Part shown: positions 1 through 45,226 of the stretch, one piece after another
Layout of the letters: every line of letters starts with the position of its first letter
Position numbering within the stretch: position 1 is the stretch's first letter
The notes under the pieces: model-generated
The model's database searches: none
Told to the model about the DNA's origin: nothing
Seen by the model: only the letters and a program-made list of their open reading frames with translations
Source: Rhizobium sp. Q54
GTDB taxonomy: Bacteria; Pseudomonadota; Alphaproteobacteria; SMXS01
Length of the DNA stretch: 45,226 nt
Direction of reading: 5' to 3'
NCBI GenBank assembly: GCA_945907245.1
Contig: CAMDTB010000025.1
Coordinates: 1 to 45,226, forward strand
Position numbers and translations under genes: made by a program

Positions 1-398
1 TCAACGGCACTACCATCATCAAGGCCGACGGCTCGCTCATCGGCAACTGGTTCAACCGCATCGGCATGGGCGAGCGGGAACGCGTGGCGCTCGAGGACCC
101 GGAGTTCGAGAAGTGCTTCGAGGTCTACGGCACGGACCAGGTCGAGGCCCGCTACCTGCTGACACCTGGATTCATGCAGCGACTGATGGATCTGCGCGAA
201 AGCCTGGGCGACAGGATGCAGGCGGCGTTCAACGGCGACAGCTTCTACATCGTCGCCAACAACGGTCAGAACAAGTTCGAGGTGCAGGGCTATTCGGGCC
301 AGGCGGTCAACGTGCAGCTCGACAAGTTCATCGCCGATATCGGCATCCTGTTCCGCGTCATCGACACGCTGAACCTGGATTCGAAGACGCGGCTGTGA
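1..398 (+). CDS. DUF3137 family protein, C-terminal part (5' end outside window)
   Basis: The frame is open from the window edge (first full codon at base 3) to a TGA at 396-398, so only about 131 C-terminal residues are visible. The stretch around LEDPEFEKCFEVYGTDQVEAR, followed by a predicted alpha/beta region ending in an amphipathic helix, matches the C-terminal half of DUF3137 proteins. Members of that family are usually membrane-anchored, of unknown biochemical role, and often sit next to lemA; any lemA here would lie upstream of the window. No membrane segment is present in the visible part. The family call is from pattern recognition, and the function is unknown. Confidence 0.72.
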   Translation, partial: NGTTIIKADGSLIGNWFNRIGMGERERVALEDPEFEKCFEVYGTDQVEARYLLTPGFMQRLMDLRESLGDRMQAAFNGDSFYIVANNGQNKFEVQGYSGQAVNVQLDKFIADIGILFRVIDTLNLDSKTRL

Positions 399-463
399 TC
401 GGACATGAGATCGAGCGGCCGTCAGGCTCGCCCATGGGTTGCTTGTCGGATAGGGTAAACGTC

Positions 464-805
464 ATGAATCGCTTCCTGCCCAATTACGCCGTTGCCCTCT
501 ACGTCCTCGCCGCATGCGTCGCGTGCAGTCCTGCACTCGCCGCCGGGTCGCCAGACACCGCGTCCGGCCGGACATTGGCGAGCACCCGTTGCGGCGGCTG
601 CCATGCGGTAGACAGGACTGGCGAAAGCCCACTGGCCGAAGCGCCGCCGTTCCGCACGCTTGCGCGCAAGTATCCGCTGGAAAGCCTGGAGGAAGCGCTC
701 GCGGAGGGCATCTTCGCTGGCCATCCGGACATGCCGGACGATCCCTGGGAACCAGATGACATCCGGCGGCTGATCGCCTATCTGAAAGTCATCCAGGCAC
801 CCTAA
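464..805 (+). CDS. Small exported class I cytochrome c
   Basis: A protein of 113 residues with an N-terminal hydrophobic export signal (about residues 1-27). It carries one covalent haem site CGGCH (Cys43, Cys46, His47), and Met90 in a GHPDMPDD context is the likely sixth haem ligand. It should act as a soluble or membrane-tethered periplasmic electron carrier. The signal can be read two ways: a signal peptidase I site after ALAA, or a lipobox LAAC ending at Cys18, which would make it a lipoprotein. An in-frame ATG at 434 would add ten residues. I prefer 464 because the signal peptide begins there. No oxidase or dehydrogenase partner is adjacent. Confidence 0.85.
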   Translation: MNRFLPNYAVALYVLAACVACSPALAAGSPDTASGRTLASTRCGGCHAVDRTGESPLAEAPPFRTLARKYPLESLEEALAEGIFAGHPDMPDDPWEPDDIRRLIAYLKVIQAP

Positions 806-808
806 ATC

Positions 809-831
809 TGCCGGGTTGCACGGACCCGGCA
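809..831 (+). other. Stem-loop after the cytochrome c gene
   Basis: Perfect 8-bp arms TGCCGGGT / ACCCGGCA are separated by 7 bases and start 3 bases after the cytochrome stop codon. No U-tract follows (the next bases are CAGGGTGAAAATTT), so it is at best a weak or Rho-assisted terminator, or an mRNA 3'-end stabiliser. Confidence 0.45.
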
Positions 832-872
832 CAGGGTGAAAATTTCAGCCACGACGTGAAACAGGTGACGCC

Positions 873-1865
873 ATGAACCGCCGTAAACTGCCATTTTCCG
901 ATGTCGAGATCTCGCGCCTCGGCCTGGGCTGCATGAGCATGTCCGCCGCCTATGGCACGCCTGACGAAGGCCAGGCGGAAGTGACCCTGCGGCGCGCCGT
1001 CGAGATGGGCGTCACCTTCCTCGATACGTCCAACGTCTACGGCATGGGCCACAACGAGGAGCTGATCGGGCGCGTGCTTGGCCCGGTGCGCGACCAGGTG
1101 CAGATCGGCACCAAGTTCGGCTTCGTGCCGGGCGAAAAGGGCGCGCTGTCGGTGGACGGTCGCCCTGAAGTGGTCCGCGCCCGCTGCGAGGAAAGCCTCG
1201 AGCGCCTGGGCACCGACTACATCGACCTGTACTACGCCCACCGCGTCGACCCCAACGTGCCCGTCGAGCACACCGTCGACGTCATGGGCGCGCTGGTGAC
1301 CGCCGGCCTGGTGCGGGCCATCGGCCTGTGCGAGGTGAATTCGGAGACCCTGCGCCGCGCCCACCGCATCCACCCGATCTCGGCGGTGCAGTCCGAATAT
1401 TCGCTGTGGAACCGCGAGCCGGAGGGCGGGATCATCGACACCTGCCGCGAGCTGGGCATCGCATTCATCCCATTCAGCCCGCTCGGCCGCGGCATGCTCA
1501 CCGGCACGCTGAGCGAGACCACCCAGTTCCCCAAGGGCGACATGCGGTCGTTCCTGCCGCGCTTCAGCGAGGGCAATTTCGGGAAGAACCTGGCGCTGGT
1601 CACCCGCCTGCGACAGATCGCGCTGTCGAAGCACTGCACGCCGGCGCAACTGGCCCTCGCCTGGGTGATGGCCAAGGGCGACGACATCACCCCGATTCCC
1701 GGCACCAAGCGGGTCGAGATCCTTGAGGAGAACGTCGGTGCGCTCGACATCGTCATGGACAAGGACACCATGGACCAGCTCGAGACGCTGTTCCCGGTAG
1801 GCGCCGCCGTCGGCGAGCGCTATCCCAGCCAGATGAGCCGGCTGGCCCAGTCAGACAAGAGATGA
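873..1865 (+). CDS. Aldo/keto reductase
   Basis: A 330-residue TIM-barrel oxidoreductase of usual family length, expected to reduce carbonyls with NADPH in the cytoplasm. The catalytic tetrad is visible: Asp51 and Tyr56 (FLDTSNVYG), Lys81 (IGTKFGF) and His123 (YYAHRVDP). The N-terminal RLGLGCMSMS and the C-terminal TPIPGTKR (cofactor phosphate binding) are typical of the AKR11/AKR13-like bacterial group. The start is ATG 873 with a weak AGGTGA ribosome site. The stop overlaps the next gene's start (ATGA), so the two are probably co-translated. The substrate cannot be read from sequence. Confidence 0.93.
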   Translation: MNRRKLPFSDVEISRLGLGCMSMSAAYGTPDEGQAEVTLRRAVEMGVTFLDTSNVYGMGHNEELIGRVLGPVRDQVQIGTKFGFVPGEKGALSVDGRPEVVRARCEESLERLGTDYIDLYYAHRVDPNVPVEHTVDVMGALVTAGLVRAIGLCEVNSETLRRAHRIHPISAVQSEYSLWNREPEGGIIDTCRELGIAFIPFSPLGRGMLTGTLSETTQFPKGDMRSFLPRFSEGNFGKNLALVTRLRQIALSKHCTPAQLALAWVMAKGDDITPIPGTKRVEILEENVGALDIVMDKDTMDQLETLFPVGAAVGERYPSQMSRLAQSDKR

Positions 1866-2578
1866 GGATCGATCAGCTCCACGACGCCATGCGGCTCGCG
1901 CTGGAGAAGGCAGGCGGCAAGACGCCGTTCGCCATTACCGGCAACAGGCCGACGGGACGGCAGGCCGACGTCATCTTGCGCGCCGACGGCGTGGTCGCCG
2001 AAGTGCAGCTCTACCAGGAGACCCAGCTCGGCATCGAACAGTTCATGTCGGTGCTCTACGACACTTACAACCGTTGGCTGTTCACATACGAGACGCCGCT
2101 GGTGCGCGGGCGCGGCCAGATCGACACCGCCAATCTGCCGCGCGAAAGCGCCGACCAGCTGTTGCGCATCCTGATGCGCGGCATGGCGCCGGCGCTGGTG
2201 ACCGCCAACAAGCAGATCAAGCAGGGCAAGATCGACTTCGGCATGCGCACCGCCCGCGGCCTGCTCGCCTATGTGATGCCGCTGGGCGTGCCGATCGACC
2301 CGGCCATCGTGCTCCACGGCATCTCGCGGGTGTTCGCGTCCTCGCCGGAAGACTGGGACCACATCGACCACATCCTGCTCGCCACCTGCCGGGTCGACGA
2401 GATCGACCCAGACCACCGTCCGCCCTACTGGTCGGTCATCACCCGCGCCGGCCAGGAGCCGCTCCCCGAAGCGTTCGAGGACAGGCTGAAGGCCGCCTGG
2501 TTCGGCATCCTCAGCACACATTTCGGAAAAGACATCAAGCCGTCGGAAGCCGACGTCTTCACGGGCTTCGGCGCCTGA
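1862..2578 (+). CDS. Conserved-looking protein of unknown function, coupled to the aldo/keto reductase
   Basis: A protein of 238 residues with no signal peptide or membrane helix. I do not recognise a family. It has a mixed alpha/beta look: an acidic/aromatic N-terminal half with the segment VVAEVQLYQETQLGIEQFM, and a C-terminal half rich in His/Asp/Trp (EDWDHIDHILLATCR), which could bind metal but forms no motif I can name. The ATG overlaps the preceding TGA by sharing its A, which indicates translational coupling and suggests a shared pathway or a shared substrate with the reductase. Codon usage resembles that of the neighbours. The gene call is secure; the function is not. Confidence 0.75.
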   Translation: MRIDQLHDAMRLALEKAGGKTPFAITGNRPTGRQADVILRADGVVAEVQLYQETQLGIEQFMSVLYDTYNRWLFTYETPLVRGRGQIDTANLPRESADQLLRILMRGMAPALVTANKQIKQGKIDFGMRTARGLLAYVMPLGVPIDPAIVLHGISRVFASSPEDWDHIDHILLATCRVDEIDPDHRPPYWSVITRAGQEPLPEAFEDRLKAAWFGILSTHFGKDIKPSEADVFTGFGA

Positions 2579-2669
2579 CACCTGGCATCGCCGCGGGTTT
2601 GAAATCTGTAAGGGGATCGCGCGGCGCCAGGCGCTGTTCGCATCCGGCGCTTTGCTTTCGTAGGAGCGC

Positions 2670-2695
2670 GGAACACCCGGGGGCCGAAGGTCGTT
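2670..2695 (+). promoter_or_regulatory. EcfG-type (general stress response) promoter
   Basis: GGAAC (2670-2674), exactly 17 bases, then CGTT (2692-2695). This is an exact match to the consensus for the alphaproteobacterial general stress sigma factor EcfG, which is controlled by the PhyR-NepR partner switch. It lies 50 bases upstream of the PRC-barrel gene on the same strand, a normal promoter distance. The match and spacing are seen directly; use by EcfG is inferred. Confidence 0.72.
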
Positions 2696-2745
2696 TGTCT
2701 GGCAGCGCCGGCATCGTCGGCGCGCATCTCCAACAGGAGCAGTCA

Positions 2746-3138
2746 ATGAACAGAATGGCAATTAAAGCCGGCGCAGCACTGCTCGCCGCATCTGTCGCTA
2801 CGGGCGGCGCTCATGCACAGGGCGCGCCCCAGAACGTGCAGCTGGTCAGGGTGGACGTAACCACGCTGGCGTCGGGCTATCGGGCCTCCAAGGTCATCGG
2901 CAGTGACGTGGTGAATGACGTCGACGACAAGATCGGCGCCATAGACGATCTGCTTGTGAGCCCCGATGGCAAAAGGCCTTTCGCCGTATTGTCAGTCGGC
3001 GGCTTCCTCGGGATGGGCACCCGTTACGTCGTAGTGCCCTACGAATCCCTCGTTTTTGGCAAGGACAAGATCATCCTTCCGGGCGGTTCCGTGGACGGTT
3101 TGAAGACCCTGCCGGAATTCCAATACGCGACCGATTGA
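2746..3138 (+). CDS. Exported PRC-barrel domain protein
   Basis: A protein of 130 residues with a cleavable signal peptide (about 1-24, ending GGAHA/Q). One PRC-barrel domain follows at about residues 43-115, recognised from GSDVVNDVDDKIGAIDDLLV and VVVPYESL. Periplasmic PRC-barrel proteins are common in Alphaproteobacteria and frequently belong to the general stress regulon, although their molecular function is poorly defined. The start ATG 2746 has a clear AGGAG site upstream. A consensus EcfG promoter lies just ahead, and a large stem-loop follows the stop, so this looks like a monocistronic stress-induced gene. Confidence 0.88.
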   Translation: MNRMAIKAGAALLAASVATGGAHAQGAPQNVQLVRVDVTTLASGYRASKVIGSDVVNDVDDKIGAIDDLLVSPDGKRPFAVLSVGGFLGMGTRYVVVPYESLVFGKDKIILPGGSVDGLKTLPEFQYATD

Positions 3139-3160
3139 TCGCCGGGTAACGCGGTGAGTA

Positions 3161-3204
3161 GGAGCGCGGTTTGGCCGAGGGGGGCCTAAACCGCGCCGCG
3201 CTCC
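3161..3204 (+). other. Large GC-rich stem-loop downstream of the PRC-barrel gene
   Basis: The outer arms GGAGCGCGG (3161-3169) and CCGCGCTCC (3196-3204) pair perfectly. Inner segments TTTGGCC and GGCCTAAA also pair, with one bulged base. It begins 22 bases after the stop codon and has no U-tract, so it is a possible Rho-assisted terminator or 3'-end stabiliser. Confidence 0.5.
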
Positions 3205-3314
3205 ACTACACCAATGCGCTTAGTGCACGTTCATTAAGACCGTCGCAGTGCGCTGGAGCAATGGAGCATGGGAAATACCCCGGCTGATCTCCAGTCGACG
3301 CCAGGGAGACTCAC

Positions 3315-3614
3315 GTGGCACCGAAACCAAAATCTCAGGATGGCGGAGCAGCCGGCAAGCAGCCGGCAGCGCCGCAGAATTCAGCCGGCTCGAGCGACGC
3401 CGACGAACAGGCCAGCCGTGGCCGGAGCGAGTATGGGCAGGTCGGAGGCACGCGGGAGACCGCTGCCGACGAGGGCGGATACAGCCGGGATGGCAGGCAG
3501 GGTGGCTTTGGCGAGAACAAACCGGAGGCGCCGGCCGCGAGACGTCAGGATGCGCCCGGCATGAACCTGGGACGACGCAGCGGAACCCGGGACACGGGAC
3601 CCGACAGGAAGTAG
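3315..3614 (+). CDS. Small hydrophilic, probably disordered protein
   Basis: A protein of 99 residues starting at GTG 3315, preceded by GGGAG. It is almost devoid of large hydrophobics and rich in Gly, Ala, Asp, Glu, Arg, Gln and Pro, with no membrane segment and no known motif. This composition suggests an intrinsically disordered protein, as in many small stress-associated proteins. Its position after the stress-type PRC-barrel gene is suggestive, but I see no EcfG promoter of its own. A second, out-of-frame reading covers part of the region, so reality as a gene is moderately likely rather than certain. Confidence 0.5.
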   Translation: MAPKPKSQDGGAAGKQPAAPQNSAGSSDADEQASRGRSEYGQVGGTRETAADEGGYSRDGRQGGFGENKPEAPAARRQDAPGMNLGRRSGTRDTGPDRK

Positions 3615-3668
3615 CTGCCGCACCTTACGTGCCGCGAGCGTCACGGCCGAAAGTGAAGCCGGAATCGC

Positions 3669-4094
<426 letters not shown>

Positions 4095-4099
4095 GGCGC

Positions 4100-4531
4100 C
4101 TACAGCGCGGCGGCCGCGGCCAGCGCCTGGGACATGCCGGTGTAGGAGCCTTCCAGCATCCTGGCGACCGCGTCCGGGTCGGCGCCGGGGACGGCTTCGA
4201 ACTCACCGGTCCAATTCAGCCGGCAGCCGCCCGGCCGGTCACTCACCACCACCATGCCCTTGTACTGAGCCATGCCGATCGGCTGGCCCGCGACCAGCGT
4301 GTAGACCTGGGTGCGGGTGCCGTGGTCCAGCGTGTCGAGCCGCTCGGCCATCTGGCCGATGCCGGGCAGGTTCAGATGCCGGGTCATGCCGACACCCGGG
4401 CCGCCGGTGATCTCGATGGTGCGCGCGGGGTCCGTGCCGGTCCAGTTCAGGAATCCGGCGAAATCGGCCAGCACGGCCCAGACCCTGTCCGCCGGCACCG
4501 GCAAATCCTGTTCGACGTTCACGGTTCCCAT
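4100..4531 (-). CDS. SRPBCC family protein (polyketide cyclase/START-like fold)
   Basis: A protein of 143 residues. The N-terminal strand-helix VPADRVWAVLADFAGFLNW and the later CRLNWTGEFEAV strand are typical of SRPBCC (Bet v 1-like) proteins, which hold hydrophobic ligands in a deep cavity. I chose the ATG at 4531 because a GGGGAGAGG ribosome site precedes it; longer in-frame readings run through a terminator hairpin. The role is unknown: the family includes cyclases, ligand carriers and CoxG-like proteins. Confidence 0.82.
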   Translation of the reverse strand: MGTVNVEQDLPVPADRVWAVLADFAGFLNWTGTDPARTIEITGGPGVGMTRHLNLPGIGQMAERLDTLDHGTRTQVYTLVAGQPIGMAQYKGMVVVSDRPGGCRLNWTGEFEAVPGADPDAVARMLEGSYTGMSQALAAAAAL

Positions 4532-4543
4532 CTGCCTCTCCCC

Positions 4544-4581
4544 AAAAATGGCTGCGCCGCGGACGACCGTCCGCGGCGCAG
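4544..4581 (-). terminator. Rho-independent terminator of the VOC gene cluster (leftward)
   Basis: Perfect 13-bp GC-rich arms (4552-4564 and 4569-4581) close on a 4-base loop. On the minus strand they are followed by CC and a run ATTTTT (A-run at 4544-4548 on the plus strand). It lies between the last VOC gene and the SRPBCC gene, ending the former transcript. The SRPBCC gene must then have its own start signal nearby or depend on read-through. Confidence 0.82.
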
Positions 4582-4614
4582 GAACCATAACACTCGCCGG
4601 TGACGCGGCGAAAG

Positions 4615-5148
4615 CTACCGGATGTCGACGAGCCAGTGGTCGCCGGGCTTCCACAGCTCATGCGCCCGCTTCAGCGACGTCCAGCGCTCCCGCATCTTGG
4701 GCGGCGGATCGCCATGGAGCTCGGTGAAGCAGCCATTGACCGAGCGCGTGTCGAAATAGGCCGCATCCACATGGTCGGCATGCAGACGGGTGGCGCATTC
4801 GAAGCCCATGTCCTGGAGGCGCTTGAACTCGCCCTCGAAGTCGTTGGCCAGGAAGGCGACATGATGGAAGCCCTCCTCGCCCTTCTTGTACATGTCGCGG
4901 TAGATCGACGGCTTGTCGTCATGCTGCTGGATGAACTGGATCATGATGTCGCCGAGGTAACCGAACGCATAGGACACGTCGGCCTCGATATCCTGGCCGC
5001 GATACTCAAAACTATCGGTCTTGTGGTGCGCCGCGATGCGGAACGGGCCGGCGCCGTAGAGCTCGCTCCACTTCTTCGCGTGCGCCTCGACGTCGTTGAC
5101 GAAATAGGCCTGCTGGAACATCGGGTAACCGTTGCGTGGGTCAGCCAT
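4615..5148 (-). CDS. VOC (glyoxalase-fold) family protein, paralogue 1
   Basis: A protein of 177 residues with the vicinal-oxygen-chelate fold. The N-terminal QQAYFVNDVEAHAKKWSEL resembles methylmalonyl-CoA epimerase/glyoxalase_4 domains, and GFHHVAFLANDFEGEF is the second-module strand carrying a potential metal-ligand His. VOC enzymes act on CoA thioesters, catechols or ketosteroid-like ring-cleavage intermediates; the substrate here is unknown. It lies 9 bases downstream of a close paralogue and is the last gene of a leftward cluster with two hotdog-fold genes. Confidence 0.85.
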   Translation of the reverse strand: MADPRNGYPMFQQAYFVNDVEAHAKKWSELYGAGPFRIAAHHKTDSFEYRGQDIEADVSYAFGYLGDIMIQFIQQHDDKPSIYRDMYKKGEEGFHHVAFLANDFEGEFKRLQDMGFECATRLHADHVDAAYFDTRSVNGCFTELHGDPPPKMRERWTSLKRAHELWKPGDHWLVDIR

Positions 5149-5157
5149 GATCGTCTC

Positions 5158-5685
5158 CTAAAGGGTCAGGAACGGGCTGTCGCCCGGACGCCAGAGCTCG
5201 TGCGCGCGGTGCATCGCCATCCAACGGCCCATCAGGTGCGGCGGATCACCATGCAGTTCGGTGAAGCCGCCATTGACCGAGCGGGTATCGAAATAGCAGG
5301 CATCGACCTCGTCGGCGTAGAGCCGGCAGGCGCTTTCGAAGCCCATGTCCTGCCAACGCTTGAACTCGCCCTCGAAGTCGTGGACCAGCGTGGCGACGTG
5401 ATGGAAGCCTTCCTCGCCCTTCTTGTACATGTCGCGGTAGATCGACGGCTTGTCGTCATGCTGCTGGATGAACTGGATCATCATGTTGCCGAGATACCCG
5501 AACGCGTACGACACGTCGGCCTCGGTGTCGGTCCCGCGGTATTCGAACTTCACGGTCTTGTGGTGCGGCACCATGCGGAAGGGACCGGCCCCGAACAGCC
5601 GGCTCCACTTCACGATCGACTCTTCCAGGTCGTTGACCAGATAGGCCTCCTGGAACAGCGGATAGGATTTGCGGAAATCGACCAT
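5158..5685 (-). CDS. VOC (glyoxalase-fold) family protein, paralogue 2
   Basis: A protein of 175 residues, clearly homologous along its full length to the downstream VOC gene, including a run of about 30 identical residues around HDDKPSIYRDMYKKGEEGFH. The start at 5685 (MVDFRKSYPLFQ) is chosen because GGGAG precedes it and it aligns with the paralogue's N-terminus; the longer reading from 5727 has no such support. Each copy could form half of a heterodimer or act on a related substrate. The cluster context suggests CoA-thioester or ring-cleavage chemistry. Confidence 0.86.
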   Translation of the reverse strand: MVDFRKSYPLFQEAYLVNDLEESIVKWSRLFGAGPFRMVPHHKTVKFEYRGTDTEADVSYAFGYLGNMMIQFIQQHDDKPSIYRDMYKKGEEGFHHVATLVHDFEGEFKRWQDMGFESACRLYADEVDACYFDTRSVNGGFTELHGDPPHLMGRWMAMHRAHELWRPGDSPFLTL

Positions 5686-5718
5686 GACGTCTCCCTCGTT
5701 TTGTCGGTGCCCGGAGTC

Positions 5719-5738
5719 TTGCGGCAAAACCGCCGCAA
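5719..5738 (-). other. Short stem-loop between hotdog and VOC genes
   Basis: The arms TTGCGGC (5719-5725) and GCCGCAA (5732-5738) have a 6-base loop. The stem-loop lies in the 84-base gap between the MaoC-like gene and the upstream VOC gene. There is no U-tract downstream on the minus strand. It may attenuate read-through or separate two transcription units. Confidence 0.35.
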
Positions 5739-5769
5739 AGGGAAGAGGAGAACATGCATGGATGAATTT

Positions 5770-6183
5770 TTACATGGTTCCGGGCAGCTCCACGGTCGCC
5801 GTGCCCTTGAGCGGCGGCTCGGTATCGGGACGCTCCAGCCAGATGTCGCAGTCGGCAACGCGCTTGCCCGCTTCCTCGCGCACGGCGGTCACCACGCCCT
5901 TGGCGGTGATGTGGTCGCCGTCCAGCACCGCCATCGGGAAGGTCATGACCAGCCGCCGGATCGATCCGGGCCCGGCCCACTCGTGCAGCATGTTCACCAT
6001 GTAGCTCAGACCCAGCGGGCCCTGGTTGATGGTGTGCTCGCCGAAACCGAGCGCCGCCACCGAATTGCGGTCCCAGTGCACCGGGTTCGGGTCGCGGAGG
6101 ATGGCGGCCATGGTGCGCATACGCTCGGGCCGCACGCTTTCCATCACCCAGTCGGGAATCATGTCTCCTGCCTTGACCGTCAC
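5770..6183 (-). CDS. MaoC-like (R)-hydratase subunit, catalytic hotdog domain
   Basis: A protein of 137 residues. The segment ILRDPNPVHWD provides the Asp-x4-His pair typical of the hydratase-2/MaoC active site, and GEHTINQGPLGLSYM follows as the hotdog helix. Such proteins hydrate trans-2-enoyl-CoA. It is a single hotdog, as in two-subunit enoyl-CoA hydratases. Its start overlaps by 4 bases the stop of the upstream gene, which encodes a second hotdog without the catalytic pair, so the two probably form a heteromer. Confidence 0.84.
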   Translation of the reverse strand: MTVKAGDMIPDWVMESVRPERMRTMAAILRDPNPVHWDRNSVAALGFGEHTINQGPLGLSYMVNMLHEWAGPGSIRRLVMTFPMAVLDGDHITAKGVVTAVREEAGKRVADCDIWLERPDTEPPLKGTATVELPGTM

Positions 6184-6638
6184 AGCACGCCCCTCCGGTA
6201 ATGCCAGGTGATCGTGGTTCGCGCCGCCAGCGTCCCGTCCGGCTGTGCCACCTCGAACTGGAACTGGATGCGATCATAGATTCGCTCGTTTCGGGAGGTC
6301 CGCCGGTCCGCCGAGACAATCTTGCCGGAGATGCTGTAGGGCACATCCTCCTTCAGCGGGACGAACATCTCCCAATCATAGCTCTCGATCCCGATCGAGA
6401 AGTCGGACTCGGCCTGCCCAAGGGCGAACATCTCGCCGATGGTGGTCTTGCTGCCCAGGATCGGCATATGGAACAGCACCACCGGATGCACCATGCCGCC
6501 GGGCAACAGCTCGGCGCCGGTGCACTCAGTGAGCAGGAAATTCTCCCAGTGCTCGACAGTATAGATGCCGCCGGGAAACGTGTGCCCGACGATTGCCCGG
6601 ATCTCCGCCTCGGGCGGAACCGGCCTCGCTGCTGTCAT
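6180..6638 (-). CDS. FAS1-like/MaoC_dehydrat_N hotdog protein, probably the non-catalytic partner
   Basis: A protein of 152 residues. VGHTFPGGIYTVEHWENFLL and WEMFVPLKEDVPYSISGKIV, followed by a long strand DRIQFQFEVAQPDG, match the N-terminal (FAS1-like) hotdog of MaoC-type dehydratases. The Asp-x4-His active-site pair is not evident. It is the first gene of a leftward cluster: the 4-base overlap with the catalytic MaoC gene indicates coupled translation and a split, two-subunit hydratase. A TTGACC-like -35 and a palindrome sit just upstream. Confidence 0.78.
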   Translation of the reverse strand: MTAARPVPPEAEIRAIVGHTFPGGIYTVEHWENFLLTECTGAELLPGGMVHPVVLFHMPILGSKTTIGEMFALGQAESDFSIGIESYDWEMFVPLKEDVPYSISGKIVSADRRTSRNERIYDRIQFQFEVAQPDGTLAARTTITWHYRRGVL

Positions 6639-6660
6639 GGTCTACCCCCGTTTGAGACAG

Positions 6661-6695
6661 CGCTTACGTTAAGCGTGCGACGGCGGTTCGGTCAA
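6661..6695 (-). promoter_or_regulatory. Candidate promoter and palindromic operator for the hotdog/VOC cluster
   Basis: A perfect palindrome CGCTTA-CGT-TAAGCG (6661-6675) starts 22 bases before the first gene of the leftward cluster. On the minus strand a TTGACC -35-like hexamer (6690-6695) is placed so that its -10 region, 17-18 bases on, falls inside the palindrome. A repressor site over a core promoter is the simplest reading, and TetR-family regulators often use such sites for acyl-CoA catabolic genes. No regulator gene is in the window. Confidence 0.45.
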
Positions 6696-6775
6696 ACCCA
6701 CAAAAAGTGCAGGCTTGCCGATTTCATTGCGCCGGGAACCGGGCTAGGCTGTGCCGAACGGACGGGGAGGTTCGC

Positions 6776-7126
6776 ATGGCGATGACGGTGGAACGGAACT
6801 GCTTTTCGGGACTCGAAGGGGTCTACGACCAGCTCAAGGCGCGCAGGCTGTGGCCGCTGACGTCGGTGCACGAGAAGGCGCTGCAGCGCGAGGCGCCGCA
6901 CTGGCACCCCTACAACAACCACGTGTTCCTGCTGGAAGGCACGGCCAGCTTCTTCGACGAGGATGCGGGCATACGCTACGACCTGAAGGGCGGCGACCTG
7001 TGCATCGTCCCGGCGAAGACCCTTCACGCGGCCGCCTCGGACGGGCCGATGGTGCTGATGGTATGCTTCGACGAGCCCACGCCCATGTCGAAGATCAAGG
7101 CCAATCCGGTCGAAGAACCGCGCTAG
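6776..7126 (+). CDS. Small cupin-domain protein
   Basis: A 116-residue single cupin barrel. HWHPYNNHVFLLEGTASFF gives the first metal-binding motif (two His plus polar residues), and KGGDLCIVPAKTLHA gives the second motif with its His. Metal-binding cupins range from dioxygenases to sugar or amino-acid-derived ligand sensors, and nothing here narrows the choice. ATG 6776 is selected because GGGGAGG precedes it at ideal spacing. It is divergent from the hotdog/VOC cluster and shares that intergenic region. Confidence 0.83.
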   Translation: MAMTVERNCFSGLEGVYDQLKARRLWPLTSVHEKALQREAPHWHPYNNHVFLLEGTASFFDEDAGIRYDLKGGDLCIVPAKTLHAAASDGPMVLMVCFDEPTPMSKIKANPVEEPR

Positions 7127-7139
7127 CCCGAGAAGCGCA

Positions 7140-7424
7140 GTGAGTAAAGCGGTAGATCGGACCAAGGCCGAGATATTGCGGTTGGTCAGGACCATCGCAC
7201 CGCTCGCCCGCGTGGAAGGTATCGGCACTAGAGATTCGTTTTCCTGCATTATCATCGTCCCGACCGACGCCGAGCAGGAACGCAGCAACAGCGACACTGC
7301 ATTGCTGGATGATATGAAGGCCGCCGCAGCCAGTACGGGGCGCAAACCTGACTATCTGTCCGCCATATCACAGGAGACAGTGGATCGGCGGTACGGCGGA
7401 AACTGGACCACCGCCCTCCGTTGA
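7140..7424 (+). CDS. Small protein of unknown function
   Basis: Ninety-four residues from a GTG start, 13 bases after the cupin gene. It has an N-terminal amphipathic helix (RTKAEILRLVRTIAPLARV) and a strand (SFSCIIIVPTD), but no signal, membrane helix or family that I recognise. The ribosome site is weak (GAAGCG), so expression probably depends on read-through from the cupin gene. Base composition is slightly less GC-rich than its neighbours. Confidence 0.5.
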   Translation: MSKAVDRTKAEILRLVRTIAPLARVEGIGTRDSFSCIIIVPTDAEQERSNSDTALLDDMKAAAASTGRKPDYLSAISQETVDRRYGGNWTTALR

Positions 7425-7471
7425 CAGAAGATCCGCGTTGCAGGCGGTCTCAGACCAGCGGGGATAGTCAC

Positions 7472-7696
7472 ATGTGGATAGAGGCTGAAGCGATGATTAC
7501 CGTCATGGGCCTCGCTGCACTACTGCTCTCGCCATTTGGCCTGATCTATGGCGCCATTAAGCTAAAGGGTGATCTCGAAACGCGCCGTTGGGGGATGCTC
7601 GTGCTGGGCGCTCTGTGTGCGCTCCAATCGTTTACTGCCATGGTCTACTTCGCTATGCTGTTGCAGTTCATGGGCAATCGCGGATTGGGCGTGTAA
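7472..7696 (+). CDS. Small two-helix membrane protein of unknown function
   Basis: A protein of 74 residues with two hydrophobic segments (about residues 8-28 and 40-62) joined by a short charged loop KLKGDLETRRWG, giving a hairpin in the inner membrane. ATG 7472 is chosen because GGGGA lies 7 bases upstream. An alternative TTG at 7421 overlaps the previous stop (TTGA) and would add 17 residues. A strong terminator follows directly, which supports this as the end of a cupin-unknown-membrane protein unit. Confidence 0.6.
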   Translation: MWIEAEAMITVMGLAALLLSPFGLIYGAIKLKGDLETRRWGMLVLGALCALQSFTAMVYFAMLLQFMGNRGLGV

Positions 7697-7706
7697 CGCC
7701 CAAAAT

Positions 7707-7734
7707 AAAAGGGCGCGCCGAAGCGCGCCCTTTT
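7707..7734. terminator. Bidirectional Rho-independent terminator between convergent genes
   Basis: Symmetrical AAAA-GGGCGCGC-CGAA-GCGCGCCC-TTTT has 8-bp perfect arms and a tetraloop. The A-run on one side and the T-run on the other let it work for both the rightward small-gene unit and the leftward DUF1344 gene. Confidence 0.9.
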
Positions 7735-7752
7735 GGCCCTATGAAACCGGGC

Positions 7753-8019
7753 TCAGTCCTTCTTCGACGTGACCTTCAGCGAGGTAACCTCGAACAGGCC
7801 CTTCTTCGACTCGTACTTGGCGCGGATCGAGGTACCGGGCGTGAGGTCGGCCTCGTTGACGTCGTCGCCATAGTGCAGCTCGACGCCGTTCTTGAGGCGG
7901 ATGACGTTGTTCTCGGCGTCGACCTTCTCGATCCGGCCGCGGATGTCGGCGGCCTGAGCGGCGCCGATGGTGGCGACGGCGAGGATGCCGGCGACGGCAA
8001 GAGACATGATCTTGTTCAT
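7753..8019 (-). CDS. Exported DUF1344 family protein
   Basis: An 88-residue protein with a signal peptide (about 1-23, ending GAAQAA). The small beta-rich DUF1344 domain follows: DIRGRIEKVDAENNVIRLKN, then GDDVNEADLTPGTSIRAKYE. The family is found in Alphaproteobacteria, is periplasmic and has no known activity; the repeated strands resemble an OB or SH3-like barrel. The ATG at 8019 is placed immediately before the signal peptide; a much longer in-frame reading upstream has no support. It is monocistronic and bounded by a strong terminator. Confidence 0.82.
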   Translation of the reverse strand: MNKIMSLAVAGILAVATIGAAQAADIRGRIEKVDAENNVIRLKNGVELHYGDDVNEADLTPGTSIRAKYESKKGLFEVTSLKVTSKKD

Positions 8020-8050
8020 TTTGATAACCCCAGGTTGATTGGTGGCGCGC

Positions 8051-8078
8051 GTTATATCGAAGTGTAATAACCAGTCCA
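8051..8078 (-). promoter_or_regulatory. Candidate sigma-70 promoter of the DUF1344 gene
   Basis: Read on the minus strand: TGGACT (-35, 4 of 6 matches), 16 bases, TATAAC (-10, 5 of 6 matches). The -10 ends 31 bases before the start codon. This is a reasonable housekeeping promoter, not verified. Confidence 0.4.
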
Positions 8079-8193
8079 CCCGGTTTCCCTGCAACACAGC
8101 CGTGCGTTTATGCACCCGTGCATGTTTTCGCTCTCGCCGTGCGCAAACGCGCTGCGTCACCGAACTGAAACATTCGACTGATAGACCGGCCTG

Positions 8194-9165
8194 ATGCTGG
8201 ATCGCGTCGGCCTGATCTCCGCCCACTATTTCGACGGCCTCGGCAATGTCCGTCCGGTCGACTGGGACGACCTGCCGGCACTGACAGACGGCGACGGGTT
8301 CGTCTGGATCCATCTGCAGCAGAATGCCGCCTACACGAAGGACTGGCTGAGCCGCGAAAGTGGGCTCGATCCGGTGGTCATCGAGGGCTTGCTGGCGCGC
8401 CAGTCCCGGCCGCGCTGCACCGAGTTCGTCGACGGGCTGCTGCTCGACCTGCGCGGCGTCAACCTGGACCCGACCTGCGAGGAGGAGATGGCGCCACTTC
8501 ACGTCTGGGTGGAACAGAAGCGGCTGATCACCGTGCGGCTCTACCGCATCAAGGCGACGCGCGACATCCGCGACCAGCTCGCCGCCGGCCATGCGCCGTC
8601 ATCCATCGGCGGGTTGCTGGCGCGGCTGACCCACCGGCTGATCGAGCGGGTCGAACCGGCGGTGACCGCCATTGACGACGACATGGACATGCTCGAGCAC
8701 GACATGGTCGAGGACCGCAGCGCCGCGACCCGCGCCCGGCTGAACAGCCTGCGCCGGCGCGCCGTCGCGCTGCACCGCTATGTGGGGCCGCAGCAGATGG
8801 CGCTCGCCCGGCTTGCCGGCCAGCGGGTGCTCGAGATGGACGAGCACGCCCGCGGCCGGCTGCGCGACGTGGCCGACGACGCCAGCCGCTCGGTCGCCGA
8901 CCTGGACGCCATCCGCGAGCGCGGCAAGCTGATTCACGAGGAGATGGAGGCCCGCGTCAACGACCGCATGCAGGCCAATATGTACCTCCTGTCCATGGTC
9001 TCGGTGGTGTTCCTGCCGCTCACCCTGCTGACCGGCCTGCTCGGCATCAACGTCGCCGGAATCCCGGCCTCCGAAAGCCCGCATGCGTTCTGGAGCGTCT
9101 GCCTGATCCTGGTCGTGCTCGGCGTCGTGGAGATCTGGTACCTGCGCCGGCGCTACCTGTCCTGA
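8194..9165 (+). CDS. zntB: CorA-superfamily zinc/magnesium transporter, ZntB-like
   Basis: A protein of 323 residues. The long acidic, helical cytoplasmic domain (about 1-255) is followed by two C-terminal membrane helices: one at about 263-283 just before the selectivity motif, the other at about 296-316. The motif at the end of helix 1 is GIN (LLGINVAGIP) rather than the GMN of CorA proper, and GIPASE after it fits the ZntB branch. ZntB mediates Zn2+ transport in a pentamer. CorA-type Mg2+ transport cannot be excluded. The start ATG 8194 lacks a strong ribosome site. Confidence 0.82.
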   Translation: MLDRVGLISAHYFDGLGNVRPVDWDDLPALTDGDGFVWIHLQQNAAYTKDWLSRESGLDPVVIEGLLARQSRPRCTEFVDGLLLDLRGVNLDPTCEEEMAPLHVWVEQKRLITVRLYRIKATRDIRDQLAAGHAPSSIGGLLARLTHRLIERVEPAVTAIDDDMDMLEHDMVEDRSAATRARLNSLRRRAVALHRYVGPQQMALARLAGQRVLEMDEHARGRLRDVADDASRSVADLDAIRERGKLIHEEMEARVNDRMQANMYLLSMVSVVFLPLTLLTGLLGINVAGIPASESPHAFWSVCLILVVLGVVEIWYLRRRYLS

Positions 9166-9222
9166 CCGACAGCGCCGCCGGTCTTCGGCACGCGCGACTG
9201 GAAACAAGGAACGGAATTTGCC

Positions 9223-10635
9223 ATGCTCGCCCCGGGGACGACGTCACGGGGACTCATGATGAACAAGATGGACTTTCCGGCCGCCCGCAGCTTTGCGCTC
9301 AATCCCGAGGCCGAGCCCGGCTCGTCCGAGGCGATGTCGCCGTACCAGGATTACGGCGACCGCTTCTATTCCACCGACCGCTACGTGTCGCGCGAGTGGG
9401 CGCGCCGCGAGTGGGAGAACATGTGGACCCGCGTGTGGACCCTCGCCGGCGTGGCGAGGGACATCCCGGAAGTCGGCGACTACTTCAAGTACGAGCTTGG
9501 CCCGGAAAGCTTCATCGTCACCCGCCACGGCGCGGGCCCGGACGACATCTCGGCCTACTACAATGTCTGCCATCACCGCGGCAACCGGCTGGTGATGAGC
9601 GAGTTCGGCCACGCCAGTTCGTTCAAGTGCGCGTTCCATTCCTGGGAATGGTACCTGGACGGCACCCTGAAGAACATCCAGGACCGCGAGACCTTCCGCA
9701 ATCCGGTGGTCGAGGACAACCCGCCGCTGACCCCGGTCCGCTGCGAGATCTGGTCCGGCCTGGTGTTCATCAACATGGACATGGACGCCGCGCCGCTCGT
9801 CGACTTCCTGGGCGAGGTCGCCGATCATCTGCAGCCGTTCCATTTCGAGAACATGCATGTGGTGAAGGACCTGGAGACCCAGTGGCCGTGCAACTGGAAG
9901 ATCGGCCATGACGCCTTCATCGAGGTCTATCACGTCCACGCGGTGCACCCGGAGATCCTGACCTTCTTCAACGACCGAGAAGTGCAGTGGGACACCTATC
10001 CCAACGGCATGAGCCGCCAGCTGCTGAAGTTCGGCGAGGTCAGCCCCAAGCTGGACGACCACGAGACGCTGAACGACGGCCTCGCCTATCTGCTCTCCGA
10101 GGTCGAGGTCACGCCGGAGGACTTCGGCAAGCGGTCGCCCAACGACGCGCGCCGGGTGATCCAGCAGGCCAAGCGCACCTGGGCCAAGAAGCGGGGCATC
10201 GACTACAGCGAGTTCACCGACAACCAGCTCACCGACGACTGGAACTACTCGTTCTTCCCCAACATCACGCTGAACGCCCACCCCGAGGGCCTGCTGATCC
10301 AGCGCTTCCGGCCGCACCGGTCCGACCCGGAGAAGATGACCTACGACCTGCTGGTCCTGATCCGCCCGGTTGCCGACCCCAACTACAAGGTCCCCGCCTA
10401 TATGGGCGTCGAGGACGGCACTGACCTGTCGGGCGAGACCCGGCCGGAACGCATGCACATCGAGTACGGCAAGCCCGGCCTCGGCTACGTCATCAACCAG
10501 GACGCGACGATGATGGGCTATGTGCATCAGGGCGTGCAGTCGCGCGGCTACAGGGGCGCCCGCTACTCGGACCAGGAGCAGCAACTGCGCCACTGGCACA
10601 ACGAGCTGGAGCGCTATGTGAGAGGCGAGAAGTAG
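9223..10635 (+). CDS. Rieske non-haem iron oxygenase, alpha subunit
   Basis: A protein of 470 residues. Rieske 2Fe-2S ligands are Cys116-x-His118 (VCHHRG) and Cys136-x2-His139 (CAFHSW). The mononuclear iron facial triad includes His237 and His242 in FIEVYHVHAVHP, with Glu234 at the usual bridging position. It should hydroxylate an aromatic or other hydrophobic substrate using electrons from a reductase/ferredoxin. No beta subunit, ferredoxin or reductase lies adjacent, so it may be a homo-oligomeric type served by distant partners. The start could also be ATG 9256, which has a GGGGA site. Confidence 0.92.
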   Translation: MLAPGTTSRGLMMNKMDFPAARSFALNPEAEPGSSEAMSPYQDYGDRFYSTDRYVSREWARREWENMWTRVWTLAGVARDIPEVGDYFKYELGPESFIVTRHGAGPDDISAYYNVCHHRGNRLVMSEFGHASSFKCAFHSWEWYLDGTLKNIQDRETFRNPVVEDNPPLTPVRCEIWSGLVFINMDMDAAPLVDFLGEVADHLQPFHFENMHVVKDLETQWPCNWKIGHDAFIEVYHVHAVHPEILTFFNDREVQWDTYPNGMSRQLLKFGEVSPKLDDHETLNDGLAYLLSEVEVTPEDFGKRSPNDARRVIQQAKRTWAKKRGIDYSEFTDNQLTDDWNYSFFPNITLNAHPEGLLIQRFRPHRSDPEKMTYDLLVLIRPVADPNYKVPAYMGVEDGTDLSGETRPERMHIEYGKPGLGYVINQDATMMGYVHQGVQSRGYRGARYSDQEQQLRHWHNELERYVRGEK

Positions 10636-10647
10636 CCCCTCTTCCCC

Positions 10648-11724
10648 TCAAGGCCGTGGCGTGATCTGGACGTCCAGCGTCTGCTGCTGGCCGCCGCGCA
10701 GGATATCCAGCCGCACCGACTGTCCCGCCTGCAGCCGTTCCGCCTGATATTGCAGGTCCTTGGGCTGCGCGATCGCATGGCCGTCGAAGGCGACGATGAT
10801 GTCGCCGCGGCGCAGGCCCGCTGTCTGGGCCGGGCTGCCGATGACCGCGTTCAGCACATAGGCGCCCTCGGTGCCCGGTGCGCCGGTCCGGTATGCCGTC
10901 TGCGGCGACACCGGCGCGACCTGGACGCCGAGCCAGCCCGGCGCGCCCGAGCGCGCGTAGGGGCCGGCCATCTGCGGCGCGGTGCCGCCATGGCCGTTGC
11001 GGGCCGCGTCCTCGGTCAGGGCGCGCTGCTCGAGCCGCTGTTCGCCTTTGCCGGCATCCTGCTCCATGCACCGCCGGTACTCTTCGCGCTGCCGCTCGTA
11101 CTGGCGGAAGAAATCGTCCGAGCACTGGCGGAACGCCGGGTTCGGCCGGCCAGGCTCGGCACTCGCACGCGCCGAGGCACAGGCCTGGTCGCGCGGCAGC
11201 ATGGGATTGTCCGGCGGCCCACGAAAGCGCTCCAGTTCGGCGGCGATGTCGTCGCACGAACTGCGAACGCCGGCCTGGCCGCCATCGCCGGCGGCACCCG
11301 GTCCAGCGGCAGGCGGCGCGCCGGGGCCATAGGAACGCGGAGCGCCCTGACCGTAGGACGGCGGCGGCGCGGTTCTGCCATAAGCTGGCGGCGCGCTTCC
11401 AGGGGAAGGCTCGGGCGTGTAGGACGGTACGCCTCCCGGGCCGGGCAAGCGGGTGGGACCGGTCGTCGAACGCGTCGTGGGGTCGTAAACGCCGCCAGCA
11501 GCCGGGTCGGCGTAGGGATCCTCCGCCGGGTCGACCTCATCACCGGACGGCGCACCGTAGCTCTCCTGCGGGCTGCCCTGGCTTCCCCAGGACTGGCCAG
11601 GCGGCACATCATAGCCGCCGTCGTCGCCCGGCGGCGGCTGGAGTGTCTCGCTGCTGACCTGGGCTTGCGCCGTTCCGGCGGTGAACAGGATCAGGGCGGC
11701 AATGGCGATGGCGCGGCGAACCAC
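10648..11724 (-). CDS. Exported PDZ-domain protein with Pro/Gly/Tyr-rich linker
   Basis: A protein of 358 residues from GTG 11724 with AGAGG upstream. A signal peptide spans about 1-22. A low-complexity Pro/Gly/Tyr/Ser-rich region covers about 27-150. A charged helical segment follows with four cysteines (157, 182, 201, 219), which could form two periplasmic disulfides. A C-terminal PDZ domain covers about 263-356 (GWLGVQVAPV, then SPAQTAGLRRGDIIVAFDG). There is no protease domain, so it is not a DegP/HtrA-type enzyme and probably acts as an adaptor or scaffold in the periplasm. The function is unknown. Confidence 0.8.
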   Translation of the reverse strand: MVRRAIAIAALILFTAGTAQAQVSSETLQPPPGDDGGYDVPPGQSWGSQGSPQESYGAPSGDEVDPAEDPYADPAAGGVYDPTTRSTTGPTRLPGPGGVPSYTPEPSPGSAPPAYGRTAPPPSYGQGAPRSYGPGAPPAAGPGAAGDGGQAGVRSSCDDIAAELERFRGPPDNPMLPRDQACASARASAEPGRPNPAFRQCSDDFFRQYERQREEYRRCMEQDAGKGEQRLEQRALTEDAARNGHGGTAPQMAGPYARSGAPGWLGVQVAPVSPQTAYRTGAPGTEGAYVLNAVIGSPAQTAGLRRGDIIVAFDGHAIAQPKDLQYQAERLQAGQSVRLDILRGGQQQTLDVQITPRP

Positions 11725-11896
11725 GGGCAACCTCTTTCGTCTGCAATTGGCGTCGTCGACTCTGGCGGTATCATTCCGCAGCAGCGCGGCCAATACCACT
11801 CGCCTGAATAAATGGGTATTCGCAACGCGATCCGCACGCCGGTTGTGTTCACTGATGCCGATCCGTACTGTTTTGTCGGGGAGTACGGGGACAGGC

Positions 11897-13534
11897 ATGA
11901 ACCGACATCGTATCGAAGCGACCACGTTTGGCGACCTGCTGCTCAAGGCGGCGGACCGCTGGCCCGACAATGACGCCATAGTCTTCCCCGAAAGCCGCCG
12001 CACCTACCGGGAAGCCGTCGCCACGGCCTACGAGATCGCCCGCTCGCTGATCGCCCTGGGCGTACGCCCTGGCCAGCATGTCGGCATCCTGATGCCCAAT
12101 TGCATGCCCTATGTGGACCTGATCCTGGGTTGCGCCCTGGCCGGCGTCGTCTCGGTGCCGATCAACGCCCGGTTCAAGGCCCACGAGATGGGCTATGTGA
12201 TCGAAAACGCCGACCTGGTCGCCTTGTTCACCAGCGACCTGATCTCGGAATACGCCGATTTCGCCGCCGTGCTGGGCGACGCTTTCCCCGACCTGGAGCA
12301 CCAGGATGACGTGCGCCGACTGACCCTGAAGGGCGCGCCGTTGCTGAAGACCATGGTCATGTATGGTGGCGCGGCGCCCCGGGGCTTCATGGGCTGGCGG
12401 GACTTCGAAGCCCTGAAAGACGGCGCCACCGAGGACGACGTCGAGCGCCGGCGCATCGCCGTGGCGCTGAAGGACCCGTGCATCATGATGTACACCTCCG
12501 GCACCACCGCCAACCCGAAAGGCTGCCCGATCACCCACGAGCACCTGGTGCGCAACGGCATCAACATGAACCGGGAAAAGTACCTGATGGGTCCGCAAGA
12601 CCGCATGTGGGATCCGCTGCCGCTGTTCCATATGTCGACCATCCTGCCCATGGCCGCGCTGTTCGACGCTGGCGCCGCCTTCATCACCTCGACGCATTTC
12701 GAGGCCGGCGCGGCGCTGCGGATGATCGAGGCGGAAAAGGCGACCATGCTGTTCGCCGCCTTCCCCACCATCACCGCTGCCCTGGTCAACCATCCGGACT
12801 TCAAGTCCCGCGATCTCAGCCGGGTGAAGCGCGTCAACAACGTCGCCCCGCCCGACCTGATGCGCCAGTTCGAGGCCGCCTTCCCGCACGCGAGCCAGAC
12901 CGCCGCCTACGGCCTGACCGAAGTGGGCGGCGTGATCGCCTTCGGCCATCCCGACGACAGCGAGGACCACCGGCTGCGCGCCTGCGGCACGCCGTTCCCG
13001 GGCATCGAGGTCCGGATCACCGACCCGGACACCGGCGAGCGCGTCCCCAACGGCCAGCGCGGCGAGATCGTCATCAAGGGATATGCCGTGTTCGACGGCT
13101 ACTACAAGGATCCGGTCAAGACCGCCGAGGCATTCCGCGACGGCTGGTTCCGCACCGGCGACCTGGGCATGGTCGACGACGCCGGCCAGATCTTCTTCCT
13201 CGGCCGCCTCAAGGACATGCTCAAGGTCGGCGGCGAGAACGTCGCCGCGGTGGAAATCGAATCCTTCATCTCCAACCATCCGGCGGTGAAGCTGGTGCAG
13301 GTTGTCGGCGTGCCCGACGCCCGCCTCGTCGAGGTGGCGGCCGCCTTCATCGAGCTGCGCCCCGGCGCAAATGCCACCGAGCAGGAGATCATCGAGTTCT
13401 GCAAGGGCCGGATCGCCAGCTTCAAGGTGCCGCGCCATGTGCGATTCGTCGCCCAGTGGCCCATGTCCTCGACCAAGATCCAGAAATACAAGCTCAGGGA
13501 CGATTTCGTCGCCGGCCAGGCAGCCGCCGAGTGA
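11897..13534 (+). CDS. Acyl-CoA synthetase / AMP-dependent ligase (ANL superfamily)
   Basis: A protein of 545 residues. The adenylation motifs are all present: the P-loop MYTSGTTANPKG, AAYGLTEVGG (A5), DGWFRTGDLG (A7, the Asp binding ribose), and GRLKDMLKVGGENV (A8 hinge). The C-terminal catalytic Lys is in KIQKYKLRDDF. It activates a carboxylic acid (fatty, aromatic or terpenoid) as acyl-AMP and then acyl-CoA. The start ATG 11897 follows GGGGACAGG. Its stop overlaps the GTG start of the MFS gene, suggesting uptake and CoA activation of the same acid. Confidence 0.93.
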   Translation: MNRHRIEATTFGDLLLKAADRWPDNDAIVFPESRRTYREAVATAYEIARSLIALGVRPGQHVGILMPNCMPYVDLILGCALAGVVSVPINARFKAHEMGYVIENADLVALFTSDLISEYADFAAVLGDAFPDLEHQDDVRRLTLKGAPLLKTMVMYGGAAPRGFMGWRDFEALKDGATEDDVERRRIAVALKDPCIMMYTSGTTANPKGCPITHEHLVRNGINMNREKYLMGPQDRMWDPLPLFHMSTILPMAALFDAGAAFITSTHFEAGAALRMIEAEKATMLFAAFPTITAALVNHPDFKSRDLSRVKRVNNVAPPDLMRQFEAAFPHASQTAAYGLTEVGGVIAFGHPDDSEDHRLRACGTPFPGIEVRITDPDTGERVPNGQRGEIVIKGYAVFDGYYKDPVKTAEAFRDGWFRTGDLGMVDDAGQIFFLGRLKDMLKVGGENVAAVEIESFISNHPAVKLVQVVGVPDARLVEVAAAFIELRPGANATEQEIIEFCKGRIASFKVPRHVRFVAQWPMSSTKIQKYKLRDDFVAGQAAAE

Positions 13535-14871
13535 GCGCGCCCGCGGTCGTCGCCGCCGACTCTCCGTATCCGCCGCTGTCGAAAGCATGGCAGGCCGTCG
13601 GCGTGCTGGCGATCGCGACCGTGTTCGCGTTCGTCGACCGCCATCTGCTCTACATCCTCAGCGAGCCGGTCAAGCAGACGCTGGCCATCACGGACACCCA
13701 GATCAGTCTGCTCCAGGGCATGGCGTTCGTGGTGTTCTATGCCCTGTTCGGCCTGCCCATCGGCAGGCTCGTGGACCGGAAGAACCGCCGCAACATCGTC
13801 ATCTACGGCGTGATCGCCTGGAGCCTGATGACCTTGGCCTGCGGGTTCGCGACCGACTTCTGGACCCTGTTCGCCGCCCGCGCCGGCGTCGGCATCGGCG
13901 AGGCGTGCCTGGCGCCGGCCGCCTTCTCGATGATCGCCGACTATTTCCGGCCAAGGCTGCGCGGCCGGGCAATGGCCTGCATCATCATGTCGGTCACCCT
14001 CGGCTCCGGCTGTTCCTACCTGATCGGCGCCGGCATGGCGAAGATCGTGCCGGGCGCCGAACAGGTGGACCTTCCGCTGCTAGGTGCGACCTATGGCTGG
14101 CAGCTGACCTTCTACGTGTCCGCCCTGCCCGGCTTTCTGATCGCCGTCCTGCTGCTGTTCATCGCCGAGCCGCCCAGGCGCGAGACCGTGCCGCAGCCCG
14201 TCACCGAGGACACGCCCGTTGGCGGCGTGACGCTCTGGTCCTATGCGCGCCGGCACCGGGTGATCCTGTTCTGCCTGATGCTGGGCGCCGGGTTCATTGC
14301 GATCGTGTCCTACGCGGTTGTCGCCTGGATGACCGCCCTCTATGTCCGGTACTTCGGCTTCACCGTCGCCACCATCGGCACGACACTGGGCCTGATCAAC
14401 ATCATCGCCGGGCTGCCCGGCGGCATGGTGGGCGGCTATCTCAGCGACTGGTTCGCCAATCGCGGGTCGCGCGGCGGCCGGTTCAACGTCATGGTATTCG
14501 GCATCGTTTTCGGAATTCCGGTGCTCATCCTCTGGCCGCTGGTGGATTCGGCGCTGGTCAGCCTTGCCTGCCTCGCCGGGCTGATGTTCATCATGCCACT
14601 GATCGTCGCCAGCATCCCGAGCACACTGCACGCCATCGTGCCCAACCAGTTTCGCGGGCAATTAACCGCCGTGCTCTACCTCATCAACGGCGTCTTCGGT
14701 GTGGCGCTGGGGCCGCTGCTGATCGCGCTGGGCACGGACTATCTGTTCGTCGACGGCGGGCTGCGGCAATCGCTGCTGGTGATCCTGCCCGGCATGATGA
14801 CCATCGCCTGGGTGCTGGTGCTGATCGGCCGCCCCGCCTACGAACGCGCCCGCCTCGAACTGCCGGAATAG
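13531..14871 (+). CDS. MFS transporter, likely organic acid uptake
   Basis: A protein of 446 residues with about 12 membrane helices. The MFS loop 2-3 signature reads GRLVDRKNRRN, followed by ARAGVGIGEACLAPAAFSMI in helix 4, like the sugar-phosphate/organic-acid and Spinster-like (GEA motif) groups. The start is GTG 13531, sharing bases with the TGA of the acyl-CoA ligase gene (GTGA), so translation is coupled. Import of the ligase substrate is the natural inference. An ORF reading much further upstream in this frame is antisense-free chance extension over the ligase gene. Confidence 0.9.
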   Translation: MSAPAVVAADSPYPPLSKAWQAVGVLAIATVFAFVDRHLLYILSEPVKQTLAITDTQISLLQGMAFVVFYALFGLPIGRLVDRKNRRNIVIYGVIAWSLMTLACGFATDFWTLFAARAGVGIGEACLAPAAFSMIADYFRPRLRGRAMACIIMSVTLGSGCSYLIGAGMAKIVPGAEQVDLPLLGATYGWQLTFYVSALPGFLIAVLLLFIAEPPRRETVPQPVTEDTPVGGVTLWSYARRHRVILFCLMLGAGFIAIVSYAVVAWMTALYVRYFGFTVATIGTTLGLINIIAGLPGGMVGGYLSDWFANRGSRGGRFNVMVFGIVFGIPVLILWPLVDSALVSLACLAGLMFIMPLIVASIPSTLHAIVPNQFRGQLTAVLYLINGVFGVALGPLLIALGTDYLFVDGGLRQSLLVILPGMMTIAWVLVLIGRPAYERARLELPE

Positions 14872-14874
14872 CGG

Positions 14875-16836
14875 TCAAACCGCGCGGGCCGCGAGATTGG
14901 CCGTACGAAACGCGTGCGGCAGGAACGCCTGCTCGACGGCGTCGCCGACCACATGGACCGGAATGCCCCGCGCCTCGATCTCGCCGGCCAGCGCGTTGTT
15001 GGGACGGTTGGGCGTCACCAGCACCACCGTCTCGGCCGATACCGCCATATCCGGCCAGCCCTCCAGCGAGCCGACCACGGCATCGTCGGTGCCGATATCC
15101 TTCAGGTAGGCCCGGGTCACCAGCTTGAAGCGGCCATCCTTGTTGAGCCGCTCCAGCGCCGGGATGGCGACGCCGGGCACCACCATCTTCGGCGCGAAGG
15201 CGTCCTTGGTGGTGACGAAGGTGACGGTCGCGCCCTTCTCCACCAGGAACTCGGCGGCGCCGATGCCCTCGTAGCCGCCCACGTCGTCCAGCACCAGCGC
15301 GGTGCCGCCGACCTGGTTGTGGCGGCCGGTCAGCAATTGCGCGGTCGACACCACATGGTCCTGGTTCACGCCGCCCGGACGGACATCGGGCGTCGCCGTC
15401 TGGACGCCGTCCATGCGCGGCGACGCGCCGGTCGCGAGGATCACGGCCTCGGGCTTGTGTTCGTCCAGATAGGCCTGATCGACCCAGGTGTTGAGCAGCA
15501 CGCGCACACCGCGACGGTCCATCTCGTCCTCGAGCCAGTCGACCACGTCGCCGATACCGGCGTGTTTGGGCGCCAGACGCGCCACCTGCACCGTGCCGCC
15601 GAGCCTCGGCCCTGCCTCCGCCAGGGTAACCCGGTGGCCGCGCAGCGCCGCCACCCGCGCCGCCTCCATGCCGGCCGGGCCGCCGCCCACCACGAGCACA
15701 TCCTTCGGCGGCGACGCCGGCGGCAACTCCTCGCCAAGGGTCAGCTCGCGCCCCGCGACCACGTTGACCGTGCAGGCAATGCGCCCCGCGATCAGCCCGC
15801 CGAGGCAACCCTGGTTGCAGCCGATGCAGGGCCGGATTTCGTGCCCGCGTCCCGCCAGCGTCTTGCGGACGATGTCCGGGTCGGCGATGTGGGCGCGGGT
15901 CATGCCGACCATGTCGGCGTCGCCTCGGGCGATGGCGTCGTCCACGTCCTGCAAGGTGCGGAACCGGCCGGTGACGAACCGCGGGATGCGCCCCTTCGCG
16001 ACCCGCGTCACCGGCACGCTCATATGCAGCTCGTAGCCGGTGTCCTCATGCATGGCGCCGATGATCTTGGAGCTGGCCGTGCCCGAGGCGCCGTGCGACA
16101 CGTCGAGGAAATCGATAAGGTCCTCCTGCAGCACCCGCGCGACGATCTGCTGGTGCTCCTCCACGTTGAGCCAGCCCGGCGCATTGTTCGGCCCGACCCG
16201 CAGGCCGAACGGATATTTTGGCCCGACCATGGCGCGGATCGCGCGCAGCGTTTCCATCAGCAGCCTCATGCGGTTCTCGAAGCTGCCACCATATTCGTCG
16301 GTGCGGTGGTTGAACCTCTCGGAAATGAACTGCTGGAACAGGAAGTTATGGGCGGCGTGGACCTCGACGCCGTCCAGCCCGCCCTCGACCGCCCGGCGGG
16401 CCGCCTGGGCGAAGGCGTCGATGACCTCGGCGATCTCGTCCCTGGTCATGGCATGCGAGGTCATGCCGCTCAGCGGGTTGACCAGGATCTCCGACGCCGA
16501 CCACGGCTGCGCCCACGGCGGGCCCTGCAGATAGCCCATGTGGTTGATCTGCGAGAACATCCGCATGCCATGCGGCCTAACCGCCTTCATCAGTTTCTGA
16601 TAGCGCGGGATGATGTCGTCGCTCCAGGCGTGCATGGTCATGGGACCGGTCTTGTGCACGCTGGACGCTTCGGTCAGCGACAGGCCGACGCCGCCCTTCG
16701 CCCTTGCCTCGTGATAGGCGATCAGGTCGTCGGACAGCTCGGCGCCCAGGTTCGTGCCGTGCGCCGTGCGCAGCACCCGGTTCTTGATTTCCAGCCCGTT
16801 GATCACGAGCGGACTGAACACGTGTTCCAGCGCCAT
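14875..16836 (-). CDS. FMN/FAD/4Fe-4S oxidoreductase of the 2,4-dienoyl-CoA reductase (FadH) type
   Basis: A protein of 653 residues. The N-terminal Old Yellow Enzyme-like TIM barrel (1-330) carries HAAHNFLFQQFISERFNHR (His160, His163) and DEYGGS. The 4Fe-4S ligands are Cys337, 340, 344 and 355 (CIGCNQGC then C). The FAD/NADPH Rossmann domain begins at GGGPAGMEAA (384-393). Such enzymes reduce conjugated C=C bonds of enoyl/dienoyl-CoA or, in the trimethylamine dehydrogenase branch, oxidise amines; sequence alone does not decide. It is convergent with the MFS gene, separated by only 3 bases. Confidence 0.9.
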   Translation of the reverse strand: MALEHVFSPLVINGLEIKNRVLRTAHGTNLGAELSDDLIAYHEARAKGGVGLSLTEASSVHKTGPMTMHAWSDDIIPRYQKLMKAVRPHGMRMFSQINHMGYLQGPPWAQPWSASEILVNPLSGMTSHAMTRDEIAEVIDAFAQAARRAVEGGLDGVEVHAAHNFLFQQFISERFNHRTDEYGGSFENRMRLLMETLRAIRAMVGPKYPFGLRVGPNNAPGWLNVEEHQQIVARVLQEDLIDFLDVSHGASGTASSKIIGAMHEDTGYELHMSVPVTRVAKGRIPRFVTGRFRTLQDVDDAIARGDADMVGMTRAHIADPDIVRKTLAGRGHEIRPCIGCNQGCLGGLIAGRIACTVNVVAGRELTLGEELPPASPPKDVLVVGGGPAGMEAARVAALRGHRVTLAEAGPRLGGTVQVARLAPKHAGIGDVVDWLEDEMDRRGVRVLLNTWVDQAYLDEHKPEAVILATGASPRMDGVQTATPDVRPGGVNQDHVVSTAQLLTGRHNQVGGTALVLDDVGGYEGIGAAEFLVEKGATVTFVTTKDAFAPKMVVPGVAIPALERLNKDGRFKLVTRAYLKDIGTDDAVVGSLEGWPDMAVSAETVVLVTPNRPNNALAGEIEARGIPVHVVGDAVEQAFLPHAFRTANLAARAV

Positions 16837-16959
16837 CCAGATTCCCCTGCAAGTCTCCCCGCGGCCATCATGGGGTGCCGGACCAGCCCCGTCAAACGTG
16901 ACTTTTCCGCCGCAAAACGAGTGAAAAAACCCAAAGCGCTTTCATTAGGCCCTGATATG

Positions 16960-16973
16960 CCCCATATGTGGGG
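16960..16973. promoter_or_regulatory. Inverted repeat upstream of the FadH-like gene
   Basis: CCCCA-TATG-TGGGG lies in the 252-base divergent gap between the FadH-like gene and the alpha/beta hydrolase. It could be an operator or a small hairpin. No convincing promoter hexamers flank it. Apart from this, I see nothing else notable in the gap. Confidence 0.3.
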
Positions 16974-17088
16974 AAGCGCGGGGGCGATGGGCCGGTCACC
17001 GGGCCCGAAGTTCTTGCGAGAGTTGAAGTTTCTTTCCCGCCGGACCGGCGGGTTGGCCGGCGTCCCCTTATATTCGTGGCGTCCGCCT

Positions 17089-17988
17089 ATGGGGCTGGCA
17101 CGATTGCAAAAGGGCACGCAATCATCATCGACCTCGTTCAAGGATAGCCTGCGCTACCTGCGCAGGCAGTTGCTCGTGTGCACGCCGCTCAACGTGCTGA
17201 ACGCCTCGGTCCCGACCAACCGCATCGCCATCACCCGCAACATCGTCTACGGCCAGCACAAGCGGAAGCGGCTGGACGTCTACCGGCCGTCCGACATTCC
17301 CGGCCCGCTGCCGGTCGTCGTGTTCTTCTATGGCGGCAAATGGACCCAGGGCCACCGCGAGGACTATCTGTTCGCCGGCCAGGGCCTGGCGTCCATGGGC
17401 TATGTGGTGGTCGTGCCGGACTACCGCCTGTTTCCGGAGGTGCGCTTTCCGGGCTTCATGCACGACGCCGCGGCAGCCGTCATATGGGCGTCCCGATATT
17501 CACAGGATTATCGCGGCGACCCCGACCGCATCTTCCTCGTTGGTCATTCGGCGGGCGCCTTCATGGCCGCCAAGCTGGCGTTCAATCTGGAATATCTGGA
17601 CCAGCGCGGCTATGACGCCCGCAAGCTGCGCGGCTTCGTCGGCCTGTCCGGTCCCTATGACTTCCTGCCCATGCTGAAGAAGGACCACGAGCTGGGCCAG
17701 ATCTTCCGCAATCACATCGACTCCGAGCTCAGCCAGCCGATCACCTACGCCCATTCGGAAGGGCCGCCGACGCTGCTGCTGAGCGGCGAGAACGATCCCA
17801 TCGTCTGGCCGGTAAACTCCGAGAATCTGCAGGCCCGCCTTACCGAACTGGGCGTGCATGCCGAATACAAGAGCTATCCCAATATCAGCCACGCCGGCAC
17901 TGTCCTGGCGCTGGCGCACATGTTCCGCTGGCGCGCCGGCGTCGCCGAGGACGTCAACCGGTTCATCGACAAGTTCGCCCGTAACTGA
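17089..17988 (+). CDS. Alpha/beta hydrolase, BD-FAE/carboxylesterase type
   Basis: A protein of 299 residues. The nucleophile is Ser154 in GHSAG, with Asp236 (GENDPIVW) and His268 (SHAG) completing the triad; YGGKW (81-85) replaces the common HGGxW oxyanion motif. It probably hydrolyses carboxylic esters, like arylformamidase or feruloyl-esterase relatives. The N-terminus is uncertain: ATG 17089 is preferred, but an in-frame ATG at 16990 would add 33 basic residues. There is no signal peptide, although residues 20-36 are mildly hydrophobic and basic. Confidence 0.86.
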   Translation: MGLARLQKGTQSSSTSFKDSLRYLRRQLLVCTPLNVLNASVPTNRIAITRNIVYGQHKRKRLDVYRPSDIPGPLPVVVFFYGGKWTQGHREDYLFAGQGLASMGYVVVVPDYRLFPEVRFPGFMHDAAAAVIWASRYSQDYRGDPDRIFLVGHSAGAFMAAKLAFNLEYLDQRGYDARKLRGFVGLSGPYDFLPMLKKDHELGQIFRNHIDSELSQPITYAHSEGPPTLLLSGENDPIVWPVNSENLQARLTELGVHAEYKSYPNISHAGTVLALAHMFRWRAGVAEDVNRFIDKFARN

Positions 17989-18214
17989 GCCGGGGCACAT
18001 TGGACCGGTAGTAATGTATTCCCCTTGGGTATGCGTCTCGGGAATGCGACTGTGAAAAAATTACGTCAGTTGTAAGTAAACGGTTTTCGACGACTTGCCT
18101 GTCCACGGAAATCGCGGGTCGAACCCTTGCAGGTGCAAATGATGCCGGCACCGCATTAGGCATTGCCCTGCGCCGTAGCACACACGCATATTGGGGCATG
18201 GATGGGGGATACCT

Positions 18215-20137
18215 TTGGGCGAATTGATTACCGGATCGAGGCAACTGGCGCGCGCCATGGTGGACATGGCGTGGACCGCGCTGCCCGACGGCACCATCGA
18301 CTTCGTCAATGAAAAGGCCCGGATCTATGGCGGCGACGCGCCAGGCGATGCCCACAATCTGTTCGAGTCGTTGCATCCCGACGACCGCCAGACGTTTCTC
18401 GACCGCTGGAAAGGGTCCTTCCGGAAGGGCGAAACCTGCGAGGTGGAAACCCGATGGCTGCGGCGTGACGGAATCTACCGCTGGTTCCGGATCAGGATCA
18501 TCCCCGTGCTGGGCGAAGACGGCGCCGTCGATCACTGGTTCGGCACCTCCGCCGACATTCACGACGCGCACCAGGCGCATGAGGCTTTGCGGCAAGCACA
18601 GGGCGCGAACGAGGCAGTGCTAGCACGGCTCCAGCGCGTCCTCGACCATTCGGTCGACGCTATCTGTTCCTTCACCGCCGACGGAACCTGCGTCGAGATG
18701 AGCATCCGGTCGAAAGACATCTGGGGTTATGAGCCGGCCGAGCTGGTCGGCCGCAATTTCGGCGACTTTATCCATCCCGACGACCGGGAAAGATCCGGCC
18801 GCGACAATATCGACATCCGCGCCGGCCGCCCGGTCAGCACCATGCAGCAGCGGTACTACCGGAAGGACGGCGGCATCGTCTATATCCAATGGTCGTCGGT
18901 CTGGTCCGACGAGGAACAGCTGTTCTTCAATATCGCCCGCGACGTCTCCGCCCAGATCGAGGCCGAGTCCAGGCTGCAACAGTCCCAGCGGCTCGAAACC
19001 CTGGGCCAGCTTACCGGCGGCGTGGCGCATGACTTCAACAACCTGCTGACGGTGATTCTCGGCAATGCCGAGTTTCTCGCCGAGCAACTCCCCGAGCATG
19101 GCGACCTGCACCGGCTGGCGGTCGCCATGCAGGATGCCGCCGAGCGCGGCTCGGCGCTGAACCGCCGCCTGCTCGCCTTCGCCCGGCGCCAGGCGCTCGA
19201 GCCGAAGATTACCGACGTCAACGCCCTGATGGGTTCCATGGATCACCTGCTGCGCCGCACGCTGGGAGAACATGTGGAGATCGAAATCGTCCGCGCGGGC
19301 GGACTATGGCGCGGCTTTGTCGACCCGGCCCAAATGGAAGCGGCGATTCTCAACCTGTGCCTCAATGCACGCGATGCCATGCCGGGCGGCGGGCGGCTGA
19401 CCATCGAGACAGCCAACGCCTACCTGGACGGCACCTATGCCGCCAGCCACGAGGACGTCCAGCCGGGTCAATATGTCATGGTCGCGGTCACAGATACCGG
19501 CCAGGGCATGCCGCCGGACGTGGTCAACCGGGCGTTCGAGCCGTTCTTCACCACCAAGGACGTAGGCAAGGGCAGCGGCCTGGGCCTGTCGATGGTCTAC
19601 GGCTTCGTCAAGCAGTCTGGGGGTCACATCAAGATCTACTCGGAAGTGGGCCAGGGCAGCGTCGTGCGCATCTACCTGCCCCGGACCCGCGAAACCGGAG
19701 ACGCCGCCGGCACGTCCACCGGGAAACTCTCGTCGCTGTCGGGCAGCGACAAGATCCTGCTTGTCGAGGATGACGACCTCGTCCGCAGCCACGTGGAAAA
19801 GCAGCTTCGCGGCCTGGGCTACCGTGTCGTGGCCGTGGCCAACGGTCCCGAGGCCATCGAGATGCTGGACAAGGTCGCCGACTTCGACCTGCTGTTCACC
19901 GATGTGGTCATGCCGCGCGGCATGAACGGCCAGCAACTCGCGGCCGAGGCAAGGCGGCTGCGTCCGGAACTGCCGGTGCTGTTCACTTCGGGCTATACCG
20001 AGAACGCGATCATCCACCATGGCCGGCTCGATCCGGGCGTGCATCTGCTCAACAAGCCGTACCGGCGCGAGGAGATGGCGAGGAAGGTCCGCGAGGTGCT
20101 GGACGAAGCACGCGAGGCGGCGCAACAGGCCACCTAG
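18215..20137 (+). CDS. Hybrid sensor histidine kinase with two PAS domains and a receiver
   Basis: A protein of 640 residues with no membrane helix, hence cytoplasmic. Two PAS folds (about 15-118 and 140-248, each ending in a PAC-like segment) are followed by a HisKA-like domain with His272 (GGVAHDFNNLL). The ATPase domain has N384 and the G-boxes DTGQGMP and GKGSGLGLSM. A C-terminal receiver ends the protein (acidic pocket EDDD 518-521, phospho-acceptor Asp563 in FTDVVMP). The start TTG 18215 is chosen because GGGGGA precedes it by 6 bases; TTG 18191 or ATG 18257 are alternatives. Its stop overlaps the GTG of the next ABC transporter gene, so sensing and transport may be linked. Confidence 0.9.
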   Translation: MGELITGSRQLARAMVDMAWTALPDGTIDFVNEKARIYGGDAPGDAHNLFESLHPDDRQTFLDRWKGSFRKGETCEVETRWLRRDGIYRWFRIRIIPVLGEDGAVDHWFGTSADIHDAHQAHEALRQAQGANEAVLARLQRVLDHSVDAICSFTADGTCVEMSIRSKDIWGYEPAELVGRNFGDFIHPDDRERSGRDNIDIRAGRPVSTMQQRYYRKDGGIVYIQWSSVWSDEEQLFFNIARDVSAQIEAESRLQQSQRLETLGQLTGGVAHDFNNLLTVILGNAEFLAEQLPEHGDLHRLAVAMQDAAERGSALNRRLLAFARRQALEPKITDVNALMGSMDHLLRRTLGEHVEIEIVRAGGLWRGFVDPAQMEAAILNLCLNARDAMPGGGRLTIETANAYLDGTYAASHEDVQPGQYVMVAVTDTGQGMPPDVVNRAFEPFFTTKDVGKGSGLGLSMVYGFVKQSGGHIKIYSEVGQGSVVRIYLPRTRETGDAAGTSTGKLSSLSGSDKILLVEDDDLVRSHVEKQLRGLGYRVVAVANGPEAIEMLDKVADFDLLFTDVVMPRGMNGQQLAAEARRLRPELPVLFTSGYTENAIIHHGRLDPGVHLLNKPYRREEMARKVREVLDEAREAAQQAT

Positions 20138-20901
20138 TGACGGCGCCCGCATCGTCCTACACTCCGCCCATGCTGGAATTGCAGGGCGTTGCGAAACGGT
20201 TCGGAGAGGCGCAAGCGGTCAGGCCGCTCTCCCTCGCCATTCCAGAGGGCGGGACAACGGTGCTGATCGGACCCAGCGGTTGCGGCAAGTCCACGCTGCT
20301 GCGCATGCTGATCGGCCTCGCGCCGCCGGACCAGGGCAACGTGCTGTTCGACGGCGCGCCACTCTCGGGTCAGCTCACACCGGCACGCCGGCGCATCGGC
20401 TACGTCATCCAGGATGGCGGCCTGTTCCCCCACCTGACGGCGCGCGAAAACATCTGCCTGATGCCGGAACATCTCGGCTGGACCACGCAGGCTCAGGCGG
20501 AACGGGTCCAGGCGCTGGCCGCCCTTACCCGGTTTCCCGCGGCACGCCTCGACGCCTGGCCGGCGGAGTTGTCCGGCGGGCAACGGCAGCGGGTCGCGAT
20601 CATGCGCGCCCTGGCGCTCGATCCGGACGTCCTGCTGCTCGACGAACCGCTGGGCGCACTCGACCCGCTGATCCGGCGCGGCCTGCAGGACGATCTCCGG
20701 GAGATCTTCCGTTCGCTATCCAAGACGATCGTGCTGGTCACTCACGACATGCACGAGGCAGCCTTCTTCGGCGACCGGATCGTGCTGATGCGCGATGGCG
20801 CGATCGTTCAACAGGGCGACGTGACCGATCTGTTGGAGCATCCCGCGGATCCGTTCGTGACGGAGTTCATCCGCGCCCAGCGCAGCGAGCTGCCGCTGTG
20901 A
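20137..20901 (+). CDS. ABC transporter ATPase, OpuCA/quaternary-amine type
   Basis: A protein of 254 residues with Walker A GPSGCGKST, Q-loop (VIQDGGLF), signature LSGGQRQRV, Walker B VLLLDEPLGALD and switch His (VLVTHD). It lacks the C-terminal CBS pair found in long OpuCA/ProV proteins, matching short OpuC/YehX-type subunits. It powers import by the adjacent fused permease. GTG 20137 overlaps the kinase TAG; ATG 20170 is an alternative start, but neither has a strong ribosome site, which suits translational coupling. Confidence 0.9.
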   Translation: MTAPASSYTPPMLELQGVAKRFGEAQAVRPLSLAIPEGGTTVLIGPSGCGKSTLLRMLIGLAPPDQGNVLFDGAPLSGQLTPARRRIGYVIQDGGLFPHLTARENICLMPEHLGWTTQAQAERVQALAALTRFPAARLDAWPAELSGGQRQRVAIMRALALDPDVLLLDEPLGALDPLIRRGLQDDLREIFRSLSKTIVLVTHDMHEAAFFGDRIVLMRDGAIVQQGDVTDLLEHPADPFVTEFIRAQRSELPL

Positions 20902-22373
20902 GGCGCCTGCTGCTCATGCTCATGCTGCTCGCATGGCCCGTCCAGTCATGGGCAGTGACCGTCGGCTCCAAGGCCTTCACCGAGGGCATCATCCTCGGCG
21001 AAATCCTCACCGGCACGCTGCGGGACGCCGGCATCGACACCGCGCACCGTGCCGGGCTGGGCGGCACGCGCATCGTCTACGAGGCGCTCAAGGGCGGCGA
21101 GATCGACGCCTATGTGGATTATACCGGCACCATTTCCGCCGAGATCCTCGCCGGCAGCGATGCCTCGACCGACGACACGATGCGCGCCGCGCTGCGCGAA
21201 GATGGCATCGGCGTCACCGGATCCCTTGGTTTCGAGAACACCTATGCCATCGCCATGCGCGTCGACCGCGCGCGGGCACTGGGCATCGCGACCCTTTCCG
21301 ATCTCCGCACGCACCCCGGACTGAAGCTGGTCTTCAGCCACGAATTCCTCGACCGAAAGGATGGCTGGCCGCTGCTGCGGGATCGCTACGCGTTGCCGCA
21401 GAGGGACGCGCGCGGCATGGAGCACGAGCTCGCGTACCGGGCGGTCGGCTCGGGCGCCATCGACGCCACCGACGTCTACACCACCGACGCCAACATCCGC
21501 GCCTATGACCTCGCCGTGCTGCGGGACGACGGGAAGGTGTTTCCGGAATACCAGGCCGTCATCCTCTACCGGCTCGACCTGCCCGCCGGCGCCATCGCCG
21601 CGCTCGAGCGCCTCGAAGGCCGCATCGACCTGGCGCGGATGCAGGCGATGAATGCCGACGTCACCCTGCACGGCAAGACCGAGCAGGTCGTCGCGGCCGG
21701 ATTCCTGCGGGACGGCTCCCGCGCGGCGCCCGACACCGACGGTCTGTGGCGCCGGCTTGCCCGCACCACCGCCGAGCACCTGACGCTGGTCGCGATCTCC
21801 CTGGGCGCGGCGATCGTCGTCGCGGTACCGCTCGGCATCCTCGCCTTCCGCCGGCCGCGCCTCGGCCAGGCCGTACTGGCGGCGGCGGGTGTCGCCCAGA
21901 CCATCCCGTCGCTGGCGCTGTTCGTGTTCATGATCCCGCTGGTCGGCATCGGTGGCCCGCCGGCGATGATTGCCCTGTTCCTCTACAGCCTGCTGCCGAT
22001 CGTCCGGAACACCCATGCGGGCCTGAGCGGCATCCCTGCATCCCTGCGGGAGTCCGCCGAGGCGCTGGGCCTGCCGCGCGCCACGGTCCTGCGGCGGATC
22101 GAGCTGCCACTGGCGGCCGCGTCGATCATGGCCGGCATCAAGACCGCCGCCGTCATCAATGTCGGCACGGCGACCCTCGGTGCGCTGATCGGCGCCGGCG
22201 GTTATGGCCAGCCGATCCTGGCCGGCATCCGATTGGCCGACACCGGCCTGATTTTGGAAGGCGCGGTGCCCGCCGCGCTGCTGGCGCTGGCGACGCAAGG
22301 CCTGTTCGAACTCGCCGAGCGCAGGCTCGTCCCCCGGGGATTGCGCTTGCCGCGTCCGGCACCCGGTGCATAA
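20898..22373 (+). CDS. Fused substrate-binding protein and permease of an OpuC-type ABC importer
   Basis: A protein of 491 residues. It opens with a signal/anchor segment (1-19) and an OpuAC-type binding domain at about 20-280 (VGSKAFTEGIILGEILTG, then YVDYTGT). A permease domain at about 285-480 has several helices and the EAA-type loop ESAEALGLPRATVLRRIELP that contacts the ATPase. Quaternary ammonium compounds (glycine betaine, choline) are the usual family substrates; ergothioneine importers also use this architecture. The binding domain is N-terminal here, opposite to Lactococcus OpuABC. The start GTG 20898 overlaps the TGA of the ATPase gene. Confidence 0.88.
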   Translation: MRRLLLMLMLLAWPVQSWAVTVGSKAFTEGIILGEILTGTLRDAGIDTAHRAGLGGTRIVYEALKGGEIDAYVDYTGTISAEILAGSDASTDDTMRAALREDGIGVTGSLGFENTYAIAMRVDRARALGIATLSDLRTHPGLKLVFSHEFLDRKDGWPLLRDRYALPQRDARGMEHELAYRAVGSGAIDATDVYTTDANIRAYDLAVLRDDGKVFPEYQAVILYRLDLPAGAIAALERLEGRIDLARMQAMNADVTLHGKTEQVVAAGFLRDGSRAAPDTDGLWRRLARTTAEHLTLVAISLGAAIVVAVPLGILAFRRPRLGQAVLAAAGVAQTIPSLALFVFMIPLVGIGGPPAMIALFLYSLLPIVRNTHAGLSGIPASLRESAEALGLPRATVLRRIELPLAAASIMAGIKTAAVINVGTATLGALIGAGGYGQPILAGIRLADTGLILEGAVPAALLALATQGLFELAERRLVPRGLRLPRPAPGA

Positions 22374-22382
22374 TCCGCGCCC

Positions 22383-22844
22383 ATGACCGAAGACGACAAA
22401 TTCCAGCGCATGATCCGCAGCCAGAAGTTCCTGGACCGGATTCCCCACATGGGCGCCATCGGCCTGCAGCTGGTCGATTTCGCGCCCGGGGCGGTAACGG
22501 TCCGCCTGCCCTACAGCCTCGACCTCGTCGGCAACCCGGACACGGGTGTGCTGGCGGGCGGCGCCATCTCGGCGGTACTGGACAACGTCTGCGGCTCGGC
22601 GGTGGTGGCCCGGGTCGAGAAGTCGGACGCCTTCGCCACCCTCGACCTGCGGATCGACTACATGCGCCCCGCCGAACCCGGTCTCGACGTCTTTGCCTAT
22701 GCCGAATGCTACAAGGTGACCCGGCTGATCGCCTTCGTCCGCGGCTTCGCCTATCACGACGACAAGGCCAAGCCGATCGCCAACGCCACGGCGACGTTCA
22801 TGTTCACCGGCCAGGGCAAGCTTGCACAGGCGACTGAGTCATGA
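22383..22844 (+). CDS. PaaI-type hotdog thioesterase 1
   Basis: A protein of 153 residues. PYSLDLVGNPDTGVLAGGAI is the N-terminal hotdog strand and start of the long central helix (the usual HGG is LAGG here), and LDLRIDYMRPA is the downstream strand. It probably hydrolyses acyl-CoA. The missing His before GG is unusual for PaaI enzymes, so activity may differ. It lies 9 bases after the ABC permease gene and overlaps the next thioesterase by 4 bases. Confidence 0.82.
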   Translation: MTEDDKFQRMIRSQKFLDRIPHMGAIGLQLVDFAPGAVTVRLPYSLDLVGNPDTGVLAGGAISAVLDNVCGSAVVARVEKSDAFATLDLRIDYMRPAEPGLDVFAYAECYKVTRLIAFVRGFAYHDDKAKPIANATATFMFTGQGKLAQATES

Positions 22845-23275
22845 GCGGCTTTCGCGAGACCTTCCAGCTCATGAAGCAGGCCAACGACTTTTCCGGCCTG
22901 CCCCTGGCGGTCCCCTACGCGAAATTCCTCGGCATCGGGGTCGCCGTGCAGGATAGCCGGGTCATCACCACAATGGCCTATGCCGACAAGCTGATCGGCA
23001 ATACCACCCTGCCCGCGCTCCATGGCGGCACCATCGCGGCTCTGCTGGAGCTGGCCGCCCTGTTCCAGATCGCCTACGAGATCGAGACCGAGGCGATGCC
23101 CAAGACCATCACCATCACCATCGACTACATGCGCTCGGGCGCGGCCCGCGACACCTATGCCCGCGCCTGGGCCACCCGCATCGGCCGCCGCGTCGCCAAC
23201 GTGCGCGCCGAAGCCTGGCAGGACGATCCGGCGAAACCGATCGCGGCGGCCAACGCCAACTTCCTGCTGGCGTAG
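22841..23275 (+). CDS. PaaI-type hotdog thioesterase 2
   Basis: A protein of 144 residues. ALHGGTIAALLELAALFQIA gives the canonical HGG and central helix of PaaI thioesterases, and TITIDYMRSG is the matching strand. It is a diverged paralogue of the preceding gene, with an ATGA overlap. The two could form a mixed hotdog oligomer in which only this one keeps the HGG. They would release free acids from CoA thioesters. Confidence 0.84.
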   Translation: MSGFRETFQLMKQANDFSGLPLAVPYAKFLGIGVAVQDSRVITTMAYADKLIGNTTLPALHGGTIAALLELAALFQIAYEIETEAMPKTITITIDYMRSGAARDTYARAWATRIGRRVANVRAEAWQDDPAKPIAAANANFLLA

Positions 23276-23294
23276 ATTTTCCTGCCGTGACTTC

Positions 23295-23371
23295 GCGAGC
23301 GTAGCGAAGCGATCCAGCCATGCCGTTGATGGCTGTGCGGCGACGGCGCTGGATTGCTTTGCTACGCTCGC
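23295..23371. repeat. Long imperfect inverted repeat (dispersed-element type)
   Basis: The 24-bp arms at 23295-23318 and 23348-23371 pair with two mismatches around a 29-base spacer. The arm core GCGAGCGTAGC is typical of small palindromic intergenic repeats in Alphaproteobacteria. It lies just after the thioesterase stop. It could fold as mRNA and stabilise or terminate the transcript, although no U-tract follows. It differs in sequence from the repeats at 35128 and 37533. Confidence 0.75.
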
Positions 23372-23444
23372 AAAATCACCGGTAGTGAGAAATGTTTCCG
23401 TGCGGTAAATAACGAAGCCCATCTTAAGGAACGGAAACGCCCCC

Positions 23445-24458
23445 ATGCCCGAGAACACCGTCGTGCGCTTCGTCAAGCGGCCCACCGGCTTCGTCGACGA
23501 GTCCAGCTTCGCCATCGAGTCCGCGACCATGCCGACACCGGCCGACGGCCAGATCCTGCTGCGCAACTTCTACCATTCGCTCGACCCCTATATGCGCCCC
23601 CGCATGACCGAGATGGACAGCTACACGCCGCCGTTCGAGGTCGGGCAGATCATGGACGGCGGCGGCATGGGCGTGGTCGTCGACTCGCGCCACCCCGACT
23701 ACCAGCCCGGCGACGTCGTGATGGGCATGCTGCAATGGGCCGAATACCAGGCGGCCGACGTGGGCGGCTTCATGCGCAAGATCGAACCGGGCGTGGCTCC
23801 GTGGAAGGACTATCTTGGCGTCCTGGGCGGCGCATCGCTGACCGCCTATGTGGGCATGAAGCTGATCGGCGAGCCCAAGCCCGGCGAGACCCTTTACGTC
23901 TCCGCCGCCTCCGGCGCCGTCGGCTCCATCGCCGCCCAGATGGGCAAGATCATGGGTTGCCGCGTGGTCGGCTCGGCCGGCACCGACGACAAGGTGGCGT
24001 GGCTGCGCGACGAGCTGGGCCTCGACGCCGCGTTCAACTACCGCACGGTCACCAGCATGGATGCCGCCTTCAGCGAGCATTGTCCGGAGGGAATCGACAT
24101 CGATTTCGAGAACGTCGGCGGCGCGACGCTGCAGGCGGTGCTGGACCATATCCGGCCACACGGGCGTATCATCATGTGCGGCGCCATTTCCGAGTACAAC
24201 GTTGAAGGCCCGGGCCTGAAGCACATCTTCCGCATTGTCAGCCACAAGGTCCGGATGCAGGGCTTCATCGTCTCCGACCATTTCGACATGATGCCCGCCT
24301 TCGCCGCCGACATGGCCTGCTGGCTGAAGGACGGCAAGATCAAGTACCGGGAAACGGTGGTCGAAGGCATCGAGACCATGCCGAAGGCCCTGGTCGGCCT
24401 GTTCCGCGGCGAGAACTTCGGCAAGCTCATCGTGAAGGTCGGCCACGAGCCGAACTAG
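23445..24458 (+). CDS. NADP-dependent medium-chain reductase, CurA/prostaglandin-reductase-like
   Basis: A protein of 337 residues of the zinc-free MDR group. NFYHSLDPYMRPRM is the family-typical N-terminal motif, SAASGAVGSIAAQMGKIMGC is the cofactor-binding Rossmann motif, and YFENVGG-like DFENVGG and EYN are substrate-side motifs. It reduces alpha,beta-unsaturated ketones or aldehydes with NADPH. The start ATG 23445 has AAGGAA upstream. It is separated from the thioesterases by the inverted repeat, so it probably has its own promoter. Confidence 0.91.
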   Translation: MPENTVVRFVKRPTGFVDESSFAIESATMPTPADGQILLRNFYHSLDPYMRPRMTEMDSYTPPFEVGQIMDGGGMGVVVDSRHPDYQPGDVVMGMLQWAEYQAADVGGFMRKIEPGVAPWKDYLGVLGGASLTAYVGMKLIGEPKPGETLYVSAASGAVGSIAAQMGKIMGCRVVGSAGTDDKVAWLRDELGLDAAFNYRTVTSMDAAFSEHCPEGIDIDFENVGGATLQAVLDHIRPHGRIIMCGAISEYNVEGPGLKHIFRIVSHKVRMQGFIVSDHFDMMPAFAADMACWLKDGKIKYRETVVEGIETMPKALVGLFRGENFGKLIVKVGHEPN

Positions 24459-24461
24459 AGC

Positions 24462-24962
24462 CTACGCCTTCAGCAGCTCGTAGGCCGCGATCACGCTCTT
24501 GAAACGCTCGGCGGCTTCGTCGTCGCCGGGGTTGGCGTCGGGGTGGTGCTTCTTGGCGAGGTCGCGGAAGGCGGCCTTGATCTCGGCCGGATCGGCGGCG
24601 CCGTCGAGGCCGAGCACGTCGAGCGCGGCGTTGCGCTCGCGCTCTTCCTTGGTCACGCCGCTGGAGGTATCGCGCCAGGTGCCCGCGTCACGAAAGCCGC
24701 GCGCCTGCTTCATTTCCTCGCGCATCACCCGCGCGGCCTCTTCCTGGGTCAGGCCCTTGAAGTAGTTCCAGTTGCGGTTGTAGGCGCCGGCATGTTCCTG
24801 GCAGAACCAGAACTTTTCCGGCGAGTCGCGGAACTTGGGCGCGGGGCAGTCGCCGGCCTCGTTGCAGCCTTCCCAGTCGCACATGCGCACGGACACGGCG
24901 TCCTGCCGTGTATTCCCGTATCCGCCCCAGCGCGGAAAACCCCAGCTCTTGGATCGCGTCAT
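24462..24962 (-). CDS. J-domain co-chaperone with N-terminal Cys/His cluster
   Basis: A protein of 166 residues. The C-terminal J domain (about 110-166) carries the HPD motif ([10 protein letters not shown]) needed to stimulate DnaK ATPase. The N-terminal half has CDWEGC, then GDC and FCQEH, a pattern that could bind one zinc, plus aromatic residues (WNYFKGL). The J domain at the C-terminus is atypical compared with DnaJ proper. Similar proteins are conserved in Alphaproteobacteria without a known client. It is convergent with the MDR gene, 3 bases apart. Confidence 0.88.
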
Positions 24963-25028
24963 GTCGGTTCCGACTCAGAGATCGTCGATTTTATCATGAA
25001 GTCGTGACCGCGGCGCAGGACCGCAAGG

Positions 25029-26453
25029 TCATAACACCCCGTCCGAAGACGGTGCATCCTGCCATTCCGGCCCGGTCCCCGGCTGCGGCCCGGCCGGCAA
25101 AGGTTCCGCCGCCGGCGTCTCCGTGGCAGGCGACGTCTCGGTGGGCATGTCCGGGGTATCGTCGTCAACTTCCAGGGGCTCCGGCGCTTCCCACTCCTCC
25201 TTGGGCAGCAGGGTGTCGCGGGCTTGCGATTCGACGATCAGCCCCAGCCCTTGGGCCTTCATCCGCGCGCGATCCGAAAGCTGGCCTGCGACCACCAGGC
25301 CGCGCCATTTAATCTGCGGCGTCTGGTAGCCGGCGAGCGCCGCCGTGGTCTTCGCGAACCATTCGGTCCAGTGGATGCGGTCCGCCGGCATGGTGATGGC
25401 GAGGCCGCCGTCATCCGTGACCATGGCGAGGTTGGAGTCGATCTCCTCGAACCGGACGATGGCATGAACCGTCGCGTGATAGGCCCGCATCATCTCGACC
25501 GACCGCTGCATCAGCAGCGCGGCCAGGTCGGAATCGACCTGGCTGGCGCGGCGGATCACCGCCTGCCGGTTCATCACGCCCTGCATGCTCTCGAGCGCCA
25601 TGGTGATGATGGTCTCGTGCCGCGGCGTAAAATAGTTGTTGTCCATGAACGCGTCGATTTCGCTGCTTTCCGCCCACATCGCCTTGAGCGCCGCGCGGTT
25701 GCGCATCCGCAGATCCTCGGGCGTCATGTCGCGCAGGATCTGGTTGGCCTGCCGCGTGTAATGGATGGCACTCAGCGCCTTGCCGGCGATGGCCGGAAGC
25801 GACACGGGAATCATCGCGCCCTTGAACGCCAGGCCGCCGGCGAAGCCGGCATAGGAGACGTCGTTGATCTCCTTCTGCAGGGTGACGTTGGCGGAATAGA
25901 CGTCGACGCCCAGCTTGAACGCCAGCTTCCGCTTCAGCGCGGAATAGCCGAGCAGCTCGGCCGGATAGCTGTCCTCCTGCTCGCCGCGGCTGCCCGAAAC
26001 CATCTCACCGACCCGCTTGCCGAACTTCCACAGGGCGACGGGAACGCCCTTGACCGTCTCGATCGGCGCCTCGACCAGCGCCTTGACGCCCTTGTAGGGG
26101 CTCTTGGCGGCCGAGGCGAAGCCCGAGGCGAATGCCTTGGTGGTCTTGATCTTGCGCAGCTGCGCGATCGCGCGGGTCTCGGCGACGTATTTCTCCAGCA
26201 GGTCCTGGGTCACCACGTCGTAGCCGCCATAGCTCGTGGACAATATGAAGCGGTTCGAGAATCCCTGCGCGGTGACCTCGCCGATCACCTGGAACGTCTC
26301 GCCCTTCTGCAACTCCGGCGGCAGCAGCTGCGACGGCGGAAACGTCATCGGCGGCTCGAACGCCTCGGCGCGCGCCCACCGGGGCAGCATTCCGAGTACC
26401 GGGACGGCGGCTGCCGCCTTCACCAATGTCCTGCGTTTCAGGTCTGGCCTCAT
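25029..26453 (-). CDS. Exported protein of unknown function with Tat-like signal
   Basis: A protein of 474 residues. The N-terminus MRPDLKRRTLVKAAAAVPVLG has a twin-arginine followed by a hydrophobic stretch and an ARA cleavage-like site near residue 29, so export by Tat is plausible. The body (30-415) is mainly helical, with one hydrophobic Gly/Ala stretch (about 195-230), which could associate with the membrane. The last 55 residues are acidic and Pro/Thr-rich, probably disordered. I recognise no enzyme motif or family. A hairpin that also resembles an EcfG promoter lies 45 bases upstream. Confidence 0.75.
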   Translation of the reverse strand: MRPDLKRRTLVKAAAAVPVLGMLPRWARAEAFEPPMTFPPSQLLPPELQKGETFQVIGEVTAQGFSNRFILSTSYGGYDVVTQDLLEKYVAETRAIAQLRKIKTTKAFASGFASAAKSPYKGVKALVEAPIETVKGVPVALWKFGKRVGEMVSGSRGEQEDSYPAELLGYSALKRKLAFKLGVDVYSANVTLQKEINDVSYAGFAGGLAFKGAMIPVSLPAIAGKALSAIHYTRQANQILRDMTPEDLRMRNRAALKAMWAESSEIDAFMDNNYFTPRHETIITMALESMQGVMNRQAVIRRASQVDSDLAALLMQRSVEMMRAYHATVHAIVRFEEIDSNLAMVTDDGGLAITMPADRIHWTEWFAKTTAALAGYQTPQIKWRGLVVAGQLSDRARMKAQGLGLIVESQARDTLLPKEEWEAPEPLEVDDDTPDMPTETSPATETPAAEPLPAGPQPGTGPEWQDAPSSDGVL

Positions 26454-26494
26454 GGCCCTTGTTATAGGGATAGCGTCCCGTGGATGCCAAAGGA

Positions 26495-26520
26495 AACAGC
26501 GGGCCGCAGCCCGCCGTTCC
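26495..26520 (-). promoter_or_regulatory. Hairpin after pckA that also resembles an EcfG promoter
   Basis: On the minus strand: GGAAC, exactly 17 bases, TGTT (one mismatch to the EcfG -10 CGTT), 42 bases before the exported protein's start codon. The same 17 bases form GCGGGC-TGCG-GCCCGC followed by TGTTTCCTTT, a plausible pckA terminator 25 bases past its stop. One or both readings may be real; sequence alone does not decide. Confidence 0.4.
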
Positions 26521-26543
26521 GCAAACCGGTTATCGCAGAAGGA

Positions 26544-28172
<1,629 letters not shown>

Positions 28173-28229
28173 GACGAGTGGTGAGTGCGTCGAACGCCGT
28201 TTTCAAAGGTCCGCCCCAATTCGCGCATC

Positions 28230-28259
28230 GGTATAGTCACAGACGGGTTTGGCTGGCAA
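28230..28259 (-). promoter_or_regulatory. Candidate sigma-70 promoter of pckA
   Basis: On the minus strand: TTGCCA, 18 bases, TATACC, about 58 bases ahead of the pckA start codon. Each hexamer matches 4-5 consensus positions. This is a weak but well-placed candidate. Confidence 0.35.
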
Positions 28260-28300
28260 CGAGAGAATTTACCGGATTGTGACACTACCGCTCAAAGCCC

Positions 28301-29026
28301 TTATGACGTAGGCGCAACCCGCGCTCGTTTGACCAAATCGACCAGCGCTATCCGCGCTTCCTGAGAAGACGCAACGAACGTGTCGAAAGTGAGACGCAGG
28401 CGTCTCGATCCATCGGCGATATCAAAGCCTTCCGGATCGATGCCGGTCATCCGCCAGGCACCGGGCGCCGCGCCTTTCAGCGCCGTCGCGTAGAGCGCGA
28501 TCGCATCGGCATGGTCCTCGTTCATGTGCGAAACGATGCCGGATTCCGCGTCGGCGAGCGGCGTCCACGCGGCTTCGGGCAGCAGCAATTCATCAGGCTG
28601 AATCCAGGCGATTCGTCCGAACCCGGCGACGAGGTGTGCACGCTCGACGGCAAAGCGCCACAGTCCGAAATCGGCGAAGCCGGCGTAGCGCTCGGCACCG
28701 GAATGCTGCGCAACATAACGTTCCTTCAGCCTGACGTCGTCGGATGGCCGCAGCGTGCCGAGCAGCGTCACCCTCGGGCCGTCGAGGCTGCCGCCGCCGC
28801 CATCCACCAGCAAGCTTGCGACGGGTGTTCGCCGCAGGTTCATGGTATGCTGCGCGAGACTTGAGATAAAGAAGACCGGCGCACCGCCACCATCGGCGGC
28901 GATTTCCACCAGCGACACGTAGGGTGAGCCGTCTTCCATCACGGTGCCCAAAGAGGCGTGCCGCGCGGACCGGATCAGGAACCTTGCGGCACTTCCGGCG
29001 TTAGAGGTATCTGGTTCCGTCAGCAT
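28301..29026 (-). CDS. hugZ: HugZ-like split-barrel protein (PNPOx fold with DUF2470)
   Basis: A protein of 241 residues. The N-terminal FMN-binding split barrel (about 10-150; RHASLGTVMEDGSPYVSLV, SLLVDGG) is followed by a C-terminal DUF2470 domain (SHMNEDHADAIALYA). This architecture is that of HugZ haem-degrading enzymes and related pyridoxamine-oxidase-like proteins; the MNEDH motif is typical. True haem oxygenase activity is not shown by sequence. It faces away from chvI; I see no iron-regulatory box in the 125-base gap. Confidence 0.83.
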   Translation of the reverse strand: MLTEPDTSNAGSAARFLIRSARHASLGTVMEDGSPYVSLVEIAADGGGAPVFFISSLAQHTMNLRRTPVASLLVDGGGGSLDGPRVTLLGTLRPSDDVRLKERYVAQHSGAERYAGFADFGLWRFAVERAHLVAGFGRIAWIQPDELLLPEAAWTPLADAESGIVSHMNEDHADAIALYATALKGAAPGAWRMTGIDPEGFDIADGSRRLRLTFDTFVASSQEARIALVDLVKRARVAPTS

Positions 29027-29060
29027 GAGTGAGGTGCTGCCCTTATGTGGTCACGATTGA

Positions 29061-29076
29061 TTGCAAAGGTTGCAAA
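29061..29076. promoter_or_regulatory. Direct repeat TTGCAAA upstream of chvI
   Basis: TTGCAAA-GG-TTGCAAA gives two identical heptamers 9 bases apart, placed 76 bases before the chvI start in the hugZ/chvI divergent gap. OmpR-type regulators such as ChvI bind direct repeats about one helical turn apart, so an autoregulatory site is possible; this is inference. Confidence 0.3.
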
Positions 29077-29151
29077 AGCGCGCATAACGTCAAGATTCAA
29101 GGCACTCGGCAACTGGGCTGTCCGAGCCACGGTTCGGGTTGGGGAATAGCA

Positions 29152-29847
29152 ATGGCGACAATCGCACTGGTAGATGACGACCGCAACATCCTGACCTCCG
29201 TCGGCATGGCGCTGGAGGCCGAGGGTCTGGCGGTGCGTACCTATTCCGACGGCACGACGGCGCTCGCCGCGCTGACCGCCCAGCCCGCCGATCTGGCCGT
29301 GCTCGACGTCAAGATGCCGCGCATGGACGGGATGAAGTTGCTGCAGAAGCTCCGCCGCGTCACCGACATGCCGGTGATCTTCCTCACCTCCAAGGACGAG
29401 GAGATCGACGAGGTGCTGGGCCTGAAGCTGGGCGCCGACGACTATATCCGCAAGCCGTTCTCCCAGCGGCTGCTGATCGAGCGCATCCGCGCCATCCTGC
29501 GCCGCGCCGAAGGCCGCGCGGCCGCGCCAAACAGCGACAAGGTCATGGTCCGCGGCAAGCTGGTGATGGATCCGGGCCGCCATAGCTGCACCTGGGACGA
29601 CCAGCCGGTCACGCTGACTGTCACGGAGTTCCTCATCCTGCAGGCACTGGCGACCCGTCCAGGTCACGTCAAGACGCGCGACCAGCTGATGGACGCCGCG
29701 TATGACGATCAGGTCTACGTGGACGACCGTACGATCGACAGCCACATCAAGCGGCTGCGCAAGAAATTCCGCGAGATCGACGACAACTTCTCGGGCATCG
29801 AGACGCTGTACGGCATCGGCTACCGCTACGCCGAGGAAAAGACCTGA
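29152..29847 (+). CDS. chvI: OmpR-family response regulator ChvI
   Basis: A protein of 231 residues. The receiver (1-120) has acidic pocket residues DDD 8-10, phospho-acceptor Asp52 ([11 protein letters not shown]) and the conserved Lys near IRKPF. A winged-helix DNA-binding domain follows (about 135-228; [15 protein letters not shown]). It is the partner of the adjacent ChvG kinase. In rhizobia the pair controls envelope, acid stress and exopolysaccharide genes. ATG 29152 is preceded by GGGGAA; a longer reading from 29029 has no support. Confidence 0.95.
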
Positions 29848-29871
29848 GCGTAGCGGCCGCGGAGCCGGGCG

Positions 29872-31602
29872 GTGAACTTCCGCAAATTATCCAGGCGTAG
29901 CGGAAGCCGTCCGGCGGCTTCCGCGTCGACCTATCACCGGCTCCCCTTCTCCGGTCTGACCGGCCGTATTCTCGTCCTCAACGTCATTGGTCTCGCCGTG
30001 CTCGTTGGCGGCATCCTCTATGTCAACCAGTACCGCACCGGGCTGATCGAGACCCGGCTGACGGCGTTACGCAGCCAGGCCGAGATGCTCGCCGGAGCCC
30101 TGGCGGAGACGGTCGAGAGCGAGACCGAGACCGGTGCGCTGGAGAAAGAGCGCGCCGCCGCACTGCTGCGTCGCCTGTCGGCCGACCGGACAGACCGGGT
30201 GCGGCTGTTCGAGATCGACGGCACGCTGTCCCTCGACACCCGCAAGCTCAACCCGTCAACCCAGGTCGTCACCATTCCCCTGCCGCCGCCCGGCCAGCGG
30301 GAACAGATCAGCATGGTCCAGGCGCTCTGGGAGAAATTCCGCGCCTTCTCGATCCGCACCATGTCGTCCGACCCGAACTACCCGCTCTATGAGGAACGCT
30401 ACGACCAGACCGCCGCCGACTACCCGGAGGTGCTGAAGGCGCTGACGGGCGAGCCGGACCAGATGGTGCGCGTCAAGGCCGATCGCTCGCTGGTGCTGAC
30501 CGTGGCGGTGCCCGTCGAGCATTTCCGGCATGTGCTGGGTGCGCTCCTCGTCTCGGTCGAAACCACCGAGATCGAGGAAGTGGTGCGTCAGGAACGCCTG
30601 GCCATCCTTGAGATATTCCTTGTCGCGCTGTCGGTGACGATGCTGCTGTCGTTCCTGCTCGCCGGCACCATCGCCCGGCCGGTGCAGCGGCTGGCGGCGT
30701 TCGCCCACACGGTGCGCCAGGGCCGCGGCCGGCAAGCCATCGTTCCCGACTTCTCCCGCCGGCGCGACGAGGTCGGGGATCTGTCGCGGGCGCTGCGCGA
30801 CATGACCCAGGCGCTGTACCGCCGCATCGATACCATCGAGGGCTTCGCCGCCGACGTTGCCCATGAGGTGAAGAATCCCCTGACATCGCTGCGCAGCGCG
30901 GTCGAGACCATGGAACGGACGCAGAATCCGGACCACAAGGTCAAGCTGATGCACATCATCAAGCACGACATCGACCGGCTGACCCGGCTCATCAGCGACA
31001 TCTCCAACGCCTCGCGCCTGGACGCGGAGCTGCTGCGCGCCGACATGCAGGAGATCGACGTGCCGTCGATGATGCGCGAGATCATCGGCATCTACGCCAA
31101 CCACGATGAAAAGGCCCTGTCGGGCAAGGGCGGCCGCCGGCCGCGCATCATGTTGGATGTGGAAGGCTATAACCTGGTGGTGTATGGAATCGAGAGCCAC
31201 CTGGGGCAGGTAATGCGCAACCTCATCGACAACGCGATTTCGTTCAGCCCGCCTGGCGGCGTCATCGCCATCAAGGTGCGCCGCAATCGCGACACGTTGT
31301 TCATTACCGTCGACGACGAAGGTCCCGGCATCCCCGACGAGCGGCTGGACGAGATTTTCGAGCGGTTCTATTCCGAGCGGCCCGAGGAAGAAGGCTTCGG
31401 CAGCCATTCGGGCCTGGGCCTGAACATCTCGCGCCAGATCATCGCCGTACACGACGGCTCGATCCGCGCCGAGAACCGCTACAGCCCGGAAGGTCCTGTC
31501 GGCCCGCCCATGGGCGCCCGGTTCACCATCACGTTGCCCGCCGTCGGGATGCAGCAGAAGAACCCCAAGGCGTCCGACCGGACACCGACAGAAATCGCAT
31601 GA
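29872..31602 (+). CDS. chvG: Envelope-sensing histidine kinase ChvG
   Basis: A protein of 576 residues. Membrane helices at about 33-50 and 244-266 bracket a periplasmic sensor region, followed by HAMP (267-320), HisKA with His331 (DVAHEVKNPLTSL), and an HATPase domain (NLIDNAISFSPPGG, DDEGPGIPD, GSHSGLGLNIS). It phosphorylates ChvI. The GTG start has GGAG upstream and lies 24 bases after chvI. The stop overlaps hprK by 4 bases (ATGA), so the kinase is co-translated with the phosphotransfer genes. Confidence 0.95.
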   Translation: MNFRKLSRRSGSRPAASASTYHRLPFSGLTGRILVLNVIGLAVLVGGILYVNQYRTGLIETRLTALRSQAEMLAGALAETVESETETGALEKERAAALLRRLSADRTDRVRLFEIDGTLSLDTRKLNPSTQVVTIPLPPPGQREQISMVQALWEKFRAFSIRTMSSDPNYPLYEERYDQTAADYPEVLKALTGEPDQMVRVKADRSLVLTVAVPVEHFRHVLGALLVSVETTEIEEVVRQERLAILEIFLVALSVTMLLSFLLAGTIARPVQRLAAFAHTVRQGRGRQAIVPDFSRRRDEVGDLSRALRDMTQALYRRIDTIEGFAADVAHEVKNPLTSLRSAVETMERTQNPDHKVKLMHIIKHDIDRLTRLISDISNASRLDAELLRADMQEIDVPSMMREIIGIYANHDEKALSGKGGRRPRIMLDVEGYNLVVYGIESHLGQVMRNLIDNAISFSPPGGVIAIKVRRNRDTLFITVDDEGPGIPDERLDEIFERFYSERPEEEGFGSHSGLGLNISRQIIAVHDGSIRAENRYSPEGPVGPPMGARFTITLPAVGMQQKNPKASDRTPTEIA

Positions 31603-32030
31603 CCACCATTCACGCCACCTGCGTCGACATCGACGGACTGGGGGTGCTGTTGCGAGGGCCATCGGGCTCGGGAAAGTCGGATCTGGCGCTGCGGCTGATC
31701 GATGCCGGCGCCCAGCTCGTCAGCGACGACTATACCGTTCTCGAGGTTCGCGGCGACCGACTGATCGGCACCGCGCCCCAGAGCATCAAGGGCATGCTGG
31801 AGGTCCGCGGCGTCGGCATCCTGCCGATGCCGGTGAAAGCCCGCTCGGTGATCGCCATGGTGGCCGACCTCGTCACCGACGGCGAGATCGAGCGCCTGCC
31901 CGATCCGGACGCCGCCGTGATCGACGGCGTCGTGGTCCCGAGGATACAGGTGGCGCCGTTCGAAATTTCAGCCGCCGCCAAGGTCCGCCTCGCGGCGAAG
32001 AAACACGCCCCACGGGACACCGGCACATGA
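31599..32030 (+). CDS. hprK: HPr kinase/phosphorylase, short alphaproteobacterial form
   Basis: A protein of 143 residues, only the C-terminal catalytic domain of the ~310-residue Firmicutes enzyme, as usual in Alphaproteobacteria. The P-loop GPSGSGKS covers residues 20-27, followed by LVSDDYTVLEV and VEVRGVGIL, which match the HprK signature. It phosphorylates a serine of HPr, encoded three genes downstream (Ser52), coupling the PTS phosphorylation state to regulation. ATGA overlaps occur on both sides. Confidence 0.94.
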   Translation: MTTIHATCVDIDGLGVLLRGPSGSGKSDLALRLIDAGAQLVSDDYTVLEVRGDRLIGTAPQSIKGMLEVRGVGILPMPVKARSVIAMVADLVTDGEIERLPDPDAAVIDGVVVPRIQVAPFEISAAAKVRLAAKKHAPRDTGT

Positions 32031-32953
32031 GCACCGCGCCGGCACGAACCAGGATCGTCCTGGTCACTGGTCTGTCGGGCGCCGGCCGCAGCTCGGCGCT
32101 CAAGGCGCTCGAGGATCTCGGCTACGAGGCGGTCGACAACGTGCCGTTCTCCCTGGTGCCCAACCTCGTCCAGCCCGCCGGCGACGATCCGGCCGACGAG
32201 CCCATGGGCGCGGTGGCGGTGGGCATCGACTGCCGCACCCGGGCGTTCAGCGCCGACCGGCTCGAGCGCCTGATGTCGACGTTGCGTGCCCGCGCCGACC
32301 TCGACGCCACGCTGGTCTTCCTCGACGCCAGCGACAGTGTGCTGAAGGGGCGCTTCACCGAGACCCGGCGCCGCCATCCCATGGCGGTCGACCGGCCCGT
32401 GCAGGATGGCATCGACCGGGAGCGCGAGATGCTGGCGCCGGTGCGCCAGTTCGCCGACGTGCTGATCGATACCTCCGAGCTGACTGGCCACGACCTGCGG
32501 CGGCTGATCCGCAACCAGTTCCACCTGGGCGAAACCGGTGGAATCGCCATCACGGTCGTCTCGTTTTCGTTTCCGCGCGGCCTGCCCCGTGACGCCGACA
32601 CCGTGTTCGACGTGCGCTTCCTGCGCAACCCCCACTACGTGCCCGAACTGAAGCCGCTGACCGGGCTCGACGCCGGAGTCGCGGACTACATCCGTGAGGA
32701 TCCGGAGTTCGAAGGGTTCTTCGGGCGGGTCAGCGACCTTGTCGTCAACCTGATGCCCAGCTATGTCCGGGAGGGAAAAGCCTACCTCACCATTGCGTTT
32801 GGCTGCACCGGCGGACGGCACAGGTCGGTCTTCCTCGCCGAAAGCCTCAGCAGCCTATTGCGCGACCGTGGCTTCGGGGTTACCACCGTGCACCGCGATG
32901 CCGGCGTGGAGTTGTCCGGCTCGTCGCCGCCTAGTCGTCAGGATAGCGATTAA
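32027..32953 (+). CDS. rapZ: RapZ-type RNase adapter / nucleotide-binding protein
   Basis: A protein of 308 residues. The P-loop-like GLSGAGRS (15-22) has Arg21 where most RapZ proteins have Lys, and VDNVPFSLVP follows. The C-terminal domain ends with the conserved GCTGGRHRSV. In E. coli RapZ guides RNase E to GlmZ and binds glucosamine-6-phosphate; alphaproteobacterial members sit in this hprK-EIIA-HPr cluster with an unproven role. The start overlaps hprK and the stop abuts the EIIA gene. Confidence 0.93.
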   Translation: MSTAPARTRIVLVTGLSGAGRSSALKALEDLGYEAVDNVPFSLVPNLVQPAGDDPADEPMGAVAVGIDCRTRAFSADRLERLMSTLRARADLDATLVFLDASDSVLKGRFTETRRRHPMAVDRPVQDGIDREREMLAPVRQFADVLIDTSELTGHDLRRLIRNQFHLGETGGIAITVVSFSFPRGLPRDADTVFDVRFLRNPHYVPELKPLTGLDAGVADYIREDPEFEGFFGRVSDLVVNLMPSYVREGKAYLTIAFGCTGGRHRSVFLAESLSSLLRDRGFGVTTVHRDAGVELSGSSPPSRQDSD

Positions 32954-33358
32954 ATGATCGGGTTGGTTCTCGTTACCCATGGCCGTCTGGCCGAGGAGTT
33001 CGTCGCCGCCATGGAGCATGTGGTCGGACCGCAGCGACAGGTCCAGGCGATCTCCATCGGCCCCGAGGACGACATGGAACGCCGGCGCAAGGATATCCTG
33101 GACGCCGTTGCATCGGTGGACTCGGGCAAGGGCGTCGTCCTGCTCACCGACATGTTCGGCGGCACGCCGTCCAATCTGGCCATTTCGATCATGGACAAGG
33201 CCAAGGTCGAGGTCATCGCCGGCATCAATCTGCCCATGCTCATCAAGCTCGCCAGCGTGCGCGTTTCCAGTTCCCTCGAGGACGCTGTTGCTTCCGCCCA
33301 GGAATCCGGGCGAAAATACATCAACGTCGCGTCCAAGCTGCTGACGGGTAAGGACTGA
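32954..33358 (+). CDS. Mannose-family PTS EIIA domain protein
   Basis: A protein of 134 residues of the EIIA(Man) fold, with phospho-acceptor His9 (LVLVTHGRLAEEF) and LLTDMFGGTPSN. There are no EIIB, EIIC or EIID genes nearby, so it is a regulatory phosphocarrier rather than a sugar transporter component, as in other Alphaproteobacteria. It takes phosphate from HPr, encoded directly downstream without a gap. Confidence 0.94.
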   Translation: MIGLVLVTHGRLAEEFVAAMEHVVGPQRQVQAISIGPEDDMERRRKDILDAVASVDSGKGVVLLTDMFGGTPSNLAISIMDKAKVEVIAGINLPMLIKLASVRVSSSLEDAVASAQESGRKYINVASKLLTGKD

Positions 33359-33643
33359 GTGCCGGGGGATTCTCCTCACAAGCGCGTGATGATCACCAAC
33401 CGCCGCGGGCTGCACGCCCGGGCGTCGGCGAAGTTCGTCAATCTGGCGGCCCAGTTCGACGCCACCGTCCACGTCACCGGGCCCAATGACGGCGAGAAGG
33501 TCGTGGGCACGTCGATCATGGGTTTGATGATGCTGGCCGCCGGTCCGGGCTCCAGCATCTGCATCGAGGCAAGCGGCCCGCAGGCGCGCGAAGCGCTCAA
33601 CGCCTTGGCATCATTGGTGGAAGCCAAGTTCGACGAGGATTGA
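33359..33643 (+). CDS. ptsH: Phosphocarrier protein HPr
   Basis: A protein of 94 residues with a GTG start. His19 (RRGLHARAS) receives phosphate from EI. Ser52 (GTSIMGLMML) is the site for HprK. Both sites are intact, so HPr could integrate PEP-dependent and ATP-dependent signals. No ptsI (EI) or ptsP is within the window; in many Alphaproteobacteria it lies elsewhere. It starts right after the EIIA stop and ends the operon. Confidence 0.95.
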   Translation: MPGDSPHKRVMITNRRGLHARASAKFVNLAAQFDATVHVTGPNDGEKVVGTSIMGLMMLAAGPGSSICIEASGPQAREALNALASLVEAKFDED

Positions 33644-33671
33644 TCGCCGAGTCGAAATTAAGATAGAAATA

Positions 33672-33689
33672 TATAAAGATATCTTTATA
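33672..33689. promoter_or_regulatory. Perfect 18-bp palindrome over the putative ahcY promoter
   Basis: TATAAAGAT-ATCTTTATA is a perfect palindrome in an AT-rich island, 60 bases before the ahcY start codon. A -10-like TATACT (33686-33691) overlaps its right arm. ArsR-family SahR regulators, which respond to S-adenosylhomocysteine, control ahcY in several Proteobacteria through AT-rich palindromes, so this is a candidate operator. No such regulator is encoded in the window. Confidence 0.6.
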
Positions 33690-33701
33690 CTTGCCGCCGC
33701 A

Positions 33702-33716
33702 CCGGACATCGTCCGG
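33702..33716 (+). other. Small hairpin in the ahcY leader
   Basis: CCGGAC-ATC-GTCCGG lies 13 bases after the palindrome and 33 bases before the start codon. It could be a leader stem, or a terminator stem for the ptsH transcript, although it has no U-tract. It does not match the SAH riboswitch. Confidence 0.4.
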
Positions 33717-33748
33717 CGCGCTCCCCGTGTTATGATGGCAGGACACCG

Positions 33749-35044
33749 ATGAACGCGTTTTCCGATTTCAAAGTAGCCGATATGTCGCTGGCGCCCTGGG
33801 GCCGCCGGGAAATCACCATCGCCGAGACCGAGATGCCGGGCCTGATGGCGCTGCGCAAGGAATATGGCGCCAGCCAGCCGCTGGCGGGCGCGCGGATCGC
33901 CGGCTGCCTGCACATGACCATCCAGACCGCCGTACTGATCGAGACGCTGACGGCGCTGGGCGCCGAGATCCGCTGGAGCTCGTGCAACATCTTCTCGACC
34001 CAGGACCAGGCCGCCGCCGCCATCGCCGCCGCTGGCGTGCCGGTGTTCGCGTGGAAAGGCCTGACCGAGACCGAATTCGACTGGTGCATCGAGCAAACCA
34101 TCCTGGGCCCGGACGGCTGGCGTCCGAACATGATCCTCGATGACGGCGGCGACCTGACCGCCATGATGATGAACAGGTTCCCCGAGCTGATGCTCGAGGT
34201 CCGCGGCATCTCGGAGGAGACCACCACGGGCGTGCTGCGCCTCTACCAGATCGAGAAGCAGGGTGGCCTTCCCGTCCCCTGCATCAACGTCAACGACTCC
34301 GTCACCAAGTCGAAGTTCGACAACCTCTATGGCTGCCGCGAGAGCCTGATCGACGGCATCAAACGCGCCACCGACGTCATGCTGGCCGGCAAGGTCGCCG
34401 TGGTCGCCGGCTATGGCGACGTGGGCAAGGGCTGCGCCGCCAGCCTGCGCGGCCAGGGCGCGCGCGTGCTGATCACCGAGATCGACCCGATCTGCGCGCT
34501 GCAGGCGGCCATGGAAGGCTACCAGGTCGTGACCATGGACGAGGCCGCCTCGTTCGGCGACATCTTCGTCACCGCCACCGGCAACATCGACATCATCACG
34601 CTCGACCACATGCACGAGATGAAGGACAGGGCGATCGTCTGCAACATCGGCCACTTCGACAGCGAGATCCAGGTGGCGCGCCTGCACAACTACTCGTGGC
34701 ACGAGGTCAAGCCGCAGGTCGACGAGATCGAGTTCCCCAACGGCAAGCGCATCATCCTGCTGGCCAAGGGCCGCCTGGTGAATCTGGGCTGCGCCACCGG
34801 CCACCCCAGCTTCGTGATGAGCACCTCGTTCACCAACCAGGTGATCGCGCAGATCGAGCTGTGGCAGAACCACGAGAACTACGAGAAGAAGGTCTACGTC
34901 CTGCCCAAGCACCTGGACGAGAAGGTCGCCCGCCTGCACCTGGCGCGCCTGAACGCCAAGCTCACCGTGCTGAAGCCCGACCAGGCGTCCTACATTGGCG
35001 TCACGCCGCAGGGCCCGTACAAGGCGGACCATTACCGCTACTAG
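33749..35044 (+). CDS. ahcY: S-adenosylhomocysteine hydrolase
   Basis: A protein of 431 residues, slightly shorter than the usual 465-residue alphaproteobacterial form but aligned over the key regions. [17 protein letters not shown] is the substrate-side motif, and [21 protein letters not shown] precedes the NAD-binding [10 protein letters not shown]; the C-terminus ends in the family-typical KADHYRY. It cleaves SAH to adenosine and homocysteine, relieving product inhibition of methyltransferases. Its position after ptsH is conserved in Alphaproteobacteria. Confidence 0.97.
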
Positions 35045-35127
35045 GTTTTCCGGCATCCCGGAACGGCAGCCCCCGCCTCGCGCGGGGGTATTCGTTTGAG
35101 TTTGCCCTCGGCCATCGCCCCATACAC

Positions 35128-35235
35128 CAGCCGTCATCCCGGCGAAGGCCGGGACCCAGTCCCCTACAAAAAAGCCGGCGCGAAGCGCGCCTTACTGCCA
35201 AGTCTGGGTCCCGGCCTTCGCCGGGATGACGGCTG
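35128..35235. repeat. Palindromic intergenic repeat, family A copy 1
   Basis: Perfect 32-bp arms (35128-35159 and 35204-35235) surround a 44-base centre, which itself has a GGCGCG-AAG-CGCGCC hairpin. The arm core CCCGGCGAAGGCCGGGA shares its layout with the repeat at 37533. It would form a cruciform in DNA or a strong RNA stem. It lies between ahcY and tsaE and may separate their transcripts. Confidence 0.88.
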
Positions 35236-35285
35236 AGGGTGTGGCCGTGCTAGCGCGAAAACTCGAACCGAACTACAACATCTAG

Positions 35286-35753
35286 ATGCTGACGGTCGAC
35301 CTTCCCGACATCGACACCACCGCGCGCATCGCGTCGACGCTGGCGCCGCTGCTGCGCGCCGGCGACGTCGTCGCGCTCGAAGGCGACCTGGGCGCGGGCA
35401 AGACCGCCTTCGCCCGGTTCCTGATTCAGGCGCTGGGCGTCGAGGACGAGGTACCCAGCCCGACCTTCACGCTGGTGCAGACCTATCCGGTCGACCGCCG
35501 GGATTTCGACGCCGTCTGGCACTTCGACCTCTACCGCATCGAGGACCCGGACGAGATCGACGAGCTGGGCATGGACGAGGCGTTCGACACCGGCGTCACC
35601 CTGATCGAGTGGCCGGCGCGCATGGGCGGAAGATTGCCCGCCGACAGGCTTTCCATCGGGCTGGGTTTGGTGGAGGATCGGCGCAGCATGACACTGTCCG
35701 GCGGCCCGTCATGGACCGGCCGCCTCCAGCAAATCGGAGACCAGCTGAGTTGA
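35286..35753 (+). CDS. tsaE: tRNA threonylcarbamoyladenosine biosynthesis ATPase TsaE
   Basis: A protein of 155 residues. Walker A GDLGAGKT (33-40) is followed by PSPTFTLVQTY and the Walker B-like HFDLYRI, all YjeE/TsaE hallmarks. It cycles the TsaBD complex during t6A37 modification of tRNAs. The start ATG 35286 lacks an evident ribosome site, and the stop overlaps the TTG of amgK. Confidence 0.94.
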   Translation: MLTVDLPDIDTTARIASTLAPLLRAGDVVALEGDLGAGKTAFARFLIQALGVEDEVPSPTFTLVQTYPVDRRDFDAVWHFDLYRIEDPDEIDELGMDEAFDTGVTLIEWPARMGGRLPADRLSIGLGLVEDRRSMTLSGGPSWTGRLQQIGDQLS

Positions 35754-36778
35754 GCCGCGAAGCCGAGATCGACGCGTTCCTGGGAAGAGTCTGGAAACCG
35801 GGCGCACCGTGGCGCCCGCTGGCCGCCGACGCCTCGTTCCGTCGCTATTTCCGGGTGGACGGCGAGCCGCCGACGGTGCTGATGGACGCGCCGCCCGACA
35901 AGGAGGACGTGCGCCCCTTCATGGCGATTGGCGAATATCTGGTCGATAACGGCTTCAGCGCGCCGCGGCTGATCGCCGCCGACATCGCCGAGGGCTTCCT
36001 GCTGCTGGAGGACCTGGGCGACGACACCTTCACCCGGCTGATTGCCCGCGATGCCGGCCTCGAGCGCACACTGTATGAAGGCGCCATCGACGTGCTGGTC
36101 GAACTGCACCGCATCGCGCCGCCGAAATACCTGCCGGTGCGCGGCGCGCCGCCCTTCGAGATCCCGCTTTACGATGACGACGCGCTGACCCGGGAGGTGC
36201 TGCTGTTTCCGGACTGGTACCTGCCGGCGCGCACCGGCCACCCGACGCCCGGCGACGCCGGCGCCGAGTTCGAGGCACTGTGGCGCGCCGTGTTCCCGCT
36301 GGTGCGCGCGGGTGCCGAGACGTTGGTGCTGCTCGACTACCACGCCGACAATCTGATGGCCCTGCCCGGCCGCCACGGCGCCGGCGCCATCGGCCTCCTG
36401 GACTTCCAGGACGGCCGGGTCGGCCCCGCTGCCTACGACATGGTCTCGCTGCTGCAGGACTGCCGCCGCGACGTGCCGCGCGACCTCGAGGAGGCCATGC
36501 TGGAACGCTATCTATCGGCCCGGCCGGAGATGGACCGCGAGGCGTTCATGACCGCCTATTGGGTGCTGGGCGCCCAGCGCAACACCAAGATCATCGGCAT
36601 CTTCACCCGGCTGTGGAAGCGCGACGGCAAGCCGCGCTATCCGACCATGATCCCGAACATCTGGGGCCTGCTGGAGCGCGGCCTGGAACACCCGGAACTG
36701 GACGACCTGAAGTTGTGGTTCGACGCCTATTGTCCCAGGGACCAGCGCCGTCTGGCGTTGCCGGGTGAGCCGCGATGA
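35750..36778 (+). CDS. amgK: N-acetylmuramate/N-acetylglucosamine kinase AmgK (APH fold)
   Basis: A protein of 342 residues from TTG 35750, which overlaps the tsaE stop (TTGA) and has GGAGA upstream. The aminoglycoside phosphotransferase fold is shown by the ATP-side LLLEDLGDDTF, the catalytic-loop LLDYHADNLM and the metal-binding LLDFQDGR. AmgK phosphorylates the anomeric hydroxyl of MurNAc in peptidoglycan recycling; its position directly before murU supports this over antibiotic resistance. Confidence 0.92.
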   Translation: MSREAEIDAFLGRVWKPGAPWRPLAADASFRRYFRVDGEPPTVLMDAPPDKEDVRPFMAIGEYLVDNGFSAPRLIAADIAEGFLLLEDLGDDTFTRLIARDAGLERTLYEGAIDVLVELHRIAPPKYLPVRGAPPFEIPLYDDDALTREVLLFPDWYLPARTGHPTPGDAGAEFEALWRAVFPLVRAGAETLVLLDYHADNLMALPGRHGAGAIGLLDFQDGRVGPAAYDMVSLLQDCRRDVPRDLEEAMLERYLSARPEMDREAFMTAYWVLGAQRNTKIIGIFTRLWKRDGKPRYPTMIPNIWGLLERGLEHPELDDLKLWFDAYCPRDQRRLALPGEPR

Positions 36779-37509
36779 CCGCCGTGCCGCAAAAAGCCAT
36801 GGTGATGGCGGCTGGGCTCGGCCTGCGCATGCGGCCGCTGACCGAGAACAAGCCCAAGCCGCTGATCGACGTCGGAGGCAAGACGCTGGTCGACTGGGCC
36901 CTCGACGCCCTCGCCCGGGCCGAGGTGCCCGAAGCGGTGGTGAACCACCACTACCTGGGCAGCCAGGTGATCGACCATCTGTCACGGCGGCCTGCCGCGC
37001 CGCGCATCACCCTCTCCGACGAGTCCGACCTGCTGCTGGAGACCGGCGGCGGCGTTGTGAAGGCGCTGCCGCTGCTGGGCGACGCGCCGTTCTACGTCAT
37101 CAACGCCGACGTGGTCTGGACCGACGGCCGCGACGATACGCTGAGGCGCATGGCCGCCGCGTGGGACCCCGAGCGCATGGACGCGCTGCTGCTGGTGGCG
37201 CCCAAGACCCGCGCCATCGGCTTCGACGGCCCGGGCGACTTCTTCCTCGACCCGGACGGCACGCTGCGCCGGCGCGCGCCGGCGCCGGAATCGCCCTGGG
37301 TGTATTGCGGCGTCCAGATCGTCGCGCCGCAGCTGTTCCGCGATGCACCGGAAGGCCCATTCTCGACCAACGTGGTGTGGGACCGCGCCCGGGCCGAGGG
37401 CCGCCTGTTCGGTATCGAGCACGACGGCTGGTGGCTCCACATCGGCAGCCCCCACGGCCGCGACAAGGCGGAAGCATTCCTGCGCGAGCTTTGCCATAGT
37501 GAGGCATGA
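36775..37509 (+). CDS. murU: MurNAc-1-phosphate uridylyltransferase MurU
   Basis: A protein of 244 residues. The nucleotidyltransferase signature MAAGLGLRMRPLTENKPKPL is at 11-30, with ETGGGVVKAL and the metal-binding Asp in FYVINADVVW. It makes UDP-MurNAc from MurNAc-1-P, bypassing de novo synthesis and so conferring intrinsic fosfomycin tolerance in organisms with the pathway. The ATGA overlap with amgK confirms a working pair. Confidence 0.92.
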   Translation: MTAVPQKAMVMAAGLGLRMRPLTENKPKPLIDVGGKTLVDWALDALARAEVPEAVVNHHYLGSQVIDHLSRRPAAPRITLSDESDLLLETGGGVVKALPLLGDAPFYVINADVVWTDGRDDTLRRMAAAWDPERMDALLLVAPKTRAIGFDGPGDFFLDPDGTLRRRAPAPESPWVYCGVQIVAPQLFRDAPEGPFSTNVVWDRARAEGRLFGIEHDGWWLHIGSPHGRDKAEAFLRELCHSEA

Positions 37510-37532
37510 TCGGTCACTCGGTTTATTTTGAT

Positions 37533-37618
37533 TTGTCATCCCGGCGGAAGCCGGGACCCAGCGGGGCAGGAGCAACGCCCTATGATCTCCTGGGTCCCGG
37601 CTTCCGCCGGGATGACAA
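37533..37618. repeat. Palindromic intergenic repeat, family A copy 2
   Basis: Perfect 29-bp arms (37533-37561 and 37590-37618) surround a 28-base centre. The arms match those of the copy at 35128 except for a few compensated base pairs (GCGGAAGCC in place of GCGAAGGCC) and the outermost bases. It lies between murU and addB, where it may modulate read-through in an otherwise tightly packed gene string. Confidence 0.88.
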
Positions 37619-37642
37619 TGAAATCTGGGGCTTCTGCGTCCC

Positions 37643-40579
37643 ATGACCAAGCCCGCCATCTTCACCATCCCGCCCGGCACCTCGTTCGTAGACGCGCTGG
37701 CGCGTGGGCTGATGGATCGATACGGCACCGACCCGCTGTCGCTGGCGCGCGTGCGCGTGCTGCTGCCGACGCGGCGCGCGGCAAGGACCCTGCGCGAGGC
37801 GTTCCTGCGGCTGTCGGACGGCAAGGCGCTGATCCTGCCGGTGATGCAGCCGCTGGGCGACGTGGACGAGGGCGAGTTGTCCATCGTCGGCGACGGCGCC
37901 GACTCGCTTGGCATCCCGCCGGCCATCCCGGCGCTGGAGCGCACGCTGCTGCTGTCGACGCTGGTGCGCGACTGGGTCCGGCTGACGCGCCGCGACGACG
38001 GCGACGACCCCGCGCAGCACTTCCGACTCGCCGCCGAACTGGGCGGGTTCATCGACCAGGTCCACACCGAAGGCTGTGACGTCAACGATCTGCATGGTCT
38101 GGTACCGGACGAGTTCGCCGCCCATTGGCAGGTCACCATCGAATTCCTCCGGATCGTCATCGACACCTGGCCCCGCGTGCTGTCGGAGCGCGGCTACATG
38201 GACCCGGCCCAGCGCCGCGACACGCTGCTGCGCCTGCTCGCGGACCGTTGGACGGCCAATCCGCCGACGACGCCGGTGATCGTGGCTGGCTCCACCGGCT
38301 CCATTCCGGCCAGCGCGGACCTGATCGGCGTCATCGCCAGGCTGCCGCAGGGCGCCGTGGTGCTGCCCGGCTTCCAGACCGACATGGATGACGAGAGCTG
38401 GGGCGCGCTGGCGCCCAGCCATCCGCAATTCGGCATGAAGCAGCTCCTCGCCCGCATGGCCGTTGACCGGGCCGAAGTCGGGCTCTGGCCCGGAGGTGTG
38501 CACGCGCTATCGTCCCGCGTAGTGCTGCTCAACGAGGCGATGCGCCCCGCCGAGACCACCGCCGCCTGGCAGAGCCTCGATGTTGATACCAAGGCTGCCC
38601 TGTCCGGTCTCTACCGCATCGACGCGCCGAGCCCGCAGGAGGAAGCGGGCGCCATCGCCATCGTCCTGCGCGAGGCGCTGGAGACGCCGGGACGAACCGC
38701 CGCGCTGGTCACGCCCGATCGCGGCCTCGCCCGCCGGGTCGCCGCCGCGCTGCGCCGCTGGGACATCGCCATCGACGACTCGGCGGGCACGCCGCTGCCG
38801 CAGACCCAGGCCGCCGCGTTCCTGCGGCTCACCGCCGACATGGCGCTGAAGGACGCGGCACCCGTGGCGCTGCTCGCGGTGCTGAAGCATCCGCTGGCGG
38901 CGGGCGGACTGGAGCCAGGGCAGTTCCGGAACCGGGTGCGGCAGATGGAGCGCGCCGTGCTGCGCGGTCCGCGGCCCGCGCCTGGCATCGACGGTCTGGG
39001 CCGTGCGCTCGCGTCGGCCGAGCCGGCGGTGCAGCCGGCGCTGTTCGGCTGGTGGACCGGTCTCGCCGCCATGATCGAACCGTTCATGGCACTGTTCGAG
39101 CGAGGCCGGACCGGCTTGCCCGAACTGCTTCGTGCCCATGTGCGCATTGCCGAGGCGCTGGCCGCCACCGGGAGCGAAACCGGCGCGGCGCGGCTGTGGG
39201 TCGAGGAAGCGGGCGAAGCCGCCGCCGCGTTCCTCGAGGAATTCATCCACACGGCCGAGGGCACGGAGATCGAGGCGCGACACTATCCGGCGCTGCTGGA
39301 GGCCGCCATGCAGGACGGTGTCGTGCGTCCCGCCTATGGACGGCATCCCCGGCTGGCGATCCTGGGCCCGCTGGAGGCCCGTCTGCACCACGCCGACGTC
39401 ATGATCCTCGGCGGCCTGAACGAAGGTACCTGGCCACCGCAGGCCGGCGCCGATCCGTGGATGAGCCGTCCGATGAAGCAGCGCTTCGGCCTGCAGCCGC
39501 CGGAGCGCCGAATCGGCCTGTCCGCCCACGACTTCGTCCAGGGCGCCGCCGCGCCGCTGGTTTACCTGACGCGGGCGGAGAAGGTCGGCGGCGCGCCGAC
39601 GTTGCCGTCACGCTGGCTGCTGCGGCTCGACGCGCTGGTCGGCCAGGACAACTGGCCGCGCCCGCCGCACCTGGCGTGGCACCGGCTGCTCGATCATGTG
39701 GACCGACCGTCACCGCTGCCGCCGCCCGAGCCGACGCCGCCGCTGTCGGTCCGGCCGCGCAAGCTGTCGGTCACCCGCATCGAGAACTGGCTGCGCGATC
39801 CCTATGCGCTCTATGCCCAGAACATCCTCGGGCTGCGGGTGATGGACCCGCTCGACGCCGACGCGGGCGCCGCCGACCGGGGCAATTTCATCCACCAGGC
39901 GCTGCACCACTATCTCGAGGCGCATCCGGGCGCGCCGCCGCCGGACGCACTGGAGCGGCTGCTGGCGTTCGGGCAGGCCGCGTTCGGCACGGTGCTGGAG
40001 AAGCCGCTGGTCCGCGCCTTCTGGTGGCCGCGCTTCGAGAAGATCGCCGCCTGGTTCCTCGATCGCCAGCGCAAGCGCCTCGGGACCGCGGCACCCGCCA
40101 AGCTGGAGCATTCGGGCGCACTCGTCATCAGCGGCCTGCCCGGCGGCGATTTCACCCTCACTGCCAAGGCCGACCGCATCGACCGGCTCGCAGACGGACG
40201 GCTGGAGATCATCGACTACAAGACCGGCAGCGTGCCCAAGCGAGAGCGATTGCTGGCCGGCTATGCGGCCCAGATGCCGCTCGAGGCGGTGATGGCGCAG
40301 GCGGGCGCGTTCCCTGGCCTTCCGGTCACCGCCGTGGCCGAGCTGGCCTGGTGGACGTTGAAGGGCGACGCCCGTTTCAACGAGATCAAGCTTGCCAGCG
40401 CCATCCTGAAGGATGAGTTGACGCTGGAAGAGCTGGCCGCCGACGCCGAGGCAGGCCTGCGGCGGCTGATCGCCGCGTTCGACGATCCTGCCGTGCCCTA
40501 TGTCTCGCACCCGAACCCGCTGGAAATCGGCTTCGGCGACTATGACCACCTGGCACGCGTCAAGGAGTGGGGCGAATGA
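37643..40579 (+). CDS. addB: Double-strand break repair subunit AddB (alphaproteobacterial type)
   Basis: A protein of 978 residues. The N-terminal UvrD-like region lacks an intact Walker A, as expected of an inactive helicase fold. The C-terminal RecB-type nuclease domain carries ADRIDRL and LEIIDYKTGSV, containing the PD-(D/E)xK catalytic Asp and Lys. It resects one strand at DNA ends with AddA. Only one cysteine is visible in the whole chain (EGCDV), so the 4Fe-4S cluster that staples Bacillus AddB is absent. The stop overlaps addA. Confidence 0.93.
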   Translation: MTKPAIFTIPPGTSFVDALARGLMDRYGTDPLSLARVRVLLPTRRAARTLREAFLRLSDGKALILPVMQPLGDVDEGELSIVGDGADSLGIPPAIPALERTLLLSTLVRDWVRLTRRDDGDDPAQHFRLAAELGGFIDQVHTEGCDVNDLHGLVPDEFAAHWQVTIEFLRIVIDTWPRVLSERGYMDPAQRRDTLLRLLADRWTANPPTTPVIVAGSTGSIPASADLIGVIARLPQGAVVLPGFQTDMDDESWGALAPSHPQFGMKQLLARMAVDRAEVGLWPGGVHALSSRVVLLNEAMRPAETTAAWQSLDVDTKAALSGLYRIDAPSPQEEAGAIAIVLREALETPGRTAALVTPDRGLARRVAAALRRWDIAIDDSAGTPLPQTQAAAFLRLTADMALKDAAPVALLAVLKHPLAAGGLEPGQFRNRVRQMERAVLRGPRPAPGIDGLGRALASAEPAVQPALFGWWTGLAAMIEPFMALFERGRTGLPELLRAHVRIAEALAATGSETGAARLWVEEAGEAAAAFLEEFIHTAEGTEIEARHYPALLEAAMQDGVVRPAYGRHPRLAILGPLEARLHHADVMILGGLNEGTWPPQAGADPWMSRPMKQRFGLQPPERRIGLSAHDFVQGAAAPLVYLTRAEKVGGAPTLPSRWLLRLDALVGQDNWPRPPHLAWHRLLDHVDRPSPLPPPEPTPPLSVRPRKLSVTRIENWLRDPYALYAQNILGLRVMDPLDADAGAADRGNFIHQALHHYLEAHPGAPPPDALERLLAFGQAAFGTVLEKPLVRAFWWPRFEKIAAWFLDRQRKRLGTAAPAKLEHSGALVISGLPGGDFTLTAKADRIDRLADGRLEIIDYKTGSVPKRERLLAGYAAQMPLEAVMAQAGAFPGLPVTAVAELAWWTLKGDARFNEIKLASAILKDELTLEELAADAEAGLRRLIAAFDDPAVPYVSHPNPLEIGFGDYDHLARVKEWGE

Positions 40580-43500
40580 CCGCCGAGCAGGACCGCGCCG
40601 CCAATCCGGGCGTATCGGCATGGGTCGGCGCCTCGGCTGGCACCGGTAAGACCCACATGCTGACCAACCGGGTGCTGCGGTTGCTGCTGGGGGATGCGCG
40701 GCCGCAAGGCATTCTGTGCCTTACCTTCACCAAGGCCGCCGCCGCCGAGATGGCCAACCGGGTCAACGCCAACCTGGCGGACTGGACCACCGCGCCCGAG
40801 GACAAGCTCTACGATGCGCTCACCGAGCTGGAAGGCGTGCCGCCCAACGCGGTCCGCATGGCCAAGGCGCGGCGCCTGTTCGCCGAGGTGCTCGACGTGC
40901 CGGGCGGCCTGCGGATCGAGACCATCCACGCCTTCTGCCAGTCGCTGATGTCGCGCTTTCCGCTGGAGACCGGCGTCGCGCCGCACTTCCAGGTGCTGGA
41001 CGACCATTCCGCCGCCGAGCTCATGCAGGAGGCGCTGACCGGCGTACTCGTCGCGGCGCAGTCGGAGCACGACGGGGCGTTGCGCGACGCCCTCGATTTC
41101 GTGTCGGCGCATATCACCGACATGAAGTTCGGCGAACTGCTCCGGAAGCTGACCGGCCGTCCCGACGGGCTCGATGACGGCAGCGATCATGCGGCCATCT
41201 TCCGCCTGCTGGGCGTCGATGCAGGCACTTCTGCCGGCGCCATCGCCGAGGCAGCCTGCCAGGACGCGGACATCGCCGTCGCGGATCTACGCAGCGCCTG
41301 CGCGGCTCTGGCGCGAGGCAGCAGCACGGACCAACAACGCGGCGCCCAGATCGGCCTTTGGCTCGATATGGATGTCGCCGCCAGGGCGGCGGGGATCGAG
41401 ACCTATTTCAAGTGTTACCTGACCGCCACATCCGGCTTCAGCCAGCCGCTCAAGCTGCTGGCCACCAAAGCCGTGGCGACCGCCTCGCCGGCTGCGCTCT
41501 CGGCGCTTGCCGACGAGGCCGAGCGGCTGATCGAGGTCGCCTATCGGCTGAAGGCCGCCCGCGCCGCCCATGCCAGCCGGGCGCTGGCCACGCTCGGCCA
41601 GGCGCTCAACCGCAACTACCGCCGGCTGAAGCACCAACGCGCCGTGCTGGACTATGACGACCTGATCGCCAAGGCGCGCGCGCTGGTGACCGGCAACGCG
41701 CCCTGGGTGCTCTACAAGCTGGACGAGGGCCTCGACCATATCCTGGTCGACGAGGCGCAGGACACCAATCCGGATCAGTGGGCGGTGATCGCCGCCTTGG
41801 CGCACGAGTTCTTCACCGGCGAAGGCGCCCGCGACGTGAACCGGACCCTGTTCGCGGTGGGCGACGCCAAGCAGTCGATCTACAGCTTCCAGCGTGCCGA
41901 ACCGGCACAGTTCGAGGAAATGCGGCAGGTGTTCCAGCGCCGTGTGCACCAGGCCGAGAAGGTCTTCCACCACGGCGCGCTGACCCTGTCGTTCCGCTCC
42001 ACCGAAGCGGTGCTCAAGCTGGTCGACACCGTGTTCGAGAAGGACGAGGCGAAGGTCGGCCTGGTGTTCCGCGACCAGGAGGCGCGTATCGCCCACGAGG
42101 CCCATCGCAAGGACGTGCCCGGCCTTGTGGAATTGTGGCCCGCCGAAGTGCCGCAGGAGATCGAGAAACCCGGCAACTGGGAACCGCCCGTCGCCCGCCG
42201 GGAGATCAAGCCGGCGGATACCAGGCTCGCCGAGCGCATTGCCCGGCAGATCGCCCATTGGCTGACGACCGGCGAAAAGCTGGAGTCGAAGGACCGGCCG
42301 ATCCGACCCGGCGACATCATGATCCTCGTGCGTCGGCGCAATGACTTCTTCACCGCCGTGGTGCGGGCGCTGAAGCGTGCCGGCGTGCCGGTCGCCGGTG
42401 TGGATAGGATGGTGCTGACCGAGCAGCTCGCGGTCATGGACCTGCTGGCGCTGGGCCGGTTCGTGCTGATGCCCGAGGACGACCTGACGCTCGCCGTGGT
42501 GCTCAAGTCACCCTTGGTCGGCCTCTCCGAGGACGACCTGTTCGCGCTGGCGCACGGCCGCGACGGGCGGCTTTGGCACGCGCTCTCAGGCCGCCGGGAC
42601 GAACCGGCGTTCGCGGCGGCGTGGTCGTTCCTCGACGGCTGCCTGTCGCGCGCAGACCGCATCCCACCCTATGAATTCTTCTCGCTGGTGCTCGATACCG
42701 GCAGGCGCCGCGCCATGCTGGAGCGCCTCGGCCCCGATGCACTCGATCCGCTCGACGAGTTCCTGGCGCTGGCCCTTGACTACGAGCGCAGCCATCCGCC
42801 GTCGCTGCAGGGCTTCATCCACTGGGTCGAAGCGGCCGAGACCGAGGTCAAGCGCGAACTGGAGCAGGGCAAGGGCGAGGTGCGCGTGATGACCGTGCAC
42901 GGCGCGAAAGGCCTGCAGGCGCCCATCGTGTTCCTGCCCGACACCTGCGGCATCCCGGTCGAGGACCGTGACGTGTACTGGCTGGACGACCCGGGCCGGC
43001 AGGCAGTCCTTGCGTGGCCCATGAACAAGGACAACGCGGTTGGCGCCATCGCCACCGCCAAGGACGCCGTCAAGCGCAAGCGCGACGAGGAATACAACCG
43101 ACAGCTCTATGTCGCGCTGACCCGTGCCGGCGACCGGCTTTACGTCTGTGGCTACGAGACCTTGAACAAGCCGTCCCAGAATTGCTGGTATAATCTGGTG
43201 GCCGACGCCTTCGACCGGCTGGACGCCGAGGACGCCGAGGACTTCGCCGGCAATCCGGTGCGCCGTTTCCGCATGGGTGCCGGCAAGGTCGAGCAGGACA
43301 AGAGGACCGCCGCCCACGCCCTGGCGCACGCACAGCCCCCATGGCTGACCTCGTCGCCGCCGCCGGAGCCCACGCCGGTCCGGCCGCTGGCGCCGTCGCG
43401 GCCGTCGCTGCCCGAGATGCCGGTGCGCAGCCCCATGGAGGCCGGCGACCGCGAGCGCTTCCTGCGCGGCACCCTGCTGCACCGGCTGCTGCAATGGCTG

Positions 43501-43962
43501 CCGGACCTGGCTGCGGACCGGCGCCGCGACGCCGCGCTGCGCTTCCTGCGCCAGCCCGGCCATGGCCTTCCCGAGACCGCGGTGCTGCGCTGGACCGACG
43601 AGGTGATGACCATTCTTGACGACCCCGATTGCGCCGCCCTGTTCGGCCCCGGCAGCGCCGCCGAAGTGCCGGTCACCGGCCTGCTGGGAACCGTCGCCAT
43701 CAGCGGCCAGATCGACCGGCTGGCGGTCAGCGATTCCGAGGTCGTCATCGTCGACTACAAGACCAACCGGCCGCCGCCCACGCGCGCCGAGGACGTACCG
43801 CCGCTCTACCTGAGGCAGATGGCCGCCTATCGCGGGCTGCTGCGCCGCATCTATCCGGACCGGCCGGTGCGCTGCGCGCTGCTGTGGACGGACGGCCCGT
43901 CGCTGATGACCCTGCCCAACCGGCTGCTCGACCCTCACGCAGAAGTGTCGCCGGCGCTCTGA
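40576..43962 (+). CDS. addA: Double-strand break repair helicase-nuclease AddA
   Basis: A protein of 1128 residues. The UvrD-type helicase motor has Walker A GASAGTGKTHML (motif I), DEAQDTNPDQW (motif II), GDAKQSIYSFQRA (motif III), MTVHGAKGLQAP (motif V) and a C-terminal VALTRAGDRLYV (motif VI). The RecB-type nuclease carries VVIVDYKTNR. It unwinds and cuts DNA ends to load RecA at Chi-like sites. ATG 40576 shares bases with the addB stop; a GTG 9 bases earlier is less likely. Confidence 0.95.
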   Translation: MTAEQDRAANPGVSAWVGASAGTGKTHMLTNRVLRLLLGDARPQGILCLTFTKAAAAEMANRVNANLADWTTAPEDKLYDALTELEGVPPNAVRMAKARRLFAEVLDVPGGLRIETIHAFCQSLMSRFPLETGVAPHFQVLDDHSAAELMQEALTGVLVAAQSEHDGALRDALDFVSAHITDMKFGELLRKLTGRPDGLDDGSDHAAIFRLLGVDAGTSAGAIAEAACQDADIAVADLRSACAALARGSSTDQQRGAQIGLWLDMDVAARAAGIETYFKCYLTATSGFSQPLKLLATKAVATASPAALSALADEAERLIEVAYRLKAARAAHASRALATLGQALNRNYRRLKHQRAVLDYDDLIAKARALVTGNAPWVLYKLDEGLDHILVDEAQDTNPDQWAVIAALAHEFFTGEGARDVNRTLFAVGDAKQSIYSFQRAEPAQFEEMRQVFQRRVHQAEKVFHHGALTLSFRSTEAVLKLVDTVFEKDEAKVGLVFRDQEARIAHEAHRKDVPGLVELWPAEVPQEIEKPGNWEPPVARREIKPADTRLAERIARQIAHWLTTGEKLESKDRPIRPGDIMILVRRRNDFFTAVVRALKRAGVPVAGVDRMVLTEQLAVMDLLALGRFVLMPEDDLTLAVVLKSPLVGLSEDDLFALAHGRDGRLWHALSGRRDEPAFAAAWSFLDGCLSRADRIPPYEFFSLVLDTGRRRAMLERLGPDALDPLDEFLALALDYERSHPPSLQGFIHWVEAAETEVKRELEQGKGEVRVMTVHGAKGLQAPIVFLPDTCGIPVEDRDVYWLDDPGRQAVLAWPMNKDNAVGAIATAKDAVKRKRDEEYNRQLYVALTRAGDRLYVCGYETLNKPSQNCWYNLVADAFDRLDAEDAEDFAGNPVRRFRMGAGKVEQDKRTAAHALAHAQPPWLTSSPPPEPTPVRPLAPSRPSLPEMPVRSPMEAGDRERFLRGTLLHRLLQWLPDLAADRRRDAALRFLRQPGHGLPETAVLRWTDEVMTILDDPDCAALFGPGSAAEVPVTGLLGTVAISGQIDRLAVSDSEVVIVDYKTNRPPPTRAEDVPPLYLRQMAAYRGLLRRIYPDRPVRCALLWTDGPSLMTLPNRLLDPHAEVSPAL

Positions 43963-43969
43963 CGTACCC

Positions 43970-43998
43970 TTGACCTGCCGGGTGCCCGACCCTACCTT
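43970..43998 (+). promoter_or_regulatory. Candidate sigma-70 promoter of trxA
   Basis: TTGACC (-35), exactly 17 bases, TACCTT (-10), 39 bases before the trxA start. The -35 is a 5 of 6 match and the spacing ideal, although the -10 is weaker. Confidence 0.5.
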
Positions 43999-44036
43999 TG
44001 GTGTCCAAGCACATCCCGTGATCAAGGAATATCCCC

Positions 44037-44354
44037 ATGGCCACCAAGAAGATTACCGACGACAGCTTCCAGGCCGACGTCCTCGACGCATCCGGCGTCG
44101 TGGTCGTGGATTACTGGGCGGAGTGGTGCGGCCCCTGCAAGCAGATCGCGCCGGCGCTCGACGAGATCTCCGAAGAGATGAACGGCGTCACCATCGCCAA
44201 GCTCAACATCGACGAGAATCCCGTGTCGCCGACCAGCTACGGCGTGCGCGGCATTCCCACGCTGATGCTGTTCAAGGACGGCGAGCTGCGCGCCACCAAG
44301 GTCGGCGCCCAGCCCAAGAGCAAGATCGTTCAGTGGATCAACGAGTCGATCTGA
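44037..44354 (+). CDS. trxA: Thioredoxin
   Basis: A protein of 105 residues. The active site WCGPCK has Cys31 and Cys34, with DYWAEW before it, the buried Asp24-type acid and the cis-Pro in RGIPTLMLF. It is a general cytosolic disulfide reductase fed by thioredoxin reductase. A good AAGGAA site precedes ATG 44037. It follows addA, as commonly seen in Alphaproteobacteria, and has its own candidate promoter and terminator. Confidence 0.96.
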
Positions 44355-44379
44355 CCCGTGTCCGCATAGCGGTTCGATA

Positions 44380-44402
44380 GGGCGCCTTCGGGCGCCCTTT
44401 TT
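44380..44402 (+). terminator. Rho-independent terminator of trxA
   Basis: GGGCGCC-TTCG-GGCGCCC is followed by TTTTT: 7-bp perfect arms with a stable UUCG-type tetraloop and a U-tract, 26 bases after the trxA stop codon. Confidence 0.92.
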
Positions 44403-44419
44403 CGTTCGGGGATTGTGAC

Positions 44420-44833
44420 ATGGACGATTTCAGCGGCGCCAAGATCGCGCTTTTTCTGGGTGACCACGTGCTGGTCTACCAGCGCGACGACTTCCCCGGC
44501 CTGCTTTATCCCGGCATGTGGGACCTGCCCGGCGGCGGGCGCGAGGGCGACGAATCGCCGGTTGAGTGCGCGCTCCGGGAACTGGAGGAAGAGTTCGGCA
44601 TCCGCGCGGTAGCCGATGCACTTGACTGGCACCGCATCTATCCGTCCGCCGACTTCGCCGGCTTGTCCGCCCACTTCTTCGTCGGCACCATGACGCGCGA
44701 GCATATCGCCTCCATCGTCTTCGGCAATGAAGGCCAGCAATGGTCGCTGGTGCATATCGACGAGCTGCTGGCACGCGAGGACTTCGTCTGGCACTACCGC
44801 GACCGCTTGCGCGACTATCTGGACAGCAGATAG
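44420..44833 (+). CDS. Nudix hydrolase
   Basis: A protein of 137 residues. A complete Nudix box starts at GGGREGDESPVECALRELEE and continues EFGI, fitting Gx5Ex7REUxEExGU and giving the Mg2+ ligands. It cleaves a nucleoside diphosphate linked to another group; house-cleaning of oxidised nucleotides or similar is typical. The substrate is unknown. A GGGGA site precedes ATG 44420, right after the trxA terminator. Confidence 0.92.
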   Translation: MDDFSGAKIALFLGDHVLVYQRDDFPGLLYPGMWDLPGGGREGDESPVECALRELEEEFGIRAVADALDWHRIYPSADFAGLSAHFFVGTMTREHIASIVFGNEGQQWSLVHIDELLAREDFVWHYRDRLRDYLDSR

Positions 44834-44868
44834 CCGCGCGATTTTGTTCGCTTGACCAACCCGGTGGA

Positions 44869-44898
44869 TTGCCGCCTTTGGACAACGGGTGTTATGCT
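44869..44898 (+). promoter_or_regulatory. Candidate sigma-70 promoter of the second Rieske gene
   Basis: TTGCCG, 18 bases, TATGCT, 28 bases ahead of the ATG. Each hexamer matches 4 of 6 positions; a modest candidate. Confidence 0.35.
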
Positions 44899-44926
44899 TG
44901 CGGCCGCCGTTGCAGGGGAGTGCGCG

Positions 44927-45226
44927 ATGAACATCGAGTCCAGGCAGCCCAAGGCCGCCAAGGTCATGGGGCCGTTCTACCAGGAGATCATCGCTAGGGA
45001 CGGCGACGCGCCGCCGGTGCTGAAGATCGAGGCCGGCGTGCCGCAGACCAGCGAGGACATCTCGCTCGACCGCTTCACGTCGCAGGATTTCTTCGATCTC
45101 GAGATGAAGAAGATGTGGCGCAAGGTTTGGCAATACGCCTGCCGCGACGAGCATCTGCCCGAGCCCGGCGACTACTACGTCTACGATCTGGGCCGCCATT
45201 CCATCGTGATCGTGCGCCAGGAGGAC
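44927..45226 (+). CDS. Rieske oxygenase alpha subunit, N-terminal part (3' end outside window)
   Basis: One hundred codons from ATG 44927, with AGGGGAG upstream, run open to the window edge. The segment FFDLEMKKMWRKVWQYACRD, followed by EPGDYYVYDLGRHSIVIVRQ, is the conserved helix and first strands leading into the Rieske domain, and it parallels the same region of the oxygenase at 9223. The Cys/His cluster ligands would lie just beyond the window, so the call rests on the N-terminal pattern. Confidence 0.82.
   Translation, partial: MNIESRQPKAAKVMGPFYQEIIARDGDAPPVLKIEAGVPQTSEDISLDRFTSQDFFDLEMKKMWRKVWQYACRDEHLPEPGDYYVYDLGRHSIVIVRQED

Follow-up and report, generated by a model that had tools for sequence, protein, structure and literature searches.

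The gene ahcY, which encodes S-adenosylhomocysteine (SAH) hydrolase, the enzyme that clears this waste product of methylation, is preceded in Rhizobium sp. Q54 by an AT-rich palindrome, and the question raised by this locus is what acts through it. The window, by which we mean the whole 45,226-nucleotide stretch of DNA analysed, had been described in a sequence-only reading as carrying a control region in which an ArsR-type SahR repressor might switch ahcY in response to SAH. Novichkov et al. 2014 is said to be the founding SahR paper. SahR belongs to the ArsR family, as stated in the available part of PMC5343134, and the accessible portions of PMC4239095 (Leyn et al. 2014) describe it as a SAH-responsive regulator of alpha-, delta- and some gammaproteobacteria that uses a 20-bp palindrome and has sahR, ahcY, metH, metF and metK as its core regulon. 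Table 1 of that source, as far as its flattened columns can be followed, seems to assign SahR to 7 of 9 Rhodospirillales genomes.

The palindrome upstream of ahcY

The 105-bp gap between the end of ptsH at 33643 and the start of ahcY at 33749 contains TATAAAGATATCTTTATA at 33672-33689 (Table 1). It is indeed a perfect 18-bp palindrome, occurs once in the window, and has no match at up to three mismatches in shuffled sequence (n = 100). Perfect palindromes of at least 18 bp are not rare as such, with three in the window against 0.6 expected from a Markov model; AT-rich ones of this length are found in none of 40 simulated windows. The AT-rich island that had been described within a GC-rich region is also there, with a G+C content of 0.30 at 33650-33699 and 0.66 for the whole window, and TATACT does lie over the right end of the palindrome. 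The predicted 20-mer operator, ATATAAAGATATCTTTATAC, has one mismatch to the degenerate 20-mer built in this analysis. Elsewhere in the window, at 37266-37285, is a 20-bp perfect palindrome consisting of G and C only, probably a product of chance at this G+C content.

Table 1. Features of the ahcY locus, in window coordinates
Feature	Positions	Strand	Basis
ptsH (HPr), gene immediately upstream of ahcY	33359..33643	+	profile match
putative -35 box TAGAAA of ahcY	33664..33669	+	consensus match only, p 0.02-0.055
predicted SahR operator, 20 bp	33671..33690	.	perfect palindrome 33672-33689; kept in relatives
putative -10 box TATACT of ahcY, overlapping the operator	33686..33691	+	consensus match
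CTTGCC, at the place of the -35 box of ahcY in many other alphaproteobacteria	33690..33695	+	sequence comparison
GC-rich leader hairpin, no T-run after it, role doubtful	33698..33720	+	inverted repeat 33698-33707 / 33711-33720
likely ribosome-binding site AGGA of ahcY	33740..33743	+	sequence; kept in genus
ahcY, S-adenosylhomocysteine hydrolase, 431 aa	33749..35044	+	TIGR00936, 634.6 bits, cut-off 497.6

Further copies in the genome

We searched the genome (3,339,118 bases, 3.34 Mb, in 136 contigs; 98% complete) with the 16-bp core of the palindrome. At up to three mismatches the core lies in three places: before ahcY with no mismatch, and at C57:2431 and C76:2253 with one each. The control, which is the core pattern read backwards, matches twice when three mismatches are allowed and not at all when the limit is two. 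Because the control is nearly as frequent as the motif at the looser setting (two against three), the evidence lies only in how closely the three sites match and where they are. The degenerate 20-mer recovers the same three sites at one to two mismatches and one more at three, making four places at up to three mismatches against one to two for its control.

The positions of the two further sites are those of SAM-cycle genes. The site at C57:2431 lies in front of metK, and the one at C76:2253 (L003 1501-1516) starts 57 nt ahead of the conserved start of a gene for a 322-aa ArsR-methyltransferase-like regulator. Directly downstream of the regulator gene is metF, and the contig then ends inside a reading frame that, by reading of its sequence, appears to begin like metH; the order regulator-metF-metH is complete in G002, of the same genus, and in G007, of genus g2 in the same family. 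The expectation of copies before metH, metF and metK was thus correct for metK, which has its own site, and not for metF and metH, which have no site of their own in this genome and lie downstream of the regulator gene as its operon. The expected ArsR-family gene with a copy in its own promoter exists as well: its copy has one mismatch, and the gene heads the operon with metF and metH. All core targets of SahR are therefore accounted for, ahcY and metK by their own sites and metF and metH via the operon of the regulator, and these three predicted sites at SAM-cycle genes are the layout of a SahR regulon. The gene just ahead of metK, oriented like it, encodes a Cro/C1-type HTH protein (L002 1631-2023, G000:C57), and the SahR-type site falls in the gap between the two.

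A regulator with a methyltransferase-like domain

The regulator matches HTH_5 (ArsR) with 53.9 bits (cut-off 22), Methyltransf_11 with 80.7 bits (cut-off 21.2) and the ArsR/SmtB subfamily NF033788 with 80 bits (cut-off 55). An alignment of 28 orthologues keeps QSQPR.SRHLK, in the winged-helix domain, and D.GTG.G without exception; the latter we take to be the usual SAM-binding motif. The predicted structure has a mean pLDDT of 90.6, and its C-terminal domain has a class I methyltransferase fold. In a structure search the best match is 1vl5 (Z 23.4, rmsd 1.5, 174 aligned), and many of the entries ranked below it have SAH bound. This fold match of the methyltransferase domain and the SAH-bound entries among the structure matches make a SAM- or SAH-type ligand plausible for the modelled protein. 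Among the best 60 of 65 sequences of solved structures, none aligns over both parts in its best stretch: each covers the ArsR part or the methyltransferase part. A limited literature search for ArsR proteins fused to a methyltransferase domain gave no papers.

Site and regulator across relatives

We surveyed 60 relatives, and ahcY was found in 50 of them. The core has a match at up to two mismatches in 48 of the 60, a count that alone says little, since the control pattern matches just as often as the motif in the AT-rich relatives. The picture is sharper close to home: the ten genomes of the same family have two to four places each, against one control place in one genome, and in all seven genomes of the genus every listed place is, judged by coordinates, an ahcY, metK or regulator site. 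Orthologues of the regulator (at least 189 bits) are present in 35 of the 60 relatives, one of them as a fragment at a contig end; among the matches listed, other regulator matches reach at most 57 bits, except for a second fragment in G016.

Upstream regions of ahcY were taken from 48 genomes, 34 with the regulator and 14, many of them AT-rich, without it. A site before ahcY with at least 13 of 16 letters is present in 27 of the 34 and in none of the 14; the Fisher p of 2.4e-7 is too small, because related genomes are counted singly, and the 13/16 threshold was chosen after seeing the table, in which the best score without a regulator is 12/16. This comparison leaves out G041 and G053, whose ahcY genes lie at contig ends, and a second, site-less ahcY gene of G010; G006 has the regulator and no ahcY match. 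No operator was found before ahcY in seven of the genomes with the regulator (L053, L051, L054, L060, L057, L098 and L103). In a list of 80 loci, 21 of the 41 tested have a site of at least 13/16, and five Azospirillum and Inquilinus limosus are among the named organisms in which ahcY is preceded by the element. Uniqueness in the genome together with a lack of conservation before ahcY in relatives had been named as what would refute SahR control; the palindrome shows neither.

All 30 regulator genes examined, of 35, have a site of at least 12/16 in their own promoter, beginning within 130 nt of the start, each with p <= 0.01 against Markov shuffles. For metK, of which 30 of 53 genes were examined, a site is present in ten (7/7 genomes of the genus, G008, G009 and G010), and outside the family in 1 of 20 genomes. 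In an alignment of nine family genomes the flanks of the ahcY operator drift and the operator stays. We give hardly any credence to the reading of the palindrome as a plain AT-rich promoter with no dedicated regulator, which would account for the overlap with a -10-like box but not for a 16-mer core of which distant genomes keep 13 to 16 letters and whose presence tracks that of the regulator gene.

The copies at metK and at the regulator, and the conservation before ahcY in step with the regulator, support ArsR-type SahR control through the AT-rich palindrome, and the palindrome is very probably the operator of a SahR-type regulator.

The leader and the upstream genes

A leader hairpin had been counted as part of the control region, with an end at 33716 that cuts its 3' arm. 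The inverted repeat does exist and is more stable than shuffles, with a z of -3.15. However, only 3 of 9 family genomes reach a z of -2.5 or lower; elsewhere in the family the hairpin is weak or absent, and its sequence drifts, so we rejected it as an element of control that is conserved. Perhaps it is simply a stable 5' end. An element that acts as RNA, be it this hairpin or a SAH-sensing riboswitch, would draw on the same stability and is highly improbable in view of this poor conservation and of the Rfam models: a cmscan of 33000-35300 with E up to 1 gave no SAH or SAM riboswitch and only two unrelated sub-threshold matches. At gathering score, Rfam likewise has no element at 20 site-less ahcY loci, seven with the regulator and 13 without it (13 of the 14 genomes, L113 being left out).

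The palindrome had also been suggested to separate ahcY from an upstream PTS operon. A terminator that would do so is not supported: none of the intrinsic kind appeared between ptsH and ahcY in a scan of 33300-33900. The leader of G007 (L042) has, after the ahcY operator, a hairpin CCCGC-GCGGG and then CTTTTT, which resembles an intrinsic terminator; no such hairpin was seen in the genus of the window. The genes ahead of ahcY, at 26544-33643, are pckA (on the opposite strand), a response regulator, a sensor kinase, HPr kinase, a RapZ-like gene, PTS EIIA and HPr, read from translations, with profile searches for EIIA, HPr and AhcY only. This gene order, from pckA to HPr, is typical of alphaproteobacteria.

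Promoter position relative to the predicted operator

A consensus scan of 33300-33900 gave one promoter-like match, TAGAAA-16-TATACT, with 9 of 12 letters (0.2 expected). The two boxes flank the ahcY operator in all seven genomes of the genus (six) and of g2 (one), at a score of 9 of 12 and a p of 0.02-0.055 against shuffled flanks; in G003 the best embedded match is a different box pair of equal score. In these genomes the ahcY operator thus seems to lie between the -35 and -10 boxes. A different candidate for the -10 box, TATGAT at 33731-33736, was rejected because it would place the start of the transcript almost at the ATG; its letters also differ in G004 and G001.

In many other alphaproteobacteria the operator is followed closely by CTTGnn and, further on, by a TA-rich -10 box. 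By consensus matches scored against shuffled flanks, the order at ahcY outside the genus and g2 is operator, then -35, then -10 at 16-19 nt in 11 of 18 genomes (p <= 0.05), and metK has this order in 8 of the 10 genomes with a site (p <= 0.05; the ninth at 0.055), nine of these ten rows being from one family and seven from one genus. In the window's genome the metK operator is followed by TTGTTC-18-TATACA. At ahcY in the genus and g2, CTTGCC is kept in five of the seven genomes, with CTTACC and CTTGCA in the other two, and none of the seven has a -10 box 16-19 nt after it. We had doubted TATACT as the -10 box given the arrangement in relatives, and dropped the doubt on this result; since the spaced -10 is missing, CTTGCC is perhaps a relic -35 box. 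The position of the promoter relative to the ahcY operator seems, from these comparisons, to have moved in this lineage.

At sahR, a promoter around the operator is significant (p <= 0.05) in 4 of 29 rows, and the sahR operator may also lie inside its promoter. The promoter counts leave out ahcY sites less than 40 nt from the start (G045, G046) and sahR of G048 (12/16). Operators in which all eight pairs are symmetric make up 3 of 29 at sahR against 13 of 27 at ahcY. In 11 of 29 genomes the sahR operator has ATGT in place of the ATCT of the ahcY operator, which breaks the symmetry and might create a TG as in extended -10 promoters.

One operator could thus serve two geometries. At metK in the family, and in 11 of 18 other genomes at ahcY too, SahR would sit just upstream of the -35 box, centred at about -46, where it could activate; at ahcY of the genus and g2, and perhaps at sahR, the promoter would have moved by ~28 bp and left the operator between -35 and -10. 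We rate this combined picture as unlikely. A dual SahR in the strict sense, which represses its own operon from inside the promoter but, from a site against the -35 box that is centred at an inferred ~46 bp upstream of the start, activates metK and, in other genomes, ahcY, is decidedly improbable. In its favour, the operator abuts the -35 box at metK in 8/10 genomes and at ahcY in 11/18, where an activator would fit no less than a repressor. Against it, a dimer there could also block polymerase by covering the edge of the -35 box, the ahcY site of the genus itself seems to be inside the promoter, and the available part of PMC8877191 describes SahR as a predicted repressor. If SahR does act differently from the two positions, the sign or strength of ahcY control would have changed with the operator unchanged, and a promoter that shifted while its operator stayed in place, if confirmed, would offer a natural experiment on how the mode of control depends on operator position.

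A probable SahR-type switch of the SAM cycle

In the mechanism that we infer, from binding and repression to the promoter boxes, a SahR-type regulator, in which an ArsR winged helix is joined to a class I methyltransferase-like domain, would control ahcY via the palindrome. By binding the other two sites as well, the same protein would link ahcY, metK and the sahR-metF-metH operon, and with them the SAM cycle. In this genus, a ligand-free SahR dimer bound to the ahcY palindrome would cover the promoter spacer and the -10 box, shutting out RNA polymerase. As SAH builds up it would bind the methyltransferase-like domain, the repressor would release, and the ahcY product then made would remove SAH. 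Given a SahR operator, repression relieved by SAH is probably the mode of control; SAH as the signal is suggested by the SahR literature and by a domain of SAM/SAH-binding type. In Ensifer aridi, the accessible part of PMC8877191 reports, the activity of the sahR promoter is highest in a sahR deletion.

A switch of this kind has already been published, and the present one is a further case of a known kind. What it adds is a concrete SAM-cycle regulon for this alphaproteobacterial family, and a guess made from one stretch of sequence that is now backed from the genome. With the SahR regulon of Proteobacteria, as given in the available text of PMC4239095, it shares an ArsR-family regulator, a 20-bp palindrome, autoregulation and the targets ahcY, metF, metH and metK; it differs in that the ahcY promoter of this genus seemingly surrounds the operator, whose letters were compared among the present genomes only. 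The SAH riboswitch upstream of ahcY, mentioned in the same portions of PMC4239095, has the same target and the same metabolic logic, but is an RNA element, and the scan of 33000-35300 here gave no match to it. SamR of Xanthomonadales, a distant SahR homologue in that partial text, controls methionine genes including metK, like the regulon here; it differs in its 24-bp palindrome, in the SAM-cycle genes other than metK being outside its regulon, and in occurring, within that study, only in Xanthomonadales.
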